A DNA stretch of 64,000 nucleotides. Origin: an uncultured Bacteroidales bacterium. Lineage in GTDB: Bacteria > Bacteroidota > Bacteroidia > Bacteroidales > P3. Each line of letters starts with the position of its first letter. Position 1 is the stretch's first letter. The position numbers and the translations under genes were made by a program. The notes under the pieces were generated by a model. It was not told where the DNA came from and ran no database searches. It saw nothing but the letters and a program-made list of their open reading frames with translations. This document shows positions 1-64,000 of this stretch, one piece after another. The stretch lies in assembly GCA_947168665.1 (NCBI GenBank), contig CAMVMX010000004.1, forward strand, positions 1 to 64,000, in the 5' to 3' direction.

Positions 1-760
1 GATGGCAGGGAGGGGAGTTGCTATTAAGAGGAAAGCCCTACGGGTTATCTTGTAGCGGATAGATTCCCCGTAGGGGATGGCTCTCAATAGATAAGAGCGA
101 AAAAGGAAAAAGATTCCCCGTAGGGGATGACGATTTTGCAGAGAGATGAAGGCGAGGATTGAGAGAGAACCCCTACAGGGTATTCAGAGGGCAGGGAGGG
201 GAGTTGCTATTAAGAGGAAAGCCCTACGGGCTATCTTGTAGAGGATAGATTCCCCGTAGGGGATGGCTCTCAATAGATAAGAGCGAAAAAGGAAAAAGAT
301 TCCCCGTAGGGGATGACGCTTAATAAAAAAAAGCATACAAGAAGAAAGATTCCCCGTTAGGGGATGACGCTTAATAGAAGATGAGATTGAGAGAAAACCC
401 CTACGGGGTATTTGAATAATGGAATAGGGCATGCTATTAAGAGATAAGCCCTACGGGCTATCTTGCCGAGGCTGGAAGGGAGAAATATTCTCCGTAGGGG
501 ATGGCGCTTAATAGAAGATGAGATTGAGAGAGAACCCCTACGGGGTATTTGAATAATGGAATAGGGCATGCTATTAAGAGATAAGCCCTACGGGCTACCT
601 TGTAGAGGCTAGATTCCCCGTAGGGGATGGCTCTCAATAGATAAGAGCGAAAAAGGAGAAAGATTCCCCGTAGGGGATGACGATTTTGCAGAGAGATGAA
701 GGCGAGGATTGAGAGAGAACCCCTATAGGGTACGGTGTATGCCGCTGGCCAGTAGGCGGA
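1..760. repeat. Array of inverted GTAGGGG/CCCCTAC modules
   Basis: Non-coding array of imperfect long-period repeats. The core CCCCGTAGGGG (for example at 66-76 and 116-126) alternates with its reverse complement CCCCTACGGGG or shortened forms such as CCCTACGGG. Larger units recur: the stretch starting ggcagggagggg at 4 returns at 191 (period 187), and a unit containing gatgagattgagag plus the core recurs about 138 bases apart near 380 and 518. Spacers are not unique and unit lengths differ, so this is not a CRISPR array. Adjacent inverted cores could pair as hairpins. Reading frames run through it only because the repeats lack stops. Confidence 0.8.
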
Positions 761-816
761 GGACAATAGAGAGACAGCCCCGTCGCGGCAGTCAAGCCGC
801 AAAGTGTTGAGCAAAA

Positions 817-849
817 GGGAACGGCGTACCTTCACGGTACACCGTTCCC
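817..849 (-). terminator. Terminator of the 1517-residue surface protein gene
   Basis: A 14-bp stem with one mismatch (GGGAACGGCGTACC at 817-830 against GGTACACCGTTCCC at 836-849). On the minus strand it is followed by TTTTGC, and it lies about 50 bases past the stop codon of the upstream minus-strand gene. Confidence 0.6.
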
Positions 850-901
850 TGTCATGAGCGGAGTGGCAAAAGTAGGTCTCCGCTGGATTTCAATCTATAT
901 G

Positions 902-3900
902 CTATTTTGTGATAGCCTTTTCCAGTTTCAGTGTGGTGATGCCATTGGCTGAGACCATGCGCAGGAAGTACTGACCGGGACGCAGGTGGCTCACATCCAC
1001 TCGGTCACCCGATTTGACTCGGAAAGGCTCTCCCACGGGCTTGCCCAGAGTGTTGAACAGCTGGGCTGTGGCCACATCCGCTATCCCCCTCACCTCAAAC
1101 CAGTCTGCGGTCGGGTTGGGGAAGAGTGTGCAAACCTCTTCATATTCGGGCGTCTGGACACCCACACGCTCGATAGTCAGGTTCAGTGTCACCACGCTGT
1201 CGCATCCGGCCACAGTGCTGAACACCGCCGAATAACTGCCGCTTTCGGTCAGCAGACTGTCCTGCCACAAGTAGCTGCCCGTGGCCGTAACAGCGATAGT
1301 GTCATGATACGTGGGGTTCACCGTCACGTTCCACACCACCAACGTGTCCTCATTCAGCCAATGGCTATAAGTTCCGGCGGTGGTAAGCACCGTATCGTAG
1401 AAAGCCAAGCTCATGCCGTCGCATAGTGCGGTGTCCACAACCACGGTGTCGGGTTGGACCGGCGCATCAATAGTCAGGTTCAGTGTCACCACGCTGTCGC
1501 ATCCGGCCACGGTGCTGAGCACCACCGTATAGCTTCCGCTTTCGGTCAGCAGACTGTCCTGCCACAGGTAGCTGCCCGTGGCCGTGACGGCCAGGGTGTC
1601 ATCATACGTGGGGTTCACCGTCACGTTCCACACCACTAACGTGTCCTCATTCAGCCAATGGCTGTAAGTTCCGGCGGTGGTGAGCGCCGTGTCGTAGAAA
1701 GCCAAACTCATGCCGTCGCACAGTGCAGTATCCACAACCACCGTGTCCGGCTCTGCTGGCAACTCCATATCCACACAAGCGCGTTCAATCACGATATTGG
1801 CGCGATAAAGATTCGATGTAGGCGCTACCATGCCGAGGTCAGCCACGGTGTAAGCCGTATGGTCCCTGCGCGCAAAGAGACTTCTCCTCTCACCCAGCAA
1901 ACTGCATTCAGCCATAAAGCCTGTCCCCGTATGGTCTGCCCCCTCGGGCTGGTTCAACAATGTAGTGACCACAATGCCGTCAGTGCCGTTCCACACAAAC
2001 ACACTGTCCAGCTCATACCGGGTGCTGCCCGTTGTCGTGCTGGCGAAAGCCGAGTCATACACCTTTGTATGTCCGGCGGTGGCAATCCAGTCCGATGCCG
2101 TTGCGCCCTCGGGGTAGGAGGTGGCGGAAGTGTGGCCGATATAGATAGTAAAGTGTTTCGTCATCGGATTGCTGCCTGGCAGCCATTCATACACCAGATT
2201 GCTGATGGTGTCGCCCGCCACCATGCGTGTTGCCAGTTCCTCGGCAGTGTAGATGCTCTGCGCAATGGTGTTGCCATAATTGCTCACGGCTATCGTGTAT
2301 TGATTAAGGCCATGACTCTCGCCCATGACGACGTTGCCGCCCGAGGGGCATTCGGTGCGCACGGTCAGGACGTGGCTCCACTCGCTGTAGACACCCGCGC
2401 CGCAGTTGGCCCGCACATAGAAGTCGTAATACACGTCAGCATTCAGTCCGTTGATGGTCAGGGTGTCGCTGTAGGCAGTTGTTTGCATGCCCTCGCTTTC
2501 GGGGTCAAAGCCTGTGGCTCCGCAGCTCACCTCCCACTGGGTGGCGGGCGTTGTCGAAACCTCGCGCCAACCCACCGTCACCTCATGGTATCCCACATGC
2601 AGCGCACTCACCTCACGGGGGTACTTGCAGCTCGGTGCCACCTCCACCACCACATTGTCTATCCCGCAGAAATAATTAGCCGGGGCATTGCCCGTATGCG
2701 TGGTGTCAGTCGATTTCCAGCAGAACGCAATGCGGGCATTGGCCGGAATATTGTCGGCCAGTGTGGCAAAGTCCATGCTGTCTAAATGGTGCAGCACCCT
2801 GTAGTCGGTGGCGATGCTGTCCAGCACTGTGAAATCAGACGTGTCGTTGACAATATAGCCTATCAGCAGTGCCGCTCCATTGCGGGCCGACATGCGGTAA
2901 TCCATGCTCAGCACCACCTGGTCCAGCGGGTAGTCGAACTCTGGCAACACGGCATACTTCCGCGTGCCGAAATTCAGCATATTGTTGGTATAGCTTTCGT
3001 AGGTGCCATCATAATGGCCGTATGCTATCAGGGCCAGATAGGGATTGTTGGCTGTCACACATCCATAGTTATTCGTGCTCGAGGCCTGCCCTATGCCACT
3101 GTAATATATAGCCGCCGTGGGGGTCGTGTCGCGGCTGTATCGCCCGTTGCTCACAATCTGCCAGCAGTCAGGCAGGGGCGCTTCGGCGTTGTTGGGGCTG
3201 CCCGTATAGTCGTAGCCACTAAAATCTATCGAATAGGGCAGTGTCTGATAGCTGCCGCATGCCGCCCTCGGTGTGCGGAATCCGAACACTGGCTGCCAGT
3301 CATTGGTGTCGCCCGTGCCGCAGATGGAACGCACCCGCACAGCATACCCGCTGTTGGGCTGCCACCCGCCGTTGCTGTAGGCGCTGTCATACACCACCGT
3401 CAGGCTGTCGCCTTCCTCCACCTGCCACATATAGGCGTTGCCGCCTCTCCAAGTCACAGCCATCGCGCTGTCGTCGAAAGCGAAACCCTCCGGATTGCTG
3501 CACGAAGGGGCGCGACGCACAGCAAAATCGTCTATACACGTGGCGTTGCCATACTCGCTTATGCCCTGCATGACGATGTACACCGTCCCGCTCAGGGGGA
3601 TGGTAGCCGTGTATTCATACCACCCCGTGCTGCTCACCACAGGCTCATAGCCCGTGTATCGGTGGGCATGGAACAGCAAGGTGCCACCCGTTGTGTCCGG
3701 GCTGTTGTTGGCCCATACCTTCACCCCCTCATTGGGTTTGCCGGTTCCGCTCCCGTCGCGTTTCACCCACAGACTCACCTCATAACTGTCAGCCTGTGCA
3801 ATCTGGAACAAAGGCGAAACCAAATCCGTCACCGTTGTGCTCTGCATGTCGGGCAGACGCATCATCCTGTTGCCGCTGTGGGCCGTACCGCTATAGCTGC

Positions 3901-5455
3901 CCCACAGGCTGCTGCCGGGCCCGCTCACATGGGCGGTGCTCCAGCATGTCGGAATCGTGCCCGAAGTGGTCAAGCCGTCAAAAGTCTCGCTGTAAGCCGT
4001 CGTGCCGTCCAGCACTATGGCGTCGCACGGCAGCGTGAAACTCACCGGGCCACGCCACTCCAGCGTGTCGCCGGCCCCGCAAATCGAGCGGACGTAAACC
4101 GAATGGCTCGACGCAGGCTGCCAGCTGCTGTTCGTGTAGCTGTTGGTATACACCACCTCACTATATTCGCCGTCCTGCACCTGCCACTCCGTAGCCGTCC
4201 CGGCGGCCCACGTCACGGCACTCCCCGTCCACGTCAGCCCCGTGGGATGCGAGCAGTTCGGCACAGCGCTCACCTTCAAATCATCCACCATCACATCGCT
4301 CATGCCCTCATCCACTCCGCAAATCACTATATACTGCTCACCGGCGGATGGCACAATACCTTCAAACAGGTACCACCCCTCCCCCGCCACGGCGGGAGCC
4401 ACCGACACATGCTGCGGCGCGAAGAACAACAGAGTGCCTCCCGCCGTGTCAGGCGTGGTGCTGACAAACACCCGCACTCCGGCTTCCGTGCGCACACTGC
4501 TGCTGTTCACCCTCCTCACCCACAGGCTCACCGCATAGGCGTTGGCCGCCGGTATATCAACCAGCGGACTCACCAGCGTCACGCGGTTCGGCGTGGTGCG
4601 GCCATAAGTGTAGGCCAGCTTGGCGCAGCCCAGGCCGCCGTGGTGGCTGTAGCCCTTGCTCCACTGCTGGCTGCCGCCCTCGTTCAAATGGGCCGTCTGC
4701 CAACAGGCCGTGGGCAGACCTCCGTCGCACCACACATCCTCAAAGCCCTCCTCATAGGGCTGGCTGCCGCTCACCACAATCGTGTTGCACACTGGGCGTG
4801 TGAAATGATAGGTCCGTCCCGTCTCCGGCTTGCTGTACGAGCTGATATTCCGGGTGCTGAGCCCACTGTGGTACACCGAAGGGTTGGTCCACGTGTACCC
4901 GCCCAACGTTGAACTCTCGCCCGTGGCCGTATTGGCCAGCCCCACAGCCACAGACTTATAATCCGTCACCGTCAGCGGCCCGTAGCGGAACTCAATATCG
5001 CCGCTCGACGCCAGCATCAGCTGGAAACTATAGCGGTTGGCCCCGTGGTGCAGGTTGTTCCATTCGATCTCCACCGTGTCGGTGGCCACGCGGCACACCA
5101 CCGTCGCCGAATCAATCCCGCCATAATCGTCGCCGCCCGACAGCTGCGACAGCGGTGCAAAGATACATCCGTCCGCCGTCAAGGCCATACCCTTGGCCGC
5201 CCACACATAGAGCGTTGTGCCCTGCTCGATGGTGTCCTGGCCGAAAGCCATGTCAAACGGCATCGCAACAGCCGCCATGCCCGACTGCTGCTCGGTGCTG
5301 TCCCAGGCCGTGCCGCCACGGCTGCCCAAGGCGGCATAAGTGTTCAAATCGCTGCCCAGGCCATACGCCGCCAGTCCTATGGTGCGCTGCCCCTGGGCCA
5401 TCACTCCTGTCCCTGTCAGAAACAGGATAATTAGTGTTTTGAGAATCCTTCTCAT
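902..5455 (-). CDS. T9SS-sorted multidomain surface protein (1517 aa), B12-riboswitch leader
   Basis: Predicted secreted surface protein. Residues 1-20 form a signal peptide ending MAQ. An N-terminal beta-rich region (about 22-220) is followed by three jelly-roll, MAM/choice-of-anchor J-like modules (about 230-395, 485-650, 735-930) alternating with fibronectin III-like modules that share the pattern R-S-I-C-G-x-G-D. A further Fn3-like module lies near 945-1035. Two nearly identical 99-residue repeats (about 1230-1427) carry PDTVVVDTALCDG and YLWQDSLLTESGSY. The end (about 1440-1517; FPNPTADWFEV, RPGQYFLR) is a type A T9SS sorting domain. The gene follows a cobalamin riboswitch with no other gene between, so B12-responsive expression is inferred. 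Role unknown: adhesin-like or corrinoid capture are both possible. Confidence 0.85.
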   Translation of the reverse strand: MRRILKTLIILFLTGTGVMAQGQRTIGLAAYGLGSDLNTYAALGSRGGTAWDSTEQQSGMAAVAMPFDMAFGQDTIEQGTTLYVWAAKGMALTADGCIFAPLSQLSGGDDYGGIDSATVVCRVATDTVEIEWNNLHHGANRYSFQLMLASSGDIEFRYGPLTVTDYKSVAVGLANTATGESSTLGGYTWTNPSVYHSGLSTRNISSYSKPETGRTYHFTRPVCNTIVVSGSQPYEEGFEDVWCDGGLPTACWQTAHLNEGGSQQWSKGYSHHGGLGCAKLAYTYGRTTPNRVTLVSPLVDIPAANAYAVSLWVRRVNSSSVRTEAGVRVFVSTTPDTAGGTLLFFAPQHVSVAPAVAGEGWYLFEGIVPSAGEQYIVICGVDEGMSDVMVDDLKVSAVPNCSHPTGLTWTGSAVTWAAGTATEWQVQDGEYSEVVYTNSYTNSSWQPASSHSVYVRSICGAGDTLEWRGPVSFTLPCDAIVLDGTTAYSETFDGLTTSGTIPTCWSTAHVSGPGSSLWGSYSGTAHSGNRMMRLPDMQSTTVTDLVSPLFQIAQADSYEVSLWVKRDGSGTGKPNEGVKVWANNSPDTTGGTLLFHAHRYTGYEPVVSSTGWYEYTATIPLSGTVYIVMQGISEYGNATCIDDFAVRRAPSCSNPEGFAFDDSAMAVTWRGGNAYMWQVEEGDSLTVVYDSAYSNGGWQPNSGYAVRVRSICGTGDTNDWQPVFGFRTPRAACGSYQTLPYSIDFSGYDYTGSPNNAEAPLPDCWQIVSNGRYSRDTTPTAAIYYSGIGQASSTNNYGCVTANNPYLALIAYGHYDGTYESYTNNMLNFGTRKYAVLPEFDYPLDQVVLSMDYRMSARNGAALLIGYIVNDTSDFTVLDSIATDYRVLHHLDSMDFATLADNIPANARIAFCWKSTDTTHTGNAPANYFCGIDNVVVEVAPSCKYPREVSALHVGYHEVTVGWREVSTTPATQWEVSCGATGFDPESEGMQTTAYSDTLTINGLNADVYYDFYVRANCGAGVYSEWSHVLTVRTECPSGGNVVMGESHGLNQYTIAVSNYGNTIAQSIYTAEELATRMVAGDTISNLVYEWLPGSNPMTKHFTIYIGHTSATSYPEGATASDWIATAGHTKVYDSAFASTTTGSTRYELDSVFVWNGTDGIVVTTLLNQPEGADHTGTGFMAECSLLGERRSLFARRDHTAYTVADLGMVAPTSNLYRANIVIERACVDMELPAEPDTVVVDTALCDGMSLAFYDTALTTAGTYSHWLNEDTLVVWNVTVNPTYDDTLAVTATGSYLWQDSLLTESGSYTVVLSTVAGCDSVVTLNLTIDAPVQPDTVVVDTALCDGMSLAFYDTVLTTAGTYSHWLNEDTLVVWNVTVNPTYHDTIAVTATGSYLWQDSLLTESGSYSAVFSTVAGCDSVVTLNLTIERVGVQTPEYEEVCTLFPNPTADWFEVRGIADVATAQLFNTLGKPVGEPFRVKSGDRVDVSHLRPGQYFLRMVSANGITTLKLEKAITK
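1173..1766 (-). repeat. Internal 297-bp tandem repeat in coding sequence
   Basis: Two consecutive units (about 1173-1469 and 1470-1766) are roughly 90 percent identical by eye and in frame, giving two 99-residue protein repeats just before the sorting domain. Recent duplication or homogenisation is implied. Confidence 0.8.
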
Positions 5456-5584
5456 TCGGTTGTAAGTTTTTGTTAGTTAATAAATAAAAATGGGGAAACA
5501 GACAACCGACACTTGCGCCGCCCTGAAGCGGAATGCGGATGGTTTGCCGGTTGCCTTTTCCTCGAAAGTTACCTTGCAATATCT

Positions 5585-5754
5585 GTTTTCGGCAGGTCTT
5601 CTGACTCGTTCCCCTCGCCTCCCTCCTTCCCGTCGGCCTATGTCGGCAAACAGTGGACATCAATTTGAGACTCAGTTGTGGAACTCACAGCAGCGGGACT
5701 GTCCGGGACTCTCACCCGGTTCCCTTTTTCGCGCCTGGTGCGGCGACCAAAAAC
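5585..5754 (-). promoter_or_regulatory. Cobalamin (AdoCbl-type) riboswitch
   Basis: The minus strand shows the conserved cobalamin-riboswitch core in order: GGGAACC, GGTGAGAGTCCCGGAC, AGTCCCGCTGCTGTGA, a CCACTG box (B12 box variant) and GTCAGAAGACCTGCC. P1 can form between GTTTTTGG (5754-5747) and CCGAAAAC (5592-5585). The nearest downstream gene is the T9SS surface protein starting at 5455, 130 bases away on the same strand. No obvious intrinsic terminator was seen between, so translational control is the likelier mode, which is an inference. Confidence 0.9.
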
Positions 5755-5759
5755 GGCTG

Positions 5760-5767
5760 CAAAGATA
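5760..5767 (-). promoter_or_regulatory. -7 promoter element (TATCTTTG) for the riboswitch transcript
   Basis: TATCTTTG on the minus strand sits immediately upstream of the 5' P1 strand of the cobalamin riboswitch, so transcription would begin almost exactly at the first base of the RNA element. It fits the Bacteroidota TAnnTTTG consensus. No clear TTTG -33 box was found. Confidence 0.65.
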
Positions 5768-5943
5768 CAACTTTTCCGCCGATTGGCAGGTGGCGGCACA
5801 CCCCTGCCCGCCACATATTTCTCAACACCGCCGCCCTCCACACATACTAAAACACCCTTTTTGCAGTTATTACGCTGTTGATAATAAAACACACGCCCGC
5901 CCCGTCAAACCCCATCCCCATCGCCCTCAAAACACATCAGCCC

Positions 5944-6333
5944 ATGCCTCAAAACGCCCTCGTCCCAAAGAAAATCGAGCAATACGGCCGCCACTACGAC
6001 GACCATTCGCTCTTCTCCAAAATCAAATCCGTCGCCCTCAAGGCCGGCCGCAAAGTCATCTACAACGTGCTGCTGCTCTACTACATCCTTACCGATGCCC
6101 ACATCCCCCTCAAGCACAAGCGCCTCATCGTCGGCGTGCTGGGCTACTTCATCCTCCCCATCGACCTCATCCCCGACTTCCTGCCCGGCACAGGCTTTGC
6201 CGACGACCTCCTCGCCCTCCTCTACGTCATCAAAGTGCTGCACGACTGCATCACCCCCGAAATCAAAGCCAAGGCCGAATCCAAACTTAGCCAATACTTC
6301 CCGCCCCACGACGGCGCACTCCCCAACCCCTGA
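5944..6333 (+). CDS. DUF1232 (YkvA-like) small membrane protein
   Basis: 129-residue protein of the YkvA/DUF1232 family. The hallmark stretch is LIVGVLGYFILPIDLIPDF, with a hydrophobic helix before it (VIYNVLLLYYILTD), then an acidic GFADD turn and a second helix. Family members are small integral membrane proteins of unknown biochemical role. The start at 5944 (MPQNALVPKK) is preferred over an upstream ATG at 5878, because the extra 22 residues are proline-rich and not family-like. It is divergent from the B12-riboswitch gene and followed by the methionine sulfoxide reductase gene. Confidence 0.8.
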   Translation: MPQNALVPKKIEQYGRHYDDHSLFSKIKSVALKAGRKVIYNVLLLYYILTDAHIPLKHKRLIVGVLGYFILPIDLIPDFLPGTGFADDLLALLYVIKVLHDCITPEIKAKAESKLSQYFPPHDGALPNP

Positions 6334-6435
6334 CCCCCTCGCACCCCACGGCACCCCCACGGCCTGAATCAGCCCCCCACGGCCGCCAACAGGTAAATAA
6401 CCGCACAATTAATATGCTGTTTGAATTATTTTGCC

Positions 6436-6443
6436 TACCTTTG
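6436..6443 (+). promoter_or_regulatory. -7 element (TACCTTTG) upstream of msrA fusion
   Basis: TACCTTTG matches the Bacteroidota -7 consensus 52 bases before the ATG at 6495. A TTTG lies at 6420-6423, closer than the usual 19-nt spacing. If real, it rules out the in-frame ATG at 6414 as the start. Confidence 0.5.
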
Positions 6444-6494
6444 CAAAACCTGTCCGGGGCGGGCAAAGCCCCCTCAAACAGCACAAAACCCAAA

Positions 6495-7475
6495 ATGAAT
6501 CAACAAGTTAAAACCCACATGGAACAACACATCTACTTGGCAGCCGGATGCTTCTGGGGCGCCGAGCACTTCTTCAAACAAATGGACGGCGTGGTAAACA
6601 CCGAAGTAGGCTTTGCCAACGGCCACACCGACAACCCCACCTACCAGCAGGTCTATACCGACACCACCGGCTATGCCGAGACGGTGCATATCTGCTACGA
6701 CCCGCTGCGCATCAGCCTTCCCTTCCTGCTGGAGATGTATTTCAAAGCCATCGACCCCACCAGCCTCAACCAGCAGGGCGAAGACCGCGGCACCCGCTAC
6801 CGCACCGGCATCTACTACACCACACCCGACGACCTCCCCTTCATCAACCAGGCCATGGCGCACGAGGCCGCCCGTCACACCAAACCCCTTCAAGTCGAGG
6901 TGGAACCCCTCGCCGTCTTCTGCCGCGCCGAGGACTACCACCAAAACTACCTCGACACCAACCCCGACGGCTACTGCCACCTGCCCGTGGCACTCTTCGA
7001 CTACGCCCGCCAGGCGCGCGACCTCGAAACACTCCAGAAAGCCGAAAAATACCGTCTCGTGCTCAACCAACTGCGCTCCCTCCTCGACGGCGAGACCGAC
7101 CCCACCGCCTGCATGGCCAACGCCGCCGCCCTGCTGCACGACACATTCCGCTTCTGGTGGACGGGCTTCTACCGCGTCGCGGAAGGCGAGCTGCTCCTCG
7201 GCCCCTTCCAAGGCCCCGTGGCCTGCATGCACATCGCTTTCGGCAAAGGCGTTTGCGGCACAGCCTGGAAAGAGGGCCGCACACTGATGGTGCCGGACGT
7301 GGAGCAATTCCCCGGCCACATAGCGTGCAGCGCCGCCTCCCGCAGCGAGATTGTCGTCCCCGTCCGCCGCGGCACCGACATCGTGGCAGTCCTCGACATC
7401 GACAGCCAACACCTCTCCCATTTCGACCACGCCGACCGCCACTTCCTCGAAGAGGCCGTCCGGCTGCTCCCCTGA
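6495..7475 (+). CDS. msrA: Fused methionine sulfoxide reductase: MsrA plus free-Met-R-sulfoxide reductase
   Basis: 326-residue fusion of two methionine sulfoxide repair enzymes. The N-terminal half is MsrA, which reduces Met-S-sulfoxide: the catalytic motif AAGCFWGAEHFF places the nucleophile at Cys19, followed by GYAETV and YHQNYL-type motifs. The C-terminal half (about 185-326) is a GAF-domain fRMsr (MsrC), which reduces free Met-R-sulfoxide. It keeps all three cysteines (Cys244, Cys254, Cys278) with the 10 and 24 residue spacing of E. coli Cys84/94/118, in ACMHIAFGKGVCGTAW and GHIACSAASRSEIVVPV. One polypeptide would thus treat both diastereomers. Start 6495 lies downstream of a likely promoter at 6436; ATG 6519 is an alternative. 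Confidence 0.9.
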   Translation: MNQQVKTHMEQHIYLAAGCFWGAEHFFKQMDGVVNTEVGFANGHTDNPTYQQVYTDTTGYAETVHICYDPLRISLPFLLEMYFKAIDPTSLNQQGEDRGTRYRTGIYYTTPDDLPFINQAMAHEAARHTKPLQVEVEPLAVFCRAEDYHQNYLDTNPDGYCHLPVALFDYARQARDLETLQKAEKYRLVLNQLRSLLDGETDPTACMANAAALLHDTFRFWWTGFYRVAEGELLLGPFQGPVACMHIAFGKGVCGTAWKEGRTLMVPDVEQFPGHIACSAASRSEIVVPVRRGTDIVAVLDIDSQHLSHFDHADRHFLEEAVRLLP

Positions 7476-7710
7476 GCGCCACGCCGGCCCCGGCACACGC
7501 TTCGCCCTTCCCCCGCTCGATTGACGCCATTTATACCACACTTAAACCCCATTTCCTCCCAATCCCAAGGAATAAGCGAATCCCGGCCGCCGAACTTATG
7601 GCGCGCAAGGAGCGGCCCTGCCTCCCGCCGCCACCGCCGCCACCGTGGCAGGACAATGGCCCGGCTGCGGGAGGACGCAGCCACCAGTATCAAGAACCAA
7701 CAACATACCG

Positions 7711-8502
7711 ATGAAAAGAACATTAATATGGGCACTGGCAGCAATGGCGCTGGCCGCCGCATGCCACCCCGAAACAACAAACAATCAAACATCCAACATA
7801 GTTATGAACGATGAATGCCTTATCTGCGGAGCCCCGCTCGAATACCTGGACCACGACACGGTGATGGAATGCGTGTTGTGCCACAAGGCGGAGCTGAGCA
7901 AGACCCGCTGTACGGAAGGACACTATGTGTGCAGCGAATGCCACACGGCGGGCATGGACTCCATCATTGCCCTATGCCTCGACGAGCGCAGCACCGACCC
8001 CATCGAGGTGCTGGAGAAGATGATGTCGCAACCATTCTGCCACATGCACGGCCCGGAGCACCACGTACTGGTGGGGGCCGCGCTGCTGACGGCCTACAAC
8101 AATGCCCTGCCCGACACCGCACGCCTGGACCTGGCCAGCGACCTGGTGGAGGTGATGAGCCGCGGGCGGCAGGTGCCGGGCGGCGCGTGCGGCTATATGG
8201 GTGCCTGCGGCGCAGCCATCAGCACGGGCATCTTCATGTCGGTGGTGACGCGCAACACTCCCCTTGCCACCGACACTTGGCGCCTCTGCAACCTGATGAC
8301 GGCACGGGCGCTGGAGCAGGTGGCCCTGAACGGAGGGCCCCGCTGCTGCAAGCGCGACTCATACCTGTCGGTACTCACGGCGGTAGACTTTGTCAAGGAG
8401 CATCTGGGCGTGGAGATGCAGCGGGCCGAGGTGATTTGCTCGCGCAGCGACATCAACAACCAGTGCATCGGCCAGAGATGCCCTTTCTCGCCCGAGCGTT
8501 GA
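7711..8502 (+). CDS. DUF5714-like cysteine-rich protein with signal-like N terminus
   Basis: 263 residues, rich in Cys and His. Two metal-ligand-like knuckles occur early (CLICGA, CVLCHK), followed by GHYVCSECH and later GGPRCCKRDSY and CIGQRC, matching my memory of the DUF5714 family, whose function is unknown. From the ATG at 7711 the first about 19 residues are a hydrophobic signal-like segment ending AAAC, a weak lipobox; an internal ATG at 7804 would give a cytoplasmic protein starting MNDECLICG, as in most relatives I recall. Which start is used decides the compartment. It converges on the TonB receptor gene, with a terminator between. Confidence 0.7.
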   Translation: MKRTLIWALAAMALAAACHPETTNNQTSNIVMNDECLICGAPLEYLDHDTVMECVLCHKAELSKTRCTEGHYVCSECHTAGMDSIIALCLDERSTDPIEVLEKMMSQPFCHMHGPEHHVLVGAALLTAYNNALPDTARLDLASDLVEVMSRGRQVPGGACGYMGACGAAISTGIFMSVVTRNTPLATDTWRLCNLMTARALEQVALNGGPRCCKRDSYLSVLTAVDFVKEHLGVEMQRAEVICSRSDINNQCIGQRCPFSPER

Positions 8503-8524
8503 GGCGGCCTGCGGGCAAGGGATG

Positions 8525-8555
8525 AAGGCGTGCCGGACGGTGTCCGGCACGCCTT
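8525..8555 (+). terminator. Perfect 14-bp hairpin terminator
   Basis: AAGGCGTGCCGGAC (8525-8538) pairs with GTCCGGCACGCCTT (8542-8555) around a 3-base loop, followed by cggcttttag. It ends the DUF5714 gene and may serve both strands. Confidence 0.75.
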
Positions 8556-8679
8556 CGGCTTTTAGGACTTGCGCCACCGGGGGCGGAGGGGCTGCAGCGG
8601 TTGGGGTGCGGGATGCAAAAACGGGTTGTCCGGCATGAGAACCGAACAACCCGCTGGGACAATCTGCTTGGGTTGATGA

Positions 8680-10755
8680 TTATTGTTGACTGGGATTGAG
8701 GTTGAGCCGGAGGCCGCCCACGAAGGTGCGGCCGGGCTGGGGCACGCCGCCGTGGTCGCGATAGGACACGTCGAGCAGGTTGTGGCCTTCGACAAAAAGC
8801 TGCAGCTGCGAGCCTGACGCTGCCGAAGCGCGACGGCCGAGGCTCAGCGTGTATTCGGCGGCGGCACCTATCAGCATTGCCCCGCCGTAGGTGCAGAGGT
8901 TGCCTTCGGCATCGGTATAACGGCCTTCACGGTAGCGGTAGAGGGCGTCGACCTTGAGCCGCAGCTGGGGCAGGGGCGAGAGGGCAAGGTAGAGGGCGGC
9001 CTTGTGCCGCAGGTATTCGAGGGCGTAGCCGGAAATCAGCTCGCCGGGGTCGCGGTCGATATGGCAGTAGGAATAGGCCGCACCGAGAGCCGGCCGCAAG
9101 GGGAGGGCGGGCTGGTAGCGGGCGGTAAGATCAATTCCGGCGGCACCCACGGCGGTGTGGTTCATGGAGTGCCACACCTCCTCGTCGGGGTGGCGAACCC
9201 AGTCGATGATGTCGCGCCCGGCACGGTGGTAGAGTGTGGCCTGCAGCGCGAGCGGTCCGGGGGTATAGACCAGCGACAGTTCGGCGGCAAGGCTGCGCTC
9301 GCTGCCCAGGTCGGGGTTGGCCCGCTGGTTGACGCTTTGGTAGTAGAGGTCGGTGAAGGTGGGCATGCGGTAGGTGCGGCTGACGGAAGCCTGGATACGC
9401 AGCTGTTGGGCCAGACGGCACCCGGCCGAGGCCGAGAAGCCATAGTTGAAGCCAAAGGCAGAGTTGTACAGCCCCAGCGCGACGGCCTGCGCGTTGAAGC
9501 GCGGACGGGTGATGCTGTAGCCGCCGAAGAGGGTGGCGGAAAGGCGTGCGGCAGAATGGGTGTAGGGGGCCGGCAGGGCGGTGTCCTTGATGCCGAGGAC
9601 GTTGCTGCGGATGCCCTCGCGGCGCCCTTCGATGCCAACAAGCGCCTCGCCGATGCCTACGCGGCGCGACAGCCGGCTGCGGAGGCCTCCGAGGGAGGAG
9701 AGGTGGTGGTTGTGGCCGCTGTACCAGGAGGGCGGCGTGGCATAGCCGTCGCGGAAGAGTTCGAAGCGGTCGCGGTGGAGGCGCCCGTAGAGGGAGGTCT
9801 CCAGGCGCGAATGCGCCCAGCGGTGGACGTTGAAGAGTGAGGCGGTGAGGGTGCGGGTGGCCTCGAACTGGTCAGGGTAGGCGGTGCTGTAGAATGCCTG
9901 GCTGCCGAAGTCTTTGGCCTGGCCGCCGAGCTGCAGGTGCCAGTCGTCGGTGAAGGAATGGCGCGCGGCCTGGAGGAAGAGACTGCCATGACGGTAGTCA
10001 GTGTTGGGCATGTAGCCGTCGGAGCGGTTGTAGGCTCCGGCCAAGGTTATGGCCCAGGGGCCGAGGGTCTTGGTGGCCAGAAGGGAGGCTTTGGCTGTGC
10101 CATGAGAGCCGCCACTGAGTTCGGCGGCCAGATGGTCGCGGTACTCCTCGCTGACCACGATGTTGATGCCGCCGCAGAAGGCAGTGATGCCCCGCGCCAT
10201 AAGCTGGGCAGGCGAGAGGAGCTCGACACGCTGCACCATGGTGATGTCGATGGGAATGTCGAGCAGGAAATGGCCGGTCTGGGCATCGGTGAAGTTGACC
10301 CCGTTGAGGAGGATGACCATCTGGTCGAAGGTGCCTCCACGCATGGAGAGGTCGCCCTGCACATCGTTGCCTCCACGGGTGCGGAGGTCGACGCCTGGCA
10401 GGAGGGACACAAGGTCGCCCAGAGAGCGGACGGAAGAGTTGGAGAATTGTTGAGCGGTGAGTACCGCCGCAGGCTCAGGCGAGCCGAAGAGGGTGTCCGC
10501 CGGGGCTATGACTTGGACGGCGGGCAGGAGGCGTTCATCCGGGTTGTCGTCGGCTTGTGCCATGGCATGCACGGGGATGAGGAGGGAGCCGAGGACGAGG
10601 ACTACGGCTGACTTGCGCATTTGGCAGTCGGCAATGTAGGTGGCCACCCGGCCGATGTTCACCACACGGTGCATGGAGTTGAAAGCGGCATAAGCGGCAC
10701 GGCAGAATCGCCGGAACCGGAACGCGCGGGGAGTGATTGTTTTGCTTTGATTCAT
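8680..10755 (-). CDS. TonB-dependent outer-membrane receptor
   Basis: 691-residue outer-membrane transporter. Residues about 1-45 form a positively charged extension (FRFRRFCRAAYAAFNSMHRV) before the hydrophobic signal segment ending AMAQ near 67; I recall similar extensions in Bacteroidetes receptors of the BtuB type. The plug follows (LGDLVSLLPGVDLRTRGGN, SMRGGTFDQMVILLNGV), then a beta-barrel with alternating aromatic strands to the C terminus. Start 10755 (MNQSKTI) is chosen over the track-length start at 10848, which adds a non-conserved stretch. No riboswitch or SusD partner adjoins, so the substrate is not shown; cobalamin or another chelate is possible from the plug type. Confidence 0.88.
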   Translation of the reverse strand: MNQSKTITPRAFRFRRFCRAAYAAFNSMHRVVNIGRVATYIADCQMRKSAVVLVLGSLLIPVHAMAQADDNPDERLLPAVQVIAPADTLFGSPEPAAVLTAQQFSNSSVRSLGDLVSLLPGVDLRTRGGNDVQGDLSMRGGTFDQMVILLNGVNFTDAQTGHFLLDIPIDITMVQRVELLSPAQLMARGITAFCGGINIVVSEEYRDHLAAELSGGSHGTAKASLLATKTLGPWAITLAGAYNRSDGYMPNTDYRHGSLFLQAARHSFTDDWHLQLGGQAKDFGSQAFYSTAYPDQFEATRTLTASLFNVHRWAHSRLETSLYGRLHRDRFELFRDGYATPPSWYSGHNHHLSSLGGLRSRLSRRVGIGEALVGIEGRREGIRSNVLGIKDTALPAPYTHSAARLSATLFGGYSITRPRFNAQAVALGLYNSAFGFNYGFSASAGCRLAQQLRIQASVSRTYRMPTFTDLYYQSVNQRANPDLGSERSLAAELSLVYTPGPLALQATLYHRAGRDIIDWVRHPDEEVWHSMNHTAVGAAGIDLTARYQPALPLRPALGAAYSYCHIDRDPGELISGYALEYLRHKAALYLALSPLPQLRLKVDALYRYREGRYTDAEGNLCTYGGAMLIGAAAEYTLSLGRRASAASGSQLQLFVEGHNLLDVSYRDHGGVPQPGRTFVGGLRLNLNPSQQ

Positions 10756-10899
10756 TGTTGAATGTATGTAGTTTAAAGCAGATTGTTTCGGGACGGAGGG
10801 CAGTGGGCGAGGGATAGTCAACAACACACTATCGCCACAGTTAATCAACCGCAGCGACGGTATGGCCGCACCCCTGCAATGTGGGATTGGAGAACGGGG

Positions 10900-11175
10900 T
10901 TACTTTTTGCCCATCAGGCCGGAAGCGACATTCTTCAGCTGGGCCATGAGGTCTTTCTTCTCCTCGTCGGTGAGCTTCATGTCTTTGAAAGCGTCGGTGG
11001 CGGAGGAGATGAGGCGCTGGATGTCGTTGTCGTCCTTGGCAGCCGAGAGTTTGGACATGAAGTCCTGGTTGGCGGTCAGCTGCGAGATGACTGAAGCGAT
11101 GTTGGCGTTGCCGGCCAGTTTGCTGATTTGGTCTGTAATATTCTTGTTGCCAAGAATTTTGTCGAAAATACCCAT
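10900..11175 (-). CDS. Small alpha-helical protein of unknown function
   Basis: 91 residues, starting MGIFDKILGNK and predicted to be mostly helical, with charged C-terminal helix KLTDEEKKDLMAQLK. No signal peptide. I do not recognise the family. Upstream on the minus strand, the start is preceded by A/T-rich sequence with TATCTTTG-like CGTATCTTTG complement at about 11205-11213, which may be its promoter. It lies upstream of the TonB receptor on the same strand, separated by about 145 bases, so co-transcription is possible but not needed. Confidence 0.7.
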   Translation of the reverse strand: MGIFDKILGNKNITDQISKLAGNANIASVISQLTANQDFMSKLSAAKDDNDIQRLISSATDAFKDMKLTDEEKKDLMAQLKNVASGLMGKK

Positions 11176-11314
11176 AATGTTGTTTGTTTAAAATGACGCG
11201 ACAAAGATACGGCTTTTTTTTTATTTAAGGCAAAAAAGTGGGCCGAGGCGACAGGATTTGGAATGATGGGGTGGAGAAGAGACTTACGGTTCTCTGTGTG
11301 GAAGGGCATGACGC

Positions 11315-11423
11315 AAAAAATGGAGGAGTAGGGGCAATATATTGCTCGTCTGCTCGTTATTACAAAAAAAAAATGGAGGAGTAGGGGCAATATATTGCTC
11401 GTCTGCTCGTTATTACAAAAAAA
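11315..11423 (+). repeat. 53-bp perfect tandem duplication before the M28 peptidase gene
   Basis: The segment containing tggaggagtaggggcaatat and ctcgtctgctcgttattac occurs at 11321 and again at 11374, a 53-base period, ending only 7 bases before the ATG at 11430. The second copy carries the leader and putative ribosome-binding region; the A-tracts at the junction could mediate slippage. Confidence 0.9.
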
Positions 11424-11429
11424 TATTAG

Positions 11430-12932
11430 ATGATGAAACACATTGTATCCTTAATCATGATGACGGTGGTGCTTTGCGGCACCATGACTGCACAACAGCT
11501 GGGCCAGCGCTCGCGGCTGGAGAGACACGTTTATACCCTTGCCGCCGACAGCCTGAACGGACGGAAGGCGGGAAGCCTCGATGCCGAAAAGGCTCGGCAA
11601 TACATAGAGCACGAATGGCACGCCATGGGGTTGAAACCCATGTGGGACGGGAGTTATCGCATGGGGTTCACACTTGGGGAGCTGTCGGGGTTTTGCAACT
11701 TGGTGGCATGCATTGAGGGCAGCGACCCGGTGCTGAAAGATGAGTATATTGTGATTGGGGGTCACTACGACCACTTGGGCGTGAAGAATGGCAAGGTGTA
11801 TAACGGGGCCGACGACAACGCTTCGGGGACAGCCTGTGTGACCGAGGTGGCACGGCAGTTGCTGGCACGGCAAAAGGAGTTGAAACGGAGTGTGATAGTG
11901 TGTGCCTTTGATGCCGAAGAGATTGGGCTGATTGGTTCATCGTTCCTGGTCTCGACACTGAAGGATAAGGGCATAATCGGCCGGGTGAAGGTGATGATGA
12001 GTGTGGACATGGTGGGATGGCTCAGGGAGGGCAAGGCCTTGACCCTCGAAGGGACGGGCACCTTGGCCGACGGCGCGGGGCTGACCGACCCGAAATCGCT
12101 CGGCATCAACATCCCGATACGTACCAAACGGTTTGAGAATTCCCTGTTCACGGCTACGGATACGGAGCCCTTTGCCAAAGAAGGGGTTGCCACGCTGGCC
12201 GTCACCACGGGCATCAAGTCGCCATACCACAAGCCTGAAGACGATGCCAACTTGATAGACTATGAGGGGTTGGACCGCGTGACGGACTATTTGGCCGCCT
12301 TCACGGCGCGGCTGGCAAGCGCGGAGGCCCCTATCGCTTCTGGCCACGTGGCCGACAAGCACCGCAAGAAAGCCCGCCTGTTCGAGTTTGGGCTTCAACT
12401 GGGATTCAACTCCTCGTGGCTTAATTATCCCAATGCGGCCTTCTACGGCAAGTCGCTGTCAGGCCTGCAAGGAGGCATTGCGATGCAGCTCAACATGGGC
12501 AATACCTTCTCACTCCATGCCGACCTGCTGTATTCCATTTTCCGGACTCCACTGGCCGATATTGAGCAGCCTTTTGCCAGTGTGTTACGGATGCGCCAGG
12601 AGGCGGTGCTGCTGCCCCTCACGCTCCAGCTGAACCTGAGCGATGTGTCCAACCGTTTATTCCTCAATGCCGGTGGCTATGCGGCCTTCCTTACTGCCCA
12701 CGATATTTATAGGCCCAACTCCGACAGTCCCTTTACGATGAGTACACGACTCCTCTACCCGGCCGAACTGGGCATTACTTGGGGGCTGGGATTCCGCATT
12801 GGCTACCACTTTGAATGCAGAATCCAAAGTCTCTACTCCTTGATGCCGCTCTACATAACGGGGCAGTCGGCCGAGCCAGAAATCAAGACCTTCCCACGGC
12901 GCTCCACCTTTTCGCTGGCCTATTATTTCTAA
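11430..12932 (+). CDS. M28 family metallopeptidase fused to a C-terminal beta-barrel-like domain
   Basis: 500 residues. Signal peptide 1-21 (ends MTAQ). Residues about 30-300 are an M28 zinc aminopeptidase-like domain with the expected ligands: GGHYDHLG (about 110), GADDNASG (about 126), FDAEEIGLIGSS (about 160), SVDMVGW (about 192) and a late HKPEDD. Residues about 310-500 are a separate domain of alternating amphipathic strands (FGLQLGFNSSW, FSLHADLLYS, LFLNAGGYAAF, LGFRIGYHFE) resembling the PorT/opacity-type outer-membrane barrel, ending with an aromatic residue (YYF). The inferred product is a surface- or periplasm-displayed peptidase anchored by its own barrel. Confidence 0.85.
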   Translation: MMKHIVSLIMMTVVLCGTMTAQQLGQRSRLERHVYTLAADSLNGRKAGSLDAEKARQYIEHEWHAMGLKPMWDGSYRMGFTLGELSGFCNLVACIEGSDPVLKDEYIVIGGHYDHLGVKNGKVYNGADDNASGTACVTEVARQLLARQKELKRSVIVCAFDAEEIGLIGSSFLVSTLKDKGIIGRVKVMMSVDMVGWLREGKALTLEGTGTLADGAGLTDPKSLGINIPIRTKRFENSLFTATDTEPFAKEGVATLAVTTGIKSPYHKPEDDANLIDYEGLDRVTDYLAAFTARLASAEAPIASGHVADKHRKKARLFEFGLQLGFNSSWLNYPNAAFYGKSLSGLQGGIAMQLNMGNTFSLHADLLYSIFRTPLADIEQPFASVLRMRQEAVLLPLTLQLNLSDVSNRLFLNAGGYAAFLTAHDIYRPNSDSPFTMSTRLLYPAELGITWGLGFRIGYHFECRIQSLYSLMPLYITGQSAEPEIKTFPRRSTFSLAYYF

Positions 12933-12956
12933 CCTTTTGGACAGTCATCCCCATCG

Positions 12957-12991
12957 CCCACGGCTGCGGAGCCGTGGGCTTCTTTTTTTCT
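12957..12991 (+). terminator. Intrinsic terminator after the M28 peptidase
   Basis: CCCACGGCT (12957-12965) pairs with AGCCGTGGG (12970-12978), followed by CTTCTTTTTTTC. Placed 25 bases after the stop codon. Confidence 0.85.
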
Positions 12992-13074
12992 AAGCAGAAA
13001 AAAGGTTGCGAGTGCAAGAAAAGGCATTGCAACCATACTAAACTCACAGTTAATAACAAAAAAAATCAGAATAA

Positions 13075-13524
13075 ATGAAACGATTTATCTTTCTATCAAC
13101 ACTCTGCTTCATATTGTTAGGCAATATGTTGCAAGCCCAGGTAAGGGTGCGGGTGAACGGCGACAGGTCTTTCACCATCAGCCAGACCAACGGCCTTTAT
13201 TTTGCACACGACACAATGCGTGTCGACGATGCCGTCTATCCGCTTGACGACATCCAGTTCATCACCCTCACACCCGTCACCCAAGGCATTGCCACCGCCG
13301 AACAGCCAACACTGCAACTGGCGCCCAACCCCGCCCGTGAGGCCGTAGTGGTGAGCGGCATTGGCTCCACTCCACAGACTGTCACCCTCTACAGCACCGC
13401 TGGGGTGAAACTGATGGAACAAGTGGCTGCCGATGGCACAAAACTTAATATCAGCCACCTGCCCGAAGGGCTCTACCTGCTGCGTTGCGGCAACCGGGTG
13501 GCCAAAATTGTCAAACAATTATAA
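13075..13524 (+). CDS. Small T9SS-sorted secreted protein
   Basis: 149 residues. Signal peptide about 1-21 (ends LQAQ). A short middle part (about 22-65; VRVNGDRSFTISQTNG, YPLDDIQFITL) precedes a complete type A sorting domain (LQLAPNPAREAVVV, LPEGLYLLRCG, KIVKQL) taking up half the protein. Twelve bases separate it from the next gene, whose N-terminal region has a similar layout (short beta segment ending in a hydrophobic 'DSLTF' strand), so they form a probable operon. The sorting domain predicts export through T9SS and attachment to the surface. Confidence 0.8.
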   Translation: MKRFIFLSTLCFILLGNMLQAQVRVRVNGDRSFTISQTNGLYFAHDTMRVDDAVYPLDDIQFITLTPVTQGIATAEQPTLQLAPNPAREAVVVSGIGSTPQTVTLYSTAGVKLMEQVAADGTKLNISHLPEGLYLLRCGNRVAKIVKQL

Positions 13525-13536
13525 CAGCCCGTTCCA

Positions 13537-15636
13537 ATGAAAAAGATTTTCCAACTCAGCATCTTGGCCTCTCTCATTGTGGCAGGCCTCGCCGCTCAGG
13601 CCCAGACCGACACCCGTGTGTTGCGCGCTCACTATGCGGGCAACACGGTGTTCCAAACCCCCAGCTCGGGACTTGACAGCATCAAGGCCGACGAGGAGGG
13701 ATATGTGACCATACACTACAGCGACGCCACCTGGAGCCGCCACGCCAACCAGATTGACAGCCTCACCTTTGCATGGGTGACCGAGGGTGACACCACCATC
13801 ATTGCCGACTCGGTCGAGTTCGACACCGCCAACATGATCCGCATTGTGTGGAACGGCAACGCTGTCTCAATCTCCAACCCTTACCCCACCGACAGCATCA
13901 ACATCACCGCCGAGGGAGGCCACGTCACCGTGAAATCACAAGCCACCACCCTCAACAACGTGGTGTATAACCTCAGCGGCACATCGGCTGACGGATTCCT
14001 GCTTTTCAGCAAACTCAGCACGCCAGTCATCCTGCGCATGGACGGCGTAGACCTCACCTCGCACGGCTGCGCCGCCTTGAATATCGACAAGAACCAGAAC
14101 GCTGTTATCCACCTCGCGGCAGGCTCGGCGAACCGTTTTGCCGACGCCGACAGCAACATAGACAAGGCCACTCTCTACGGCAAGGGGAGCCTGACCATCC
14201 AGGGGACCGGCAGCCTCAGCGTCACCTCCTCATACGCCAACGGGCTGCAGGGGAAACGCGGCGTGTATATGAACAACGGCAATGTCGACGTCCTCGTCAC
14301 CGCCGACACCAAGAAAGGCATCAAGACCGACCAGGATTTCTTCATGAACGGCGGCACCCTCCAAGTGACAGCCTCGGGCAGCGTTGTCATCGACACCTCG
14401 GCTGACTATGAGACCGGCTACGACTTCTCCTATTGCACCGGCATCAAGAGCGGCGACATAGATGACGGCTCCGTCGGCAATATCATCATCAACGGCGGCG
14501 ACCTGACGGTATCCTGTCCCGCCTCCAACGCCGGCGGGCGCTGCCTGTCCAGCGACTACGACATCATCATCAATGGCGGCAACACGGTCCTCACCACCGC
14601 CGGAGCTGGCCTTGCCGTGGGCGGCACAGGGACCAACGCCGTGGACGGCTACGCCAGCACCTGCATGAAAGCCGACAGTAACATCTACATTTTCGGAGGT
14701 CACCTTGACGCACGCAGCACCGGATTGGGCGGACGCGGCATCAAGGCCGACGGCAACCTCACCGTAGGCACTGTGGGAGCCGACGACGACCTCATCTATG
14801 TCTACATCCAGACCAGCGGCAATGCTGTCAACCCCGTCAGCAGCGGCCATAACCCTTGGGGCGGCGGAAGCACTACCGACGACTACTTCAAAGGGCTGCC
14901 CAAATGCATCAAGATTGAAGGCAACATATACTTCAACAGCGGCCATGTGGGGGCCTACTGCTCCCAGACCAGCGGCGACCCCAACGGCGAAGCCATCGAG
15001 AGCAAGGACAGCCTGTTCATCAACGGCGGCGTGATCGAAGCCAACGCCTATGACGATGCCCTCAACGCCGCCAACTATCTTGAAATCAATGGTGGCAAGT
15101 TGTGGTGCTACTCGCGGGGCAACGATGCTGTCGACTGCAACGGCAACACCCTCATCACGGGCGGCCTCATCATCGTCAAAGGGCAGGAAGTGGGCATTGA
15201 TGCCGGCACCGATGCCGGTGGACGTTTCTCCATCGTCGGCGGCACCATCGTCTGCCAAGGCGGCAACATGGGGGCTTGGGACTCCCCCAACGTCAGCGGC
15301 TATCAGCACTACTTGCAAATCAATAATGTCGGAACCTCGGGACTCACCGTCAAGAACGCTGCAGGCGACGTGGTTTTCATGTACCTCAACACCTCACCCA
15401 GCGGCAACGGCTTCATCGAGAACTACACCGACCCAGGTGCCAAGCCTCCCGGCGGCGGTGGCGGTCCCGGTGGCGGCGGCAGCAACACCCTCATCCTCTC
15501 CAGCCCCGACGTCAGCTCCGGCTCCTATCAATATTGGACCAACTCCACCTTCAGCGGTGGCACCAGCTGGCACGGTCTCTACTCCAACTCCACTCCCTCC
15601 ACCAGCGGCTCGGCACAGAGCACTTCGGCTCGCTGA
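13537..15636 (+). CDS. Secreted carbohydrate-binding (DUF4353/Cthe_2159-type) beta-helix protein
   Basis: 699 residues. Signal peptide 1-22 (ends AQAQ). After about 75 residues of N-terminal domain comes a long stretch (about 95-600) of repeating NGG/GGxL turns with 'GIK-DGD' and 'INGGDLTV' motifs, typical of the Cthe_2159/DUF4353 carbohydrate-binding family, a right-handed beta-helix that binds acidic polysaccharide with calcium in the characterised member. Near residue 637 a Gly/Pro linker (PGGGGGPGGGG) leads to a short Ser-rich tail without a recognisable sorting domain. It pairs with the upstream small T9SS protein. Polysaccharide binding is an inference from the family. Confidence 0.8.
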   Translation: MKKIFQLSILASLIVAGLAAQAQTDTRVLRAHYAGNTVFQTPSSGLDSIKADEEGYVTIHYSDATWSRHANQIDSLTFAWVTEGDTTIIADSVEFDTANMIRIVWNGNAVSISNPYPTDSINITAEGGHVTVKSQATTLNNVVYNLSGTSADGFLLFSKLSTPVILRMDGVDLTSHGCAALNIDKNQNAVIHLAAGSANRFADADSNIDKATLYGKGSLTIQGTGSLSVTSSYANGLQGKRGVYMNNGNVDVLVTADTKKGIKTDQDFFMNGGTLQVTASGSVVIDTSADYETGYDFSYCTGIKSGDIDDGSVGNIIINGGDLTVSCPASNAGGRCLSSDYDIIINGGNTVLTTAGAGLAVGGTGTNAVDGYASTCMKADSNIYIFGGHLDARSTGLGGRGIKADGNLTVGTVGADDDLIYVYIQTSGNAVNPVSSGHNPWGGGSTTDDYFKGLPKCIKIEGNIYFNSGHVGAYCSQTSGDPNGEAIESKDSLFINGGVIEANAYDDALNAANYLEINGGKLWCYSRGNDAVDCNGNTLITGGLIIVKGQEVGIDAGTDAGGRFSIVGGTIVCQGGNMGAWDSPNVSGYQHYLQINNVGTSGLTVKNAAGDVVFMYLNTSPSGNGFIENYTDPGAKPPGGGGGPGGGGSNTLILSSPDVSSGSYQYWTNSTFSGGTSWHGLYSNSTPSTSGSAQSTSAR

Positions 15637-15663
15637 CCCGAATCCCGACGACACTGAAAATAC

Positions 15664-15705
15664 AAAAAAGCAGGGGGCAACGCAACGGCGCACCCCTGCT
15701 TTTTT
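15664..15705. terminator. Bidirectional terminator
   Basis: AAAAAAGCAGGGG (15664-15676) pairs perfectly with CCCCTGCTTTTTT (15693-15705), giving a U-tract on either strand. It ends the beta-helix gene. Confidence 0.85.
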
Positions 15706-15805
15706 CTCTTTGACAACCACCCGGAAATATCCTTATCGCAACAAGTTATGCCCCATGCAATGATAGTCGTTGATAAAAAAATATCGGTGAATCAAAAAAA
15801 AGACG

Positions 15806-15813
15806 TATCTTTG
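15806..15813 (+). promoter_or_regulatory. -7 element (TATCTTTG) of pyrE
   Basis: TATCTTTG ends 5 bases before the ATG at 15818, so the transcript would be leaderless if that ATG is used, or have about an 18-base leader if translation starts at the in-frame ATG 15836 (MALQTATFLL). Confidence 0.65.
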
Positions 15814-15817
15814 CCTT

Positions 15818-16468
15818 ATGAAAACGAACAACGACATGGCCCTTCAGACGGCCACTTTCTTACTGCAAGTCAAAGCAATAAAACTCAACAACGAACACCC
15901 TTTCACATGGGCGTCAGGGCGCAAATCGCCCATCTACTGCGATAACCGGGTCACCCTCTCCTACCCCGAAATCCGGACCTTCATCCGCCAGCGCTTTGTT
16001 GACGTGGTGAACGAATACTGGGGAGACGTCGACGTAGTGGCCGGCGTTGCCACCGGCGGCATTGCACAAGGAGCCCTCGTGGCACAGGAACTCGGAAAAC
16101 CTTTTGTCTATGTGCGTTCCGAAGCCAAATCGCACGGCCTCACCAACCAGATTGAAGGTGAAATCCACGAAGGTCAGTCGGTGGTAGTCATCGAAGACCT
16201 CGTATCCACCGGCAAAAGCAGCCTCATTGCCGTCCACGCCCTCCGCGAGCGGGGCTGCAACGTCAAGGGCATGGCTGCCATCTTCACCTACGGCCTCGAA
16301 GTGGCCGAGCGCAACTTTGCCGATGCCAATGTCGAACTCCATACCCTCACCAACTACGACACCCTGGTCGAAGTGGCCTGCAAAGAGGAATATATCCGCC
16401 CGGCCGAAATGGAGTCCCTCGCCGCATGGCGCAGAAATCCCGAAGCCTGGAGCGACGCTCACATGTAA
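15818..16468 (+). CDS. pyrE: Orotate phosphoribosyltransferase
   Basis: 216-residue PyrE, which joins orotate to PRPP to give orotidine 5'-phosphate in de novo pyrimidine synthesis. Recognised by HPFTWASGRKSPIYCDNR, the AGVATGGIAQGALVA loop and the PRPP-binding motif VVVIEDLVSTGKSS at 122-135. Length is normal for Bacteroidota. The ATG at 15836 is a likely alternative start given the promoter position. It is followed by an inverted repeat and an unrelated SUMF1-type gene, so it is probably monocistronic. Confidence 0.95.
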   Translation: MKTNNDMALQTATFLLQVKAIKLNNEHPFTWASGRKSPIYCDNRVTLSYPEIRTFIRQRFVDVVNEYWGDVDVVAGVATGGIAQGALVAQELGKPFVYVRSEAKSHGLTNQIEGEIHEGQSVVVIEDLVSTGKSSLIAVHALRERGCNVKGMAAIFTYGLEVAERNFADANVELHTLTNYDTLVEVACKEEYIRPAEMESLAAWRRNPEAWSDAHM

Positions 16469-16486
16469 TCAATTGTCAGAATTCGT

Positions 16487-16532
16487 GAATGTGTAAATGC
16501 GCCAGTGCCTATCACATCGCGTTTACACATTC
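16487..16532 (+). terminator. Hairpin between pyrE and the SUMF1-type gene
   Basis: GAATGTGTAAA (16487-16497) pairs with TTTACACATTC (16522-16532), flanked by TGTCA/TGACA outer pairing. Long loop and no U-run, so it is a possible terminator or regulatory hairpin rather than a certain one. Confidence 0.45.
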
Positions 16533-16558
16533 CAAATTGACACCACAACCCCAAAACC

Positions 16559-17593
16559 ATGCGAAAACTGTTGTCCATACTGCTGTTCACCCTCGCGTTC
16601 CTGCCTTTGCGGGCCCAGCAGGTGGATAATGTGTCTTTCGCGCTGAAAGGAGACTCCCTCACCATCACCTACTCCCTCGACCGTCCTGCCGACATCTGCG
16701 TGCGCGTCGCTGTCGACAACGGCCGTTACACCCCTCCCCTCAAAGGGCTGGAAGGAGCCGTCGGCAAAGGAGTGAAACCCGGCGAGGGGTTGACCATCAC
16801 CGCCTACCGACTTCCCGAAATCAGGGGGGTCGACTCGGCCAGCCTCTCCTTCTTAGTCGAGGTAGACGACGGGGCACTCCTCGTCTATGTCGACAGCCTA
16901 CCCTTCCGCATGATGCCCGTAGCCGGAGGCAGTTTCACGATGGGATGCACCCATCCCCGGGGCGAACGGCACACCTATGCCGACGAACTGCCCACCCATA
17001 CAGTCACCCTCAACCCCTTCTACATCGGGCAGCACGAAGTGACACAAAAACTGTGGGTGGCCGTCATGGGCGAGAACCCCTCCAAATGGGTCGGCGACAG
17101 TCTGCCCGTCGAGCAGGTGTCGTGGAATGCTGTGCAAATCTTCATTGCCCGCCTAAGCCAAATAACAGGCTACCGCTTCCGCCTCCCCACCGAGGCCGAA
17201 TGGGAATATGCCGCCCGCGGTGGAAACCGTGGCCACGGCACACCCTACCCCGGAGTCCGCAGCCAGATGTGGGAAACATGCTGGTATGGCGGCAACAGCA
17301 ACGGCCACAGCCATCCCGTAGGCCGTCTCAAACCCAACGAACTGGGACTCTTCGACATGGGAGGCAACGTCATGGAATGGTGCAGCGACTGGATGCAACC
17401 CTACACCGCTGCCCCGCAGAACTGCCCCCAAGGCCCCCGCACAGGCGACAACCGCATACTCCGCGGCGGATGCTTCAACAGCCCCACATGGGGTTGCAGC
17501 GTCTTTGAGCGCAGCTGGTATCTGCCCGACTATGGCTACAGCTACTTCGGCTTCCGGCTCGTACTTGACAGTGCCGAGCGCGACGAAGAATAG
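16559..17593 (+). CDS. Secreted SUMF1/FGE-sulfatase domain protein
   Basis: 344 residues. Signal peptide 1-20 (ends LRAQ), then a beta-sandwich segment (about 21-115; VDNVSFALKGDSLTITYSL) often seen before SUMF1 domains in this phylum, then the SUMF1 fold (about 118-340): GGSFTMGC, HEVTQKLWVAVMG, PVEQVSWNAVQIF, RLPTEAEWEYAARGG, GLFDMGGNVMEWCSDW, ILRGGCFNS and a C-terminal YFGFRLVL. True formylglycine-generating activity needs a specific Cys pair, which I cannot place with certainty; most bacterial secreted relatives are structural or gliding/T9SS-associated (GldJ/GldK-like) rather than sulfatase activators. Confidence 0.85.
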   Translation: MRKLLSILLFTLAFLPLRAQQVDNVSFALKGDSLTITYSLDRPADICVRVAVDNGRYTPPLKGLEGAVGKGVKPGEGLTITAYRLPEIRGVDSASLSFLVEVDDGALLVYVDSLPFRMMPVAGGSFTMGCTHPRGERHTYADELPTHTVTLNPFYIGQHEVTQKLWVAVMGENPSKWVGDSLPVEQVSWNAVQIFIARLSQITGYRFRLPTEAEWEYAARGGNRGHGTPYPGVRSQMWETCWYGGNSNGHSHPVGRLKPNELGLFDMGGNVMEWCSDWMQPYTAAPQNCPQGPRTGDNRILRGGCFNSPTWGCSVFERSWYLPDYGYSYFGFRLVLDSAERDEE

Positions 17594-17632
17594 TCCTCCT
17601 CATCCTTCAACCCCCAAAAACCACCCATCATT

Positions 17633-18169
17633 ATGGAAAAAATACAAGTCTCAGACAAACAATTCAAGCTCTACATGCCCCAGGCCGAACTCCAGGACAT
17701 CGTGCAACGCCTTGCAACCCAAATCTCACACGACTACCAAAGCCGCAACCCCATCCTCTGCCCCATCCTCACTGGCAGCTTCATGTTTGCAGCCGACCTT
17801 GTTGGCCAACTGGACTTCGACGCCCCAGTATCCTTTGTCCGCTATGCCTCCTACTCCGGCATGTCCTCCTCCGGCCAGGTCGAAGAAATCATAGGATTCC
17901 CCAAATCCTGCCAAGGCCGCGACGTCATCATCATCGAGGACATCATCGACTCCGGCATCTCCATGGACTACGTCCTCTCCCGCATCCGCAGCCTGCAGCC
18001 CGCCTCCGTGTCCATCTGCACCCTCTTCTTCAAACCGGGCTGCTTCACCAAAGACTTCCCCATCCAATACATCGGCAAAAAGATAGCCAACGACTTTATC
18101 GTCGGCTATGGCTTAGACTACAACGGTCTGGGCCGCACCTACCGTGACATATACATTCTCGACGAATGA
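17633..18169 (+). CDS. hpt: Hypoxanthine phosphoribosyltransferase
   Basis: 178-residue purine salvage enzyme that converts hypoxanthine or guanine plus PRPP to IMP or GMP. Key features: LTGSFMFAADL near 46-56, the RYASYSG segment with the flexible-loop Ser-Tyr, and the PRPP motif VIIIEDIIDSG at 98-108, then GYGLDYNGLGR at the C terminus. Full length. Its stop overlaps the start of the next lipoprotein gene by 4 bases (ATGA), which indicates translational coupling. Confidence 0.95.
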   Translation: MEKIQVSDKQFKLYMPQAELQDIVQRLATQISHDYQSRNPILCPILTGSFMFAADLVGQLDFDAPVSFVRYASYSGMSSSGQVEEIIGFPKSCQGRDVIIIEDIIDSGISMDYVLSRIRSLQPASVSICTLFFKPGCFTKDFPIQYIGKKIANDFIVGYGLDYNGLGRTYRDIYILDE

Positions 18170-18546
18170 TGAAAAAGCATCTTTTATTCAGTTTCATTGC
18201 CATTGCCGGACTCCTGCTTTTTGCCGGGTGCGACAAACCAACAGAAAACTATCCTCCGGTTGATGCCAACCTTCTGATTGGCACATGGACCGCCACCGAC
18301 CAACCCACCGAGCACTGGCGTTTCGACACCCAGAGGTCGGGTGAAACATGGGACACCAGCGACGACGTCCAGGAAGGCGAAGGCACCAAATTCAACTGGT
18401 CCACCGAGTCCGACCAGCTCCGCATCGACCTCTACGGCCAGATGGGGCAGCACGTCTACTACGACTGGACCGTCACCCACCAAACCCCGGACACCCTCAC
18501 CTTCAAAGACATCTACGACCTGAGCCGCACATTTGTCAAAATCTGA
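18166..18546 (+). CDS. Small lipoprotein, lipocalin-like
   Basis: 126 residues with a lipoprotein signal (LLLFAGC, Cys about 22) and a beta-rich C-terminal domain opening with LIGTWTATDQPTEHWRF, the pattern of the lipocalin-like domains common in Bacteroidales lipoproteins. Overlaps hpt by 4 bases. Ligand and function unknown. Confidence 0.75.
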   Translation: MMKKHLLFSFIAIAGLLLFAGCDKPTENYPPVDANLLIGTWTATDQPTEHWRFDTQRSGETWDTSDDVQEGEGTKFNWSTESDQLRIDLYGQMGQHVYYDWTVTHQTPDTLTFKDIYDLSRTFVKI

Positions 18547-18604
18547 CCCCCACAGGCCCTCACTTCGGCTTTGGCACATGAATCAATAACCATACATCGC
18601 ATTT

Positions 18605-21600
18605 ATGAAAAAAGGTTGGAAAATAGCCCTCATATCCCTGGGTTCAATACTTGCCCTTCTGCTTGTCGGCATCGCAGTAGCGTGCTGGCTCCTCTTCACG
18701 CCCGCCCGTCTGACATCCATCGTCAACAACTTAGCGTCCAACTACATCCTTTGCGAAAACCATTTTGGCAAAGTCAACCTCTCGCTCTTCAAAACCTGGC
18801 CCGACGTAGGGCTGGAGGTTGAAGACGTCGTCCTGGTCAACCCCTACCAAGTCCCTGCCGACAACATCATGGCCCCCAACCCCATCCACGACGACACCCT
18901 GGCCCGCGTCAAGTCCCTCACCGTCGGCCTCGACCTCAAAGCCTTCCTCAAAGACGGCTCCGTCGTAGTCCGCCAGGTGCGGCTCGACGACGCCAAAGCC
19001 AACCTCTACACCGCCCCCGACGGCTGGAGCAACCTCGACATCTTCCCCCCCAGCCAGCCCGACACAGACACCGCCAAAAGCGACACCCCCCTGCCCGAAG
19101 TCATCCAACTCGAAAAAATCAGCATCAACAACCTCCACGCCCGCTACTGCAACCTGCCGCAACGCCTCCTGGCCGAAGTGGGCGGACTGGACCTCCACAT
19201 CAAAGGCTCCCTCCTCAACAGCCAAATCGACGGCGACCTCAAAGCCCTGGCCCGCACCCTCAAAGTCGACATGCGCGACAGCACAGGGCACTCATCCCTC
19301 TACGCCCTGGCCCAACCCCTGGAACTGAAAGCCGAAGCCCGGGGCACCACCGACACCCTCCAGGGTAAACTCACACTCGCCCTCCCCAAAGGCACCGTCG
19401 CCCTGGGCGGGCAGACCTACACCACCGAAGCCATGCTCGCCTCACGAAGCGACCTCCTGGCCATCGACCTCCCCTTCAGCGCCAACCTCAACACCATGCA
19501 CTTCTCCACCTCCGACGCCACCCTCAGCCTCACCGACTATGACCTCGGCGTGAACGGCGACATAACCCTGGCCGACAAAACCTCCCCCATGTCCGTCGAC
19601 CTCCGACTCCATGCCGACCGGTGGAAAGTGGCCGACCTCCTTGCCATCCTCCCCCAATTCATCACCAAAAGCCTCTCCGGCATGTCCGTCGACGGACGAG
19701 CCACCCTCTCAGGCCACGTCTACGGACCCCTGACCGACGGGCGCATGCCCTTAGTCGACGCCGACATCGAACTGGAAAAAGGCACCTTCTCCGCCCCCAA
19801 ACTCCTCCCCTCGCCCCTCCGCTCCATCAATGCCAAACTCAGTGCCAGCCTCAACCTCTCCACCGACTCCGCCTTCAGCGGACTCTCCAAAGTAGACATC
19901 CGCCAACTCGACGCCCGCATGGACCACTCATCCCTCAGCATCACCGGCACCGTCGACGACCTGATGGGCGACATGCTGGTAGACGCCCGCCTCCAGGGCA
20001 ACGTCCATCTGCCCGACCTCCGCCCCTTCCTGCCAGACACCATGCCCCTCAACCTCGAAGGCACCTCTCGCCTCGACATCAACGCCAAGAGCCGCCTGAG
20101 CGCCCTCACCGACATGAACCTCAACAAAATGCGCCTATCGGGCAACCTCATACTCAACAACATGAAAGTCCGCTGGGACAGCATCCGCGCCGCCTCGCCC
20201 CACCTCGTCGTGGGTCTCACCCTCCCCACCAAACGCCAAAGCCCCAAAGTGGCCGAACTGATTGGCGCCCGCATCAAAGGCGGCGAACTCGACGTAGTAA
20301 TGGAAAACATGGACCTCACCGCCCAAATCTCCAACCCCGACATCCAAATCGGCCTCCCCAACATCATGGACAGCCGCCAGCCCCTGGCCGCCGCCTTCCA
20401 AATCGGAGCCAGCAAACTCAGCGCCGCCATGGACTCCATGATTGTCTACTCCGACACCCTCAAACTCAAAGGCAGCGTCAAAAACGACACCACACAGGAC
20501 AACATCCTCAAACAATGGAACCCCGATGTCGACATCGACCTCCACCGCGCCGTCCTGGCCCTGGGCAGCATGTCCGAAGCCATCCGCATGACCGCCTTCA
20601 AATTCAACTACCAGCCCGAAGTATGCGACATCGAGCAGGCCGACATCCTGTGGGGCGTGTCCGACTACCACCTGGCGGGCAAAGTCTACGGCATTGAAGA
20701 CTGGCTCAGCCACAAAGGCATGATGCACGGCGAACTCGCCTTCCACTCCGACTACTCCGACATCGACCAGCTCCTCGGCCTCATCAGCGGCCTCGGCAGC
20801 GACCCCGACACCCTCCAGAAACAACGTGTCGAAGACAACGTACCCAAAGAAGCCAACCCCTTCATCGTACCCAAAGACGTCAACGTCAAACTCAACACCC
20901 ACATCAAACGCTGCATCGCACTCAACAACGACCTCAACGACCTCGGAGGCTCCATCACCGTCAACAACGGCACAGCCATCCTCGACCAAATCGGCTTCAC
21001 CTGCAAAGCCGCCCGCATGCAACTCACCGGCATCTACCGCTCACCCCGCGTCAACAACCTCTTCGTCGGACTCGACTTCCACCTCCTCGACATCCAGATT
21101 GAAGAGCTCCTCGACATGATCCCCACCATCGACACCCTGGTGCCCATGCTCAAAGCCTTCAAAGGCAACGCCAACTTCCATCTGGCCGCCGAGTGCAACC
21201 TCGACGCCTTCTACCGTCCCAAGATGAGCACCCTCATCGGTGCCGCCGCCATCAGCGGCAAAGACCTCGTCGTCATCGACAACGAAACCCTCGCCCAAAT
21301 GGCGCGCCTGCTCCAGTTCAAAAACTGGCGCGAAAAAGACAACAACATCGGCATCGACAGCATCAGCGTCGAGGCGCAAGTCTTCCGCAAAGACATCGAC
21401 ATATACCCATTCGTGCTCAACCTCCACAACTACCAACTCTGCATCGCAGGCCGCCACAACCTCCAAAACAACTGCAACTACCACCTCGAACTGCTCAAAT
21501 GCCCCCTGCCCATGCGCCTGGCCATCGACGTCAAAGGCAACCTCAGCAAACCCAAAATCGAACTCGGCGAAATCAAATACAGCGACCTCTACAAACCCGA

Positions 21601-21679
21601 AAAGAGCGACGCCCTCGAACTCCGCACCATGGAACTCAAACGGCTGGTGCGCCGCGCCCTCGAAGCCAACGTGCGCTGA
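18605..21679 (+). CDS. Large AsmA-family membrane protein
   Basis: 1024 residues. A single N-terminal transmembrane helix (about 8-30; LISLGSILALLLVGIAVACWLL) is followed by LTSIVNNLASNYI and a long repetitive beta region rich in 'LDLxA/ISG-x-L' strands, as in AsmA/TamB-like proteins that bridge inner and outer membranes and transport phospholipid. C-terminal part has KAFKGNANFHLAAECNLDA and IDVKGNLSKPKIELGEIKY, typical of the AsmA_2 domain. The gene stands alone in front of the ECF sigma operon. Lipid transport is an inference from the family. Confidence 0.85.
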   Translation: MKKGWKIALISLGSILALLLVGIAVACWLLFTPARLTSIVNNLASNYILCENHFGKVNLSLFKTWPDVGLEVEDVVLVNPYQVPADNIMAPNPIHDDTLARVKSLTVGLDLKAFLKDGSVVVRQVRLDDAKANLYTAPDGWSNLDIFPPSQPDTDTAKSDTPLPEVIQLEKISINNLHARYCNLPQRLLAEVGGLDLHIKGSLLNSQIDGDLKALARTLKVDMRDSTGHSSLYALAQPLELKAEARGTTDTLQGKLTLALPKGTVALGGQTYTTEAMLASRSDLLAIDLPFSANLNTMHFSTSDATLSLTDYDLGVNGDITLADKTSPMSVDLRLHADRWKVADLLAILPQFITKSLSGMSVDGRATLSGHVYGPLTDGRMPLVDADIELEKGTFSAPKLLPSPLRSINAKLSASLNLSTDSAFSGLSKVDIRQLDARMDHSSLSITGTVDDLMGDMLVDARLQGNVHLPDLRPFLPDTMPLNLEGTSRLDINAKSRLSALTDMNLNKMRLSGNLILNNMKVRWDSIRAASPHLVVGLTLPTKRQSPKVAELIGARIKGGELDVVMENMDLTAQISNPDIQIGLPNIMDSRQPLAAAFQIGASKLSAAMDSMIVYSDTLKLKGSVKNDTTQDNILKQWNPDVDIDLHRAVLALGSMSEAIRMTAFKFNYQPEVCDIEQADILWGVSDYHLAGKVYGIEDWLSHKGMMHGELAFHSDYSDIDQLLGLISGLGSDPDTLQKQRVEDNVPKEANPFIVPKDVNVKLNTHIKRCIALNNDLNDLGGSITVNNGTAILDQIGFTCKAARMQLTGIYRSPRVNNLFVGLDFHLLDIQIEELLDMIPTIDTLVPMLKAFKGNANFHLAAECNLDAFYRPKMSTLIGAAAISGKDLVVIDNETLAQMARLLQFKNWREKDNNIGIDSISVEAQVFRKDIDIYPFVLNLHNYQLCIAGRHNLQNNCNYHLELLKCPLPMRLAIDVKGNLSKPKIELGEIKYSDLYKPEKSDALELRTMELKRLVRRALEANVR

Positions 21680-21887
21680 TGCCCGCCCTATACCGCGCGA
21701 GGGGTGGAGGCACACCTGCCACCATCCCTCACGCATTTTTTTCACCCCCCACGATATTATCCTTCACATTTCTGCACCCAACCAACTATAAAGGCATAGC
21801 GGATGCCGCCCCAACGCCCCTGCACGGCACACGGCACCATCCCCTGACCCCACAACAAACAAAACACGACACCAACACCTACACACA

Positions 21888-22394
21888 GTGCAAGAAGTAA
21901 TCGACAACAAAGAACGCGAAAAAGCCTTCCGCGAACTGGTGGCTCGCAACAAAGACTACATCTTCAATCTGTGCAAAGGCTACCGTTTCAGTGCCTCATG
22001 GGAGATTGAAGACGCCTTCCAAGAGGTCCTCTGCACCCTTTGGCGCGACATGGACCAATTCGAAGGCCGCAGCAGCGAGCGCACCTGGATATTCCGGGTG
22101 GCAAAAAACACCCTCCTCCAACTCAAACGCAAAGAAAGCAACCTCCCCCAGCCCGACATGCCCACCCCGGCCCCCTACTACGACGAGCGGGTGCCCGACA
22201 TGGAAAACTACCATTACCTCATGCAGCTGGTCAACAACCTCCCCCGGCTCGACAGCCAGATAGTCCACGCCCACATCGAAGGCTTCTCCTACAAGGAAAT
22301 AGCCCAAATGACCCAACTCACCGTCCCCGCCGTGGCCATGCGCCTGGCCCGTGCCAAAGAACGCCTGCGCCGCCAATACGAAAAAACGAAATAA
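21888..22394 (+). CDS. ECF-type RNA polymerase sigma factor
   Basis: 168 residues from a GTG start at 21888. Region 2 (about 18-85) shows YIFNLCKGYRFSASWEIEDAFQEVLCTLWRD and RTWIFRVAKNTLLQLKR; region 4 (about 110-160) shows the helix-turn-helix LPRLDSQIVHAHIEGFSYKEIAQMTQLT with AVAMRLARAKERLR. First gene of a short operon with a putative membrane-bound partner (22429) and a secreted protein (22886), the classic arrangement of an ECF sigma with its anti-sigma. Confidence 0.9.
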   Translation: MQEVIDNKEREKAFRELVARNKDYIFNLCKGYRFSASWEIEDAFQEVLCTLWRDMDQFEGRSSERTWIFRVAKNTLLQLKRKESNLPQPDMPTPAPYYDERVPDMENYHYLMQLVNNLPRLDSQIVHAHIEGFSYKEIAQMTQLTVPAVAMRLARAKERLRRQYEKTK

Positions 22395-22428
22395 TATATA
22401 TACGAACCGACCCTTAAAGCATTACAGT

Positions 22429-22872
22429 ATGGATAAAGATTTTGATGATTTATGGAACGAATGCAAAAAGATTTCGCGACAACAGCCTAACCCCATCGGC
22501 GACGACCGGCTCGAAGCCATGATCAACCACGCCCTGCAGCAGCCCCTCGACCCGCCTGCCCACGGCCGCCGCCGCCTCAAAGGCACCCCGGCCCTGCTGC
22601 ACCAACCCTGGCTCCGCGCCGCAGCAGCAGCCCTCCTCCTCATACTCATCCCCCTCACCCTGCTCCAGGGGGGCCACCCCGACATAAGCCACATCGACTT
22701 CGAAGGCAAACCAATCGCATTCTGCTCCAACGGCGACTGCAACCCCCGGCACATAGTCAGCCTCGTGGCCAAATACATCGACACCCCCACCCCGCCGACC
22801 GCCGACTGCCTTACCGCTGCGGCATTCGGTGCCACCGCCCCCAACGCACAACGCCAAATCTCATTCCGCTAA
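22429..22872 (+). CDS. Putative anti-sigma-like single-pass membrane protein
   Basis: 147 residues starting MDKDFDDLWNECKKISRQ at 22429, chosen because the longer ORF start lies within the sigma factor gene. Cytosolic helix-rich N terminus (about 1-60), one hydrophobic helix (about 65-83; AAAALLLILIPLTLL) and an extracytoplasmic tail with two Cys (CSNGDCNPRH). Position directly behind the ECF sigma gene supports an anti-sigma role; no canonical zinc-binding anti-sigma motif is seen, so confidence is moderate. Confidence 0.6.
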   Translation: MDKDFDDLWNECKKISRQQPNPIGDDRLEAMINHALQQPLDPPAHGRRRLKGTPALLHQPWLRAAAAALLLILIPLTLLQGGHPDISHIDFEGKPIAFCSNGDCNPRHIVSLVAKYIDTPTPPTADCLTAAAFGATAPNAQRQISFR

Positions 22873-22885
22873 ACACCCCATCAAT

Positions 22886-23494
22886 ATGAAAACACTGATA
22901 ATCATTTCACTGCTTACAATCGGAGCCCTCGTCCGCTGCTCCATATCCTCCCCCACCACAATGGCTCTTGACATGTACAAGCGCTATGCCGCACAGCCTG
23001 ACCGCCTGTTAGTGGCCTACGTGGGCGACTACCAAGCCCAAGGCCACACCTACCAAGCCCTCGTCCTCCAAGCCCGCGACAGCGCCGAGTGGGTCTGGCT
23101 ACAGCAGGAATTCAGCATCGGAACCACAGACGACCGCGTCGCCAGCAGCGTACTCACCGCCGACGGGCGCAACCTCGACCAAGCACAGCTCAGCAACCCC
23201 GACGGCTCAATCAAAGTATACCTGCGCCGCACCGTCGACAACCCCGACACCAGCCTGGTGCTCAAGCCGCGCAACCGCCTCGCCCCCACCACCCCGGACC
23301 AATCCCCGAAACCCGCCGGCCACAGCCATGCCCTCCGCATCAACATCACACGTCCGGGCCAGCCCAACCGCAGCGAAACCACCGGCTACGTGATGGGATG
23401 CGACCAAAACGAGCGCGCCCTCTGCCTGCTCTTCTACGAAACCCTCGACGAAGAACAGGCCATCCTCACACAAGTCCAAAAAAACATCTCCTGA
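22886..23494 (+). CDS. Secreted protein of unknown function in the ECF operon
   Basis: 202 residues, starting MKTLIIISLLTIGALVRCS at 22886. The N terminus is a signal-like helix; the Cys after Arg is not a good lipobox. Central beta-rich part (YVGDYQAQGHTYQALVLQARDSAEW) and a Pro-rich stretch before the end. No family recognised. Starts 13 bases after the anti-sigma-like gene, so it is likely co-transcribed and may belong to the sigma regulon. Confidence 0.6.
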   Translation: MKTLIIISLLTIGALVRCSISSPTTMALDMYKRYAAQPDRLLVAYVGDYQAQGHTYQALVLQARDSAEWVWLQQEFSIGTTDDRVASSVLTADGRNLDQAQLSNPDGSIKVYLRRTVDNPDTSLVLKPRNRLAPTTPDQSPKPAGHSHALRINITRPGQPNRSETTGYVMGCDQNERALCLLFYETLDEEQAILTQVQKNIS

Positions 23495-23854
23495 CCCCCC
23501 ATCCCCACCGCCCCGCACTGTCACATAACACCTTACTCATATTCTTCAGCGATGCCGCAGCCAGGCTGCGGCATCGCTCTTCCCCCGCCCGGCCCACACT
23601 GCTTATTCCCCACCTAAACACCATTCCCACCTCAACGCAAAGTCCATCTGCCCGGCATGAATCGCCCGTCGGCCGTGCATCAAACGAACCTGCAGCCCCC
23701 CCCGGCCCGAAAATCCTTTTTGAACATTTCTTTCCCTGAACATAATCCAATCCTGTCATTGTTCAGCAGAGCCGCACCTCGAGGCCGAAACTACAGCTGT
23801 TTTTTAACACTGACGTCCACAATAAAAAACGCCACAGGACGTTAAGAAAAGGTT
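23495..23854 (+). other. Intergenic region before the Nudix duplication
   Basis: 360 bases without a gene. It holds a perfect hairpin (AGCGATGCCGCAGCC at 23548-23562 with its complement ending 23578, a probable terminator for the ECF operon) and, from 23759, the beginning of the duplicated segment that carries the Nudix gene and its leader (near-identical to 25321 onwards). Confidence 0.7.
23548..23578 (+). terminator. Hairpin terminator of the ECF operon
   Basis: 15-bp perfect stem of AGCGATGCCGCAGCC with its complement; loop of a few bases; only a weak T tract (ctcttcccc) follows. Confidence 0.55.
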
Positions 23855-24262
23855 ATGATTATAACCTATCAAGACGCACTGCTACATATCGGGCCCGCTC
23901 CCGAAGGGACGGGCCGACAGCAGACTGAGGCCGGAGGCGACAATACAGAAAAGATGCTCGACAGCTGCTTCGACCGCATCGTGGCCGGAGAACGGGAGGT
24001 CTACGCCCCTGTGGCGGACGATTCCCGGCGGGTGGCGGCCTATCTCCACAACCGTTTCCGAATGGTGAAAGCCGCCGGAGGGCTGGTGACCAACCCTGAC
24101 GGCCACTGCCTGATGATACTGCGCGACGGGATGTGGGACCTGCCCAAGGGCATGGTGGAACACGGCGAGACCCTCGAACAAGCCGCGCTGCGCGAAGTGG
24201 AAGAAGAGACGGGCGTGAAAGCCTTTCCCCACCCCGCCCTCATCGGGAAGACTTATCACATT
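23759..24262 (+). repeat. Direct repeat copy 1 (Nudix 5' region)
   Basis: 504-base segment matching 25321-25824 at a fixed offset of 1562 bases. The first about 35 bases are diverged; from 23793 onward the copies differ at only a few positions (for example 23813 gacgtcc versus gacatcc, and a C/T in the codon for residue 129 of the product). It includes the leader, start codon and first 136 codons of the Nudix gene. Identity stops abruptly at 24262/25824. Confidence 0.9.
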
Positions 24263-24667
24263 CGAAGTGCGGCGGACTTCTGGGGAACGGTACTGGATAT
24301 TGGCCTAACGGCTGGTGCACAAACTTTTACCTACTGCGGGTTGGTTGCGCAGACGCTTGGTTTTTATTGCCTTATTATTCCAGGAGGAGGAGCGGTCGGT
24401 GCCGAATTATATGCTGTTGGCAATGCAATGTCAAGTATTGGGTTGGGACTTGATGCCATCAACAATATTTGGAAAGGGGACTGGGTGGGGCTATCTATGG
24501 ATGCTGTATCCATTGCTGTACCAAGAGGAATCTCCAAACAGATAAACAGAGGCATTTCTTCAGAATTCTTATCTGCCACTTCCAATGACGTTAATTTGTT
24601 AAATTGCTATATCTCTACACGATTTGGATATGCAACAGAAGCCATAAATATAGGGAGGAAGAAATGA
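23855..24667 (+). CDS. Truncated Nudix hydrolase fused to an Rhs-like effector tail
   Basis: 270-residue hybrid frame. Residues 1-136 equal the intact Nudix protein at 25417 (Nudix box G99 to V121). At residue 137, immediately after YHI, it switches to about 134 foreign residues: a Gly/Ala-rich hydrophobic stretch (IIPGGGAVGAELYAVGNA) and GLGLDAINNIWKGDWVGLSMDAV, the look of the pre-toxin helices of Rhs-type effector tails, then a short polar end. Base composition becomes AT-rich at the junction. The Nudix fold is cut after its catalytic box, so Nudix activity is doubtful. The stop overlaps the next gene by 4 bases. It may be a genuine chimera or a displaced tail that happens to be in frame. 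Confidence 0.55.
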   Translation: MIITYQDALLHIGPAPEGTGRQQTEAGGDNTEKMLDSCFDRIVAGEREVYAPVADDSRRVAAYLHNRFRMVKAAGGLVTNPDGHCLMILRDGMWDLPKGMVEHGETLEQAALREVEEETGVKAFPHPALIGKTYHIRSAADFWGTVLDIGLTAGAQTFTYCGLVAQTLGFYCLIIPGGGAVGAELYAVGNAMSSIGLGLDAINNIWKGDWVGLSMDAVSIAVPRGISKQINRGISSEFLSATSNDVNLLNCYISTRFGYATEAINIGRKK

Positions 24668-24918
24668 TGTGTGCTGGGATAAAAATCATTTTGGCGGTAA
24701 TGCTTACAATATTTTGCTATAAGTTCATAGCTGCTTCAAAAAAAAATAATGTGGGAAATATAGATGATTTCCGCAATGCAAATCTCATTAGAAAAATTGA
24801 TATGATTTTTACAGAAGAAAATGATTTGCTGCACGCAAATAAATTGAGAGATATTATTGGAATGGCAATTTGTATCATATTGATTGTATATTTGATTGTA
24901 TCTAGTATAATTGGATGA
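24664..24918 (+). CDS. Small two-TM protein, possible immunity protein
   Basis: 84 residues: TM helix about 4-23 (MCAGIKIILAVMLTIFCYKF), a charged middle (NNVGNIDDFRNANLIRKIDM) and a second TM helix about 64-82 (IIGMAICIILIVYLIVSSII). A good ribosome-binding stretch (gggaggaagaa) precedes the ATG, which overlaps the upstream stop by 4 bases, implying coupled translation. Low GC contrasts with the flanking genes. The coupled tail/two-TM arrangement is that of an effector tail and its membrane immunity protein, but no family is recognised and this is an inference. Confidence 0.5.
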   Translation: MMCAGIKIILAVMLTIFCYKFIAASKKNNVGNIDDFRNANLIRKIDMIFTEENDLLHANKLRDIIGMAICIILIVYLIVSSIIG

Positions 24919-24974
24919 TTCGTCGTGGCAGATGTTCGGCATCCCCTTGTTGTTCTCGTTGGGCTGGATTAGCA

Positions 24975-25142
24975 CCCGACCCGGCGGATGTTCGACACCG
25001 TGCCGCTGGTCTGGATTTGCAATCCAGACCCGTTGAGTATAAGGATTTTCAATCCTCAAAAGCAATCCCCGACTCGGCGGATGTTCCATGCCGTGCTGCT
25101 GGTCTGATTTGCAATCCAGCCCAACGGAGTAACTTACAATCC
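24975..25142 (+). repeat. Two imperfect 93-bp tandem repeats
   Basis: Units starting at 24975 and 25068 share CCCGAC[C/T]CGGCGGATGTTC, ccgtgc[c/t]gctggtctg and atttgcaatccag, with the second unit slightly shorter. Both contain short inverted motifs (ctggatttgcaatccag, ggattttcaatcc) capable of hairpins. Location inside the foreign insert suggests they travel with the Rhs material. Confidence 0.65.
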
Positions 25143-25206
25143 CCACCAGTCTCACTACGTCTACGACCCCGCGGGCAATCTGGTAAAGGAGTGGAATCCT
25201 CTATGA
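25108..25206 (+). pseudogene. Rhs/YD-repeat remnant
   Basis: A short frame reading ...NGVTYNPHQ then SHYVYDPAGNLVKEWNPL and a stop at 25204-25206. YDPAGNLVKEW is a typical Rhs/YD-repeat core. No longer frame extends upstream (a stop lies at 25105-25107). It is a fragment of an Rhs-family gene. Confidence 0.6.
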
Positions 25207-25320
25207 CACCTATTTCTCCTCCCTCTCTGCCGATTACATCCTCTGCGTCCAAACTGAAATCAACCTCCGTCCGGGAAAACTTTTGAGTTTTTCTTCGCCA
25301 AACAAAAAATCTTACTATTT

Positions 25321-25824
25321 TTGTTCAGCAGTGCCGCACTTCGGGATTGAATCCACAGCTGTTTTTTAACACTGACATCCACAATAAAAAACGCCACAGG
25401 ACGTTAAGAAAAGGTTATGATTATAACCTATCAAGACGCACTGCTACATATCGGGCCCGCTCCCGAAGGGACGGGCCGACAGCAGACTGAGGCCGGAGGC
25501 GACAATACAGAAAAGATGCTCGACAGCTGCTTCGACCGCATCGTGGCCGGAGAACGGGAGGTCTACGCCCCTGTGGCGGACGATTCCCGGCGGGTGGCGG
25601 CCTATCTCCACAACCGTTTCCGAATGGTGAAAGCCGCCGGAGGGCTGGTGACCAACCCTGACGGCCACTGCCTGATGATACTGCGCGACGGGATGTGGGA
25701 CCTGCCCAAGGGCATGGTGGAACACGGCGAGACCCTCGAACAAGCCGCGCTGCGCGAAGTGGAAGAAGAGACGGGCGTGAAAGCCTTTCTCCACCCCGCC
25801 CTCATCGGGAAGACTTATCACATT
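25321..25824 (+). repeat. Direct repeat copy 2 (Nudix 5' region)
   Basis: Partner of 23759-24262 at offset 1562. This copy continues into the rest of the intact Nudix gene, so it is the original or restored locus, and copy 1 ends at the foreign tail. Confidence 0.9.
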
Positions 25825-26034
25825 TACGACAAATACGGCGGCTGGCATCTGAAGCAGACCTCATGGTACGCCATGCGCGCCCCGCACACCCTCACCCGTC
25901 CGCAGACCGACGAGGCTATAACACAAGCCGTGTGGGCGTCCCGCCAAGTGTGCCTGGAACGGCTCAGCGGCTCGTACCGCTCGCTGCAGATTTTGGCTCA
26001 GACCTATAATAACCTTTATCCCGCAAAAGAGTGA
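25417..26034 (+). CDS. Nudix hydrolase
   Basis: 205 residues. Canonical Nudix box at residues 99-121 (G-x5-E-x7-REVEEETG-V: GMVEHGETLEQA then ALREVEEETGV), which binds divalent metal and hydrolyses a nucleoside diphosphate linked to X. An N-terminal region of about 65 residues precedes the fold, and the fold is completed by YHIYDKYGGWHLKQTSWYAM, which is lost in the copy at 23855. Substrate unknown. The stop overlaps the GTG start of dprA by 4 bases, so the pair is coupled. Confidence 0.9.
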   Translation: MIITYQDALLHIGPAPEGTGRQQTEAGGDNTEKMLDSCFDRIVAGEREVYAPVADDSRRVAAYLHNRFRMVKAAGGLVTNPDGHCLMILRDGMWDLPKGMVEHGETLEQAALREVEEETGVKAFLHPALIGKTYHIYDKYGGWHLKQTSWYAMRAPHTLTRPQTDEAITQAVWASRQVCLERLSGSYRSLQILAQTYNNLYPAKE

Positions 26035-27137
26035 ACCCATACCATATAGCCCTGACCCTTGTCCCCGGCCTTGGCAACAAGACTATCCGCCAACTGCTTG
26101 CCTGCTGTCCCAAGCCGGAGGAACTGTTCAGCATGTCGCGGCCACAGCTGAGAGAGATTTTCCAACGCCACGACGGGATTATCGCCTCCATCGAAAGCCG
26201 CCAACCGCTGGCCCAGGCCAAGCAGTCTGTAGCCGAAATGCAGTCGTGGGGCGTGGAGTGCCTCTTCTGTTCCGATACCGACTATCCCAAACGGCTGAAC
26301 GAGGCGGGATGCGAGGACTCGCCGGTGCTGCTGTACCGCATGGGGCGATGCGACCTCAACCCCCACCACAGCGTGGCCCTGGTGGGGTCGCGCAAATGCT
26401 CGGACTACGGCCGGACAACCACACACCGCCTGGTGCATGAGTTGGCGACCGACGGCGCCACAATAGTGAGCGGTCTGGCTTATGGCATCGACACCGCAGC
26501 CCACACTGCGGCCTTGGAGAACGGGCTGCCCACGATAGCCGTGCTGGGCCACGGGCTGGATATCGTATACCCCAGCCAAAACCGCCTGCTGGCAAGGCGT
26601 ATTGTGGAGCAGGGCGGGGCACTGCTGAGCGAATATCCGCTGCACACAGGCATCAACGCGGCCCACTTTCCGGCCCGCAACCGCATCGTGGCCGCCTTGG
26701 CCGACGCCACCATCGTGGTGGAGGCAGCGGAGCGAGGCGGAGCCTTGATTACCGCCAACATAGCCAACAGCTACAACCGCGAGGTGTTCGCCGTGCCGGG
26801 CCGGCTGTGCGACCCCCTCTCCGAAGGTTGCAACAACCTTGTCATCCACAACAAAGCCGTGATGATACGCAACGCGGGCGACCTGTTCTACCAGATGGGG
26901 TGGAAAAACACCTTCGACCAGCGGCGGCAGCGCGAGGAGCAGCTGGCCATATTCGCCTCGCTGGACAGCAACCAGCAGACTGTCGTGACCCTGCTGAAAG
27001 ACAATAGGGAAATGACCCTCGACGAAATCGTGGCTCAGAGCGGCCTGTCGCTGCCCAAGGCCGCATCGGTGGTGACAGATCTGGAGCTGCGGAATGTGGT
27101 GAGATGCTTGCCCGGCAGACTATATAAACTAAATTAA
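26031..27137 (+). CDS. dprA: DNA-processing protein DprA
   Basis: 368 residues from a GTG start overlapping the Nudix stop. DprA binds incoming single-stranded DNA and loads RecA during natural transformation. The Rossmann-like core shows VALVGSRKCSDYG, VSGLAYGIDTAAHTAAL, LGHGLDIVYP, LLSEYPLHT, FPARNRIVAALADATIVVEA and GGALITA. A C-terminal winged-helix-like segment (about 300-368; LLKDNREMTLDEIVAQSGLS) is present, as in many full-length DprA proteins. Confidence 0.95.
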   Translation: MNPYHIALTLVPGLGNKTIRQLLACCPKPEELFSMSRPQLREIFQRHDGIIASIESRQPLAQAKQSVAEMQSWGVECLFCSDTDYPKRLNEAGCEDSPVLLYRMGRCDLNPHHSVALVGSRKCSDYGRTTTHRLVHELATDGATIVSGLAYGIDTAAHTAALENGLPTIAVLGHGLDIVYPSQNRLLARRIVEQGGALLSEYPLHTGINAAHFPARNRIVAALADATIVVEAAERGGALITANIANSYNREVFAVPGRLCDPLSEGCNNLVIHNKAVMIRNAGDLFYQMGWKNTFDQRRQREEQLAIFASLDSNQQTVVTLLKDNREMTLDEIVAQSGLSLPKAASVVTDLELRNVVRCLPGRLYKLN

Positions 27138-27181
27138 TACAGATATTTAGATCCGACAGCAGTTTTTTTTGTGTTAAAAAT

Positions 27182-27212
27182 TTTGCCGAATGGGAATAAA
27201 ATTGTAATTTCG
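27182..27212 (+). promoter_or_regulatory. Promoter of atpDC
   Basis: TTTG (27182-27185), 19-base spacer, TAATTTCG (27205-27212), close to the Bacteroidota TTTG-N19-TAnnTTTG form, 51 bases before the atpD ATG. Confidence 0.65.
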
Positions 27213-27263
27213 CACTTTCAAATGCTCAGACCTCTTTGGTTGAATAATAATAGATAAATATAA

Positions 27264-28772
<1,509 letters not shown>

Positions 28773-28784
28773 AGCCCGGGAACC

Positions 28785-29021
28785 ATGAAAGTGAAAATCA
28801 CAAAACCCGACTCGACAGTCTTCGAAGGTGAGGCCAAGTTGCTGCAACTGCCCGGTACAGGCGGACTGTTCGAGATACTTCAAAACCACGCACCCATCAT
28901 CTCCGCCCTCACCAAGGGGACGCTGCGAGTGGTAACGGACAGCGACGAGACCAAACTGTTTGAGATTCGTGGCGGCGTGGTGAAGGGTCAGAAGAACGAC
29001 ATCCTCATCCTGGTGCAGTAA
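28785..29021 (+). CDS. atpC: F1Fo ATP synthase subunit epsilon (short form)
   Basis: 78 residues containing only the N-terminal beta-sandwich (MKVKITKPDSTVFEGEAKLL, GLFEILQNHAPIISAL). The C-terminal helical hairpin that regulates other bacterial enzymes is absent, as usual in Bacteroidota. It follows atpD by 12 bases. Confidence 0.92.
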   Translation: MKVKITKPDSTVFEGEAKLLQLPGTGGLFEILQNHAPIISALTKGTLRVVTDSDETKLFEIRGGVVKGQKNDILILVQ

Positions 29022-29070
29022 ACGGCAGCAGTCTGTCGCTCTGCCCTTCACCCATAAAGAGTCACAAGAG

Positions 29071-30327
29071 ATGGAGAGCATTGTAATAAAAGACGTACTG
29101 CTGAACGAAAGAACCACCAGCATTCTCATAGAGAACAACCTTATATCAGGCATCGGAGACCACGTCCCGATGCCTGATAATGCTTTTGTGATTGAGGGTA
29201 AAGGCAAGGCCGCACTACCCTCTTTTGCCAACATGCACACCCATGCAGCAATGACATTGTTGAAAGGGATGGGGAGCGACCTGCCCCTGCACAGCTGGCT
29301 GAACGACTGCATCTGGCCTGCCGAGAAGCACCTCGATTGTGAGGCCGTGTATTGGGGAGTAAAACTGGCATGCTTGGAGATGATTAAAAGCGGCACCACC
29401 CTCTTCAACGACATGTATTTCCTCCTGCCATGGGCTGCCAAAGCGGTGGCAGAAATGGGTATCCGCGGCATCCTTGGCATCAATGTGTTCGGTGACGGTG
29501 ACGAACTCACCAATGAGGCTTTCCTGCAACTGCGCGACGAAGTGGAGGGCGCCGGCGAGCTGCTGAAACTAAGCATCGCGCCCCATTCCATTTATACTGT
29601 CAGCGAAAAAGGGCTGGTGCATTGCGCCGAGATGAGCCACCGATACGGAACCCTATACCAAATTCACATGTCCGAAACTGAAAAAGAGGTTCAGGATTGC
29701 CTTGCCGCCCATAATTGCCGCCCCTACGAGCTGCTAGAGCGTACAGGTGTATTGGAGCTAACCGAGAGCCGACTGGTGGGCGCACACAGCCTTTATTTGG
29801 ACGCAGAGGAAATCGACCTGATGGCTCGCCACCACGTGACGGCGACACACAACCCCTGCTCCAACCTGAAACTGGGTTCGGGCTACCGTTTCCTCTACAG
29901 CAAACTGCGCGAGGCAGGAGTGAACATCACCCTCGGCACCGACGGCAGCGCCAGCAGCAATAACTTAGACATGATTGAGGCCGCCCGCCTCATGTCGTAC
30001 CTTCAGAAAGGAGTGCGACAGGACCCCACCGTGCTGCCTACCAATGAACTGCTGCAAGTAACCACGGAAAATGGATTCAAGGCAGCGGGAATCAACGCCG
30101 GACGCATCGAGGTGGGGAAAGTGGCCGACCTCATACTTGTCGACTTGAACAATCTGGCCTTTATTCCCATGCACGACACGCTGTCAGGTCTTTTCTACGC
30201 CGCACACGGCGATGCCGTGGACACCGTCATCTGCAATGGCCGCATCGTGATGCACAACCGCCATGTGGAAGGCGAAGAGGAGATACGCACCCAAGCCTTC
30301 CGTCAAGCACGAAAACTACGCCCTTGA
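29071..30327 (+). CDS. Adenosine-type/MTA-SAH deaminase (amidohydrolase)
   Basis: 418 residues, TatD/ATZ-TRZ-like metal-dependent amidohydrolase. Zinc ligands: HTH at 56-58 (ANMHTHAAMTLLKG), His in IAPHSIYTVSEKG and QIHMSET, and the catalytic Asp in LGTDGSASSNNLDM. The length and the LPLHSWLNDCIWPAE stretch match 5'-methylthioadenosine/S-adenosylhomocysteine deaminases, so removal of the 6-amino group of SAH or MTA is the likely reaction. It lies 49 bases after atpC and may be co-transcribed, though functionally unrelated. Confidence 0.85.
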   Translation: MESIVIKDVLLNERTTSILIENNLISGIGDHVPMPDNAFVIEGKGKAALPSFANMHTHAAMTLLKGMGSDLPLHSWLNDCIWPAEKHLDCEAVYWGVKLACLEMIKSGTTLFNDMYFLLPWAAKAVAEMGIRGILGINVFGDGDELTNEAFLQLRDEVEGAGELLKLSIAPHSIYTVSEKGLVHCAEMSHRYGTLYQIHMSETEKEVQDCLAAHNCRPYELLERTGVLELTESRLVGAHSLYLDAEEIDLMARHHVTATHNPCSNLKLGSGYRFLYSKLREAGVNITLGTDGSASSNNLDMIEAARLMSYLQKGVRQDPTVLPTNELLQVTTENGFKAAGINAGRIEVGKVADLILVDLNNLAFIPMHDTLSGLFYAAHGDAVDTVICNGRIVMHNRHVEGEEEIRTQAFRQARKLRP

Positions 30328-30399
30328 GAATCCACCTTTCATTTTTGCCCCCAAATCTTGTTTCAAACTCCTCCTTTTTCAAGGAAAAGGGTTAAATAA

Positions 30400-31690
30400 A
30401 GCTAAAATATTGTAGCAAATCGCACCTTGTGCGTCATAAAGGCGTGAAGTCTCTTTAAGTCGAGGTAACCTCTAAAAATTAAATATCAAACATTCAACAA
30501 TATAAATCAAAATTCTACGATAATATGCTGTAAAAACGATAACACTTATGAGCAAGTACAAGACCACAGGCAACCATACCCTCTTCGATGCTGAAAATGC
30601 GGTACAGAAACTCTCCGAGATAGGCAACCCGCTGGAGAAACTCGACAGCGTGATAGACTTCGAGATGTTCCGCAGTCGGTTGGAAGAGTCAATGGTGAAC
30701 CATAGCACCAAAAGCAATGCCGGAGCGAAGCAGTACGATGTGGTCATGATGTTCAAGGTGATGGTGCTGCGGCAGTACTACAACCTCAGCTATGAGCAGA
30801 CAGAATACCAGATTATAGACCGTAGCAGTTTCAAGCAGTTCCTCGGACTGGCAAGCGGCGACAAGGTGCCCGATGCAAACACCATCCGCAACTTCTTCGA
30901 GGGGCTGAAAGATAAAGGTCTTGGAGAGAGGCTGTTCCAGGACTTCGTCGACAACCTGCTAGAAAAAGGTTTCATCTTCAACGAGGGGCAGATAGTGGAT
31001 GCGAGTTTTGTACTCGCACCTCGTCAGCGCAACAGCCGCGAGGAAAACAAGAAGATTAAGGCAGGAGGGGGTGACGAGCTGTGGAACGACAAACCGAACA
31101 AGAAACGCCAAAAGGACATCGACGCCAGCTGGGCGCAGAAAGGCGGCGAGGACTTCTTCGGATACAAGGTCAGCGCAAAGGTGGACGGCAAGAGCAAGTT
31201 TGTCAAGAAGATTGTGGTGACCACCGCATCGCCCCACGACTCGAAGATGTTCCCCGACCTGATGGACGAGAGCGACAGAGGTCAGGTCACATTTGCCGAC
31301 AGCGCGTATGTCGGACAGGAAGAGACACTACAGAAGTACGGGCTGAAAGACGAGATATGCGAGAAAGGCTATCGCGGCAATCCCCTAACCGACGAACAGA
31401 GGGAAGAGAACCGCAAGAAATCCGTGATTCGCTCCCGAGTAGAACACGTGTTCGGGTTTATGGAAGGTGCGATGCACGGGCTGACAGTGCGGACAATAGG
31501 CATTGCGAGAGCCACCGCACACATCTTCCTGAAATGTCTAACGTACAATATGTTCAGGTACGAGCAATTTGTAAGGAACGGAATAAGATAACGGAATACC
31601 CAACCTAAACAACAGAAAGCGAGGTGAAATAATGTAGACTAACAGAAAACAATACCCAATAACGAGAAATGCAACCTTGTTTGCACCTCT
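30400..31690. mobile_element. IS5-family insertion sequence (ends uncertain)
   Basis: Extent estimated from the transposase and A/T-rich flanks. The motif ACCTCTAAA occurs on both sides (near 30469 and 31686) and could mark flanking repeats, but no convincing terminal inverted repeats were found by eye. Confidence 0.5.
30548..31591 (+). CDS. IS5-family transposase
   Basis: 347 residues, DDE transposase of the IS5 family. Catalytic candidates: Asp in GQIVDASFV, Asp in VTFADSAYVG and Glu in RSRVEHVFGFMEG. The N-terminal region (about 1-120; YDVVMMFKVMVLRQYYNLS, LASGDKVPDANTIRNFF) is typical. Intact, with no frameshift. Low GC relative to many neighbours. About 220 bases of non-coding sequence flank it on each side; clear terminal inverted repeats were not identified, so the element ends are unknown. 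Confidence 0.9.
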   Translation: MSKYKTTGNHTLFDAENAVQKLSEIGNPLEKLDSVIDFEMFRSRLEESMVNHSTKSNAGAKQYDVVMMFKVMVLRQYYNLSYEQTEYQIIDRSSFKQFLGLASGDKVPDANTIRNFFEGLKDKGLGERLFQDFVDNLLEKGFIFNEGQIVDASFVLAPRQRNSREENKKIKAGGGDELWNDKPNKKRQKDIDASWAQKGGEDFFGYKVSAKVDGKSKFVKKIVVTTASPHDSKMFPDLMDESDRGQVTFADSAYVGQEETLQKYGLKDEICEKGYRGNPLTDEQREENRKKSVIRSRVEHVFGFMEGAMHGLTVRTIGIARATAHIFLKCLTYNMFRYEQFVRNGIR

Positions 31691-31693
31691 AAA

Positions 31694-31701
31694 TAACTTT
31701 G
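31694..31701 (+). promoter_or_regulatory. -7 element (TAACTTTG) before the T9SS gene
   Basis: TAACTTTG fits the -7 consensus. It lies about 15 bases upstream of the hairpin that opens the structured leader of the T9SS protein gene at 31811. Confidence 0.5.
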
Positions 31702-31715
31702 CAAATAATAACAAA

Positions 31716-31787
31716 TTCTGGCGAAGCGGTTAGAGTAGGCTTTCCGCTTAAACCAGAAACTTAAAATAATCAATTATTAGAGCCTAC
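31716..31787 (+). promoter_or_regulatory. Structured 5' leader, candidate pseudoknot
   Basis: TTCTGG-cg-AAGCGG (31716-31729) pairs with CCGCTT-aaa-CCAGAA (31744-31758), a 12-bp stem with one internal loop. Its 14-base loop contains GTAGGCT (31735-31741), complementary to AGCCTAC at 31781-31787 downstream, which would close an H-type pseudoknot 23 bases before the start codon. Function unknown; no known riboswitch consensus was recognised. Confidence 0.4.
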
Positions 31788-31810
31788 CTCGAACAAATCA
31801 GAACAGATAA

Positions 31811-34207
31811 ATGAAGAAACTATTTTACGCTGCAGTTATTCTGCTTTTATCACACACGGTTGCCGCGCAATCGTTCACCGGTCAATACGACTGGGTCAAG
31901 TTCTTCGCCGGATATGAGCGCGACTACTATCCCTCGCAGGGAATCTATTGCACCGAGGTGGACGACTCGGGCTATGTGTATTATTACGGCAGCTTTGGCG
32001 ACGAATGCACGCAGGGGCTCTACGGCTTGGAGGGGCGGTTTGACACCACCCTCACAGAAGAGATGTACCGACAAGGTAAGTATAATGTGTTTATTGCCAA
32101 GTACGACACGCTGGGCAACCGCCTCTGGATGCGCGAGGTGAGCTCCGACTATCAGGCACGCCCGGGGTGGATGGAGCTGCACGGCGACACCCTCTATCTG
32201 CTGGGTACATGTGGAATGCATGGTAACGACAGTTGGCTGTGGCTCTTCGACACAATGATACGCGCAAGGGATTTTCTTAGCACCCCTGCCGCCAATTGGC
32301 GGCCTCCATATACAAGTAGTTTCAACTTCTTCACCAAAATGGACTTGAACGGCAACGTGCTGAACACAATCTATATGCAGTGTCAAGACCGTGCCGGCTA
32401 CCACCACAACACCTATTACGACACATGGTACTACAGCCGCCAGCACCCCACCACCCTGTTCGGCAAAGGCCCCGTGGCGATGCATGTCGATAAGACGGGT
32501 TGCCTTTACTTGGTGCTCAACTGCGGTTGGACGGGCTTGCGCGACAGCGTCTATTCCGTCATCACCTACAATGGCGACAGCACCTATCGCAGCGACTTCT
32601 TGCTGCCGTACAACTTTATCTTAGGCGACTCGGGCGGGGTAGGCAGCTGTTCACGGCCCATGATGTACAAGTTCGATTCCCATGGGCGGCTGCTGTGGCA
32701 CAAATTCGTTGCCTTCGAGTCGGAAGGCATTCCAGCCATTAACCTCCGCTTTCTATCTCAATTCGGCATCTGGGACACTTGCGCCGTGCAGGCTGAGTGG
32801 TATATGAACTTTAACGGATTTGATGCCGACGAGGATGATAACATGTATCTTTCGGGCAACTTCGACGGACTGAACCCGCCAACCCCATGGTGGAGTTACG
32901 AGGGCATAGAGTATGAATACCCCTGCCGCATATATTTCGACAGCACACACTATGTGCAGATGAACCACTTTGCGGAGGCAGAGAAGGATAATCATCCATT
33001 TGTTGTCAAGTTCGACACCTCGGGCACGGTGCAGTGGGTACATGAGCCACACTTCCTCTACAACGACCGTCACAATTATCAGACATACAACCATATCGGA
33101 TATGCTAGTGTGACCGTGAGCGACAGCTCGGTGTATGTGCTGGGCGGCATCAACACCCTCTTTGACGAGGACACCATCTTCTTCGGCAACGGGCAGTGGT
33201 TTGAGCGCGGCGGCGACAGCGAGCGGCATCATCGCTATCCTCTCTTCTTGCGACTGGACAAGGCGACAGGCCAGTGTGTCAACTATGGCACTCATTACTG
33301 TCCGGGCTGGTGGGATGACGACGGCGTGTCGCCTGCGGCCGGCATGACTTGCGGCGGATCATTCCAGCGTCATTTTGTGCATGACAACCGCCTTTATGCC
33401 AGCATCGCCTATCAGATAAACCCATCGGAGGATGTCTCCTTTATGGCCGTTTGGCAGACCGACCGGCGGGTGGCAGACACCATGCGCATACACTGCTTGG
33501 GCTTGTGGGACTATCATTACTACCCACGCGAAGGTGGCAGTGTGCTGTTCGACTACACCTTGCGCTACAAGGACATCACCCTCGATACGTTCTACTTCAC
33601 CAATGCCCGCTCCAGCGGCAGCGCAGCAGCTTTCGGCATGTTCCGCGAGGACAGACCCCACACGATGCTGGAGCAGTTCATCAACTGGGAGCAGGACTTG
33701 CGTTTTACCCTTGCCGACAGCCCCGTTGCACTCACTGCCACCGCCACCAGCGGGCTGCTCGTCAGCTATACGAGCGGCGATAGCACGGTGGCCACTGTCG
33801 ATGGCAGTACCCTTTGCTTGCATCGGGTGGGCGAGGTGCAAATCACTGCCACACAAGAGGGCGATGCCGACTATCTGCCTGCCCCACCAATCACCCGTAC
33901 AGTAATAGTCCGTCAAGACACTGAGGGTATCCTTTCGGCAGATGAAGACGGAGGAATCCGCGCATATCCTAATCCCTTTACTGACCATGTAGAGGTGTAT
34001 TGTGGCTCGAACAAGATTGTTTCCGCCTACCTCACCGACATGCAAGGCCGCCGCGAAGAGGTACGCCTCACTGCTACGGGCAACGGGCAGTATACGCTCG
34101 ATTTGACCTCCCGCCCCCAAGCCACCTACCTCCTCACCGTCACCACCGCCAACGGCCGCCAGATAACCCTCCGCCTGCTAAAACAGAGCGACATCTTCGG
34201 ACAATAA
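31811..34207 (+). CDS. T9SS-sorted secreted protein with Big-like domain
   Basis: 798 residues. Signal peptide 1-20 (ends VAAQ). The bulk (about 21-620) is rich in aromatic-Asp beta motifs reminiscent of SBBP/propeller-type repeats (FDTSGTVQWVHEP, KFDSHGRLLWHK, FSGNFDG-like turns). Residues about 635-700 form an Ig-like (Big) domain with ATSGLLVSYTSGDSTVATVDG. The end (about 715-798; AYPNPFTDHVEVYC, YTLDLTSRPQATYLLTV) is a type A T9SS sorting domain, followed by a short SDIFGQ tail. Sits downstream of an IS and a structured leader. Function unknown. Confidence 0.82.
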   Translation: MKKLFYAAVILLLSHTVAAQSFTGQYDWVKFFAGYERDYYPSQGIYCTEVDDSGYVYYYGSFGDECTQGLYGLEGRFDTTLTEEMYRQGKYNVFIAKYDTLGNRLWMREVSSDYQARPGWMELHGDTLYLLGTCGMHGNDSWLWLFDTMIRARDFLSTPAANWRPPYTSSFNFFTKMDLNGNVLNTIYMQCQDRAGYHHNTYYDTWYYSRQHPTTLFGKGPVAMHVDKTGCLYLVLNCGWTGLRDSVYSVITYNGDSTYRSDFLLPYNFILGDSGGVGSCSRPMMYKFDSHGRLLWHKFVAFESEGIPAINLRFLSQFGIWDTCAVQAEWYMNFNGFDADEDDNMYLSGNFDGLNPPTPWWSYEGIEYEYPCRIYFDSTHYVQMNHFAEAEKDNHPFVVKFDTSGTVQWVHEPHFLYNDRHNYQTYNHIGYASVTVSDSSVYVLGGINTLFDEDTIFFGNGQWFERGGDSERHHRYPLFLRLDKATGQCVNYGTHYCPGWWDDDGVSPAAGMTCGGSFQRHFVHDNRLYASIAYQINPSEDVSFMAVWQTDRRVADTMRIHCLGLWDYHYYPREGGSVLFDYTLRYKDITLDTFYFTNARSSGSAAAFGMFREDRPHTMLEQFINWEQDLRFTLADSPVALTATATSGLLVSYTSGDSTVATVDGSTLCLHRVGEVQITATQEGDADYLPAPPITRTVIVRQDTEGILSADEDGGIRAYPNPFTDHVEVYCGSNKIVSAYLTDMQGRREEVRLTATGNGQYTLDLTSRPQATYLLTVTTANGRQITLRLLKQSDIFGQ

Positions 34208-34287
34208 TTTTGAAAAAAACTCGCAACGAATGCAATCATTTCGGCGAATCAACGTTATCAAAAGAAATAACAAATCTTTACCCCGCT

Positions 34288-34854
34288 ATGAAACAACCCA
34301 TCAAAGTAACCGAAGCCATTTTCCCGATGCCCGTGCTGCTCGTTGCCACCTACAACGAGGACGGCAGCGTGGATGTTATGAACGCCGCCTGGGGCACCAT
34401 GCTCGACCGTGAGCGCGTAGCCCTCAACCTTACCGAGACCCACAAGACCGTGGAGAACATCAAACGCCACAAGGGCTTTGTGGTGCATATCGCCGATGCC
34501 GCACATGTGGTGGAAGCCGACTACTTCGGCGTAGTGTCCGGCCACAAGGAAAAAGACAAATTCGCCAAGAGCGGCCTCACCGCAGTCAAATCGCAATTGG
34601 TAGACGCCCCCATCATCAACGAATTGCCCATCGCTCTTGAGTGCGAGTTTATTGAGTACCAAAGCGATAATACAGGACTGGGCGTCATTGGACGCGTATT
34701 GCAGACCTCCGTCGAGGCCGACAAGATGAAAGACGGCAAAGTGGACATAGAAGCACTCAACGCCATCGCTTTCGACCCCTACACCCACGGCTACTACAAG
34801 GTATCCCAACGCATAGGCGAAGCCTTCAAAGACGGCTTGCAACTAAACAAGTAA
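34288..34854 (+). CDS. Flavin reductase family protein
   Basis: 188 residues, FMN-binding split barrel of the flavin reductase (DIM6/NTAB) family. The motifs PMPVLLVATYNEDGSVDVMNAAWG, FVVHIADAAHVVEADYFG and APIINELPIALECEFIE are the FMN-binding signature. No signal peptide, so cytosolic, using NAD(P)H to reduce free flavin or transferring electrons to a partner. ATG 34288 chosen; the longer upstream frame is the antisense-type extension. Homologous to the lipoprotein at 38469. Confidence 0.88.
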   Translation: MKQPIKVTEAIFPMPVLLVATYNEDGSVDVMNAAWGTMLDRERVALNLTETHKTVENIKRHKGFVVHIADAAHVVEADYFGVVSGHKEKDKFAKSGLTAVKSQLVDAPIINELPIALECEFIEYQSDNTGLGVIGRVLQTSVEADKMKDGKVDIEALNAIAFDPYTHGYYKVSQRIGEAFKDGLQLNK

Positions 34855-34981
34855 AAGGACACTCTTGTCCAAACACTCGGCTTTTTTAATCCATCTAATT
34901 CACATCTGTCATCCATCTTAATAATGCTATTAGATGTTGTATCTGTAGGTTAGATAATACACCTGGAAAGATAACCCAACC

Positions 34982-35416
34982 ATGAAGAAGCTAATCCAGA
35001 CCATAAAACAAAAGAAAATCTCTTTCTTTGGCATCATTATGGGCTTCTTCATGCTGTGCCACTGCGTTTGGGTCATCTTCCTTCTGTGCAACCTCAACGC
35101 CTGGAGCTCAACGGATGAAGACCTGAATCCATACGTTGTTGTCTTCTGGCTGATGCTTGCCCCCGTTGTTGTTGAAATCCTCCTTGGACTCATAGCCTAC
35201 GCCCTCTACGAAAAGGCCCGTAGGCGGAACACCGTATACATGTGTCCCCTGCTATTTACTGCATTTCCAACACTATATATCATACAACACTTTGGCACAG
35301 TAAATATCATTGACATTGTTTTCATCATCTCATTGGTTGGATACTACACCCTTGCCATCTTCATCGCCACAAAACTGGCAGCCCCCTCTGGGCGCGACAT
35401 GGCTGAACAGCAGTAG
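34982..35416 (+). CDS. Four-TM hypothetical membrane protein
   Basis: 144 residues with about four hydrophobic helices (near 18-36, 50-72, 82-102, 106-127) and a charged N terminus (MKKLIQTIKQKKISFFG). No recognisable family. Follows the flavin reductase with a 127-base gap and precedes the flavodoxin-like gene. Confidence 0.6.
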   Translation: MKKLIQTIKQKKISFFGIIMGFFMLCHCVWVIFLLCNLNAWSSTDEDLNPYVVVFWLMLAPVVVEILLGLIAYALYEKARRRNTVYMCPLLFTAFPTLYIIQHFGTVNIIDIVFIISLVGYYTLAIFIATKLAAPSGRDMAEQQ

Positions 35417-35523
35417 ACACCATTCAGCATAAAGCGACCTATCCCCATCCGCAACACCCAACCGGGAAAATTATCAGTATGCCTTTCTGGGAGCAAGGCC
35501 TCGATTAATCAAAATAAAAGTAG

Positions 35524-35531
35524 TATCTTTG
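35524..35531 (+). promoter_or_regulatory. -7 element (TATCTTTG) of the flavodoxin-like gene
   Basis: TATCTTTG lies 36 bases upstream of the ATG at 35567 and matches the Bacteroidota -7 consensus. Confidence 0.6.
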
Positions 35532-35566
35532 CACTCTCAAAAACTAAACAAAACGACATCTACATT

Positions 35567-36235
35567 ATGACTAAAGCAATGTTTATCAACGGCAGTCCCC
35601 ACAAGAACTGGAACACTGCCAAAATGCTTGAAAGCGCCATGCAGGGCGCCCGCGAGGCCGGTGCCGAATGCGAGATGGTACACCTCTACGACATCAATTT
35701 CCATGGCTGCAAAAGCTGCTTCGCCTGCAAAATCAAGAACTCCAAGACCAACGGCATCTGCGCCATCAAGGACGACCTGCGCCCCGTGCTGGAACGCGCA
35801 CGGCAGGCCGATGTCATCGTCCTCGGCTCCCCAGTCTACTACAGCTACCCCACCGGCGACATCCGTTCATTCATGGAGCGCTGGCTCTTCCCTGTCGGCA
35901 CCTACATGTATGAAAACGGCCGCCACATCACCCTGCGCGACAAAGTCATCCCCACCGCCATGATTCTCACCATGAACTGCCCCAAAGACTACATGCAGCA
36001 AATCGGCTACCCCGCCATCCTGGAAGAAAACGCCAAGGTGATGGATGACATCTTCGGCTACAGCGAGACCCTCTACGCCTTCAACACCTACCAATTCAAC
36101 GACTACAGCCGCTACGACTTCAACCTCTTCAGCGAGGAAGACAAACGCCACTACCGCGACGAGCATTTCCACATCGACCTCGACAACGCCCGCCAGCTTG
36201 GCCGCCGCCTTGTCGAAAAAGCCATACAGCAGTAA
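35567..36235 (+). CDS. Flavodoxin-family NAD(P)H-dependent FMN oxidoreductase with Cys cluster
   Basis: 222 residues. N-terminal phosphate loop INGSPHKNWNTAKML is that of NADPH-dependent FMN reductases; the stretch FHGCKSCFACKIKNSKTNGICAIKDDL with four Cys is shared with iron-sulfur flavoproteins, suggesting an Fe-S cluster near the flavin. LGSPVYYSYPTGDIRSFMERWL completes the flavodoxin core. Own promoter. Neighbours include two flavin reductase paralogues, so a flavin-based redox role is likely. Confidence 0.85.
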   Translation: MTKAMFINGSPHKNWNTAKMLESAMQGAREAGAECEMVHLYDINFHGCKSCFACKIKNSKTNGICAIKDDLRPVLERARQADVIVLGSPVYYSYPTGDIRSFMERWLFPVGTYMYENGRHITLRDKVIPTAMILTMNCPKDYMQQIGYPAILEENAKVMDDIFGYSETLYAFNTYQFNDYSRYDFNLFSEEDKRHYRDEHFHIDLDNARQLGRRLVEKAIQQ

Positions 36236-36243
36236 TCGAGCCG

Positions 36244-36305
36244 TGTGCGATTGTGCTATTGGGGCCGGAACCGACTCCGTTCTGACACAAGGGCACAATC
36301 GCACA
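36244..36305 (+). repeat. Perfect 13-bp inverted repeat between redox and transporter genes
   Basis: TGTGCGATTGTGC (36244-36256) and its exact complement (36293-36305), 36 bases apart, followed by A/T-rich taaatctt. Could be a terminator or a regulatory hairpin. Confidence 0.55.
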
Positions 36306-36327
36306 TAAATCTTATCAAAAAAAGACG

Positions 36328-36335
36328 TATCTTTG
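36328..36335 (+). promoter_or_regulatory. -7 element (TATCTTTG) of the OppA-like lipoprotein gene
   Basis: TATCTTTG, 34 bases before the ATG at 36369. Confidence 0.6.
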
Positions 36336-36368
36336 CAAAGGCAATTGCGACACACAACCGACAAAGAC

Positions 36369-37973
36369 ATGAAGCAGAGAATCATCCTGATATCCATCCT
36401 GATCCTGGGACTTGCAGGCTGCCGGATGCCCGACAACAGCCGTAAGCAGATATTCCGCTACAACGAGTTGGCAGGCATCGCCACCCTCGACCCCGCTTTT
36501 GCCAAAGACCAATCGCTCATTTGGGGCTGCACCCAGCTCTACAACGGCCTTGTCCGTCTCGACGAGCAACTCCAGCCCCAGCCCTGCATAGCCAGCAAAT
36601 GGACCATCAGCCCCGACGGCAAGACCTACACCTTCACGCTCCGCACTGATGTTCTCTTCCACAAAAGCCCCCTCTTCGGCACCGCCGACAGCACCCGCCG
36701 CGTGAAAGCGGCTGACTTTGTATATAGTTTTAACCGCATCACCGACCCCGAAACTGCATCGCCCGGGAGATGGGTGTTCCGCGACGTGGACACATTCGCG
36801 GCCCCAAACGACACCACCCTCATCATACGGCTCAAACAGCCCTTCAGCCCCTTCCTCAGCGTACTGGGCATGATGTATTGCAGCGTCGTCCCCCGCGAGG
36901 TGGTGGAACACTACGGCACCGACTTCCGCCAGCACCCCTGCGGCACAGGCCCGTTCTACATGCAACTGTGGAAAGAGAATGTCAAACTGGTGATGCGGCG
37001 CAACGAAAACTATTTCGAGCGCGACAGCAGCGGCTGCCGCCTCCCCTATCTCGACGCCGTGGCCGTCACCTTCATTGTCGACAAGCAGACCAACTTCCTC
37101 GAGTTCATCAAAGGCAACCTGGACTTTCTCAACTCCCTCGACGCATCGTACAAAGACGAAATCCTGACCCGGACAGGCCAGCTGAAAGCCAAATATGCCG
37201 ACCGCATTGACATGGTCAGCACCCCCTTCCTCAACACCGAATACCTCGGCTTCCGCATGGAGGGAGCCTCCAGCCCCCTGAGCGACCGCCGCATCAGGCA
37301 AGCCATCAACTACGGCTTCGACCGCGAGAAGATGATGCGCTACCTGCGCAACGGCATCGGAGCGCCGGGATGCGGGGGCATGGTGCCACAAGGGTTGCCG
37401 GGATTCGACTCCGTGAGCGGCTATGGCTACAGCTACAACCCCTCCAAGGCCGCCCAGCTCCTGGCCGAGGCTGGCTATCCGCAAGGCAAAGGCCTCCCCA
37501 CCATCACCCTCTCCACCATCTCGGCCTATCTCGACCTCTGCAAATACATCCAGCAGCAACTGGGCCTGCTGGGCATGGACATCAAAGTGGACGTAAACCC
37601 TCCTGCCGCCTTGCGGGAACAGATAGCCCAAGGCAAAAGTGCCTGGTTCCGCGGCAGCTGGATTGCCGACTACCCCGATGCGGAGAACTACCTGTCACTT
37701 TTCTACAGCCCCAACCGCTGCCCCGCCGGGTCGAACTATACCCGCTACGCCAACCGGCAATACGACAGGCTTTATGAACGCTCAAAGAAAACCACTTCCG
37801 ACACGGAACGCATCGCCCTCTACCGCACCATGGACAGCCTGATCATGCAGGAAGCGCCCGTAGTGGTGCTGTACTACGACCAAGTGCTCCACTTCACCCA
37901 CAAGAATGTGCATGGGCTGAAAAGCAACGCCATGAACAACTTGGACTTACGCTACGTGACCATAGACAAATAA
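36369..37973 (+). CDS. OppA-type solute-binding lipoprotein (SBP_bac_5)
   Basis: 534 residues, lipoprotein signal with LGLAGC (Cys about 18). The SBP_bac_5 pattern is clear: VRLDEQLQPQPCIASKWTIS, FSFN-like YSFNRITDPETASPGR, GTGPFYMQLWKENVKLVMRRNENYF, FRMEGASSPLSDRRIRQAINYGFDREKMMRY and WIADYPDAENYLSLFYSPN. Family members bind oligopeptides or similar solutes for an ABC importer; no permease or ATPase genes adjoin here, so it is an orphan receptor in this window. Start 36369 (MKQRIILIS) is chosen because of the promoter and signal. Confidence 0.9.
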   Translation: MKQRIILISILILGLAGCRMPDNSRKQIFRYNELAGIATLDPAFAKDQSLIWGCTQLYNGLVRLDEQLQPQPCIASKWTISPDGKTYTFTLRTDVLFHKSPLFGTADSTRRVKAADFVYSFNRITDPETASPGRWVFRDVDTFAAPNDTTLIIRLKQPFSPFLSVLGMMYCSVVPREVVEHYGTDFRQHPCGTGPFYMQLWKENVKLVMRRNENYFERDSSGCRLPYLDAVAVTFIVDKQTNFLEFIKGNLDFLNSLDASYKDEILTRTGQLKAKYADRIDMVSTPFLNTEYLGFRMEGASSPLSDRRIRQAINYGFDREKMMRYLRNGIGAPGCGGMVPQGLPGFDSVSGYGYSYNPSKAAQLLAEAGYPQGKGLPTITLSTISAYLDLCKYIQQQLGLLGMDIKVDVNPPAALREQIAQGKSAWFRGSWIADYPDAENYLSLFYSPNRCPAGSNYTRYANRQYDRLYERSKKTTSDTERIALYRTMDSLIMQEAPVVVLYYDQVLHFTHKNVHGLKSNAMNNLDLRYVTIDK

Positions 37974-38468
37974 GCAAAGGGGGAAGGCCCTGAAGCCATT
38001 CCCCCCTCTGCATCATCACCTCTTTTTGTGAGGGATGCCCTGGGCTCCATTCGGCCGGCCGGAACTTTCAACGCGAAAGCAACAAACGCCAGCGGTCCGA
38101 AATCCGGGCTGATTCTCGCCGAAACGGCAAGCCCTACACTTTTGCAGTACTCTGACAGAAGATTATTTGTATATTTATTGTAGTTTGTTTCTGCTTCAGA
38201 AACAATTCAGAATAAATACACAATGTAACCAGAATAAATATACAATGTAAATAACAATAAGCGATTTTGCAATGTTCCGATAGCTCCTGAATGAAGGATG
38301 ACTGATTTTTGCCCTTTCTCAAAGCGGTTGAATCTCAATGGCACTGCACGTGCTGAGCGCCGTGCGGCGGCGGGTGGGGAACACCGCGCGCGTCCCGAAG
38401 GGACGCGACATTGAGGCCAGTGGGCAAGAATCAGTCATCCTTTATGGACGAGCGTTGGTGGCCGCGGA
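37974..38468. other. Intergenic region with repeats and an inverted-repeat element
   Basis: About 495 bases with no gene. It holds a weak hairpin (GGGGGAAGGC 37979-37988 with GCCATTCCCCC), two 22-bp tandem copies of cagaataaatacacaatgtaa-like sequence (about 38207-38252), and the 149-base inverted-repeat element at 38294-38442. Confidence 0.7.
38294..38442. repeat. 149-bp element with 21-bp terminal inverted repeats
   Basis: AAGGATGACTGATTTTTGCCC (38294-38314) is inverted at 38422-38442 with one mismatch. A nested CTCAATG/CATTGAG pair and a perfect 8-bp stem CGCGTCCC-gaa-GGGACGCG (38389-38407) lie inside. It has no coding content. The form suits a miniature inverted-repeat element or a structured RNA. 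Confidence 0.6.
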
Positions 38469-39188
38469 TTACTGCTGAGGCTGGCTGAAGACACTGCCTG
38501 CGCCCCAAGCCTTGGCCACGGAGCTTCCAACCGAACGGTAGCTGACGGAAGCGGCGTCGAACACAACGGGCTGCAGCTTGTCGAGGTCAATTTTGCCATC
38601 GGTGAGGATGGAGGGGTCGGCAATGGTGTTGACCACTTCGCCAATTACAAAGCAGCCGCCGTCTTTACGCTCCATGATTTCCACCACGCGGCACTCCACG
38701 GTGAGGGGATACTCGTTGATGATGGGGGCATTGATGTTGGCGCTCTTTGTGACGGTGAAACCGGCTTTGGCCACCTTGTCGGGCACGTCGTTGGCCGAAA
38801 CCATACCGAAATAATCGCTCTGGGCTATGTCGCGCTGAGTGGCGAAGGCGAGAGTGAATTCTTTTGTTTTGAGAAGATTGGTGGTGGTGCGGTGGGGTGA
38901 GAGACGGAAGCAGACCTGGTTGCCGTCGCACTGCCCACCCCATGCGGCCATCATGACGTCGGGGTTGCCGTTCTCATCATAGGTTCCAATCATCAGTGCG
39001 GGCTGAGGGGTGATGAAAAGGTTGGCACCCATCTGAGTGCGACTGCTGAGATCCTGAAGCTGGACAGTTTCGGGTTGCTGCTGGCTGTCTTGGGTTGTTT
39101 CGGCTGGCTCGGCATTGTTGTTGCCGCAAGCTGCCATGGCAAATGCTAAAGCTACGCATGCCACAATTGATAAACGGTTGTGTTTCAT
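38469..39188 (-). CDS. Lipoprotein with flavin reductase-like domain
   Basis: 239 residues. Lipoprotein signal with AMAAC (Cys21), followed by an acidic/Gln-rich linker (about 25-50) and a flavin reductase-like split barrel (PALMIGTYDENGNPDVMMAAWGG, LTVECRVVEIMERK, IINEYPLTVECR) homologous to the cytosolic protein at 34288. The domain is exported and membrane-anchored, which is unusual since FMN and NAD(P)H are cytosolic. Either it uses extracytoplasmic flavin or has lost catalysis. Confidence 0.82.
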   Translation of the reverse strand: MKHNRLSIVACVALAFAMAACGNNNAEPAETTQDSQQQPETVQLQDLSSRTQMGANLFITPQPALMIGTYDENGNPDVMMAAWGGQCDGNQVCFRLSPHRTTTNLLKTKEFTLAFATQRDIAQSDYFGMVSANDVPDKVAKAGFTVTKSANINAPIINEYPLTVECRVVEIMERKDGGCFVIGEVVNTIADPSILTDGKIDLDKLQPVVFDAASVSYRSVGSSVAKAWGAGSVFSQPQQ

Positions 39189-39199
39189 AAATGTATATT

Positions 39200-40111
39200 T
39201 TAATGTTTATAAAGATCCAAAAGGTGGACGTGCGACCACTTGGTCTCAGGGATTGTAGAATCGGTGCAAGTGGCATCATAGTTCATGACACGGCCTTTGA
39301 ACGAAGCGTCGACAAAGGCACAAAACTCCTCGATAGTTTGGGGGAGGGCGGATGCTATCTCATGCCCGCGGTCTTCGAAACGCAAAATCCAGTGGCTGTA
39401 TCCTTGCTTCTTGAAAACACGCGCCACCTTGTTGGCTCCGAAAAGAGCTTTGCTCAGTGACCCCCTGAAGGAGTTGTAGTTGACTATGCGGTCGGATGTA
39501 CCATGAAAGAAACAAGTGGGCGCCGGCGGGACGGCATATTTCAGCTTGCCGTTGGCGCAATAGATTCCTCCAGCATAAGGTATCACCGCCGCAGGCCTGA
39601 AGGCTGGCGGCAGGGCACTTGCGGGCTGAAGCTGATTGCAACGGCAGTAATCGGTCTGCAACACTGTGATTGCCCCGGCGCTACTGCCCGTGAGGATAAT
39701 CTTGGAGGTGTCGATGCCCAGGCTTTCGGCATGTCCGCAGAGCCAGGCGATGGCGGCTGAACAATCTTCGACAGCATAGCGGATGGCCGTATCAAAAAGG
39801 GTATGCATCTTGATCAACGGCACTTGGGGTGCATGTTTCAAATAGAGTCTGTAATCTATCGCCACTGCCACAAACCCTTTGTCGGCAAGCATACGGCAGC
39901 ACTGCTTCGAATGGTCGTTGTCCCGTTCGCCCGAAATGAATCCCCCTCCGAAAACATAGACCACACAAGCCCTGTCCGCACGGGGGGTCGAAGGTTGGTA
40001 CACGTCCAGTTTGAGCGACAACGTGTCGCGCTCAAGATAAGTGAACGTCGTCTGTGCACGGAGAATGAACACTGACAATACTGTAACCGCCAATAATAGA
40101 CACTTTTTCAT
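39200..40111 (-). CDS. Secreted alpha/beta hydrolase (esterase-like)
   Basis: 303 residues. Signal peptide 1-20 (MKKCLLLAVTVLSVFILRAQ). Oxyanion motif GGGF at 55-58, nucleophile elbow GSSAG with Ser144, and likely acid/base in HGTSDRIV and RGHEIASALP. This is the HSL/BD-FAE-type carboxylesterase architecture, acting on small acyl or feruloyl esters. Start 40111 is chosen because the 90 extra N-terminal residues of the longer frame lack any conserved character and precede a proper signal peptide. Its promoter faces that of the neighbouring lipoprotein gene. Confidence 0.85.
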   Translation of the reverse strand: MKKCLLLAVTVLSVFILRAQTTFTYLERDTLSLKLDVYQPSTPRADRACVVYVFGGGFISGERDNDHSKQCCRMLADKGFVAVAIDYRLYLKHAPQVPLIKMHTLFDTAIRYAVEDCSAAIAWLCGHAESLGIDTSKIILTGSSAGAITVLQTDYCRCNQLQPASALPPAFRPAAVIPYAGGIYCANGKLKYAVPPAPTCFFHGTSDRIVNYNSFRGSLSKALFGANKVARVFKKQGYSHWILRFEDRGHEIASALPQTIEEFCAFVDASFKGRVMNYDATCTDSTIPETKWSHVHLLDLYKH

Positions 40112-40139
40112 AAAAACAAGAATTGCAAATTCCAAAATG

Positions 40140-40168
40140 CAAAAATACATTTTTTTTTTGTATCTTTG
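40140..40168. promoter_or_regulatory. Divergent promoter pair for the esterase and lipoprotein genes
   Basis: On the minus strand TATTTTTG (complement of 40140-40147) and on the plus strand TATCTTTG (40161-40168), both -7-type elements, lie back to back between the esterase start (40111) and the lipoprotein start (40200). Confidence 0.6.
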
Positions 40169-40199
40169 CATTTTCAAATAGAAACACAAAAGTTTTTTT

Positions 40200-41501
40200 A
40201 TGAGGCTCAAAATTATTCTGTTCACACTTATTGCCAGCGTGTTCCTGTCCGGCTGCACGAAAGAATTCGATAAGTTAAAGCAACCAATAGTTTTTGAGGG
40301 CGACATGGATCCCGTATGGGCGATACCTGCTGCCAAGTGGTCGGTGACGGTGAACGACCTGTTGTCTTGGATAGACACCATCGGACTGTTTCAGCTATAT
40401 TCCGACGAAAACGGCCTCCTTTCCATGCGCTACATGGACACACTCCACTCCGTCTACGACTATGACGACGTCAAAACCGTCCCCTCGAAGGCTGGCGACG
40501 ACGACACCCTCCGCATGTACTATCACATTCGGGGCAGACTGGCACTTCCCCTTTTCAGCTCCCTCGAAGAGATGGGGGACGACCTGTACGTAAAAGGGCT
40601 CTACGTGTCGGCCTCGACATTCGTGGACGGCTTCGTCAACGATTCCGCCCTCTTCAACTTCAACCATGGCATCAACCTCTCGCTTGATTCCATCATGCTG
40701 AACGTAGTTTGCGCCGACGGTTTCAGTCCCGTCATCCCCCTGTCCGACCAACCCCAGCGGATAAAGGAAGTGGAGCTAATCCATGGCAAAAAAATCAACA
40801 TCTTGGACAAATACGACATCAGCGCCATCGTCAACCGCAAGCCCAAATACATCAGGTATTCTCTGCGCCTCGTGACCGCCATACCCACCGAGAACATGTT
40901 CTCCGACAGCGGCGAGGAATACCTGAAATCCATCGGATTCGACAGCATCACCGCCGACACGCGCTGCATAGCCGAATTCCCCATGCAATTCCATTGCAAA
41001 AACATCAACCACTCCGACACTGTCGAGTGGAGTCTGCCCTTCGAGGTTGCCGACTCCATCCTGAATGAAGTGGAACGTTATCTCACCCTCGACTCCACCA
41101 GCTACATCGTGATCGAAGCCCGCAATATGATTCCCCTGACGCTGAAAATGAACCTTGCACTGCTCGACTCCAACCGGGCATCCCTCACCGACGATCTGCT
41201 CCACGGCGAACAAATCATTCAAGGCGCCAAACTGAGCGAGTCCGAACTTCTCGAATCTTATGTGGCAAGCGAATCCAGCCGCACATGTATAACTATCCCC
41301 ATCGACTTCGCCCTGCTCAAAAACCTCAAAAAGACCCGCCATCTGGCCTACCGCGTCGCCGCAGACTCCTCAACCGAAGGCACTGACGAAGCCCTACCCA
41401 CAGTGTCCATCCAAGGCCAGGACAGCATCGAACTGAGAGCACGAGTGGTTCTTGCGCCCCACGTCCACTTCTCCACCGACCCGATTGTCATCACCCGATA
41501 A
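40200..41501 (+). CDS. Lipoprotein of unknown function
   Basis: 433 residues with lipoprotein signal VFLSGC (Cys about 19). Soluble part is beta-rich with repeated Asp-containing strands and no catalytic motif I recognise. Eleven bases separate it from a DUF5723-type outer-membrane protein, so the two form a pair, possibly an outer-membrane complex. Confidence 0.7.
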   Translation: MRLKIILFTLIASVFLSGCTKEFDKLKQPIVFEGDMDPVWAIPAAKWSVTVNDLLSWIDTIGLFQLYSDENGLLSMRYMDTLHSVYDYDDVKTVPSKAGDDDTLRMYYHIRGRLALPLFSSLEEMGDDLYVKGLYVSASTFVDGFVNDSALFNFNHGINLSLDSIMLNVVCADGFSPVIPLSDQPQRIKEVELIHGKKINILDKYDISAIVNRKPKYIRYSLRLVTAIPTENMFSDSGEEYLKSIGFDSITADTRCIAEFPMQFHCKNINHSDTVEWSLPFEVADSILNEVERYLTLDSTSYIVIEARNMIPLTLKMNLALLDSNRASLTDDLLHGEQIIQGAKLSESELLESYVASESSRTCITIPIDFALLKNLKKTRHLAYRVAADSSTEGTDEALPTVSIQGQDSIELRARVVLAPHVHFSTDPIVITR

Positions 41502-41511
41502 CTCGCCAGCC

Positions 41512-42906
41512 ATGAAAAAGAAAACCTCCAAAATACTTGTTACCATAGCTTTCATGGCAGCCTTCATCCCTGTGCCGCGCACCCCGGCCCAGACCCTCAG
41601 CGACAACGGCATCTTCTACCATGCCTTCGCCTCCCCCTGGAGCAGCAGCCTCAACCCCGCCATGTTCCCCGAATCGGCCAAATGGTATGTATCCATAGCC
41701 CGCACCAATGCCGACCTCTCCCTCCCCTTCTCCTTCAGCGACCTCAACCTGCAGGAAGACCCCGTCCGGCACGTCACAGTATTCAACACCACCGACTTCC
41801 TCCAGCTCATCGCCGACCGCAAATTCCGCTTCAGCTTGAACAGTGACATCAACCTGCTGGGAATTGGATTCTCGATTGGGCAGCGGCTCCATTTCACCCT
41901 CGATGCCGGCGCCCGCGTCAACGGCATAGTCACCCTGCCCATCGAACTGACGCGCATCCTCACCGAAGGCAACTTGAACGAAAACCGCCATCTCGAACTC
42001 GGCACCACCCTCCCCGCCCATGCCATGGCCTACGCCTACGCCTCTGCCGGCATTGCCTACCGCCTGTCCGACTTCCCTCTGACCCTTGGGGCCCGCTTCA
42101 ACATGCTTGGCGGCATCGCCATGGCCTCCATCGACCACCTCACCGTCGACATCAACACCGCCGCCGACACCTCAAGCATGTCGCTCACGATGGACTACTT
42201 AGCCCACAGCTCAATCCCTGCCCCCCTCACCGACGATGTCTACATGCACGAAAACACCCTCCTGCCTCATTTCCTGCCCGAAAATCTTGGTTTCACCTTC
42301 GACCTCGGTGCCAAATTCACACTCTTCAACATCGACATCAGCGCCAGCCTCCTCGACCTCGGCCCCGGCATCACATGGTCCGACTACGCAACCGTCATCA
42401 CCCCCCCAGCCGACAACCACCCCATCCAGTTCGACGGCTTCGACATCAGCCGAATCAGAGAAAAAGACTACTTCACCGGCTGGGCCGACACCCTCTTGCA
42501 CCGCCTGGACTGCCAACTGACACCCCAATCCTTCCGTTTCACCCCGCCCACCCGCATGTTCCTCGGAGCCTCTTTCAGCCTGTTGAAAACCCTGAAAATA
42601 GGCTATCTCTTCCATGGCGAAGTGGAAGGCGGACTATTCAACGACATCGAAACCGGAGCCTTCCGCATGAACAACTCCGTCTCACTCAACGCCAGCCTCT
42701 TCGACTGGATTGAACTCACGGTGGCCAACTCCGTGGCCTACGACGGCGACAACTGGAACTTCTTCAACCCCGGACTGGCACTGAGCGTCAACCCCTTCCG
42801 TTCACTGCAACTCTACGTGGCCGCCGACTACGTCTCAAGCCTCAAACTGGTCGACATGCGGGCCGCCCACCTCTACTTCGGAATCAACCTCTACGGACAC
42901 AGATAA
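41512..42906 (+). CDS. DUF5723-like outer-membrane protein
   Basis: 464 residues, start 41512 (MKKKTSKILVTIAF). Signal ends near 27 (TPAQ). The conserved opening FASPWSSSLNPAMFPESAKWYVSI and the glycine/aromatic barrel strands (GIGFSIGQRLHFTLDAGARVNG, GARFNMLGGI, YLFHGEVEGG, LYVAADYVSSLK) are those of the DUF5723/PorP-like outer-membrane barrel family. Probable partner of the preceding lipoprotein. Confidence 0.78.
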   Translation: MKKKTSKILVTIAFMAAFIPVPRTPAQTLSDNGIFYHAFASPWSSSLNPAMFPESAKWYVSIARTNADLSLPFSFSDLNLQEDPVRHVTVFNTTDFLQLIADRKFRFSLNSDINLLGIGFSIGQRLHFTLDAGARVNGIVTLPIELTRILTEGNLNENRHLELGTTLPAHAMAYAYASAGIAYRLSDFPLTLGARFNMLGGIAMASIDHLTVDINTAADTSSMSLTMDYLAHSSIPAPLTDDVYMHENTLLPHFLPENLGFTFDLGAKFTLFNIDISASLLDLGPGITWSDYATVITPPADNHPIQFDGFDISRIREKDYFTGWADTLLHRLDCQLTPQSFRFTPPTRMFLGASFSLLKTLKIGYLFHGEVEGGLFNDIETGAFRMNNSVSLNASLFDWIELTVANSVAYDGDNWNFFNPGLALSVNPFRSLQLYVAADYVSSLKLVDMRAAHLYFGINLYGHR

Positions 42907-42941
42907 TACACCACAAAACCTAAACACAAGACAACACACAC

Positions 42942-44249
42942 ATGAGCAACATAGTAGCAATCGTGGGACGCCCCAACGTGGGTAAATCCACCCTCTTCAA
43001 CCGACTGACCGAAAGCCGGCAGGCCATCGTCGACCAAACCTCCGGCGTGACACGCGACCGCCAATACGGAAAATCCGACTGGAACGGCAAATACTTCTCC
43101 ATCATCGACACAGGTGGCTACGTGATGGGGGGCGACGACGAATTCGAAACCGAAATCCGCAAACAAGTCCAACTCGCCGTCGACGAGGCCGACATCATCC
43201 TCTTCCTGGTCGACGCACGCGAAGGCCTCACCCCGATGGACGAAGACGTGGCCGCCATGCTCCGCAAGTGCAAAAAGAAAGTACTGCTGGTGGCCAACAA
43301 AGTCGACAACGCCAAAGAAATGGACGGCCTGGCCGAATTCTACGCCCTTGGGCTGGGCGACCCCATCCCCATTGCCGGCGTCAGCGGAAGCGGCACCGGC
43401 GACCTCCTTGATGCCGTAGTGCAAGACTTCAGCGAGGGCGAGCCCGACCAGAACGACGGCCTCCCCCGCATAGCCGTAGTGGGCCGCCCCAACGTAGGCA
43501 AAAGCTCATTCATCAACCTCATCACCGGCCAGGAACGCAACATCGTCACCCCCATCGCCGGCACCACCCGCGACAGCATCTACACCCGCTACAACATGTT
43601 CGGCTTCGACTTCAACTTTGTCGACACCGCCGGCCTCCGCAAAAAATCCAAAGTCAACGAAGACCTCGAATTCTACTCCGTCATGCGCAGCGTCCGCGCC
43701 ATCGAAAACAGCGACATCTGCATCCTCATGCTCGACGCCAGCCAAGGCATCGAACAACAAGACCTCAACATCTTCTCCCTCATCCAGCGCAACAACAAAG
43801 GCATCGTCATCGTTGTCAACAAATGGGACCTCATTGAGAAAGACAACCATACACACAAGCAATTCGAAGACCTCATCCGCAGCCGCATCACACCCTTCGA
43901 AGACGTACCCATCATCTTCACCAGCGTGCTGAACAAACAGCGCGTCTTCAAAGTACTCGAAACCGCCAAACAAGTCTACGAATCCCGCTCGCGCCGCATC
44001 TCCACCAGCGAACTCAACGACCTCCTCCTCCCCATCGTCAAAGAGCAGAACCCCCCTCCTGCCGTCAAAGGCAAGTGGATTAAAATCAAATACATCACCC
44101 AACTCCCCACCCCCTACCCCCAATTCGTCTTCTTCTGCAACCTGCCCCAATACATCCGCGACCCCTACAAACGCTTCGTCGAGAACCGCATGCGCGAAAT
44201 GTGGGACTTCCACGGCGTCCCCATCAGCATCTACTTCCGTGCCAAATAA
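42942..44249 (+). CDS. der: Ribosome-biogenesis GTPase Der
   Basis: 435 residues with two tandem GTPase domains, each with P-loop (GRPNVGKST at 9-17; GRPNVGKSS near 182), DTGG / DTAG, and NKVD / NKWD motifs, and a C-terminal KH-like domain (about 355-435). Needed for late 50S subunit assembly. No overlap with neighbours. Confidence 0.97.
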
Positions 44250-44285
44250 CCAATCCGCAAACCCCTTAATAAGCAACCCAAACAC

Positions 44286-45020
44286 ATGAAAACCATTTTC
44301 AAACCCACCATCCTCATCCTTCTCGCATCCATCCTGATGCTCCCCTCCTGCAACCGGGTGCGCGAAGAAACCATCCAATCCTACCCCAACGGCAAACCCA
44401 TGCTCGTCTTCCTCGTCAAAGGCGACAAAAAATCCCCCGTCCGGGTCGGCGAGCGCATGTACTACGAAAACGGGCAACTGCAGTTCGAAAAAACCTTCTC
44501 CGGCCAGCCCGAAATACCCGACGGCATCTGGCGCTACTACTTCGACAACGGCCAACTCTTTGCCAGCGGCGACTTCACCAAAAACCACAGCTTCGGGTCC
44601 GACTGGGTCTTCCTCAACCGCAATGGCCAGCCCTACTACGACGGCCAACTCGACTCCGTCACCGTCTCCGACATGGGCTCCCTCGGCACCCCCAGCACCG
44701 TATCCTTCTGCTCAGGCAAACACCAGGACGTAATCCAATTCTACAGCAACTTCACCGTCCGCAGCACCGAGCGGCTCACCGACGGCGTCCGCAACGGAAA
44801 AGTATTCTTCTACTTCCCCAACGGCAACCCCCAAGTCGAGGCCAACTTCGCCAACGGCCTCGAAGACGGCCCCTACATCGTCTACCGCCAAAACGGCATC
44901 CCCTTCTACCAAGGCAACTACCAGTCGGGCAAACGCATAGGCATCTGGGAATTCTACGACGAAGAAGGCAACCTCGAAAACACCCTCGACTACTCCAGCC
45001 AACCCACCACCAGCAAATAA
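44286..45020 (+). CDS. MORN/YwqK-type lipoprotein
   Basis: 244 residues, lipoprotein signal with MLPSC (Cys about 21). The soluble part has repeated G-x-x-x-YYxNGQL/F units (RMYYENGQLQFEKTFSG, WRYYFDNGQLFASGDF, FYFPNGNPQVEANFANG, IVYRQNGIPFYQGNYQSG, EFYDEEGNLENTLDY), the YwqK/MORN-like repeat arrangement common in Bacteroidota lipoproteins. Function unknown. Confidence 0.82.
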   Translation: MKTIFKPTILILLASILMLPSCNRVREETIQSYPNGKPMLVFLVKGDKKSPVRVGERMYYENGQLQFEKTFSGQPEIPDGIWRYYFDNGQLFASGDFTKNHSFGSDWVFLNRNGQPYYDGQLDSVTVSDMGSLGTPSTVSFCSGKHQDVIQFYSNFTVRSTERLTDGVRNGKVFFYFPNGNPQVEANFANGLEDGPYIVYRQNGIPFYQGNYQSGKRIGIWEFYDEEGNLENTLDYSSQPTTSK

Positions 45021-45066
45021 CCCACCCCCGGCGGGACCCCGCGTCCCGCCACACCTCACATACACA

Positions 45067-46527
45067 ATGGACCTCATACTGGACAACCCCATCTACCGAA
45101 CCGTGGGCCAAACCGCCGACCGGCTGGGCGTACAAGCCTACGCCGTGGGAGGCGTAGTACGCGACCACTTCCTCCACCGTCCCTGCACCGACATCGACAT
45201 CGTCTGCGTCGGCAACGGCATCCAACTGGCGCAAGCCACCGCACAAGCCATCAACCCCAACATCCAAGTCGCCGTCTTCAAACACTTCGGCACCGCCTCC
45301 TTCCGCTGCCGCCAAGGCGACACCATCTGGCAAGTCGAATTCGTCGGAGCCCGGCGCGAAAGCTACCGCCACGACAGCCGCAAACCCATCGTCGAAGACG
45401 GCACCCTGCAGGACGACCAAAACCGGCGCGACTTCACCATCAACGCCATGGCCGTCTCCCTCAACGCCGACACCTTCGGACAACTCCTCGACCCCTTCGG
45501 CGGCATCCGCGACCTCGACCAAGGCCTCATCCGCACCCCCCTCGACCCCGACATCACCTTCAGCGACGACCCCCTCCGCATGATGCGCGCCATCCGCTTC
45601 GCCTCCCAACTCCAGTTCCGCATCCTCCCCGAAACCCTCGACGCCATACAGCGCAACGCCCAGCGCATCCGCATCGTCTCGGCCGAGCGCATCACCACCG
45701 AACTCAACAAAATCATCCTCTCCCCCTCCCCCTCGCTGGGATTCAAACTCCTGCAGAAAACAGGCCTCATGCCCCTCATCTTCCCCGAATTCAGCAACCT
45801 CAAAGGAGTCGACACCGTCGACGGCCGCGGCCACAAAGACAACTTCTACCACACCCTCGAAGTCCTCGACCACGTAGCCACCCAAAGCGACGACCTCTGG
45901 CTCCGCTGGGCAGCCATCCTCCACGACATCGGCAAACCCGCCACCAAACGCTACGACCCCAAACTCGGCTGGACATTCCACGGCCACGAAGTCCGCGGCA
46001 GCCGGATGGTCAAAAAAATCTTCACCCGCCTCCGCCTCCCCCTCGACAACAAAATGAAATACGTCGAAAAACTCGTCCTTCTCCACCTGCGTCCCATCAT
46101 CCTGGCCGAAGACCAAGTCACCGACTCGGCCGTGCGCCGCCTCCTCTTCGACGCCGGCGACGACATCGACGACCTCATGACACTCTGCCAGGCCGACATC
46201 ACCAGCAAAAACGAAGACAAAGTGCGCCGCTACATGAAAAACTTCCAACTCGTGCGCCAAAAACTCGTCGAACTCGAAGAACGCGACCGCATCCGCAACT
46301 TCCAGCCCCCCGTCAGCGGCGACGACATCATGCGCACCTTCAACCTCCCGCCCTGCAAAGAAATCGGAATCATCAAAGACTCCATCAAAGACTCCATCCT
46401 CGACGGACTCATCCCCAACAACCGCGCCGACGCCTGGCAACTCATGCTGCAAAAAGCCGCCGAACTGGGCCTCCAGCCCGCCACACCCGCCGACACACCA
46501 CACCCCGCCGACCATCAAAACCCTTAA
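45067..46527 (+). CDS. cca: CCA tRNA nucleotidyltransferase/poly(A) polymerase family, with HD domain
   Basis: 486 residues. N-terminal nucleotidyltransferase domain (AVGGVVRDHFLHRPCTDIDIVCVG, about 27-50) with the metal-binding Asp pair DID, a central RNA-binding region (NRRDFTINAMAV) and an HD hydrolase-like domain (LRWAAILHDIGKPATKR, about 278). The reaction is addition of CCA to tRNA 3' ends. Proline/His-rich C terminus (PATPADTPHPADHQNP). The stop TAA at 46525-46527 overlaps the start of the miaA reading frame. Confidence 0.92.
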   Translation: MDLILDNPIYRTVGQTADRLGVQAYAVGGVVRDHFLHRPCTDIDIVCVGNGIQLAQATAQAINPNIQVAVFKHFGTASFRCRQGDTIWQVEFVGARRESYRHDSRKPIVEDGTLQDDQNRRDFTINAMAVSLNADTFGQLLDPFGGIRDLDQGLIRTPLDPDITFSDDPLRMMRAIRFASQLQFRILPETLDAIQRNAQRIRIVSAERITTELNKIILSPSPSLGFKLLQKTGLMPLIFPEFSNLKGVDTVDGRGHKDNFYHTLEVLDHVATQSDDLWLRWAAILHDIGKPATKRYDPKLGWTFHGHEVRGSRMVKKIFTRLRLPLDNKMKYVEKLVLLHLRPIILAEDQVTDSAVRRLLFDAGDDIDDLMTLCQADITSKNEDKVRRYMKNFQLVRQKLVELEERDRIRNFQPPVSGDDIMRTFNLPPCKEIGIIKDSIKDSILDGLIPNNRADAWQLMLQKAAELGLQPATPADTPHPADHQNP

Positions 46528-47398
46528 GCTCATACTCGGACCCACCGCCGCGGGCAAAACCGCCTTCGCCATCGGGCTGGCACAGCAACTGCAGACCGAA
46601 ATCGTCTCATGCGACTCGCGCCAGTTCTACCGCCAACTCGACATCGGCGTGGCCCGCCCCTCCGCCGACGAACTCGCCGCCGCCACCCACCACTTCATCG
46701 CCTGCCGCTCCGTAGCCGACCCCTACAACGTCTTCAGCTACCAGCAAGACGCCCTCGCCCTACTCCAAACCCTCTTCGCCACCCACGACACCGTCATAGC
46801 CGTTGGCGGCAGCGGCCTCTACATCCAAGCCCTCTGCCACGGCATATCCCCCCTGCCCGACCCCGACCCCGACCTGCGCCGCCAACTGCAGCACAAACTC
46901 AACACCGAAGGAGTCGAAAGCCTCCGCGCCATGCTCCGCACCCTCGACCCCGACTACTACCACACTGTCGACCTCGCCAACGGCGTGCGCATCCAGCGCG
47001 CCATCGAAGTCACCCTCACCGCCGGCAAACCCTACAGCCAACTCATCAACCAGCCCTCGCCGTCGCGCCCCTTCCGCGTCGAAACCACCGTCATCGACCA
47101 CCCCCGCGACCTCCTGCGCCAGCGCATCGACCGCCGGGTAGACCAAATGATGCAACTCGGACTCGAACAGGAAGCCCGCACCCTTTTCCCCCTCCGCCAC
47201 CTCAACGCCCTCAACACCGTGGGCTACAAAGAATTCTTCGCCCTTTGGCAGACGTCTGGCTCCACCCCCATCCCGCTCACCGAGGCCCAACGCTCGCAAG
47301 TGGCCGACGCCATACGCCTCAACACTTGGCACTACGCCAAAAAACAGCTCACCTGGCTCAAGAAATACGCCCCCCTGCTGCAATCCCCCTCCGAATAA
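46514..47398 (+). CDS. miaA: tRNA dimethylallyltransferase MiaA (start codon uncertain)
   Basis: Adds a dimethylallyl group to A37 of tRNAs reading UNN codons. The frame shows the P-loop GPTAAGKT encoded from 46538 onward, SCDSRQFYR, VGGSGLYIQA, NTVGYKEF and a final HYAKKQLTWLKKYAP. No ATG, GTG or TTG precedes the P-loop in frame: the first is GTG at 46649, inside the protein. A proposed ATC at 46514 (IKTLKLILGPTAAGKT) would give 294 residues; otherwise translation comes by +1 frameshift from the CCA gene, whose stop is at 46525. The end points of the frame are supported by motifs; the start is not. Confidence 0.75.
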   Translation: MKTLKLILGPTAAGKTAFAIGLAQQLQTEIVSCDSRQFYRQLDIGVARPSADELAAATHHFIACRSVADPYNVFSYQQDALALLQTLFATHDTVIAVGGSGLYIQALCHGISPLPDPDPDLRRQLQHKLNTEGVESLRAMLRTLDPDYYHTVDLANGVRIQRAIEVTLTAGKPYSQLINQPSPSRPFRVETTVIDHPRDLLRQRIDRRVDQMMQLGLEQEARTLFPLRHLNALNTVGYKEFFALWQTSGSTPIPLTEAQRSQVADAIRLNTWHYAKKQLTWLKKYAPLLQSPSE

Positions 47399-47646
47399 CC
47401 CCTCGCCACCTTGCGCCGCCCCCGCGTCCCACACCTCGATCCACCATCCGCACACCCCGCACGCCGCAAGGCCACCCCCAGTCCGATAGCCCGACGCCAG
47501 ACCGCCATTTCCGCCAACCGATTTCTTCGGGTGGCGGACATTGAAATGAGATCTAAATGATAGACAAGGGAGGCAAAAGTATCGGACTTAGGGCGAACCC
47601 CGTCTTTCTGCCCATAGGCGGCCCGAAGGCAATGCAAGAACAAAAA

Positions 47647-47668
47647 AAAGACCGCCGAAGCGGTCTTT
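47647..47668 (-). terminator. Terminator of nagB
   Basis: AAAGACCGC (47647-47655), loop CGAA, GCGGTCTTT (47660-47668); on the minus strand it is followed by a run of eight T. It lies 22 bases past the nagB stop. Confidence 0.85.
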
Positions 47669-47690
47669 AGAATGGAATCTACGACAATTA

Positions 47691-48512
47691 TTATTCAAAA
47701 CGGTGGATGTAGGCGTTGATAACACCCTCCAACTGCTGTTTGTCCTTGAAATAGTTGTAGGTGCTGATTTTCAGTTCCTCGCACGCCTCCTCGTCGCAGA
47801 CCACGATGCCGTGGCGGTGCATCTGGAGCATGCTGGCTGTCCACATGTGGCTGACGCCTTCCTCAATCATGTGGTGGAGGGCTCTGGACTTGGCAGGGCC
47901 GTTGCAGAGGATCAGAACCTCGCGGGCGTCCATTACCGTTCCTACACCGACGGTGAGGGCCTGTTTGGGCACTTTGGTCACATCGTTGTCGAAGAAGCGG
48001 CAATTGGCCTGGATGGTGTTGGTGGTGAGGGTCTTGACGCGTGTGCGGGATGCAAGGCTGCTGCCGGGTTCGTTGAAGGCGATGTGCCCGTCGGGGCCAA
48101 TGCCGCCCATAAAGAGGTCTACGCCGCCGGCCTGGGCGATCATCTCCTCATAATGCTGGCACTCGGCCTGGAGGTCGGGGGCATTGCCGTCGAGGATGTG
48201 GACGTTCTCTTTCTTGATGTCAATGTGGCTGAAGAAGTTGTTCCACATGAAGCTGTGATAGCTTTCGGGATGGTTCACGTCGAGGCCGACATACTCGTCC
48301 ATGTTGAAGGTGACAACATTCTGGAAACTGATTACACCCTTCTTATTCAATTCAATCAGATGCCGGTAGAGACCTTTGGGGGAGCTGCCGGTGGGGCAAC
48401 CCAAGACGAACGGTTTCTCGGGTGTGGGGTTGGCATCGATGATTCGCTGGGCGACATAGTTGGCTGCCCATAAAGACATGTCTTTGTAGTCTTTTGTAAT
48501 GATTACTCTCAT
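47691..48512 (-). CDS. nagB: Glucosamine-6-phosphate deaminase
   Basis: 273 residues. Converts glucosamine-6-phosphate to fructose-6-phosphate and ammonia in amino-sugar catabolism. Features: LGCPTGSSPKGLYRHLI, catalytic Asp in FNMDEYVGL (72), and the acid-base His in GGIGPDGHIAFNEPGSSL. Full length. Monocistronic, with a terminator at the end and a promoter (TATTTTTG complement at 48587-48594). Fits with AnmK nearby in recycling cell-wall amino sugars. Confidence 0.96.
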   Translation of the reverse strand: MRVIITKDYKDMSLWAANYVAQRIIDANPTPEKPFVLGCPTGSSPKGLYRHLIELNKKGVISFQNVVTFNMDEYVGLDVNHPESYHSFMWNNFFSHIDIKKENVHILDGNAPDLQAECQHYEEMIAQAGGVDLFMGGIGPDGHIAFNEPGSSLASRTRVKTLTTNTIQANCRFFDNDVTKVPKQALTVGVGTVMDAREVLILCNGPAKSRALHHMIEEGVSHMWTASMLQMHRHGIVVCDEEACEELKISTYNYFKDKQQLEGVINAYIHRFE

Positions 48513-48586
48513 AATACTGAACTATTAATATATTACTAATAACTAAGCGTCATTCTGAATACAAAGCGTAATTCTTTTCTGGGATG

Positions 48587-48594
48587 CAAAAATA
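48587..48594 (-). promoter_or_regulatory. -7 element (TATTTTTG) of nagB
   Basis: Complement of CAAAAATA at 48587-48594, 75 bases upstream of the nagB ATG. Confidence 0.5.
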
Positions 48595-48676
48595 CTATTT
48601 TTTTTTGAATTGGCAACATTAAAGTTCAATTTTTTTCGCAAAATAACATTTGAAATTCGCTAAAATAGCATAAACG

Positions 48677-48706
48677 GAGACCTCAGCCAATTGAGGCTGA
48701 GGTCTC
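48677..48706 (-). terminator. Terminator of the ridA-acd-etfBA operon
   Basis: GAGACCTCAGCC (48677-48688) with GGCTGAGGTCTC (48695-48706), a perfect 12-bp stem with 6-base loop, 26 bases past the etfA stop. T tract is weak. Confidence 0.75.
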
Positions 48707-48731
48707 ACCATGAAAACAAAATTCAACTGTT

Positions 48732-49742
48732 TTATTTCTGCATTGATTTGAGGCGCTCGGTAAGCATGGGGACGATTTTGTGGAGGTCGCCAACGATTCC
48801 GAGGTCTGCCACGCTGAAGATGGGGGCAAACTTATCCTTGTTGATGGCAATGATGAGGTCGCTCTCTTCCATGCCGGCGAGGTGCTGGATGGCGCCGCTG
48901 ATGCCGCAGGCCAGGTAGAGGTTGGGGCGGACGGTTTTGCCGGTCTGGCCCACTTGGCGGCTCTGGTCCATGACTCCGGCGTCGACCATGGCACGGCTGC
49001 TGGACACTTCGCCCTTCAGTTCTTTGGCCAGGGCCTCGAGTTTGGAGAATCCGTCTTTGGTGCCCACACCGCGGCCGCCGCTGACGAGGACTTTGGCCTG
49101 GCTGATGTCGGTGACGACTTTCTCTTCCTTGACTGTCTTGACGATTTTCACACGGCTGATTTTCTGCTCGTCGAACTGGACGGTGTAGTCGACAATTTCG
49201 CCTTTGCGCGAGGGGTCGGGGGTGAGTTTCTGCATCACGCCGGGACGGACGGTGGACATCTGCGGGCGGTGTTGTTTGCAGAGGATGGTGGCCATAAGGT
49301 TGCCGCCGAAGGCGGGACGGGTCATACGGAACTCGTGGGCTTCGTCGTCGCTGATTTCGAGTTTGGTGGCATCGGCGGTGAGGCCGGTGACGTTGCGCGC
49401 GGAGACACGGGGGCCGAGGTCGCGGCCGATAGTGGTGGCACCAATCAGGAGGATGCTGGGCTTCTGCTCTTTGATAATTTGGGTGATTGCCTGGGTGTAG
49501 GGCTCGGTGAGGTAGGTGGCCAGCAGGTCGTGGTCGACCACGAGCACTTTGTCGGCTCCGGCGGCAATGAGGGTCTGGGCCTGGGCTTTGATGTTCTTGC
49601 CAAGGAGGATGGCAACCACTTTCTCGTTGTTGGCATCGGCCAGCTCGCGAGCTTTACCTAACAGCTCAAGAGCAACATTCTGGATGACGCCGTCGCGCTG
49701 CTCGGCAAATACGTATACGTCTTTATAATCTTGTAAATTCAT
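48732..49742 (-). CDS. etfA: Electron transfer flavoprotein subunit alpha
   Basis: 336 residues. The FAD-binding domain near the C terminus reads LYLACGISGAIQHLAGMEESDLIIAINKD and FSVADLGIVGDLHKIVPML. Together with EtfB it accepts electrons from acyl-CoA dehydrogenase. Six bases after etfB, so co-transcribed. Confidence 0.96.
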   Translation of the reverse strand: MNLQDYKDVYVFAEQRDGVIQNVALELLGKARELADANNEKVVAILLGKNIKAQAQTLIAAGADKVLVVDHDLLATYLTEPYTQAITQIIKEQKPSILLIGATTIGRDLGPRVSARNVTGLTADATKLEISDDEAHEFRMTRPAFGGNLMATILCKQHRPQMSTVRPGVMQKLTPDPSRKGEIVDYTVQFDEQKISRVKIVKTVKEEKVVTDISQAKVLVSGGRGVGTKDGFSKLEALAKELKGEVSSSRAMVDAGVMDQSRQVGQTGKTVRPNLYLACGISGAIQHLAGMEESDLIIAINKDKFAPIFSVADLGIVGDLHKIVPMLTERLKSMQK

Positions 49743-49747
49743 GGCTA

Positions 49748-50533
49748 TTAGATAATGTGTTTTTCTTTCAGTTTATTGATGATGAGTTCGACAGCTTCCT
49801 CGGGCGAGACTTCGAAGGTCTGTCCGGCGGGTTTGAGCTGTTTGGGGAACGATTTGAACACCGAGGTGGGCGAACCGGCTTTGCCGATGCGGTCTTCGGG
49901 GACGTTGATACGGTCGGCTCCCCACACTTCGACTTCCTTGTCGTAGGCTCCGACGATGCCGCTGACGGTCATGTAGCGGGGCTGCACGGCGCTGGCGAGG
50001 GCGGTGACGACACAGGGGGCCTGCATCTGGAGGATTTGGTAGCCGTCTTCCATCTGTTTGCGGATGGTGAAGGTTTTGGTGGCTTCGTCGTACTGGAGGT
50101 CTTCCATGTAGCTGACCTGCGGGAGGTCGAGGTGCTCGGCAATCTGGGGACCCACTTGCGCGGTGTCGCCGTCGATGGCCTGACGGCCGGTGATGATGAG
50201 GTCGTAGTCCATGGTGCGGAGGGCGCCGGCGATGGCGCTGCTGGTGGCAAGGGTATCGGCACCGCCGAGTTTGCGGTCGGTGAGGAGGATGGCACGGTCG
50301 ACTCCCATGGCCAGGGCTTCGCGCAGGATGGCTTCGGCTTGGGGGAGTCCCATGGTGATGACGGTGACGTGGGCACCGTATTTGTCTTTGAGTTGAAGGG
50401 CGAATTCCAGACCGCCTTTATCGTCGGGGTTCATGATGCTGGGGACGCCCTCGCGGATTAAGGTGCCGGTTTGGGGGTTGATTTTCACCTCGGTGGTGTC
50501 CGGCACTTGTTTTATGCAAACTACTATATTCAT
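49748..50533 (-). CDS. etfB: Electron transfer flavoprotein subunit beta
   Basis: 261 residues, N terminus MNIVVCIKQVPDTTEVKI, with GVDRAILLTDRKLGGADTLAT and an AMP/FAD-contacting stretch GRQAIDGDTAQVGPQIAEHL. Between acd and etfA on the minus strand, 35 bases after acd. A bifurcating ETF (using NADH and a low-potential acceptor) is possible, but the distinguishing residues were not assigned. Confidence 0.95.
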   Translation of the reverse strand: MNIVVCIKQVPDTTEVKINPQTGTLIREGVPSIMNPDDKGGLEFALQLKDKYGAHVTVITMGLPQAEAILREALAMGVDRAILLTDRKLGGADTLATSSAIAGALRTMDYDLIITGRQAIDGDTAQVGPQIAEHLDLPQVSYMEDLQYDEATKTFTIRKQMEDGYQILQMQAPCVVTALASAVQPRYMTVSGIVGAYDKEVEVWGADRINVPEDRIGKAGSPTSVFKSFPKQLKPAGQTFEVSPEEAVELIINKLKEKHII

Positions 50534-50568
50534 GTTGTGATAATCTTATTGTTTAACAGTGGACCGAT

Positions 50569-51708
50569 TTATTTGAAGAGTTTACCGGCGATGACCATGC
50601 GCTGAACCTCGCTGGTGCCTTCGTAGATTTCGGTGATTTTGGCATCGCGCATCATGCGCTCGACGGGGTATTCGCGGGTGTAGCCGTAGCCGCCATGGAA
50701 TTGGACGGCTTTGGTGGTGACTTCCATAGCAGTCTCGGCCGCGAAGAGTTTGGCCATGGCCGCGTCGGCTGAATAGGGCAGGCCGAGGTCTTTTTTGTAG
50801 TGGGCGGAACGGCAGAGCAGACGGGCGGCCTGGACTTTGGTTTCGAGGTCGGCCATCTGGAACTGGGTGTTCTGGAATTGGCTGATGCTGCGCCCGAATT
50901 GTTTGCGTTCTTTGGTGTAGCGGATGGTTTCGTCCATGGCGCCTTGGGCAATGCCGAGTGCCTGGCAGGCGATGCCGATGCGGCCGCCGTCGAGGGTTTT
51001 CATGGCCAGGCCAAAGCCTTTGCCCAATTGGCCGAGCTGGCGGTCCTTGGGGATGCGGCAGTCTTCGAAAATCAGTTCGGTGGTGGCACTTCCGCGGATG
51101 CCCATTTTCTTCTCTTTCTTGCCAATGCTGAAACCGGGGTCGGTCTTCTCGACGATGAAGGCGCTGATGCCTTTGGTGCCGAGACTCTTGTCGGTCATGG
51201 CTATGATGATGAACACGTTGGCGTAGCTGCCGTTGGTGATGAAGATTTTGCTACCGTTGAGGACCCACTCGTCGCCTTCAAGCACGGCGGTGGTCTGCTG
51301 TCCTGCGGCATCGGTGCCGGCATTGGGTTCGGTGAGGCCGAAAGCGCCAATCCACTCGCCGCTGGCAAGTTTGGGGAGGTATTTCATTTTCTGCTCCTCG
51401 GTGCCTGCTTCGAGAATGGGAGCGCAGCAGAGGCTGGTGTGGGCGGAGAGGATGACACCGGTGGTGGCGCAAACGCGGGAGAGTTCCTCGACGGCCATGC
51501 CATACATGATGTTGGTGCCGCCGGCACCGCCATACTGGGCGGGCACGGGGATGCCCATGAGGCCGATTTTGGCCATCTTTTGGACCGTTTCCATGGGGAA
51601 ACGCTCTTCTTCATCGACTTCGGCAGCCAGGGGCTTGACTTCTTTCTCTGCAAATTCGCGAATCATTTGCAGGAAAAGTTGTTCTTGTTTGGAAAAACTA
51701 AAATCCAT
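50569..51708 (-). CDS. Acyl-CoA dehydrogenase (short-chain/butyryl type)
   Basis: 379 residues. Typical ACAD fold: VCATTGVILSAHTSLCCAPI, WIGAFGLTEPNAGTDAAGQQT (FAD/acyl contact), KIFITNGSYANVFIIIAMT, GSATTELIFEDCRIPK, and the catalytic-base segment ITEIYEGTSEVQRMVIA. Operon with etfB and etfA directly downstream suggests a butyryl-CoA or similar short-chain dehydrogenase linked to ETF. Substrate chain length is inferred from the ETF neighbours. Confidence 0.93.
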   Translation of the reverse strand: MDFSFSKQEQLFLQMIREFAEKEVKPLAAEVDEEERFPMETVQKMAKIGLMGIPVPAQYGGAGGTNIMYGMAVEELSRVCATTGVILSAHTSLCCAPILEAGTEEQKMKYLPKLASGEWIGAFGLTEPNAGTDAAGQQTTAVLEGDEWVLNGSKIFITNGSYANVFIIIAMTDKSLGTKGISAFIVEKTDPGFSIGKKEKKMGIRGSATTELIFEDCRIPKDRQLGQLGKGFGLAMKTLDGGRIGIACQALGIAQGAMDETIRYTKERKQFGRSISQFQNTQFQMADLETKVQAARLLCRSAHYKKDLGLPYSADAAMAKLFAAETAMEVTTKAVQFHGGYGYTREYPVERMMRDAKITEIYEGTSEVQRMVIAGKLFK

Positions 51709-51772
51709 ATAATCGTAATTTATTTTTAATCAATAGGGTTTACATGTGTCCGGCTTGGTGGGAAAGAGGGGG

Positions 51773-52150
51773 TCACTGCTTGACGGCAATGGTCTCGATT
51801 TCGACAAGTGCGCCAAGCGGGAGAGCTTGCACGGCAAAGGCTGCGCGGGCAGGGCAGTCGGTGGGGTAATACTTGGCGTAGACTTCGTTCATGGGTTTAA
51901 AATAGTCCATGCTGGCCAGCAGGCAGGTGGATTTGACGACATCCTGGAAGGTGAAACCGGCCTCGTCGAGGATGGCTTTGATGTTTTGCATCACCTGCTC
52001 GGTCTGTTCGGTGATGCCTTCGGCCAGTTTGCCTGTGGCGGGGTTGATGGGCACTTGGCCAGAGATATACAATGTGTTGCCGGCCAAAACAGCCTGACTG
52101 TAAGGTCCTATAGCAGCAGGAGCCTTGGGGGTGTTGATAATCTTCTTCAT
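51773..52150 (-). CDS. ridA: RidA family reactive-intermediate deaminase
   Basis: 125 residues, YjgF/YER057c/UK114 family: GPYSQAVLAGNTLYISGQVPINPATG, and the C-terminal CPARAAFAVQALPLGALVEIE with the conserved Arg that hydrolyses 2-aminoacrylate and related imines. First gene of the acd-etf operon by position; promoter at 52220. Confidence 0.95.
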   Translation of the reverse strand: MKKIINTPKAPAAIGPYSQAVLAGNTLYISGQVPINPATGKLAEGITEQTEQVMQNIKAILDEAGFTFQDVVKSTCLLASMDYFKPMNEVYAKYYPTDCPARAAFAVQALPLGALVEIETIAVKQ

Positions 52151-52451
52151 AGTACTATGCTGATTTTTACTTATTTTAAAAAATGTGAGGACTGAGGAAC
52201 TCAGTATTCATTGAATTTGCAAAGATAGCATTTTTTTTTCAAACGGCAAAAAGAAAATGCAGAATGACTGTTTTTTTCTCCTGTGGCGGCGGGTGCGCAA
52301 CCGGGGCGGGACGGTCTGGCGGACGGCGCGGCGAGCGGTAGGCCGGCCAGGAGCGGGCCGGGGCGACGGCACTTCTTGCGGGCATGAAAAGGGCCGCAGG
52401 CTGTGAAAAAAGTGAGGAATGAACTTTTTTTTGTAATTTTGCAGCCGTTTT
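52151..52451. other. Intergenic region with divergent promoters
   Basis: About 300 bases without a gene. Minus strand: TATCTTTG complement at 52220-52227 with a TTTG about 18 bases upstream (complement of CAAA at 52246-52249), serving ridA. Plus strand: TAATTTTG at 52434-52441, serving the MBOAT gene at 52452. In between is a GC-rich tract (about 52270-52390) with no structure I recognise. Confidence 0.65.
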
Positions 52452-53903
52452 ATGCTGTTCAATTCGATAGAATTCATGGTCTTTCTGCCAGCGGTGTTTG
52501 CAGTCTACTGGCTGTTGCACAAGCGGCTGGAGTGGCAGAACGCTTTTGTGGTGGCTGCCTCATACCTGTTTTACGGCTGGTGGGACTGGCGTTTTTTGCT
52601 GCTCATCGCCTTCACTACCTTGTGCAGCTACGCCTCCGGACTGGCCATCGGGAAAGCGCAATCGCACCCAAGGGAGGGAGGACTCTCGCCCAAGTTCTTT
52701 CTTTGGGGCAATATTGTACTCAATCTGCTGATACTGGGGGCATTTAAATATTACGATTTTTTTGTGCAGTCGTTTGCCGATGCCTTTTTGGGCGGCAAGG
52801 CAGAGGGGATGCTGCTCCATGCCGTCCTGCCGGTGGGAATCTCGTTCTATACGTTTCAGGCGCTCAGCTACAGCATTGATGTCTACCGGGGTACCCTGAA
52901 GCCCACCCACAACATGATGGCATTCATTGCATACGTGAGTTTTTTCCCCCAGTTGGTTGCGGGGCCCATCGAGAGGGCCACGAGCCTCCTGCCCCAATTT
53001 GAAAGGGAAAGGAGGTTCAGTTATCCCATCGCCGTGGACGGACTCAGGCAAATGCTGTGGGGCTTTTTCAAGAAGATGGTGGTGGCGGACAGTTGCGCCC
53101 TCTATGTCGACAATATTTTTGAACACCCCGACTGGTTCAACGGGGCATCACTGCTGCTGGCCGCAGTGCTCTTCACGATACAGATTTACGGTGATTTTTC
53201 CGGCTATAGCGACATCGCTATCGGGTGTGCCAAACTGTTCGGCATCCGGCTGCGCCGCAACTTCGATGTGCCATACTTCAGCCGCGACATTGCCGAGTTC
53301 TGGCGCCGGTGGCATATCTCACTCACCACCTGGTTCCGCGACTATATCTATATCCCCATGGGGGGCAGCAGGGTGTCGAAACCCCGCGTGGTGCTGAACA
53401 CGATGGTCATCTTTCTGGTCAGCGGATTGTGGCACGGGGCCAACTGGACGTTTGTGGCATGGGGGCTTTATCATGCACTGCTCTTTCTTCCGCTCATAGT
53501 GAGGGGACGGAACCGCAAATACCGCGACGTGGTGGCCACAGGCCGAGTCCTGCCTTCGCTGCGCGAGCTGGGCCAGATGATGCTGACTTTTGTATTGGCT
53601 GTGATGGGCTGGATACTGTTCCGTGCAGACAGCATCGAGCAGGCTTTGCAGTATTATTCGCACATGTTCTCGACCCTCTTTGACGGTACACCCACTCTTA
53701 CTTCCAACATGGACGCATGGGTGGTGCTGGTGGCGGTGGCGGTGATGACTGTGGTGGAATGGCTGAACCGTGGCGCCGAGCATGAGTTCCAGCGGCAACC
53801 CCGCAACCGCATTGTGCGATGGCTGCTATACACCGTACTGATTTTTATGATCGGGGCCTATATGGTCACCAACGAGATGCCATTTATCTATTTTCAATTC
53901 TGA
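52452..53903 (+). CDS. MBOAT-family polysaccharide O-acyltransferase (AlgI-like)
   Basis: 483 residues with many TM helices. MBOAT signature: DVPYFSRDIAEFWRRWHISLTTWFRDYIYIPMGGSR and the catalytic His in GLWHGANWTFVAWGLYHA. Family members move acetyl groups across the membrane onto exported polysaccharide. Adjacent to an SGNH-like gene, as in alginate-type O-acetylation systems. Confidence 0.92.
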   Translation: MLFNSIEFMVFLPAVFAVYWLLHKRLEWQNAFVVAASYLFYGWWDWRFLLLIAFTTLCSYASGLAIGKAQSHPREGGLSPKFFLWGNIVLNLLILGAFKYYDFFVQSFADAFLGGKAEGMLLHAVLPVGISFYTFQALSYSIDVYRGTLKPTHNMMAFIAYVSFFPQLVAGPIERATSLLPQFERERRFSYPIAVDGLRQMLWGFFKKMVVADSCALYVDNIFEHPDWFNGASLLLAAVLFTIQIYGDFSGYSDIAIGCAKLFGIRLRRNFDVPYFSRDIAEFWRRWHISLTTWFRDYIYIPMGGSRVSKPRVVLNTMVIFLVSGLWHGANWTFVAWGLYHALLFLPLIVRGRNRKYRDVVATGRVLPSLRELGQMMLTFVLAVMGWILFRADSIEQALQYYSHMFSTLFDGTPTLTSNMDAWVVLVAVAVMTVVEWLNRGAEHEFQRQPRNRIVRWLLYTVLIFMIGAYMVTNEMPFIYFQF

Positions 53904-53906
53904 GCG

Positions 53907-54875
53907 ATGAGACGACTTGTACGCAACACGGTTCTTTTTACGCTGACGACGGTGGCCGTCTATCTGCTGCTGCTTTTTGCGCTGGGCGACTGGGGATGGG
54001 TGCGCACAGCCCGCACTGAGATGGGCAACCGCGGATTCCTCAACTCGCGCGTGAAGGACATACGCAATTACCACAATGTGGATGTGCTGTTTCTTGGCTC
54101 GTCGCACAGCTACCGCACTTTCGACACGCGATTCTACCGGGCGCAAGGTCTCAGTTGCTTTAACTTGGGTTCTTCTAACCAGACTCCGATTCAGACTTAT
54201 GTACTGCTGAAGACCTACCTCGACAGTCTCAACCCCAAATTTGTGGTGTTCGAGGTGCACCCCGACATCATGAAGAACGACGGCGTGGAGTGTGCCGTAG
54301 ACCTTCTTATCAACACCCCCGTCACCTGGGAGGCCACCAAAATGGCCTGGCACACGGGCAACATGAAGGTTATCAACACTTGGCTCTACAGCCTGTATAA
54401 CCAAAAGATACGCCACCGGCTGGAGCATTTCGTGGAAGACAGTGTGATGGACGATGCCGAATATGTCGCAGGAGGATATGTGGAGATTAACACCAAAGAG
54501 TTTGTCCGCAAACGCTATTCGGCCCATAACCTCACAATCCGGCCAGAACAGATGGAGGCCCTGAAACGCTGCCTCGGACTATTGAAAGAACGCGGCATAC
54601 CATATATGCTTGTCGAGGTGCAGGATGCCTACCAGCTGCGCTCGGCATTCAAAAACCATGAGTGGTTTGAGGACAAGATGAAAGCCTTGGGGCCCTATCG
54701 CTACAAGATACTCCCCCTCGTCGACACTGTCCACTTCTGCAACAGCAACCATCTTTTCAAACCCGGAATCGAGCTCTTCAACCAGGACTTTATTGTAGAC
54801 CTTAAACAGGCTCTTGCCGACAATGGAATACTTCTCACATCTTCCCAAACTCAAACAAACAGTTTCACTAATTAA
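53907..54875 (+). CDS. SGNH-like partner of the MBOAT protein
   Basis: 322 residues. N-terminal TM helix (about 8-28; LFTLTTVAVYLLLLFALGDWG), then VLFLGSSHSYRTFDTR, an SGNH hydrolase-type nucleophile motif, and later DTVHFCNSNHLFKPG with a likely His. Three bases after the MBOAT gene, so co-translated. Likely role is the periplasmic transfer step of polysaccharide acetylation, an inference from pairing. Confidence 0.75.
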   Translation: MRRLVRNTVLFTLTTVAVYLLLLFALGDWGWVRTARTEMGNRGFLNSRVKDIRNYHNVDVLFLGSSHSYRTFDTRFYRAQGLSCFNLGSSNQTPIQTYVLLKTYLDSLNPKFVVFEVHPDIMKNDGVECAVDLLINTPVTWEATKMAWHTGNMKVINTWLYSLYNQKIRHRLEHFVEDSVMDDAEYVAGGYVEINTKEFVRKRYSAHNLTIRPEQMEALKRCLGLLKERGIPYMLVEVQDAYQLRSAFKNHEWFEDKMKALGPYRYKILPLVDTVHFCNSNHLFKPGIELFNQDFIVDLKQALADNGILLTSSQTQTNSFTN

Positions 54876-54887
54876 ACACCCAAACCC

Positions 54888-55955
54888 ATGAAAATAATAG
54901 GACTCATGTCAGGCACCTCTCTCGACGGTTTGGACATTGCCTATTGCGAGATTGACTCAAACGGTTTCCGGCTGATTGCCGCCGAGACCTATGCCTACAG
55001 CCAGGACTGGACGCTAATCCTATCCACCCTTGAGAAGGCCTCGGCCTATGAGTATGCGCTCATCAATGTAAAACTGGGGCATTATTTCGGCCAGATGGTA
55101 AACCGTTTCCGCCAGGAGCATCCTGGGCCATGCGATGCCATAGCCTCGCATGGCCACACCATCTTCCACCAGCCTTCGCTGGGACTTACAGCCCAGATTG
55201 GCGACGGCAATGCCATTGCCGCCGAGACTGGTCTTCCCGTGGTGTATAACTTCCGTTCGCTCGACGTGGCCTTGGGGGGGCAGGGAGCCCCGCTTGTGCC
55301 TATTGGCGACCGCCTGCTTTTTGGCCAGTACGATGCGTGCCTCAACCTGGGAGGATTCTCCAATGTATCATACGACGACCCTGACGGCACTCGCATAGCC
55401 TTCGACATCTGCCCCTGCAACATGGCCCTCAATCATCTGGCACGCATTGTGGACAAGCCTTACGACAACAACGGCCAACTGGCGCGCAGCGGAGCCACTG
55501 ACCACAGCCTATTGGAACGCATGGATGCATTGGAATACTACCGCCGGCCTCTTCCCAAGTCGCTGGGCAAGGAATGGTTCGTTGCTCAATTTCTCCCCCT
55601 GCTATCCTCCAATCCTGACGACACTCGGAATCAGCTTCGCACCACCGTCGAGCATATTGCACGCCAAATCTCATGGGCCATCAAAGGGCACAGCATCTCC
55701 ACACTCCTCGTATCCGGCGGTGGTGCCAAAAACAAATTCCTCATGGCTCGGCTGCAGTCCCTCATCCCTGGCTGCAAAATCACCGTCCCCTCCGACGATA
55801 TCATCGACTATAAAGAAGCTATCGTCTTTGCCCTGTTGGGCTACCTGCGCCTCACCCGGCAGAACAACTGCCTCAGCAGCGTGACTGGCGCACGGCACGA
55901 CAGTTGCGGCGGCGACATCGCCGGTCACGCCCCTGCCTTCTCGCGCCCGTCATGA
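54888..55955 (+). CDS. anmK: Anhydro-N-acetylmuramic acid kinase
   Basis: 355 residues; P-loop region GLMSGTSLDGLDIAYCEID at the N terminus, with IASHGHTIFHQP, LVPIGDRLLF, FDICPCNMALNHL, and SGGGAKNKFLMARL near the C terminus. Phosphorylates 1,6-anhydro-MurNAc with hydrolysis of its ring to MurNAc-6-P in peptidoglycan recycling. Twelve bases after the SGNH gene. Confidence 0.94.
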   Translation: MKIIGLMSGTSLDGLDIAYCEIDSNGFRLIAAETYAYSQDWTLILSTLEKASAYEYALINVKLGHYFGQMVNRFRQEHPGPCDAIASHGHTIFHQPSLGLTAQIGDGNAIAAETGLPVVYNFRSLDVALGGQGAPLVPIGDRLLFGQYDACLNLGGFSNVSYDDPDGTRIAFDICPCNMALNHLARIVDKPYDNNGQLARSGATDHSLLERMDALEYYRRPLPKSLGKEWFVAQFLPLLSSNPDDTRNQLRTTVEHIARQISWAIKGHSISTLLVSGGGAKNKFLMARLQSLIPGCKITVPSDDIIDYKEAIVFALLGYLRLTRQNNCLSSVTGARHDSCGGDIAGHAPAFSRPS

Positions 55956-55987
55956 GGCATAGCCTTCAAACCGGGTACGGATAATCA

Positions 55988-57088
55988 TCAAACAAACAAC
56001 TCGGCGGCGATGCCGTCAGCATGCAGCAACCCTTGGCGTGTAGGACGGAAGTGTGTGGGTGTTTCCTCTATCAACCCCACTGCCACAAAGCGGCTTATTC
56101 CTTTCCTCAGCCTCTCGACAAAGGGTTCTGCCACCTTTTCTTTCTCAATACCTGCCACCGTCCGCAGCGCAGTCATAAGATACTCATTGTAAGCATCCTT
56201 CACCCCAAGCTCCTCACTGTCGTGCTCCACATGTCCTGTGGCAACACTTTGAATGTACCGTTCCGCATCGGCCACATTCCACCTGCGGCACATCCCGTCA
56301 AACGAGTGCGCCGCAGCCCCCACCCCCAAATAGGGAGTCCTGTCCCAATAGTGGCTGTTGTGGACTGCCTTGTAGCCTGGACGGCAGAAATTGGAAATCT
56401 CATACTGCTCAAAACCATTCGCGGCTGCCCATTCAAGCAATGCTTCGTATTGCTGCACAGATTCTTCATCCGAAGGCAAAGCCACCCTTCTCTGCTCCAC
56501 TTGCCGTTCCAGTATGGTACCCCGCTCCAGTGTCAGGGCATAAGCCGACAGATGCTGTACAGGCAGCTCTGATACCTTCTTAAGATTGGACAACCAGTAT
56601 CCTCGGCCTGGCAGACCGTAAATGAGGTCAATGCTCACATTCCCGAATCCCGATGCCACTGCCCGCTTCACTGCCTGGACGGCCTGTTCCGAATCATGCC
56701 GACGGTTCAGCATCCGCAAATCCTCATCGTGGAATGACTGGACCCCGATGCTCAATCGGTTGAAGAGCCCTAAACCCTTCAAATCGGCCAAGAAATGGTG
56801 AGTGAGGTCTTCGGGGTTGGCTTCCAGCGTCACCTCCTCAACACCCGACATGTCAAATTCCTTGTACAGGACGTCCACTATCTGACCCAATTGGCCAGCC
56901 GTGAGAAGCGAGGGCGTGCCGCCGCCGAAATAAACTGTCCGCACGGGACTGGACACCTCATCCCGCCGCATTGTCAGCTCACGGCACACCGCGTCGACAT
57001 ACGGCTGCTTCTCCCGCGCCGTCACCACCGAGTAGAAGGCACAGTAAGTGCATTTCCGATGGCAGTAAGGGATATGGACATAAATCAT
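55988..57088 (-). CDS. hemW: Radical SAM heme chaperone HemW
   Basis: 366 residues. Radical SAM CX3CX2C with Cys9/13/16 in PYCHRKCTYCAFYS, GGGTPSLL, and the HemW-specific HNSHYW motif in VHNSHYWDRTPYLGVGAAAHSF. HemW family proteins are distinguished from HemN by HNxxYW and insert heme into acceptor proteins. Start at 57088, 3 bases after the end of meaB on the same strand. Confidence 0.9.
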   Translation of the reverse strand: MIYVHIPYCHRKCTYCAFYSVVTAREKQPYVDAVCRELTMRRDEVSSPVRTVYFGGGTPSLLTAGQLGQIVDVLYKEFDMSGVEEVTLEANPEDLTHHFLADLKGLGLFNRLSIGVQSFHDEDLRMLNRRHDSEQAVQAVKRAVASGFGNVSIDLIYGLPGRGYWLSNLKKVSELPVQHLSAYALTLERGTILERQVEQRRVALPSDEESVQQYEALLEWAAANGFEQYEISNFCRPGYKAVHNSHYWDRTPYLGVGAAAHSFDGMCRRWNVADAERYIQSVATGHVEHDSEELGVKDAYNEYLMTALRTVAGIEKEKVAEPFVERLRKGISRFVAVGLIEETPTHFRPTRQGLLHADGIAAELFV

Positions 57089-57091
57089 ACC

Positions 57092-58192
57092 CTACTTGAA
57101 GCTGTTCAGCAGCATGTCGGCCGCCGCATAAGCACTGATTTTGTTGTCCAGAATATCGTGACTCACCTGCGCAATTCGCTCCTCTATACCGGGATAGCTA
57201 TAGAAACGGTCGCGGAGTCCGTTCTCAATCGTTTCGTTCAGTATGCGCAGATTCTGCTGCTGCCTTTTATGATAGAAATATCCGTTTGCTTTCGTAAAGG
57301 CGACATACTCCATCACATTATGCCACAAATCCTGCACCCCTTGGTGTGTATAAGCCGAACACAACTGCACCTTGACCGTCCAGCCCGACTCCGGCATCGG
57401 GAACAAATGAAGCGCGTTGCGGAACTGCGTGGCCGCCAGCTCAGCCTTCATGGGATCAATGTCGCACTTGTTGATAGCTATCATGTCTGCCATCTCCATG
57501 ATGCCGCGTTTGATGCCTTGCAACTCGTCCCCAGTGTTGGCCAGCTGCAGCAGCAGGAAAAAGTCCACCATCGAGTGCGCCGCCACTTCCGACTGCCCTA
57601 CGCCCACCGTCTCTACAATCACCACATCGAATCCAGCGGCTTCACACAACACTATTATCTCACGCGTCTTGCGGGCTACCCCGCCCAGCGATCCCGCCGA
57701 GGGGGAAGGCCGGATAAACGCGTTGGGATCAACCGAGAGCTCCTCCATCCGCGTCTTGTCGCCCAATATGCTGCCTTTGCTCCGCTCGCTGCTGGGGTCG
57801 ATGGCCAGCACCGCCACCTTGTGGTTATGCCCGGTGAGATACTTGCCCAGTGCCTCAATTGTGGTACTCTTCCCTGCTCCTGGCACCCCCGTGATGCCCA
57901 GCCGGACCGACTTGCCCGAATAGGGAAGACAACACTCTATCACCTGCTGTGCCTTCTGCTGATGTTCGTGGAGTGAACTCTCGACCAACGTGATGGCACG
58001 GCTCAGCATCGCCCTGTCGCCGCCCCTTATCCCCGCCACCAGTTCATCCACCGTAAACTCCTTCCTTTTGCGGGAAAGAACCTTTTCAAGGTAGCTATTA
58101 TTCACTTGCTCAGGCTGTTTAACACCCTGCTGTACACTCAGTGCTGAATCGTAGTCAAAATTACTGTATAATTTTTTGTCTTCTGAAGCCAT
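57092..58192 (-). CDS. meaB: MeaB, methylmalonyl-CoA mutase GTPase chaperone
   Basis: 366 residues; P-loop GVPGAGKST at 102-110, DPSSERSKGSILGDKTRM, IVETVGVGQSEVAAHSMVDFFLLLQ, INKCDIDP. It protects the adenosylcobalamin-dependent methylmalonyl-CoA mutase and mediates cofactor loading. No mutase genes are visible here. Indicates B12 use, in line with the riboswitch at 5.6 kb. Confidence 0.95.
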   Translation of the reverse strand: MASEDKKLYSNFDYDSALSVQQGVKQPEQVNNSYLEKVLSRKRKEFTVDELVAGIRGGDRAMLSRAITLVESSLHEHQQKAQQVIECCLPYSGKSVRLGITGVPGAGKSTTIEALGKYLTGHNHKVAVLAIDPSSERSKGSILGDKTRMEELSVDPNAFIRPSPSAGSLGGVARKTREIIVLCEAAGFDVVIVETVGVGQSEVAAHSMVDFFLLLQLANTGDELQGIKRGIMEMADMIAINKCDIDPMKAELAATQFRNALHLFPMPESGWTVKVQLCSAYTHQGVQDLWHNVMEYVAFTKANGYFYHKRQQQNLRILNETIENGLRDRFYSYPGIEERIAQVSHDILDNKISAYAAADMLLNSFK

Positions 58193-58270
58193 TTGTAGTC
58201 TTTTTTTCTTTCCCCTTGTTAACGTAAAAAATTCATTTATAGTATGTACATATTTTTTTTAGAAAAAAAT

Positions 58271-58301
58271 TTTGTCATGTCGCAAAAAGTTAGTACTTTT
58301 G
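58271..58301 (+). promoter_or_regulatory. Promoter of tRNA-Met
   Basis: TTTG (58271-58274), 19-base spacer, TACTTTTG (58294-58301): a full Bacteroidota-type promoter about 34 bases upstream of the tRNA. Confidence 0.7.
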
Positions 58302-58334
58302 CAACCGCTTTGACAGAAAAACAAGGCACACCAT

Positions 58335-58408
58335 GGCGGGATAGCTCAGCTGGTTAGAGCGCTGGATTCATAACCCGGAGGTCATCAGTTCAAGTCTGAT
58401 TCCCGCTA
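58335..58408 (+). tRNA. tRNA-Met (anticodon CAT)
   Basis: 74-nt cloverleaf starting GGCGGGATAGCTCAGC, D-loop GGTTAGAG, anticodon CAT at 58369-58371 in loop TTCATAA, T-arm GTTCAAGTC; acceptor ends TCCCGCT plus discriminator A, CCA not encoded. One A-C mismatch (31/39) in the anticodon stem. Could be elongator tRNA-Met or a CAU-type tRNA-Ile (lysidine); the sequence does not settle which. Confidence 0.9.
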
Positions 58409-58416
58409 CTACAAAG

Positions 58417-58448
58417 AAAAGGTCTTGGCCGCAATTCCAAGACCTTTT
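58417..58448 (+). terminator. Terminator of tRNA-Met
   Basis: AAAAGGTCTTGG (58417-58428) pairs with CCAAGACCTTTT (58437-58448), followed by CTTTTTTC. Confidence 0.85.
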
Positions 58449-58470
58449 CTTTTTTCTCATAAGCCACACA

Positions 58471-59883
58471 CTACTCCACCACCAGTCGGCGCGTCTGGCT
58501 CCCTTCCGCCGTCCGCACCACCACCATGTACGTGCCCCTCGCCCAGCCCCTCACACTGAAGCCCGACGTGCCTCTCGGCAGCTCCCGGCGCCTCGCCCCT
58601 CCCATGTCGTACACCTCTATCCTCTCCACCTCCCCGGATGTCTCTACCTCCACCCACTCCGACGCAGGGTTCGGCACGAGCCTCAGCCCGCACCCCTCGG
58701 CCTCCGCCACTCTCTGCCTCGGTCGCCACTCCACCCCCTCACTCCACTCGCTGTAACGCACCGTGTCCAGCTCTCGGCACACCGTCCGCACATACGCCAC
58801 CATCGCCACTCCCAACGTGTCCTCATACGTCCATGTGTGCGTGTGGCAGGTCGCTCTTCGCCCCTCCTCCGGCCCCGTCCCCTGCGGCCCATACGACACC
58901 TCCCACTCGTCGTGCACCCCGTCGTGCGTCCACCTCAGCCGCACCGTGTTCCCGTAACGGCTCATCAGACCGAAACTCAGCACCGGCGCGCACGCCGGCG
59001 TGTCCACCGTCCACACCGTGTCATACTCCCTGAATATCGGCAGCACCAGGAAAAACTCCGGCACCTCAATGTCCGACCACGCATACGGCCTCAGATTATA
59101 GCTGGATGGCGTGAGTCCATAGTAATAAGACGTGTCATAGTCGTTTGGCTTCCAGAAAACCTTCATCTTGTTCCTTATCCAGCACGAGGAGTCGGGCGAA
59201 TAGTATTGGTCTGTGGCTCCTGTCTGCGAACTTGTCCATGATGTCGTCATGACTGTTTGATATGGACGAAGGTCTGACGCAGGGAGAGGATTGTCCGGAC
59301 TGGGGCGGAACCAGTCCTGCGAAAAGCCTACATAGAACGAGTCCTGCACCCTGACCGGCTTCTCAAAGTAGAAATCAAACCTGTAGTTCACAAGGCCAAA
59401 AAACGTTGACATTATGTTCCCACAGGTGTTTTCCGGGACAAAGCGCCAAGGGAATGAGTCACACTGAGCCACCTCTCCCGTATAGTCAAACGGAATCTGC
59501 TCCAGCATATAGGACGAGTCTGTCGTCGTCTCATACAGATACAGATACTCCGGCCTGTCGAATGAATAATGATGTTCATGATGGAGCCATATTGAAATCC
59601 CGTACACATCGGTGGGCTCGTCGACATAGTTGTACTGCAGTATGTCGCCCCAAACAATCCATGGCCGCGTCCAGTGCGACGGATCCAAGCTGTCGCGATA
59701 GGGCAGACAGAAGGCTCCCCATTCTGTTAACAGTGGATGTGTGTTGTCCGTGTCTATCCACGACCGCCAGTCGAACTGCCAGTAGGGACGGTACAGCGTG
59801 TCCACTCGTATATATTTTGACTCCTGCGCCCGCAGCTGGCCGACTGCCATCAGCATGACGATTGCAAAAAAAGTCTTTCTCAT
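58471..59883 (-). CDS. T9SS-sorted secreted protein, duplicate copy A2
   Basis: 470 residues. Signal peptide 1-20 (ends LRAQ). Central region without recognised domains; ends with type A sorting domain LRLVPNPASEWVEV, LPRGTSGFSVRGWARGTYMVVV. Near-identical to 61408-62841; differences are concentrated in two patches (about residues 102-110 and 142-175). Begins just upstream of tRNA-Met on the opposite strand. Confidence 0.85.
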   Translation of the reverse strand: MRKTFFAIVMLMAVGQLRAQESKYIRVDTLYRPYWQFDWRSWIDTDNTHPLLTEWGAFCLPYRDSLDPSHWTRPWIVWGDILQYNYVDEPTDVYGISIWLHHEHHYSFDRPEYLYLYETTTDSSYMLEQIPFDYTGEVAQCDSFPWRFVPENTCGNIMSTFFGLVNYRFDFYFEKPVRVQDSFYVGFSQDWFRPSPDNPLPASDLRPYQTVMTTSWTSSQTGATDQYYSPDSSCWIRNKMKVFWKPNDYDTSYYYGLTPSSYNLRPYAWSDIEVPEFFLVLPIFREYDTVWTVDTPACAPVLSFGLMSRYGNTVRLRWTHDGVHDEWEVSYGPQGTGPEEGRRATCHTHTWTYEDTLGVAMVAYVRTVCRELDTVRYSEWSEGVEWRPRQRVAEAEGCGLRLVPNPASEWVEVETSGEVERIEVYDMGGARRRELPRGTSGFSVRGWARGTYMVVVRTAEGSQTRRLVVE

Positions 59884-59987
59884 GGTTCAGATCATTGTCT
59901 TGGTTATACATTGTGGCGCGAATCCGCCTCACTCTCCGCACACCCTGTCCACCCTGTCCTTACGCATGGTGGACGAAATCAATCCCT
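58471..59987 (-). repeat. Segmental duplication copy A2
   Basis: 1517 bases matching 61408-62945 (1538 bases, offset 2937), with only a few single-base differences outside two variable patches. Contains the duplicated T9SS gene and its upstream leader, and the last 19 codons of the neighbouring secreted gene. Confidence 0.9.
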
Positions 59988-61305
59988 GCAGATAAACAAT
60001 CTCTACCGAACACAGATGGTGTCCCCAATAATACATCCGCGGCGTCACAACCGCCCCGTGCACCTCGTTGATTATGCGGCAGGGCGAGTCCCCAGGCACC
60101 GCCTCGACCCCCACCGCCAGCGATGACCCGCCTGCCCCGCTGGATATGTATCCCCCGCCGCTGTACCTGTCCAGCGATTGGAACTTGTGTCCCGGATAAT
60201 GCCGCTCCTCGTACACCCCCGAACCGAAATTGCCCATGTCTATCCTGCGCACATAACGCTCCCACAATCCTGTCGCCGGGCTCTCGTCGTCTGTGAGCAG
60301 CCACACGCTGTTCGTCTCCCCGCTGTATCGCACATCCCGCATATCCATCGGCACGCCCGAATAGGGCAGCGGGATGTCCACGGCACCCGTCAGCACCGGC
60401 ACCCCTCCGCTCACACTCAACCGCCTCAGCGCCATGCCTGTATTCCCTGTTGGGTCCTTGTAATGGTAGGCCGCCACAAACTCGTCGCCCATTGTCGCGG
60501 CCACCATCACACGGCCGTACACCTTGTGGTCCTTGAACCGATACACCGTATATACCGGTGTTGTGGATGGCGAGACAAAGCCTGCCGACTTGCCGTACAG
60601 CTCGAAGCAGAAATAGTCCGAGTCCTCCTCGCGCGACACCACCACCACATGGTTGTCTGTCACCGTGATGTCTGTGTAATGCTCCGCCCCGTCCTTGTTG
60701 TAGTGGTACAGGTTCGGACTCCATGCCATCGACGGACACGCCACGTCCCCGCAGCCTGTTCGGTGGTAGTTGACGCTGGAATAGTCAAGCATGTCTGTCA
60801 TAATCACATTGTCCGAGATGTAGGCCACCACCGGCACCCCTCCCGCATCGAACACCTCCAACCGTTTCACTCCGGTGACCATGTCATAATTGCCGGGATT
60901 GAAGCACGGATACTGGTTCATCGGCGTGTGGGAAAACAACATCCACGAAAAATTGCAGTTGCCCGCCTTCAGGTCGGCTATCGAGAAGCACCCCAGCAAT
61001 CCAACCTGGTAGCCGCTCTGCCGCAACGACCCTCCGGCGTACACTATGCCGTCCAGGATCCGAAAGTCGTTTATCGTCACACCCGACGGCAGGCTCGCCT
61101 CGTACACCGTGTCGCCCGCGTTGTCGTGGTAGGCCACCGTCGCCGGCATCGACCCCTGGCGCGCGTACACCACATAGCCCCCGCCGGCGCTGTGACGCAC
61201 TATCGTCGTGTCCGACCACACGGCGGGGTATTCCCACACTGCCGCCTGGCTCCAGGCCCCGGGCGCAGCCGCTAACAGCATAATAATAAAAAACATCTTT
61301 TTCAT
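59929..61305 (-). CDS. Secreted protein of unknown function between the duplicates
   Basis: 458 residues. Signal peptide 1-19 (ends AWSQ). Beta-rich with many Gly-aromatic turns (YVVYARQGSMPATVAYHD, YAGGSLRQSGYQVG, YYWGHHLCSVEIVYLQG). No sorting domain at the C terminus, which reads GLISSTMRKDRVDRVCGE. That tail is encoded inside the duplicated segment, so it may not be the native end. Overlaps the leader of the following T9SS gene copy. Confidence 0.65.
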   Translation of the reverse strand: MKKMFFIIMLLAAAPGAWSQAAVWEYPAVWSDTTIVRHSAGGGYVVYARQGSMPATVAYHDNAGDTVYEASLPSGVTINDFRILDGIVYAGGSLRQSGYQVGLLGCFSIADLKAGNCNFSWMLFSHTPMNQYPCFNPGNYDMVTGVKRLEVFDAGGVPVVAYISDNVIMTDMLDYSSVNYHRTGCGDVACPSMAWSPNLYHYNKDGAEHYTDITVTDNHVVVVSREEDSDYFCFELYGKSAGFVSPSTTPVYTVYRFKDHKVYGRVMVAATMGDEFVAAYHYKDPTGNTGMALRRLSVSGGVPVLTGAVDIPLPYSGVPMDMRDVRYSGETNSVWLLTDDESPATGLWERYVRRIDMGNFGSGVYEERHYPGHKFQSLDRYSGGGYISSGAGGSSLAVGVEAVPGDSPCRIINEVHGAVVTPRMYYWGHHLCSVEIVYLQGLISSTMRKDRVDRVCGE

Positions 61306-61407
61306 GACTGTTCGTTGTTTGTGTTTGTTGTGATTGATTGCATGTTGATTCTTTAATTAACTGCCGCATGGCCTTGGGGTCTGCCACTCCACGGCCTTGC
61401 CTCCGGG

Positions 61408-62841
61408 CTACTCCACCACCAGTCGGCGCGTCTGGCTCCCTTCCGCTGTCCGCACCACCACCATGTACGTGCCCCTCGCCCAGCCCCTCACACTGAAGCC
61501 CGACGTGCCTCTCGGCAGCTCCCGGCGCCTCGCCCCTCCCATGTCGTACACCTCTATCCTCTCCACCTCCCCGGATGTCTCTACCTCCACCCACTCCGAC
61601 GCAGGGTTCGGCACGAGCCTCAGCCCGCACCCCTCGGCCTCCGCCACTCTCTGCCTCGGTCGCCACTCCACCCCCTCACTCCACTCGCTGTAACGCACCG
61701 TGTCCAGCTCTCGGCACACCGTCCGCACATACGCCACCATCGCCACTCCCAACGTGTCCTCATACGTCCATGTGTGCGTGTGGCAGGTCGCTCTTCGCCC
61801 CTCCTCCGGCCCCGTCCCCTGCGGCCCATACGACACCTCCCACTCGTCGTGCACCCCGTCGTGCGTCCACCTCAGCCGCACCGTGTTCCCGTAACGGCTC
61901 ATCAGACCGAAACTCAGCACCGGCGCGCACGCCGGCGTGTCCACCGTCCACACCGTGTCATACTCCCTGAATATCGGCAGCACCAGGAAAAACTCCGGCA
62001 CCTCAATGTCCGACCACGCATACGGCCTCAGATTATAGCTGGATGGCGTGAGTCCATAGTAATAAGACGTGTCATAGTCGTTTGGCTTCCAGAAAACCTT
62101 CATCTTGTTCCTTATCCAGCACGAGGAGTCGGGCGAATAGTATTGGTCTGTGGCTCCTGTCTGCGAACTTGTCCATGATGTCGTCATGACTGTTTGATAT
62201 GGACGAAGGTCTGACGCAGGGAGAGGATTGTCCGGACTGGGGCGGAACCAGTCCTGCGAAAAGCCCACATAGAACGAGTCCTGCACCCTGACCGGCTTCT
62301 CAAAGTAGAAATCATACCTGTAGCATACCTGGCTAAAAGCCGTTGACATCATGTCCCCACAGGTGTCTTCCTGGCTATAACTTTGGTGTAGGGGGAAAGT
62401 GTCACACCGGGTTGCCTCTCCCGTATAATCAAACGGAATCTGCTCCAGCATATAGGACGAGTCTGTCGTCGTCTCATACAGATACAGATACTCCGGCCTG
62501 TCAAATGAGAAATGACCGAAATGACTCTCTGTGAATAGAGTTCGCCATATTGAAATCCCGTACACATCGGTGGGCTCGTCGACATAGTTGTACTGCAGTA
62601 TGTCGCCCCAAACAATCCATGGCCGCGTCCAGTGCGACGGATCCAAGCTGTCGCGATAGGGCAGACAGAAGGCTCCCCATTCTGTTAACAGTGGATGTGT
62701 GTTGTCCGTGTCTATCCACGACCGCCAGTCGAACTGCCAGTAGGGACGGTACAGCGTGTCCACTCGTATATATTTTGACTCCTGCGCCCGCAGCTGGCCG
62801 ACTGCCATCAGCATGACGATTGCAAAAAAAGTCTTTCTCAT
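61408..62841 (-). CDS. T9SS-sorted secreted protein, duplicate copy A1
   Basis: 477 residues, same architecture as 58471-59883: signal peptide, variable patches (seven residues longer here; e.g. RTLFTESHFGHFSFDRPEY at the first), and a T9SS sorting domain identical to A2 by eye. Upstream lies a remnant of the neighbouring gene's 3' end (62887-62945). Confidence 0.85.
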   Translation of the reverse strand: MRKTFFAIVMLMAVGQLRAQESKYIRVDTLYRPYWQFDWRSWIDTDNTHPLLTEWGAFCLPYRDSLDPSHWTRPWIVWGDILQYNYVDEPTDVYGISIWRTLFTESHFGHFSFDRPEYLYLYETTTDSSYMLEQIPFDYTGEATRCDTFPLHQSYSQEDTCGDMMSTAFSQVCYRYDFYFEKPVRVQDSFYVGFSQDWFRPSPDNPLPASDLRPYQTVMTTSWTSSQTGATDQYYSPDSSCWIRNKMKVFWKPNDYDTSYYYGLTPSSYNLRPYAWSDIEVPEFFLVLPIFREYDTVWTVDTPACAPVLSFGLMSRYGNTVRLRWTHDGVHDEWEVSYGPQGTGPEEGRRATCHTHTWTYEDTLGVAMVAYVRTVCRELDTVRYSEWSEGVEWRPRQRVAEAEGCGLRLVPNPASEWVEVETSGEVERIEVYDMGGARRRELPRGTSGFSVRGWARGTYMVVVRTAEGSQTRRLVVE

Positions 62842-62886
62842 GGTTCAGATCATTGTCTTGGTTATACATTGTGGCGCGAATCCGCC

Positions 62887-62945
62887 TCACTCTCCGCACA
62901 CCCTGTCCACCCTGTCCTTACGCATGGTGGACGAAATCAATCCCT
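62887..62945 (-). pseudogene. Remnant of the secreted gene's 3' end
   Basis: Sequence upstream of copy A1 repeats the final 19 codons of the 59929-61305 gene (GLISSTMRKDRVDRVCGE and stop) with no gene body attached. Confidence 0.65.
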
Positions 62946-63048
62946 ACCAAACACACATGACCGGTTTTTGTCATAATTGACACTTGACGATACGGTACTC
63001 TTGTCCCCAATCTGGGGAGTCGGCGACTACACATCCCCCGACACGCGG

Positions 63049-63516
63049 CTAAATATCGTCCTCCGATTCGGGAACCATCTCGTCCCAGTTGATTTGGGTG
63101 GGATAGATGTTGTCGCGGATTATGGTGCCGGGGAAATCGTTGCGGATGCGCTGCAAAAAGACATATGCATCGAGGCGGGTGCGGAAATCGCCCACCTTCA
63201 CCTTGAAATTGGGCTCGTCAAACACCACATAGGCCTCCACGCCGGGATAGGCTTCGCGGATGCGCTCCTTCATGTCAAACGCGCGGTTTTTGGATGCTGA
63301 CCCCGACAGGGAAGCCACTTGGATGCGGTAGCCCGGGATGGTGCGCACCCGCTCGTTGAGCTCGACATGTTTCTGCACCAGCTGCGCCACCGCTACATCA
63401 CCTTTGATTTCGACATGCCCTCTGCTTCTGTTGCTGCCATAGGTGCGCACACTCTGGGCCTGCACTGCCGTGCAAGCCAAAGCCGTCAACATAAAAACAA
63501 AAAAATATTTCTTCAT
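63049..63516 (-). CDS. SPOR domain protein
   Basis: 155 residues. Signal peptide 1-21 (ends VQAQ). Residues about 60-140 form a SPOR domain, a peptidoglycan-binding fold: YRIQVASLSGSASKNRAFDM and KVKVGDFRTRLDAYVFLQRI. SPOR domains bind glycan strands lacking stem peptides. Separate transcription from the universal stress protein is likely. Confidence 0.88.
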   Translation of the reverse strand: MKKYFFVFMLTALACTAVQAQSVRTYGSNRSRGHVEIKGDVAVAQLVQKHVELNERVRTIPGYRIQVASLSGSASKNRAFDMKERIREAYPGVEAYVVFDEPNFKVKVGDFRTRLDAYVFLQRIRNDFPGTIIRDNIYPTQINWDEMVPESEDDI

Positions 63517-63543
63517 AGTCTTGAATGGTTTATGTTACAAACG

Positions 63544-63567
63544 TTGCCGGAGTCATCCCTCCGGCAA
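63544..63567 (-). terminator. Terminator of the universal stress protein gene
   Basis: TTGCCGGAG (63544-63552) pairs perfectly with CTCCGGCAA (63559-63567), 38 bases past the stop codon of the minus-strand gene. Confidence 0.65.
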
Positions 63568-63604
63568 CTGATAAGTTCTGCGTCAAGGTGACATCCGCCT
63601 TTCG

Positions 63605-64000
63605 TCAACGGGCGAAGGAGTTGACCTCCTCGGGGCGGATGGAAAGCACCGGGCGGGAGGACATGGTGAGCATCTGCTGCGCATAGTTGCCCAGCAGGAA
63701 ACTGGTGAGGGACGACTCCTGCTCGGTCATAATCACAATCATGTCGGCATTCACCTCGTCGGCATACTCCAACGTGGTGACCGTGAGATTCTTCGGCACA
63801 CTCACACACTTGCACACATGCTTCACGTCGGCCTTCGTCAGATAGTTGTCCACCTGGTTCACATAACTGTCTACAATGCCCTTGATGGTCTTATTGTCAG
63901 AGGTGTACAGCCCGAGAATATGTAACTCAGACCCGAACACCTTGGCGAAATTGGCTGCGGCGGGTACCTTCTGGCGCGTGTCGGCCGAGCTGTCGATGGG
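63605..64000 (-). CDS. Universal stress protein (partial, 5' end outside the window)
   Basis: 132 residues visible; the frame is open to the window edge (PIDSSADTRQKVPAAANFAKVFG at its start), so the apparent GTG at 63940 is internal. Shows the UspA-type pattern SELHILGLYTSD and a later DMIVIMTEQESSL, with the nucleotide-loop-like GNYAQQMLTMSSRPVLSIRPEE. UspA-fold proteins bind ATP in some cases. Confidence 0.85.
   Translation of the reverse strand, partial: PIDSSADTRQKVPAAANFAKVFGSELHILGLYTSDNKTIKGIVDSYVNQVDNYLTKADVKHVCKCVSVPKNLTVTTLEYADEVNADMIVIMTEQESSLTSFLLGNYAQQMLTMSSRPVLSIRPEEVNSFAR

Follow-up and report, generated by a model that had tools for sequence, protein, structure and literature searches.

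A probable recent rearrangement joins an Rhs C-terminal domain to half of a duplicated Nudix gene in an uncultured Bacteroidales bacterium

In an uncultured Bacteroidales bacterium the first half of a Nudix gene reads in frame into the end of an Rhs cassette, with a small two-TM gene directly behind the fusion and an intact copy of the Nudix gene further downstream. A sequence-only reading of this DNA had put the locus forward as a candidate new system; most likely it is instead a recent rearrangement of a cassette piece and mobile-element debris, and probably one in which a displaced Rhs toxin-immunity cassette became fused by chance to half of the Nudix gene.

Structure of the duplicated Nudix region

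The stretch of DNA that we analysed (the window) covers contig C4 (158,529 bases) from its first base to base 64,000; the contig belongs to a draft genome of 2,965,336 bases in 32 contigs with an estimated completeness of 99.24%. The features of the locus are collected in Table 1. The sequence-only reading had described a 504-base direct repeat at an offset of 1562, and this is present as 457 near-identical bases (23806-24262 against 25368-25824, with two differences, at 23815 and 24228) and a weaker left part that extends to 23759. The insert flanked by the repeat is AT-rich, as had been claimed, with a GC content of 0.446 in the tail and 0.287 in the small gene against 0.565 for the window. 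The description of the reading frames also proved accurate: the frame of Nudix copy 1 runs from its start at 23855 into 134 foreign residues and on to a stop at 24667 (270 aa in all), this stop shares four bases (ATGA) with the 84-residue two-TM gene, whose ATG lies at 24664, and the Rhs core fragment YDPAGNLVKEWNPL and then the intact Nudix gene (25417-26034) are present downstream.

Table 1. Features of the Nudix-Rhs locus, in window coordinates
Feature	Position	Strand	Remarks
Degenerate right end of IS30 type, ahead of Nudix copy 1	23702..23796	+	local alignment
Direct repeat, copy 1	23759..24262	+	copy 2 at 25321-25824; near-identical from 23806
Partial Nudix gene (copy 1; residues 1-136) with an intact Nudix box	23855..24262	+	
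End of Rhs C-terminal cassette, fused in frame, with stop	24263..24667	+	8 linker residues, then complete toxin-specific domain (~126 aa)
84-aa two-TM presumed immunity gene	24664..24918	+	4-base overlap with fusion
REP-like repeats	24972..25133	+	94% identical to C3:200203-200365
REP-like repeat plus a truncated piece of Rhs core (YDPAGNLVKEWNPL)	25065..25207	+	25065-25202 92% identical to C3:196971-197108
IS30-type transposase gene 3' end and element end	25206..25357	+	80-84% to C2:62466-62606
Intact Nudix gene (copy 2), then dprA	25417..26034	+	

Six neighbouring genes examined between 18605 and 28769 encode AsmA, a sigma factor, two proteins without a Pfam family, DprA and the ATP synthase beta subunit; a gene without a Pfam family (22907-23494) borders the Nudix region upstream, and dprA and atpD lie downstream. 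In both copies the Nudix box, GMVEHGETLEQAALREVEEETGV, starts at residue 99. The Nudix domain is incomplete in copy 1, where residues 137-205 have been replaced, and the Pfam Nudix match stops there at profile position 81 of 134, as against 115 in copy 2. Copy 1 also carries a proline at residue 126, where 29 relatives show ten other residues and never proline; we did not count the proline as a sign of decay.

At E 1e-20 the Nudix protein matched 101 of 119 genus genomes (18 had no match), with two matches in the genome under study and one in each of the other 100. Among the 29 relative loci compared, those of the best matches, dprA follows the Nudix gene on the same strand in 22; in the other seven the Nudix gene is divergent from dprA, or dprA was unmatched within the compared stretch. 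The closest Nudix locus (L028, 69% identity) has the gene order of the window, namely a sigma factor gene, two genes that match no family, and then Nudix, dprA and atpD. Given one match per genome in the relatives and this undisturbed order, we take a single-copy Nudix locus to be the ancestral state.

The tail is an Rhs C-terminal domain

Scored on residues 137-270 in the protein database, the fusion retrieved itself (P0001) and three other proteins, P0002, P0003 and P0004. The tail matches P0002 at 133 of its 134 residues, the remaining residue being an extra glycine, and is 75% and 60% identical to P0003 and P0004, respectively. These three proteins, 305-322 aa long, start near an Rhs core end, which is followed by the motif VDPDG, about 98 residues of linker and finally a C-terminal domain. 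The sequence-only reading had called the tail an Rhs tail, and rightly so: the same domain follows the Rhs core ends of P0002-P0004, which makes the tail a true C-terminal domain of Rhs type. From where it sits in such cassettes, the domain is presumed to be a toxin.

The boundary of the toxin-specific domain was set from a locus of the same genus (L073, in G062), whose product is identical to P0002 at 39 of 47 positions through ...SIHQSAADFWG and at 1 of 28 beyond that, diverging after FWG. The L073 protein carries a DUF4258 domain after the linker that it has in common with P0002, and different domains thus stand behind a common linker, as expected of an exchangeable set of which DUF4258 is a further member. 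That DUF4258 stands exactly where the domain of the tail begins also rules out the possibility that the tail is pre-toxin only.

The junction (KTYHI/RSAADFWG) lies 8 residues ahead of the toxin-specific domain, the whole of which is kept, and the Rhs core, VDPDG and about 90 linker residues are gone. The fusion thus departs from an Rhs effector at the core: its Rhs part starts at RSAADFWG, inside the linker, and not at the core/tail boundary. The proposal in the sequence-only reading of a possible novel effector-capture route, with the 5' half of a Nudix gene in place of the shared core, finds no support: the junction falls inside the linker, VDPDG and some 90 residues are lost, the arrangement occurs in one of the genomes searched, and REP-like, Rhs-fragment and IS30 debris makes up the rest of the insert.

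A protein database search with the tail alone gave 38 candidates and none at E 0.1, because only proteins of similar length were considered as candidates. Neither Pfam nor PHROGs gave a match for the tail, and NCBIfam gave nothing better than E 0.09 and 0.17; P0002 reached E ~0.01 with PHROGs families of unknown function. No solved structure matched a query of linker plus domain (A3), Rfam gave no match over 23400-26100, and the AlphaFold models, from 3 and 4 sequences, were unusable (mean pLDDT 29.4 and 37.7). Over its last 57 residues (250-306) P0004 matched SieB (superinfection exclusion) below threshold, at E 0.043 and 13.8 bits against a cut-off of 26, a weak lead to a membrane-related activity of the domain. 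We considered the case for a membrane-acting toxin weak, the hydrophobic stretches of the tail scoring only 1.47-1.53 and none reaching 1.4 in P0003 or P0004. Named records with the same Rhs linker are Bacteroidales MAGs. A Bacteroidales Rhs cassette at L057 (7749-8594) has this linker and a hydrophobic, glycine-containing tail, and the next gene downstream of it also has hydrophobic stretches.

The small two-TM gene

A ribosome-binding-site-like sequence, GGGAGGA, lies just 5' of the ATG of the 84-aa gene. One hydrophobic stretch of the encoded protein covers residues 1-26, with a Kyte-Doolittle maximum of 2.14, and the other residues 55-84, with a maximum of 2.89; the protein has no Pfam family, and in PHROGs it reached E ~0.01 with families of unknown function. 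A database search listed 13 relatives, 12 of which (69-96% identity) were aligned; P0017 was left out. P0017 is a 53-aa form in which about 45 residues identical to the 84-aa protein are followed by a different end, and appears as a second rearranged version of the small gene. At column 75 of the alignment the window protein has valine where all 12 relatives have glycine. A search of 120 genus genomes gave the gene in one, that under study.

We presume the 84-aa gene to be an immunity gene from its position behind the tail; the label comes from position, since none of the relative loci examined pairs the small gene with the toxin. With its own ribosome-binding-site-like sequence, and with the Nudix start upstream, the gene may protect against the cognate toxin.

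Sources of the remaining insert

The REP-like repeats and the cut Rhs fragment match the Rhs locus of the same genome, which lies on contig C3 and thus on a different contig from the fusion; neither this match nor the IS30 end described below had been picked up in the sequence-only reading. The Rhs gene there encodes 2075 aa within the stretch examined, with TcdB_toxin_midN, RHS repeats and a Peptidase_M91 end. In the surrounding region (L017; G000:C3:190000-206000) a small gene follows the Rhs gene, and then a displaced 770-aa Rhs cassette, which has a different tail, another small gene and the same REP-like repeats alongside. The palindrome TCTGGATTTGCAATCCAG occurs at 10 sites in the genome, five of them exact (the window included) and five with 1-3 mismatches; the backward-read control had no site in the genome. 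The sites are at 25010-25027 in the window and at C2:54899, C2:56919, C3:84439, C3:200033, C3:200241, C3:200334, C13:108974, C15:33796 and C23:89, and several of these copies adjoin Rhs cassettes.

The segment at 25206-25357 is the 3' end of an IS30-type transposase gene with the element end, an identification made through its C2 relative: C2:62330-62527, which overlaps the aligned C2 stretch, matches NF033563 at positions 194-267 (56.2 bits). The segment also matches C4:142935-143001 in part, and its IS30 protein alignment scored 107. A second partial IS30 match beside these stretches covers NF033563 positions 1-105 (69.5 bits); both of these own-genome matches are partial and below the family cut-off of 80 bits.

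A degenerate IS30-type end was also recognised upstream of Nudix copy 1. It scored 24.5 against the C2 IS30 end (L018), where the best of 1000 shuffles scored 16.5, and 23.0 against the C4 IS30 copy, versus 17.5 in shuffles; 0 of 1000 shuffles was as good. Upstream of Nudix copy 2 the informative sites to 25320 are 17 IS30-like versus 4 copy-1-like, those at 25321-25358 are mixed (5 IS30-like versus 7 copy-1-like), and beyond 25358 the sequence is that of copy 1 save for one base.

Distribution of the fusion, tail and linker

Among 190 family genomes the tail was found in one, that under study, three weak partial matches being left uncounted. We set aside these three genus matches, which have E values of 0.003-0.009 and 27-32% identity over part of the tail; the one inspected, L024, is on the strand opposite to an open frame of 1098 aa. 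With linker plus domain as the query, 120 genus genomes gave the own locus and 8 others, none of which extended past model position 109, L072 ending at a contig edge right before the domain and so not covering the domain region; 393 order genomes gave the own locus and 6 others, all inside positions 5-83, which is the linker. A genome scan with the tail alone (63 stretches) gave no relative, and one with linker plus domain (70 stretches) gave 4 loci, with matches confined to tail residues 1-89. A scan of viral contigs (149 stretches) returned none, and no second copy of the tail was found in the own genome.

The Nudix-tail arrangement was therefore seen in one genome only among the genomes searched. 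The identical fusion protein is present in the database once more, on a 117,729-base contig, in an entry that has 2 member sequences. No mention of a Nudix-Rhs toxin fusion appeared in the titles and abstract openings of the papers listed in literature searches, in a coverage that leaves out most subscription papers. A scan of the own genome for TssD found none, but the controls likewise gave none, so that the result carries no weight.

Comparison with known Rhs modules

Orphan Rhs modules were described by Poole 2011 (PMC3150448). In Salmonella an orphan Rhs toxin fragment is reported to become expressed and delivered once it is fused to the main rhs gene (PMC3967940). The locus resembles these modules in having a toxin domain without a core or start and a small gene directly behind it, and in that recombination can place the toxin behind a new start; here too the toxin fragment has no core or delivery part of its own. 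Unlike those modules, it does not lie downstream of the main rhs gene, which is on C3 whereas the fusion is on C4, and it is joined to a Nudix fragment.

The toxin-specific domain is identical in kind to that of the displaced Rhs cassettes P0002-P0004. In the displaced cassettes (P0002-P0004; L017, L058 and L059), however, core end, VDPDG and linker are all still present, and the window copy has lost these; L058 and L059 contain arrays of core-end/tail/small-gene units. Retained orphan immunity genes have been described in gut Bacteroidales (rAID; PMC12247911) and in Vibrio (PMC5361080). As in the rAID case, a presumed immunity gene is present without a delivered effector; unlike it, the locus has no recombinase or immunity array among the six neighbouring genes examined, and the 84-aa protein is a two-TM protein outside any Pfam family.

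A recent rearrangement and its alternatives

In the rearrangement that we favour, synthesis during copying or repair of the Nudix gene would have jumped at CACATT to a P0002-like donor, entering a displaced Rhs toxin-immunity cassette within its linker and needing hardly any homology, if any, to do so. The toxin domain, the small gene, the REP-like repeats, the cut Rhs core fragment and the IS30 3' end would have been copied next, and synthesis would have rejoined the chromosome by way of the IS30 end that already preceded the Nudix gene, so that the 5' part of that gene was copied twice. Such a template switch, or an equivalent break repair, is the simplest history and would account for a duplicated stretch that starts at an IS30 end and runs as far as the first joint. 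While the pieces, their sources and the boundaries of the insert can be read from the alignments, the order of switching, and a donor with all the pieces in a row, are what we infer from one genome; no donor with all the pieces in this order was found.

The rearrangement is consistent with a tail that is the end of Rhs cassettes, with the 92-94% identity of the REP-like and Rhs pieces to the C3 locus of the same genome, with the IS30 end that also precedes Nudix copy 1, and with the mixed sites upstream of copy 2. Counting against it, the toxin-specific domain has stayed whole and in frame and shows no decay, with the junction only 8 residues before it, as would seldom be expected from a random break, and the own-genome IS30 matches are all partial and under 80 bits. 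The product of the fusion would be a stranded orphan, unlikely to act as a delivered effector because the core and VDPDG region that normally precede an Rhs tail, and most of the linker, are absent.

Given that the toxin-specific domain is complete and undecayed, an intracellular chimeric protein is possible, with the Nudix promoter, start and 5' half driving expression of the toxin domain and the immunity gene. The in-frame fusion, the 133 of 134 residues unchanged relative to P0002, and the retention of the ATGA overlap and GGGAGGA all agree with this, as does the Salmonella case, in which an orphan Rhs toxin is re-activated through fusion (PMC3967940); but the partner there is the main rhs gene, of which this locus has none, only a truncated half of the Nudix fold is left, and in a single genome a recent event would look no different. 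We regard an expressed chimera as very unlikely, and find it just as improbable that the Nudix 5' half was recruited, with the IS30 end as the joining point, so that what had been a secreted effector pair became a toxin-immunity module of the chromosome, addiction-like or defensive in role. It is also unlikely, if less so, that selection keeps the 84-aa gene against neighbours with a P0002-type toxin, the tail being a passenger. An intact gene with 12 aligned relatives at 69-96% identity, and the precedents for kept orphan immunity genes in Bacteroidales (PMC12247911) and Vibrio (PMC5361080) would fit such selection; recent age accounts equally for the intactness, however, the pairing with the toxin was found in no other genome examined, no immunity array or recombinase stands among the six neighbouring genes examined, and the valine at column 75 departs from the glycine of the 12 relatives. 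The least probable of the alternatives, in our view, is a repeat-induced mis-join of Rhs and Nudix contigs during assembly. While the genome is a draft in 32 contigs with repeats at the joints, no long repeat is present at the first of these, the two copies and their upstream stretches differ, and the same fusion protein, with its 2 member sequences, is also on a contig of 117,729 bases, against 158,529 for C4.

Significance

As a probable recent rearrangement, the locus is a well-preserved snapshot of Rhs toxin and immunity pieces leaving their home locus and becoming joined to other material, which includes REP-like repeats, an IS end and half of a housekeeping gene. It exposes an unnamed toxin-like domain (that of P0002-P0004) and a small two-TM family. 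Were the fusion expressed, it would represent a route from a secreted effector to an intracellular toxin-immunity pair.
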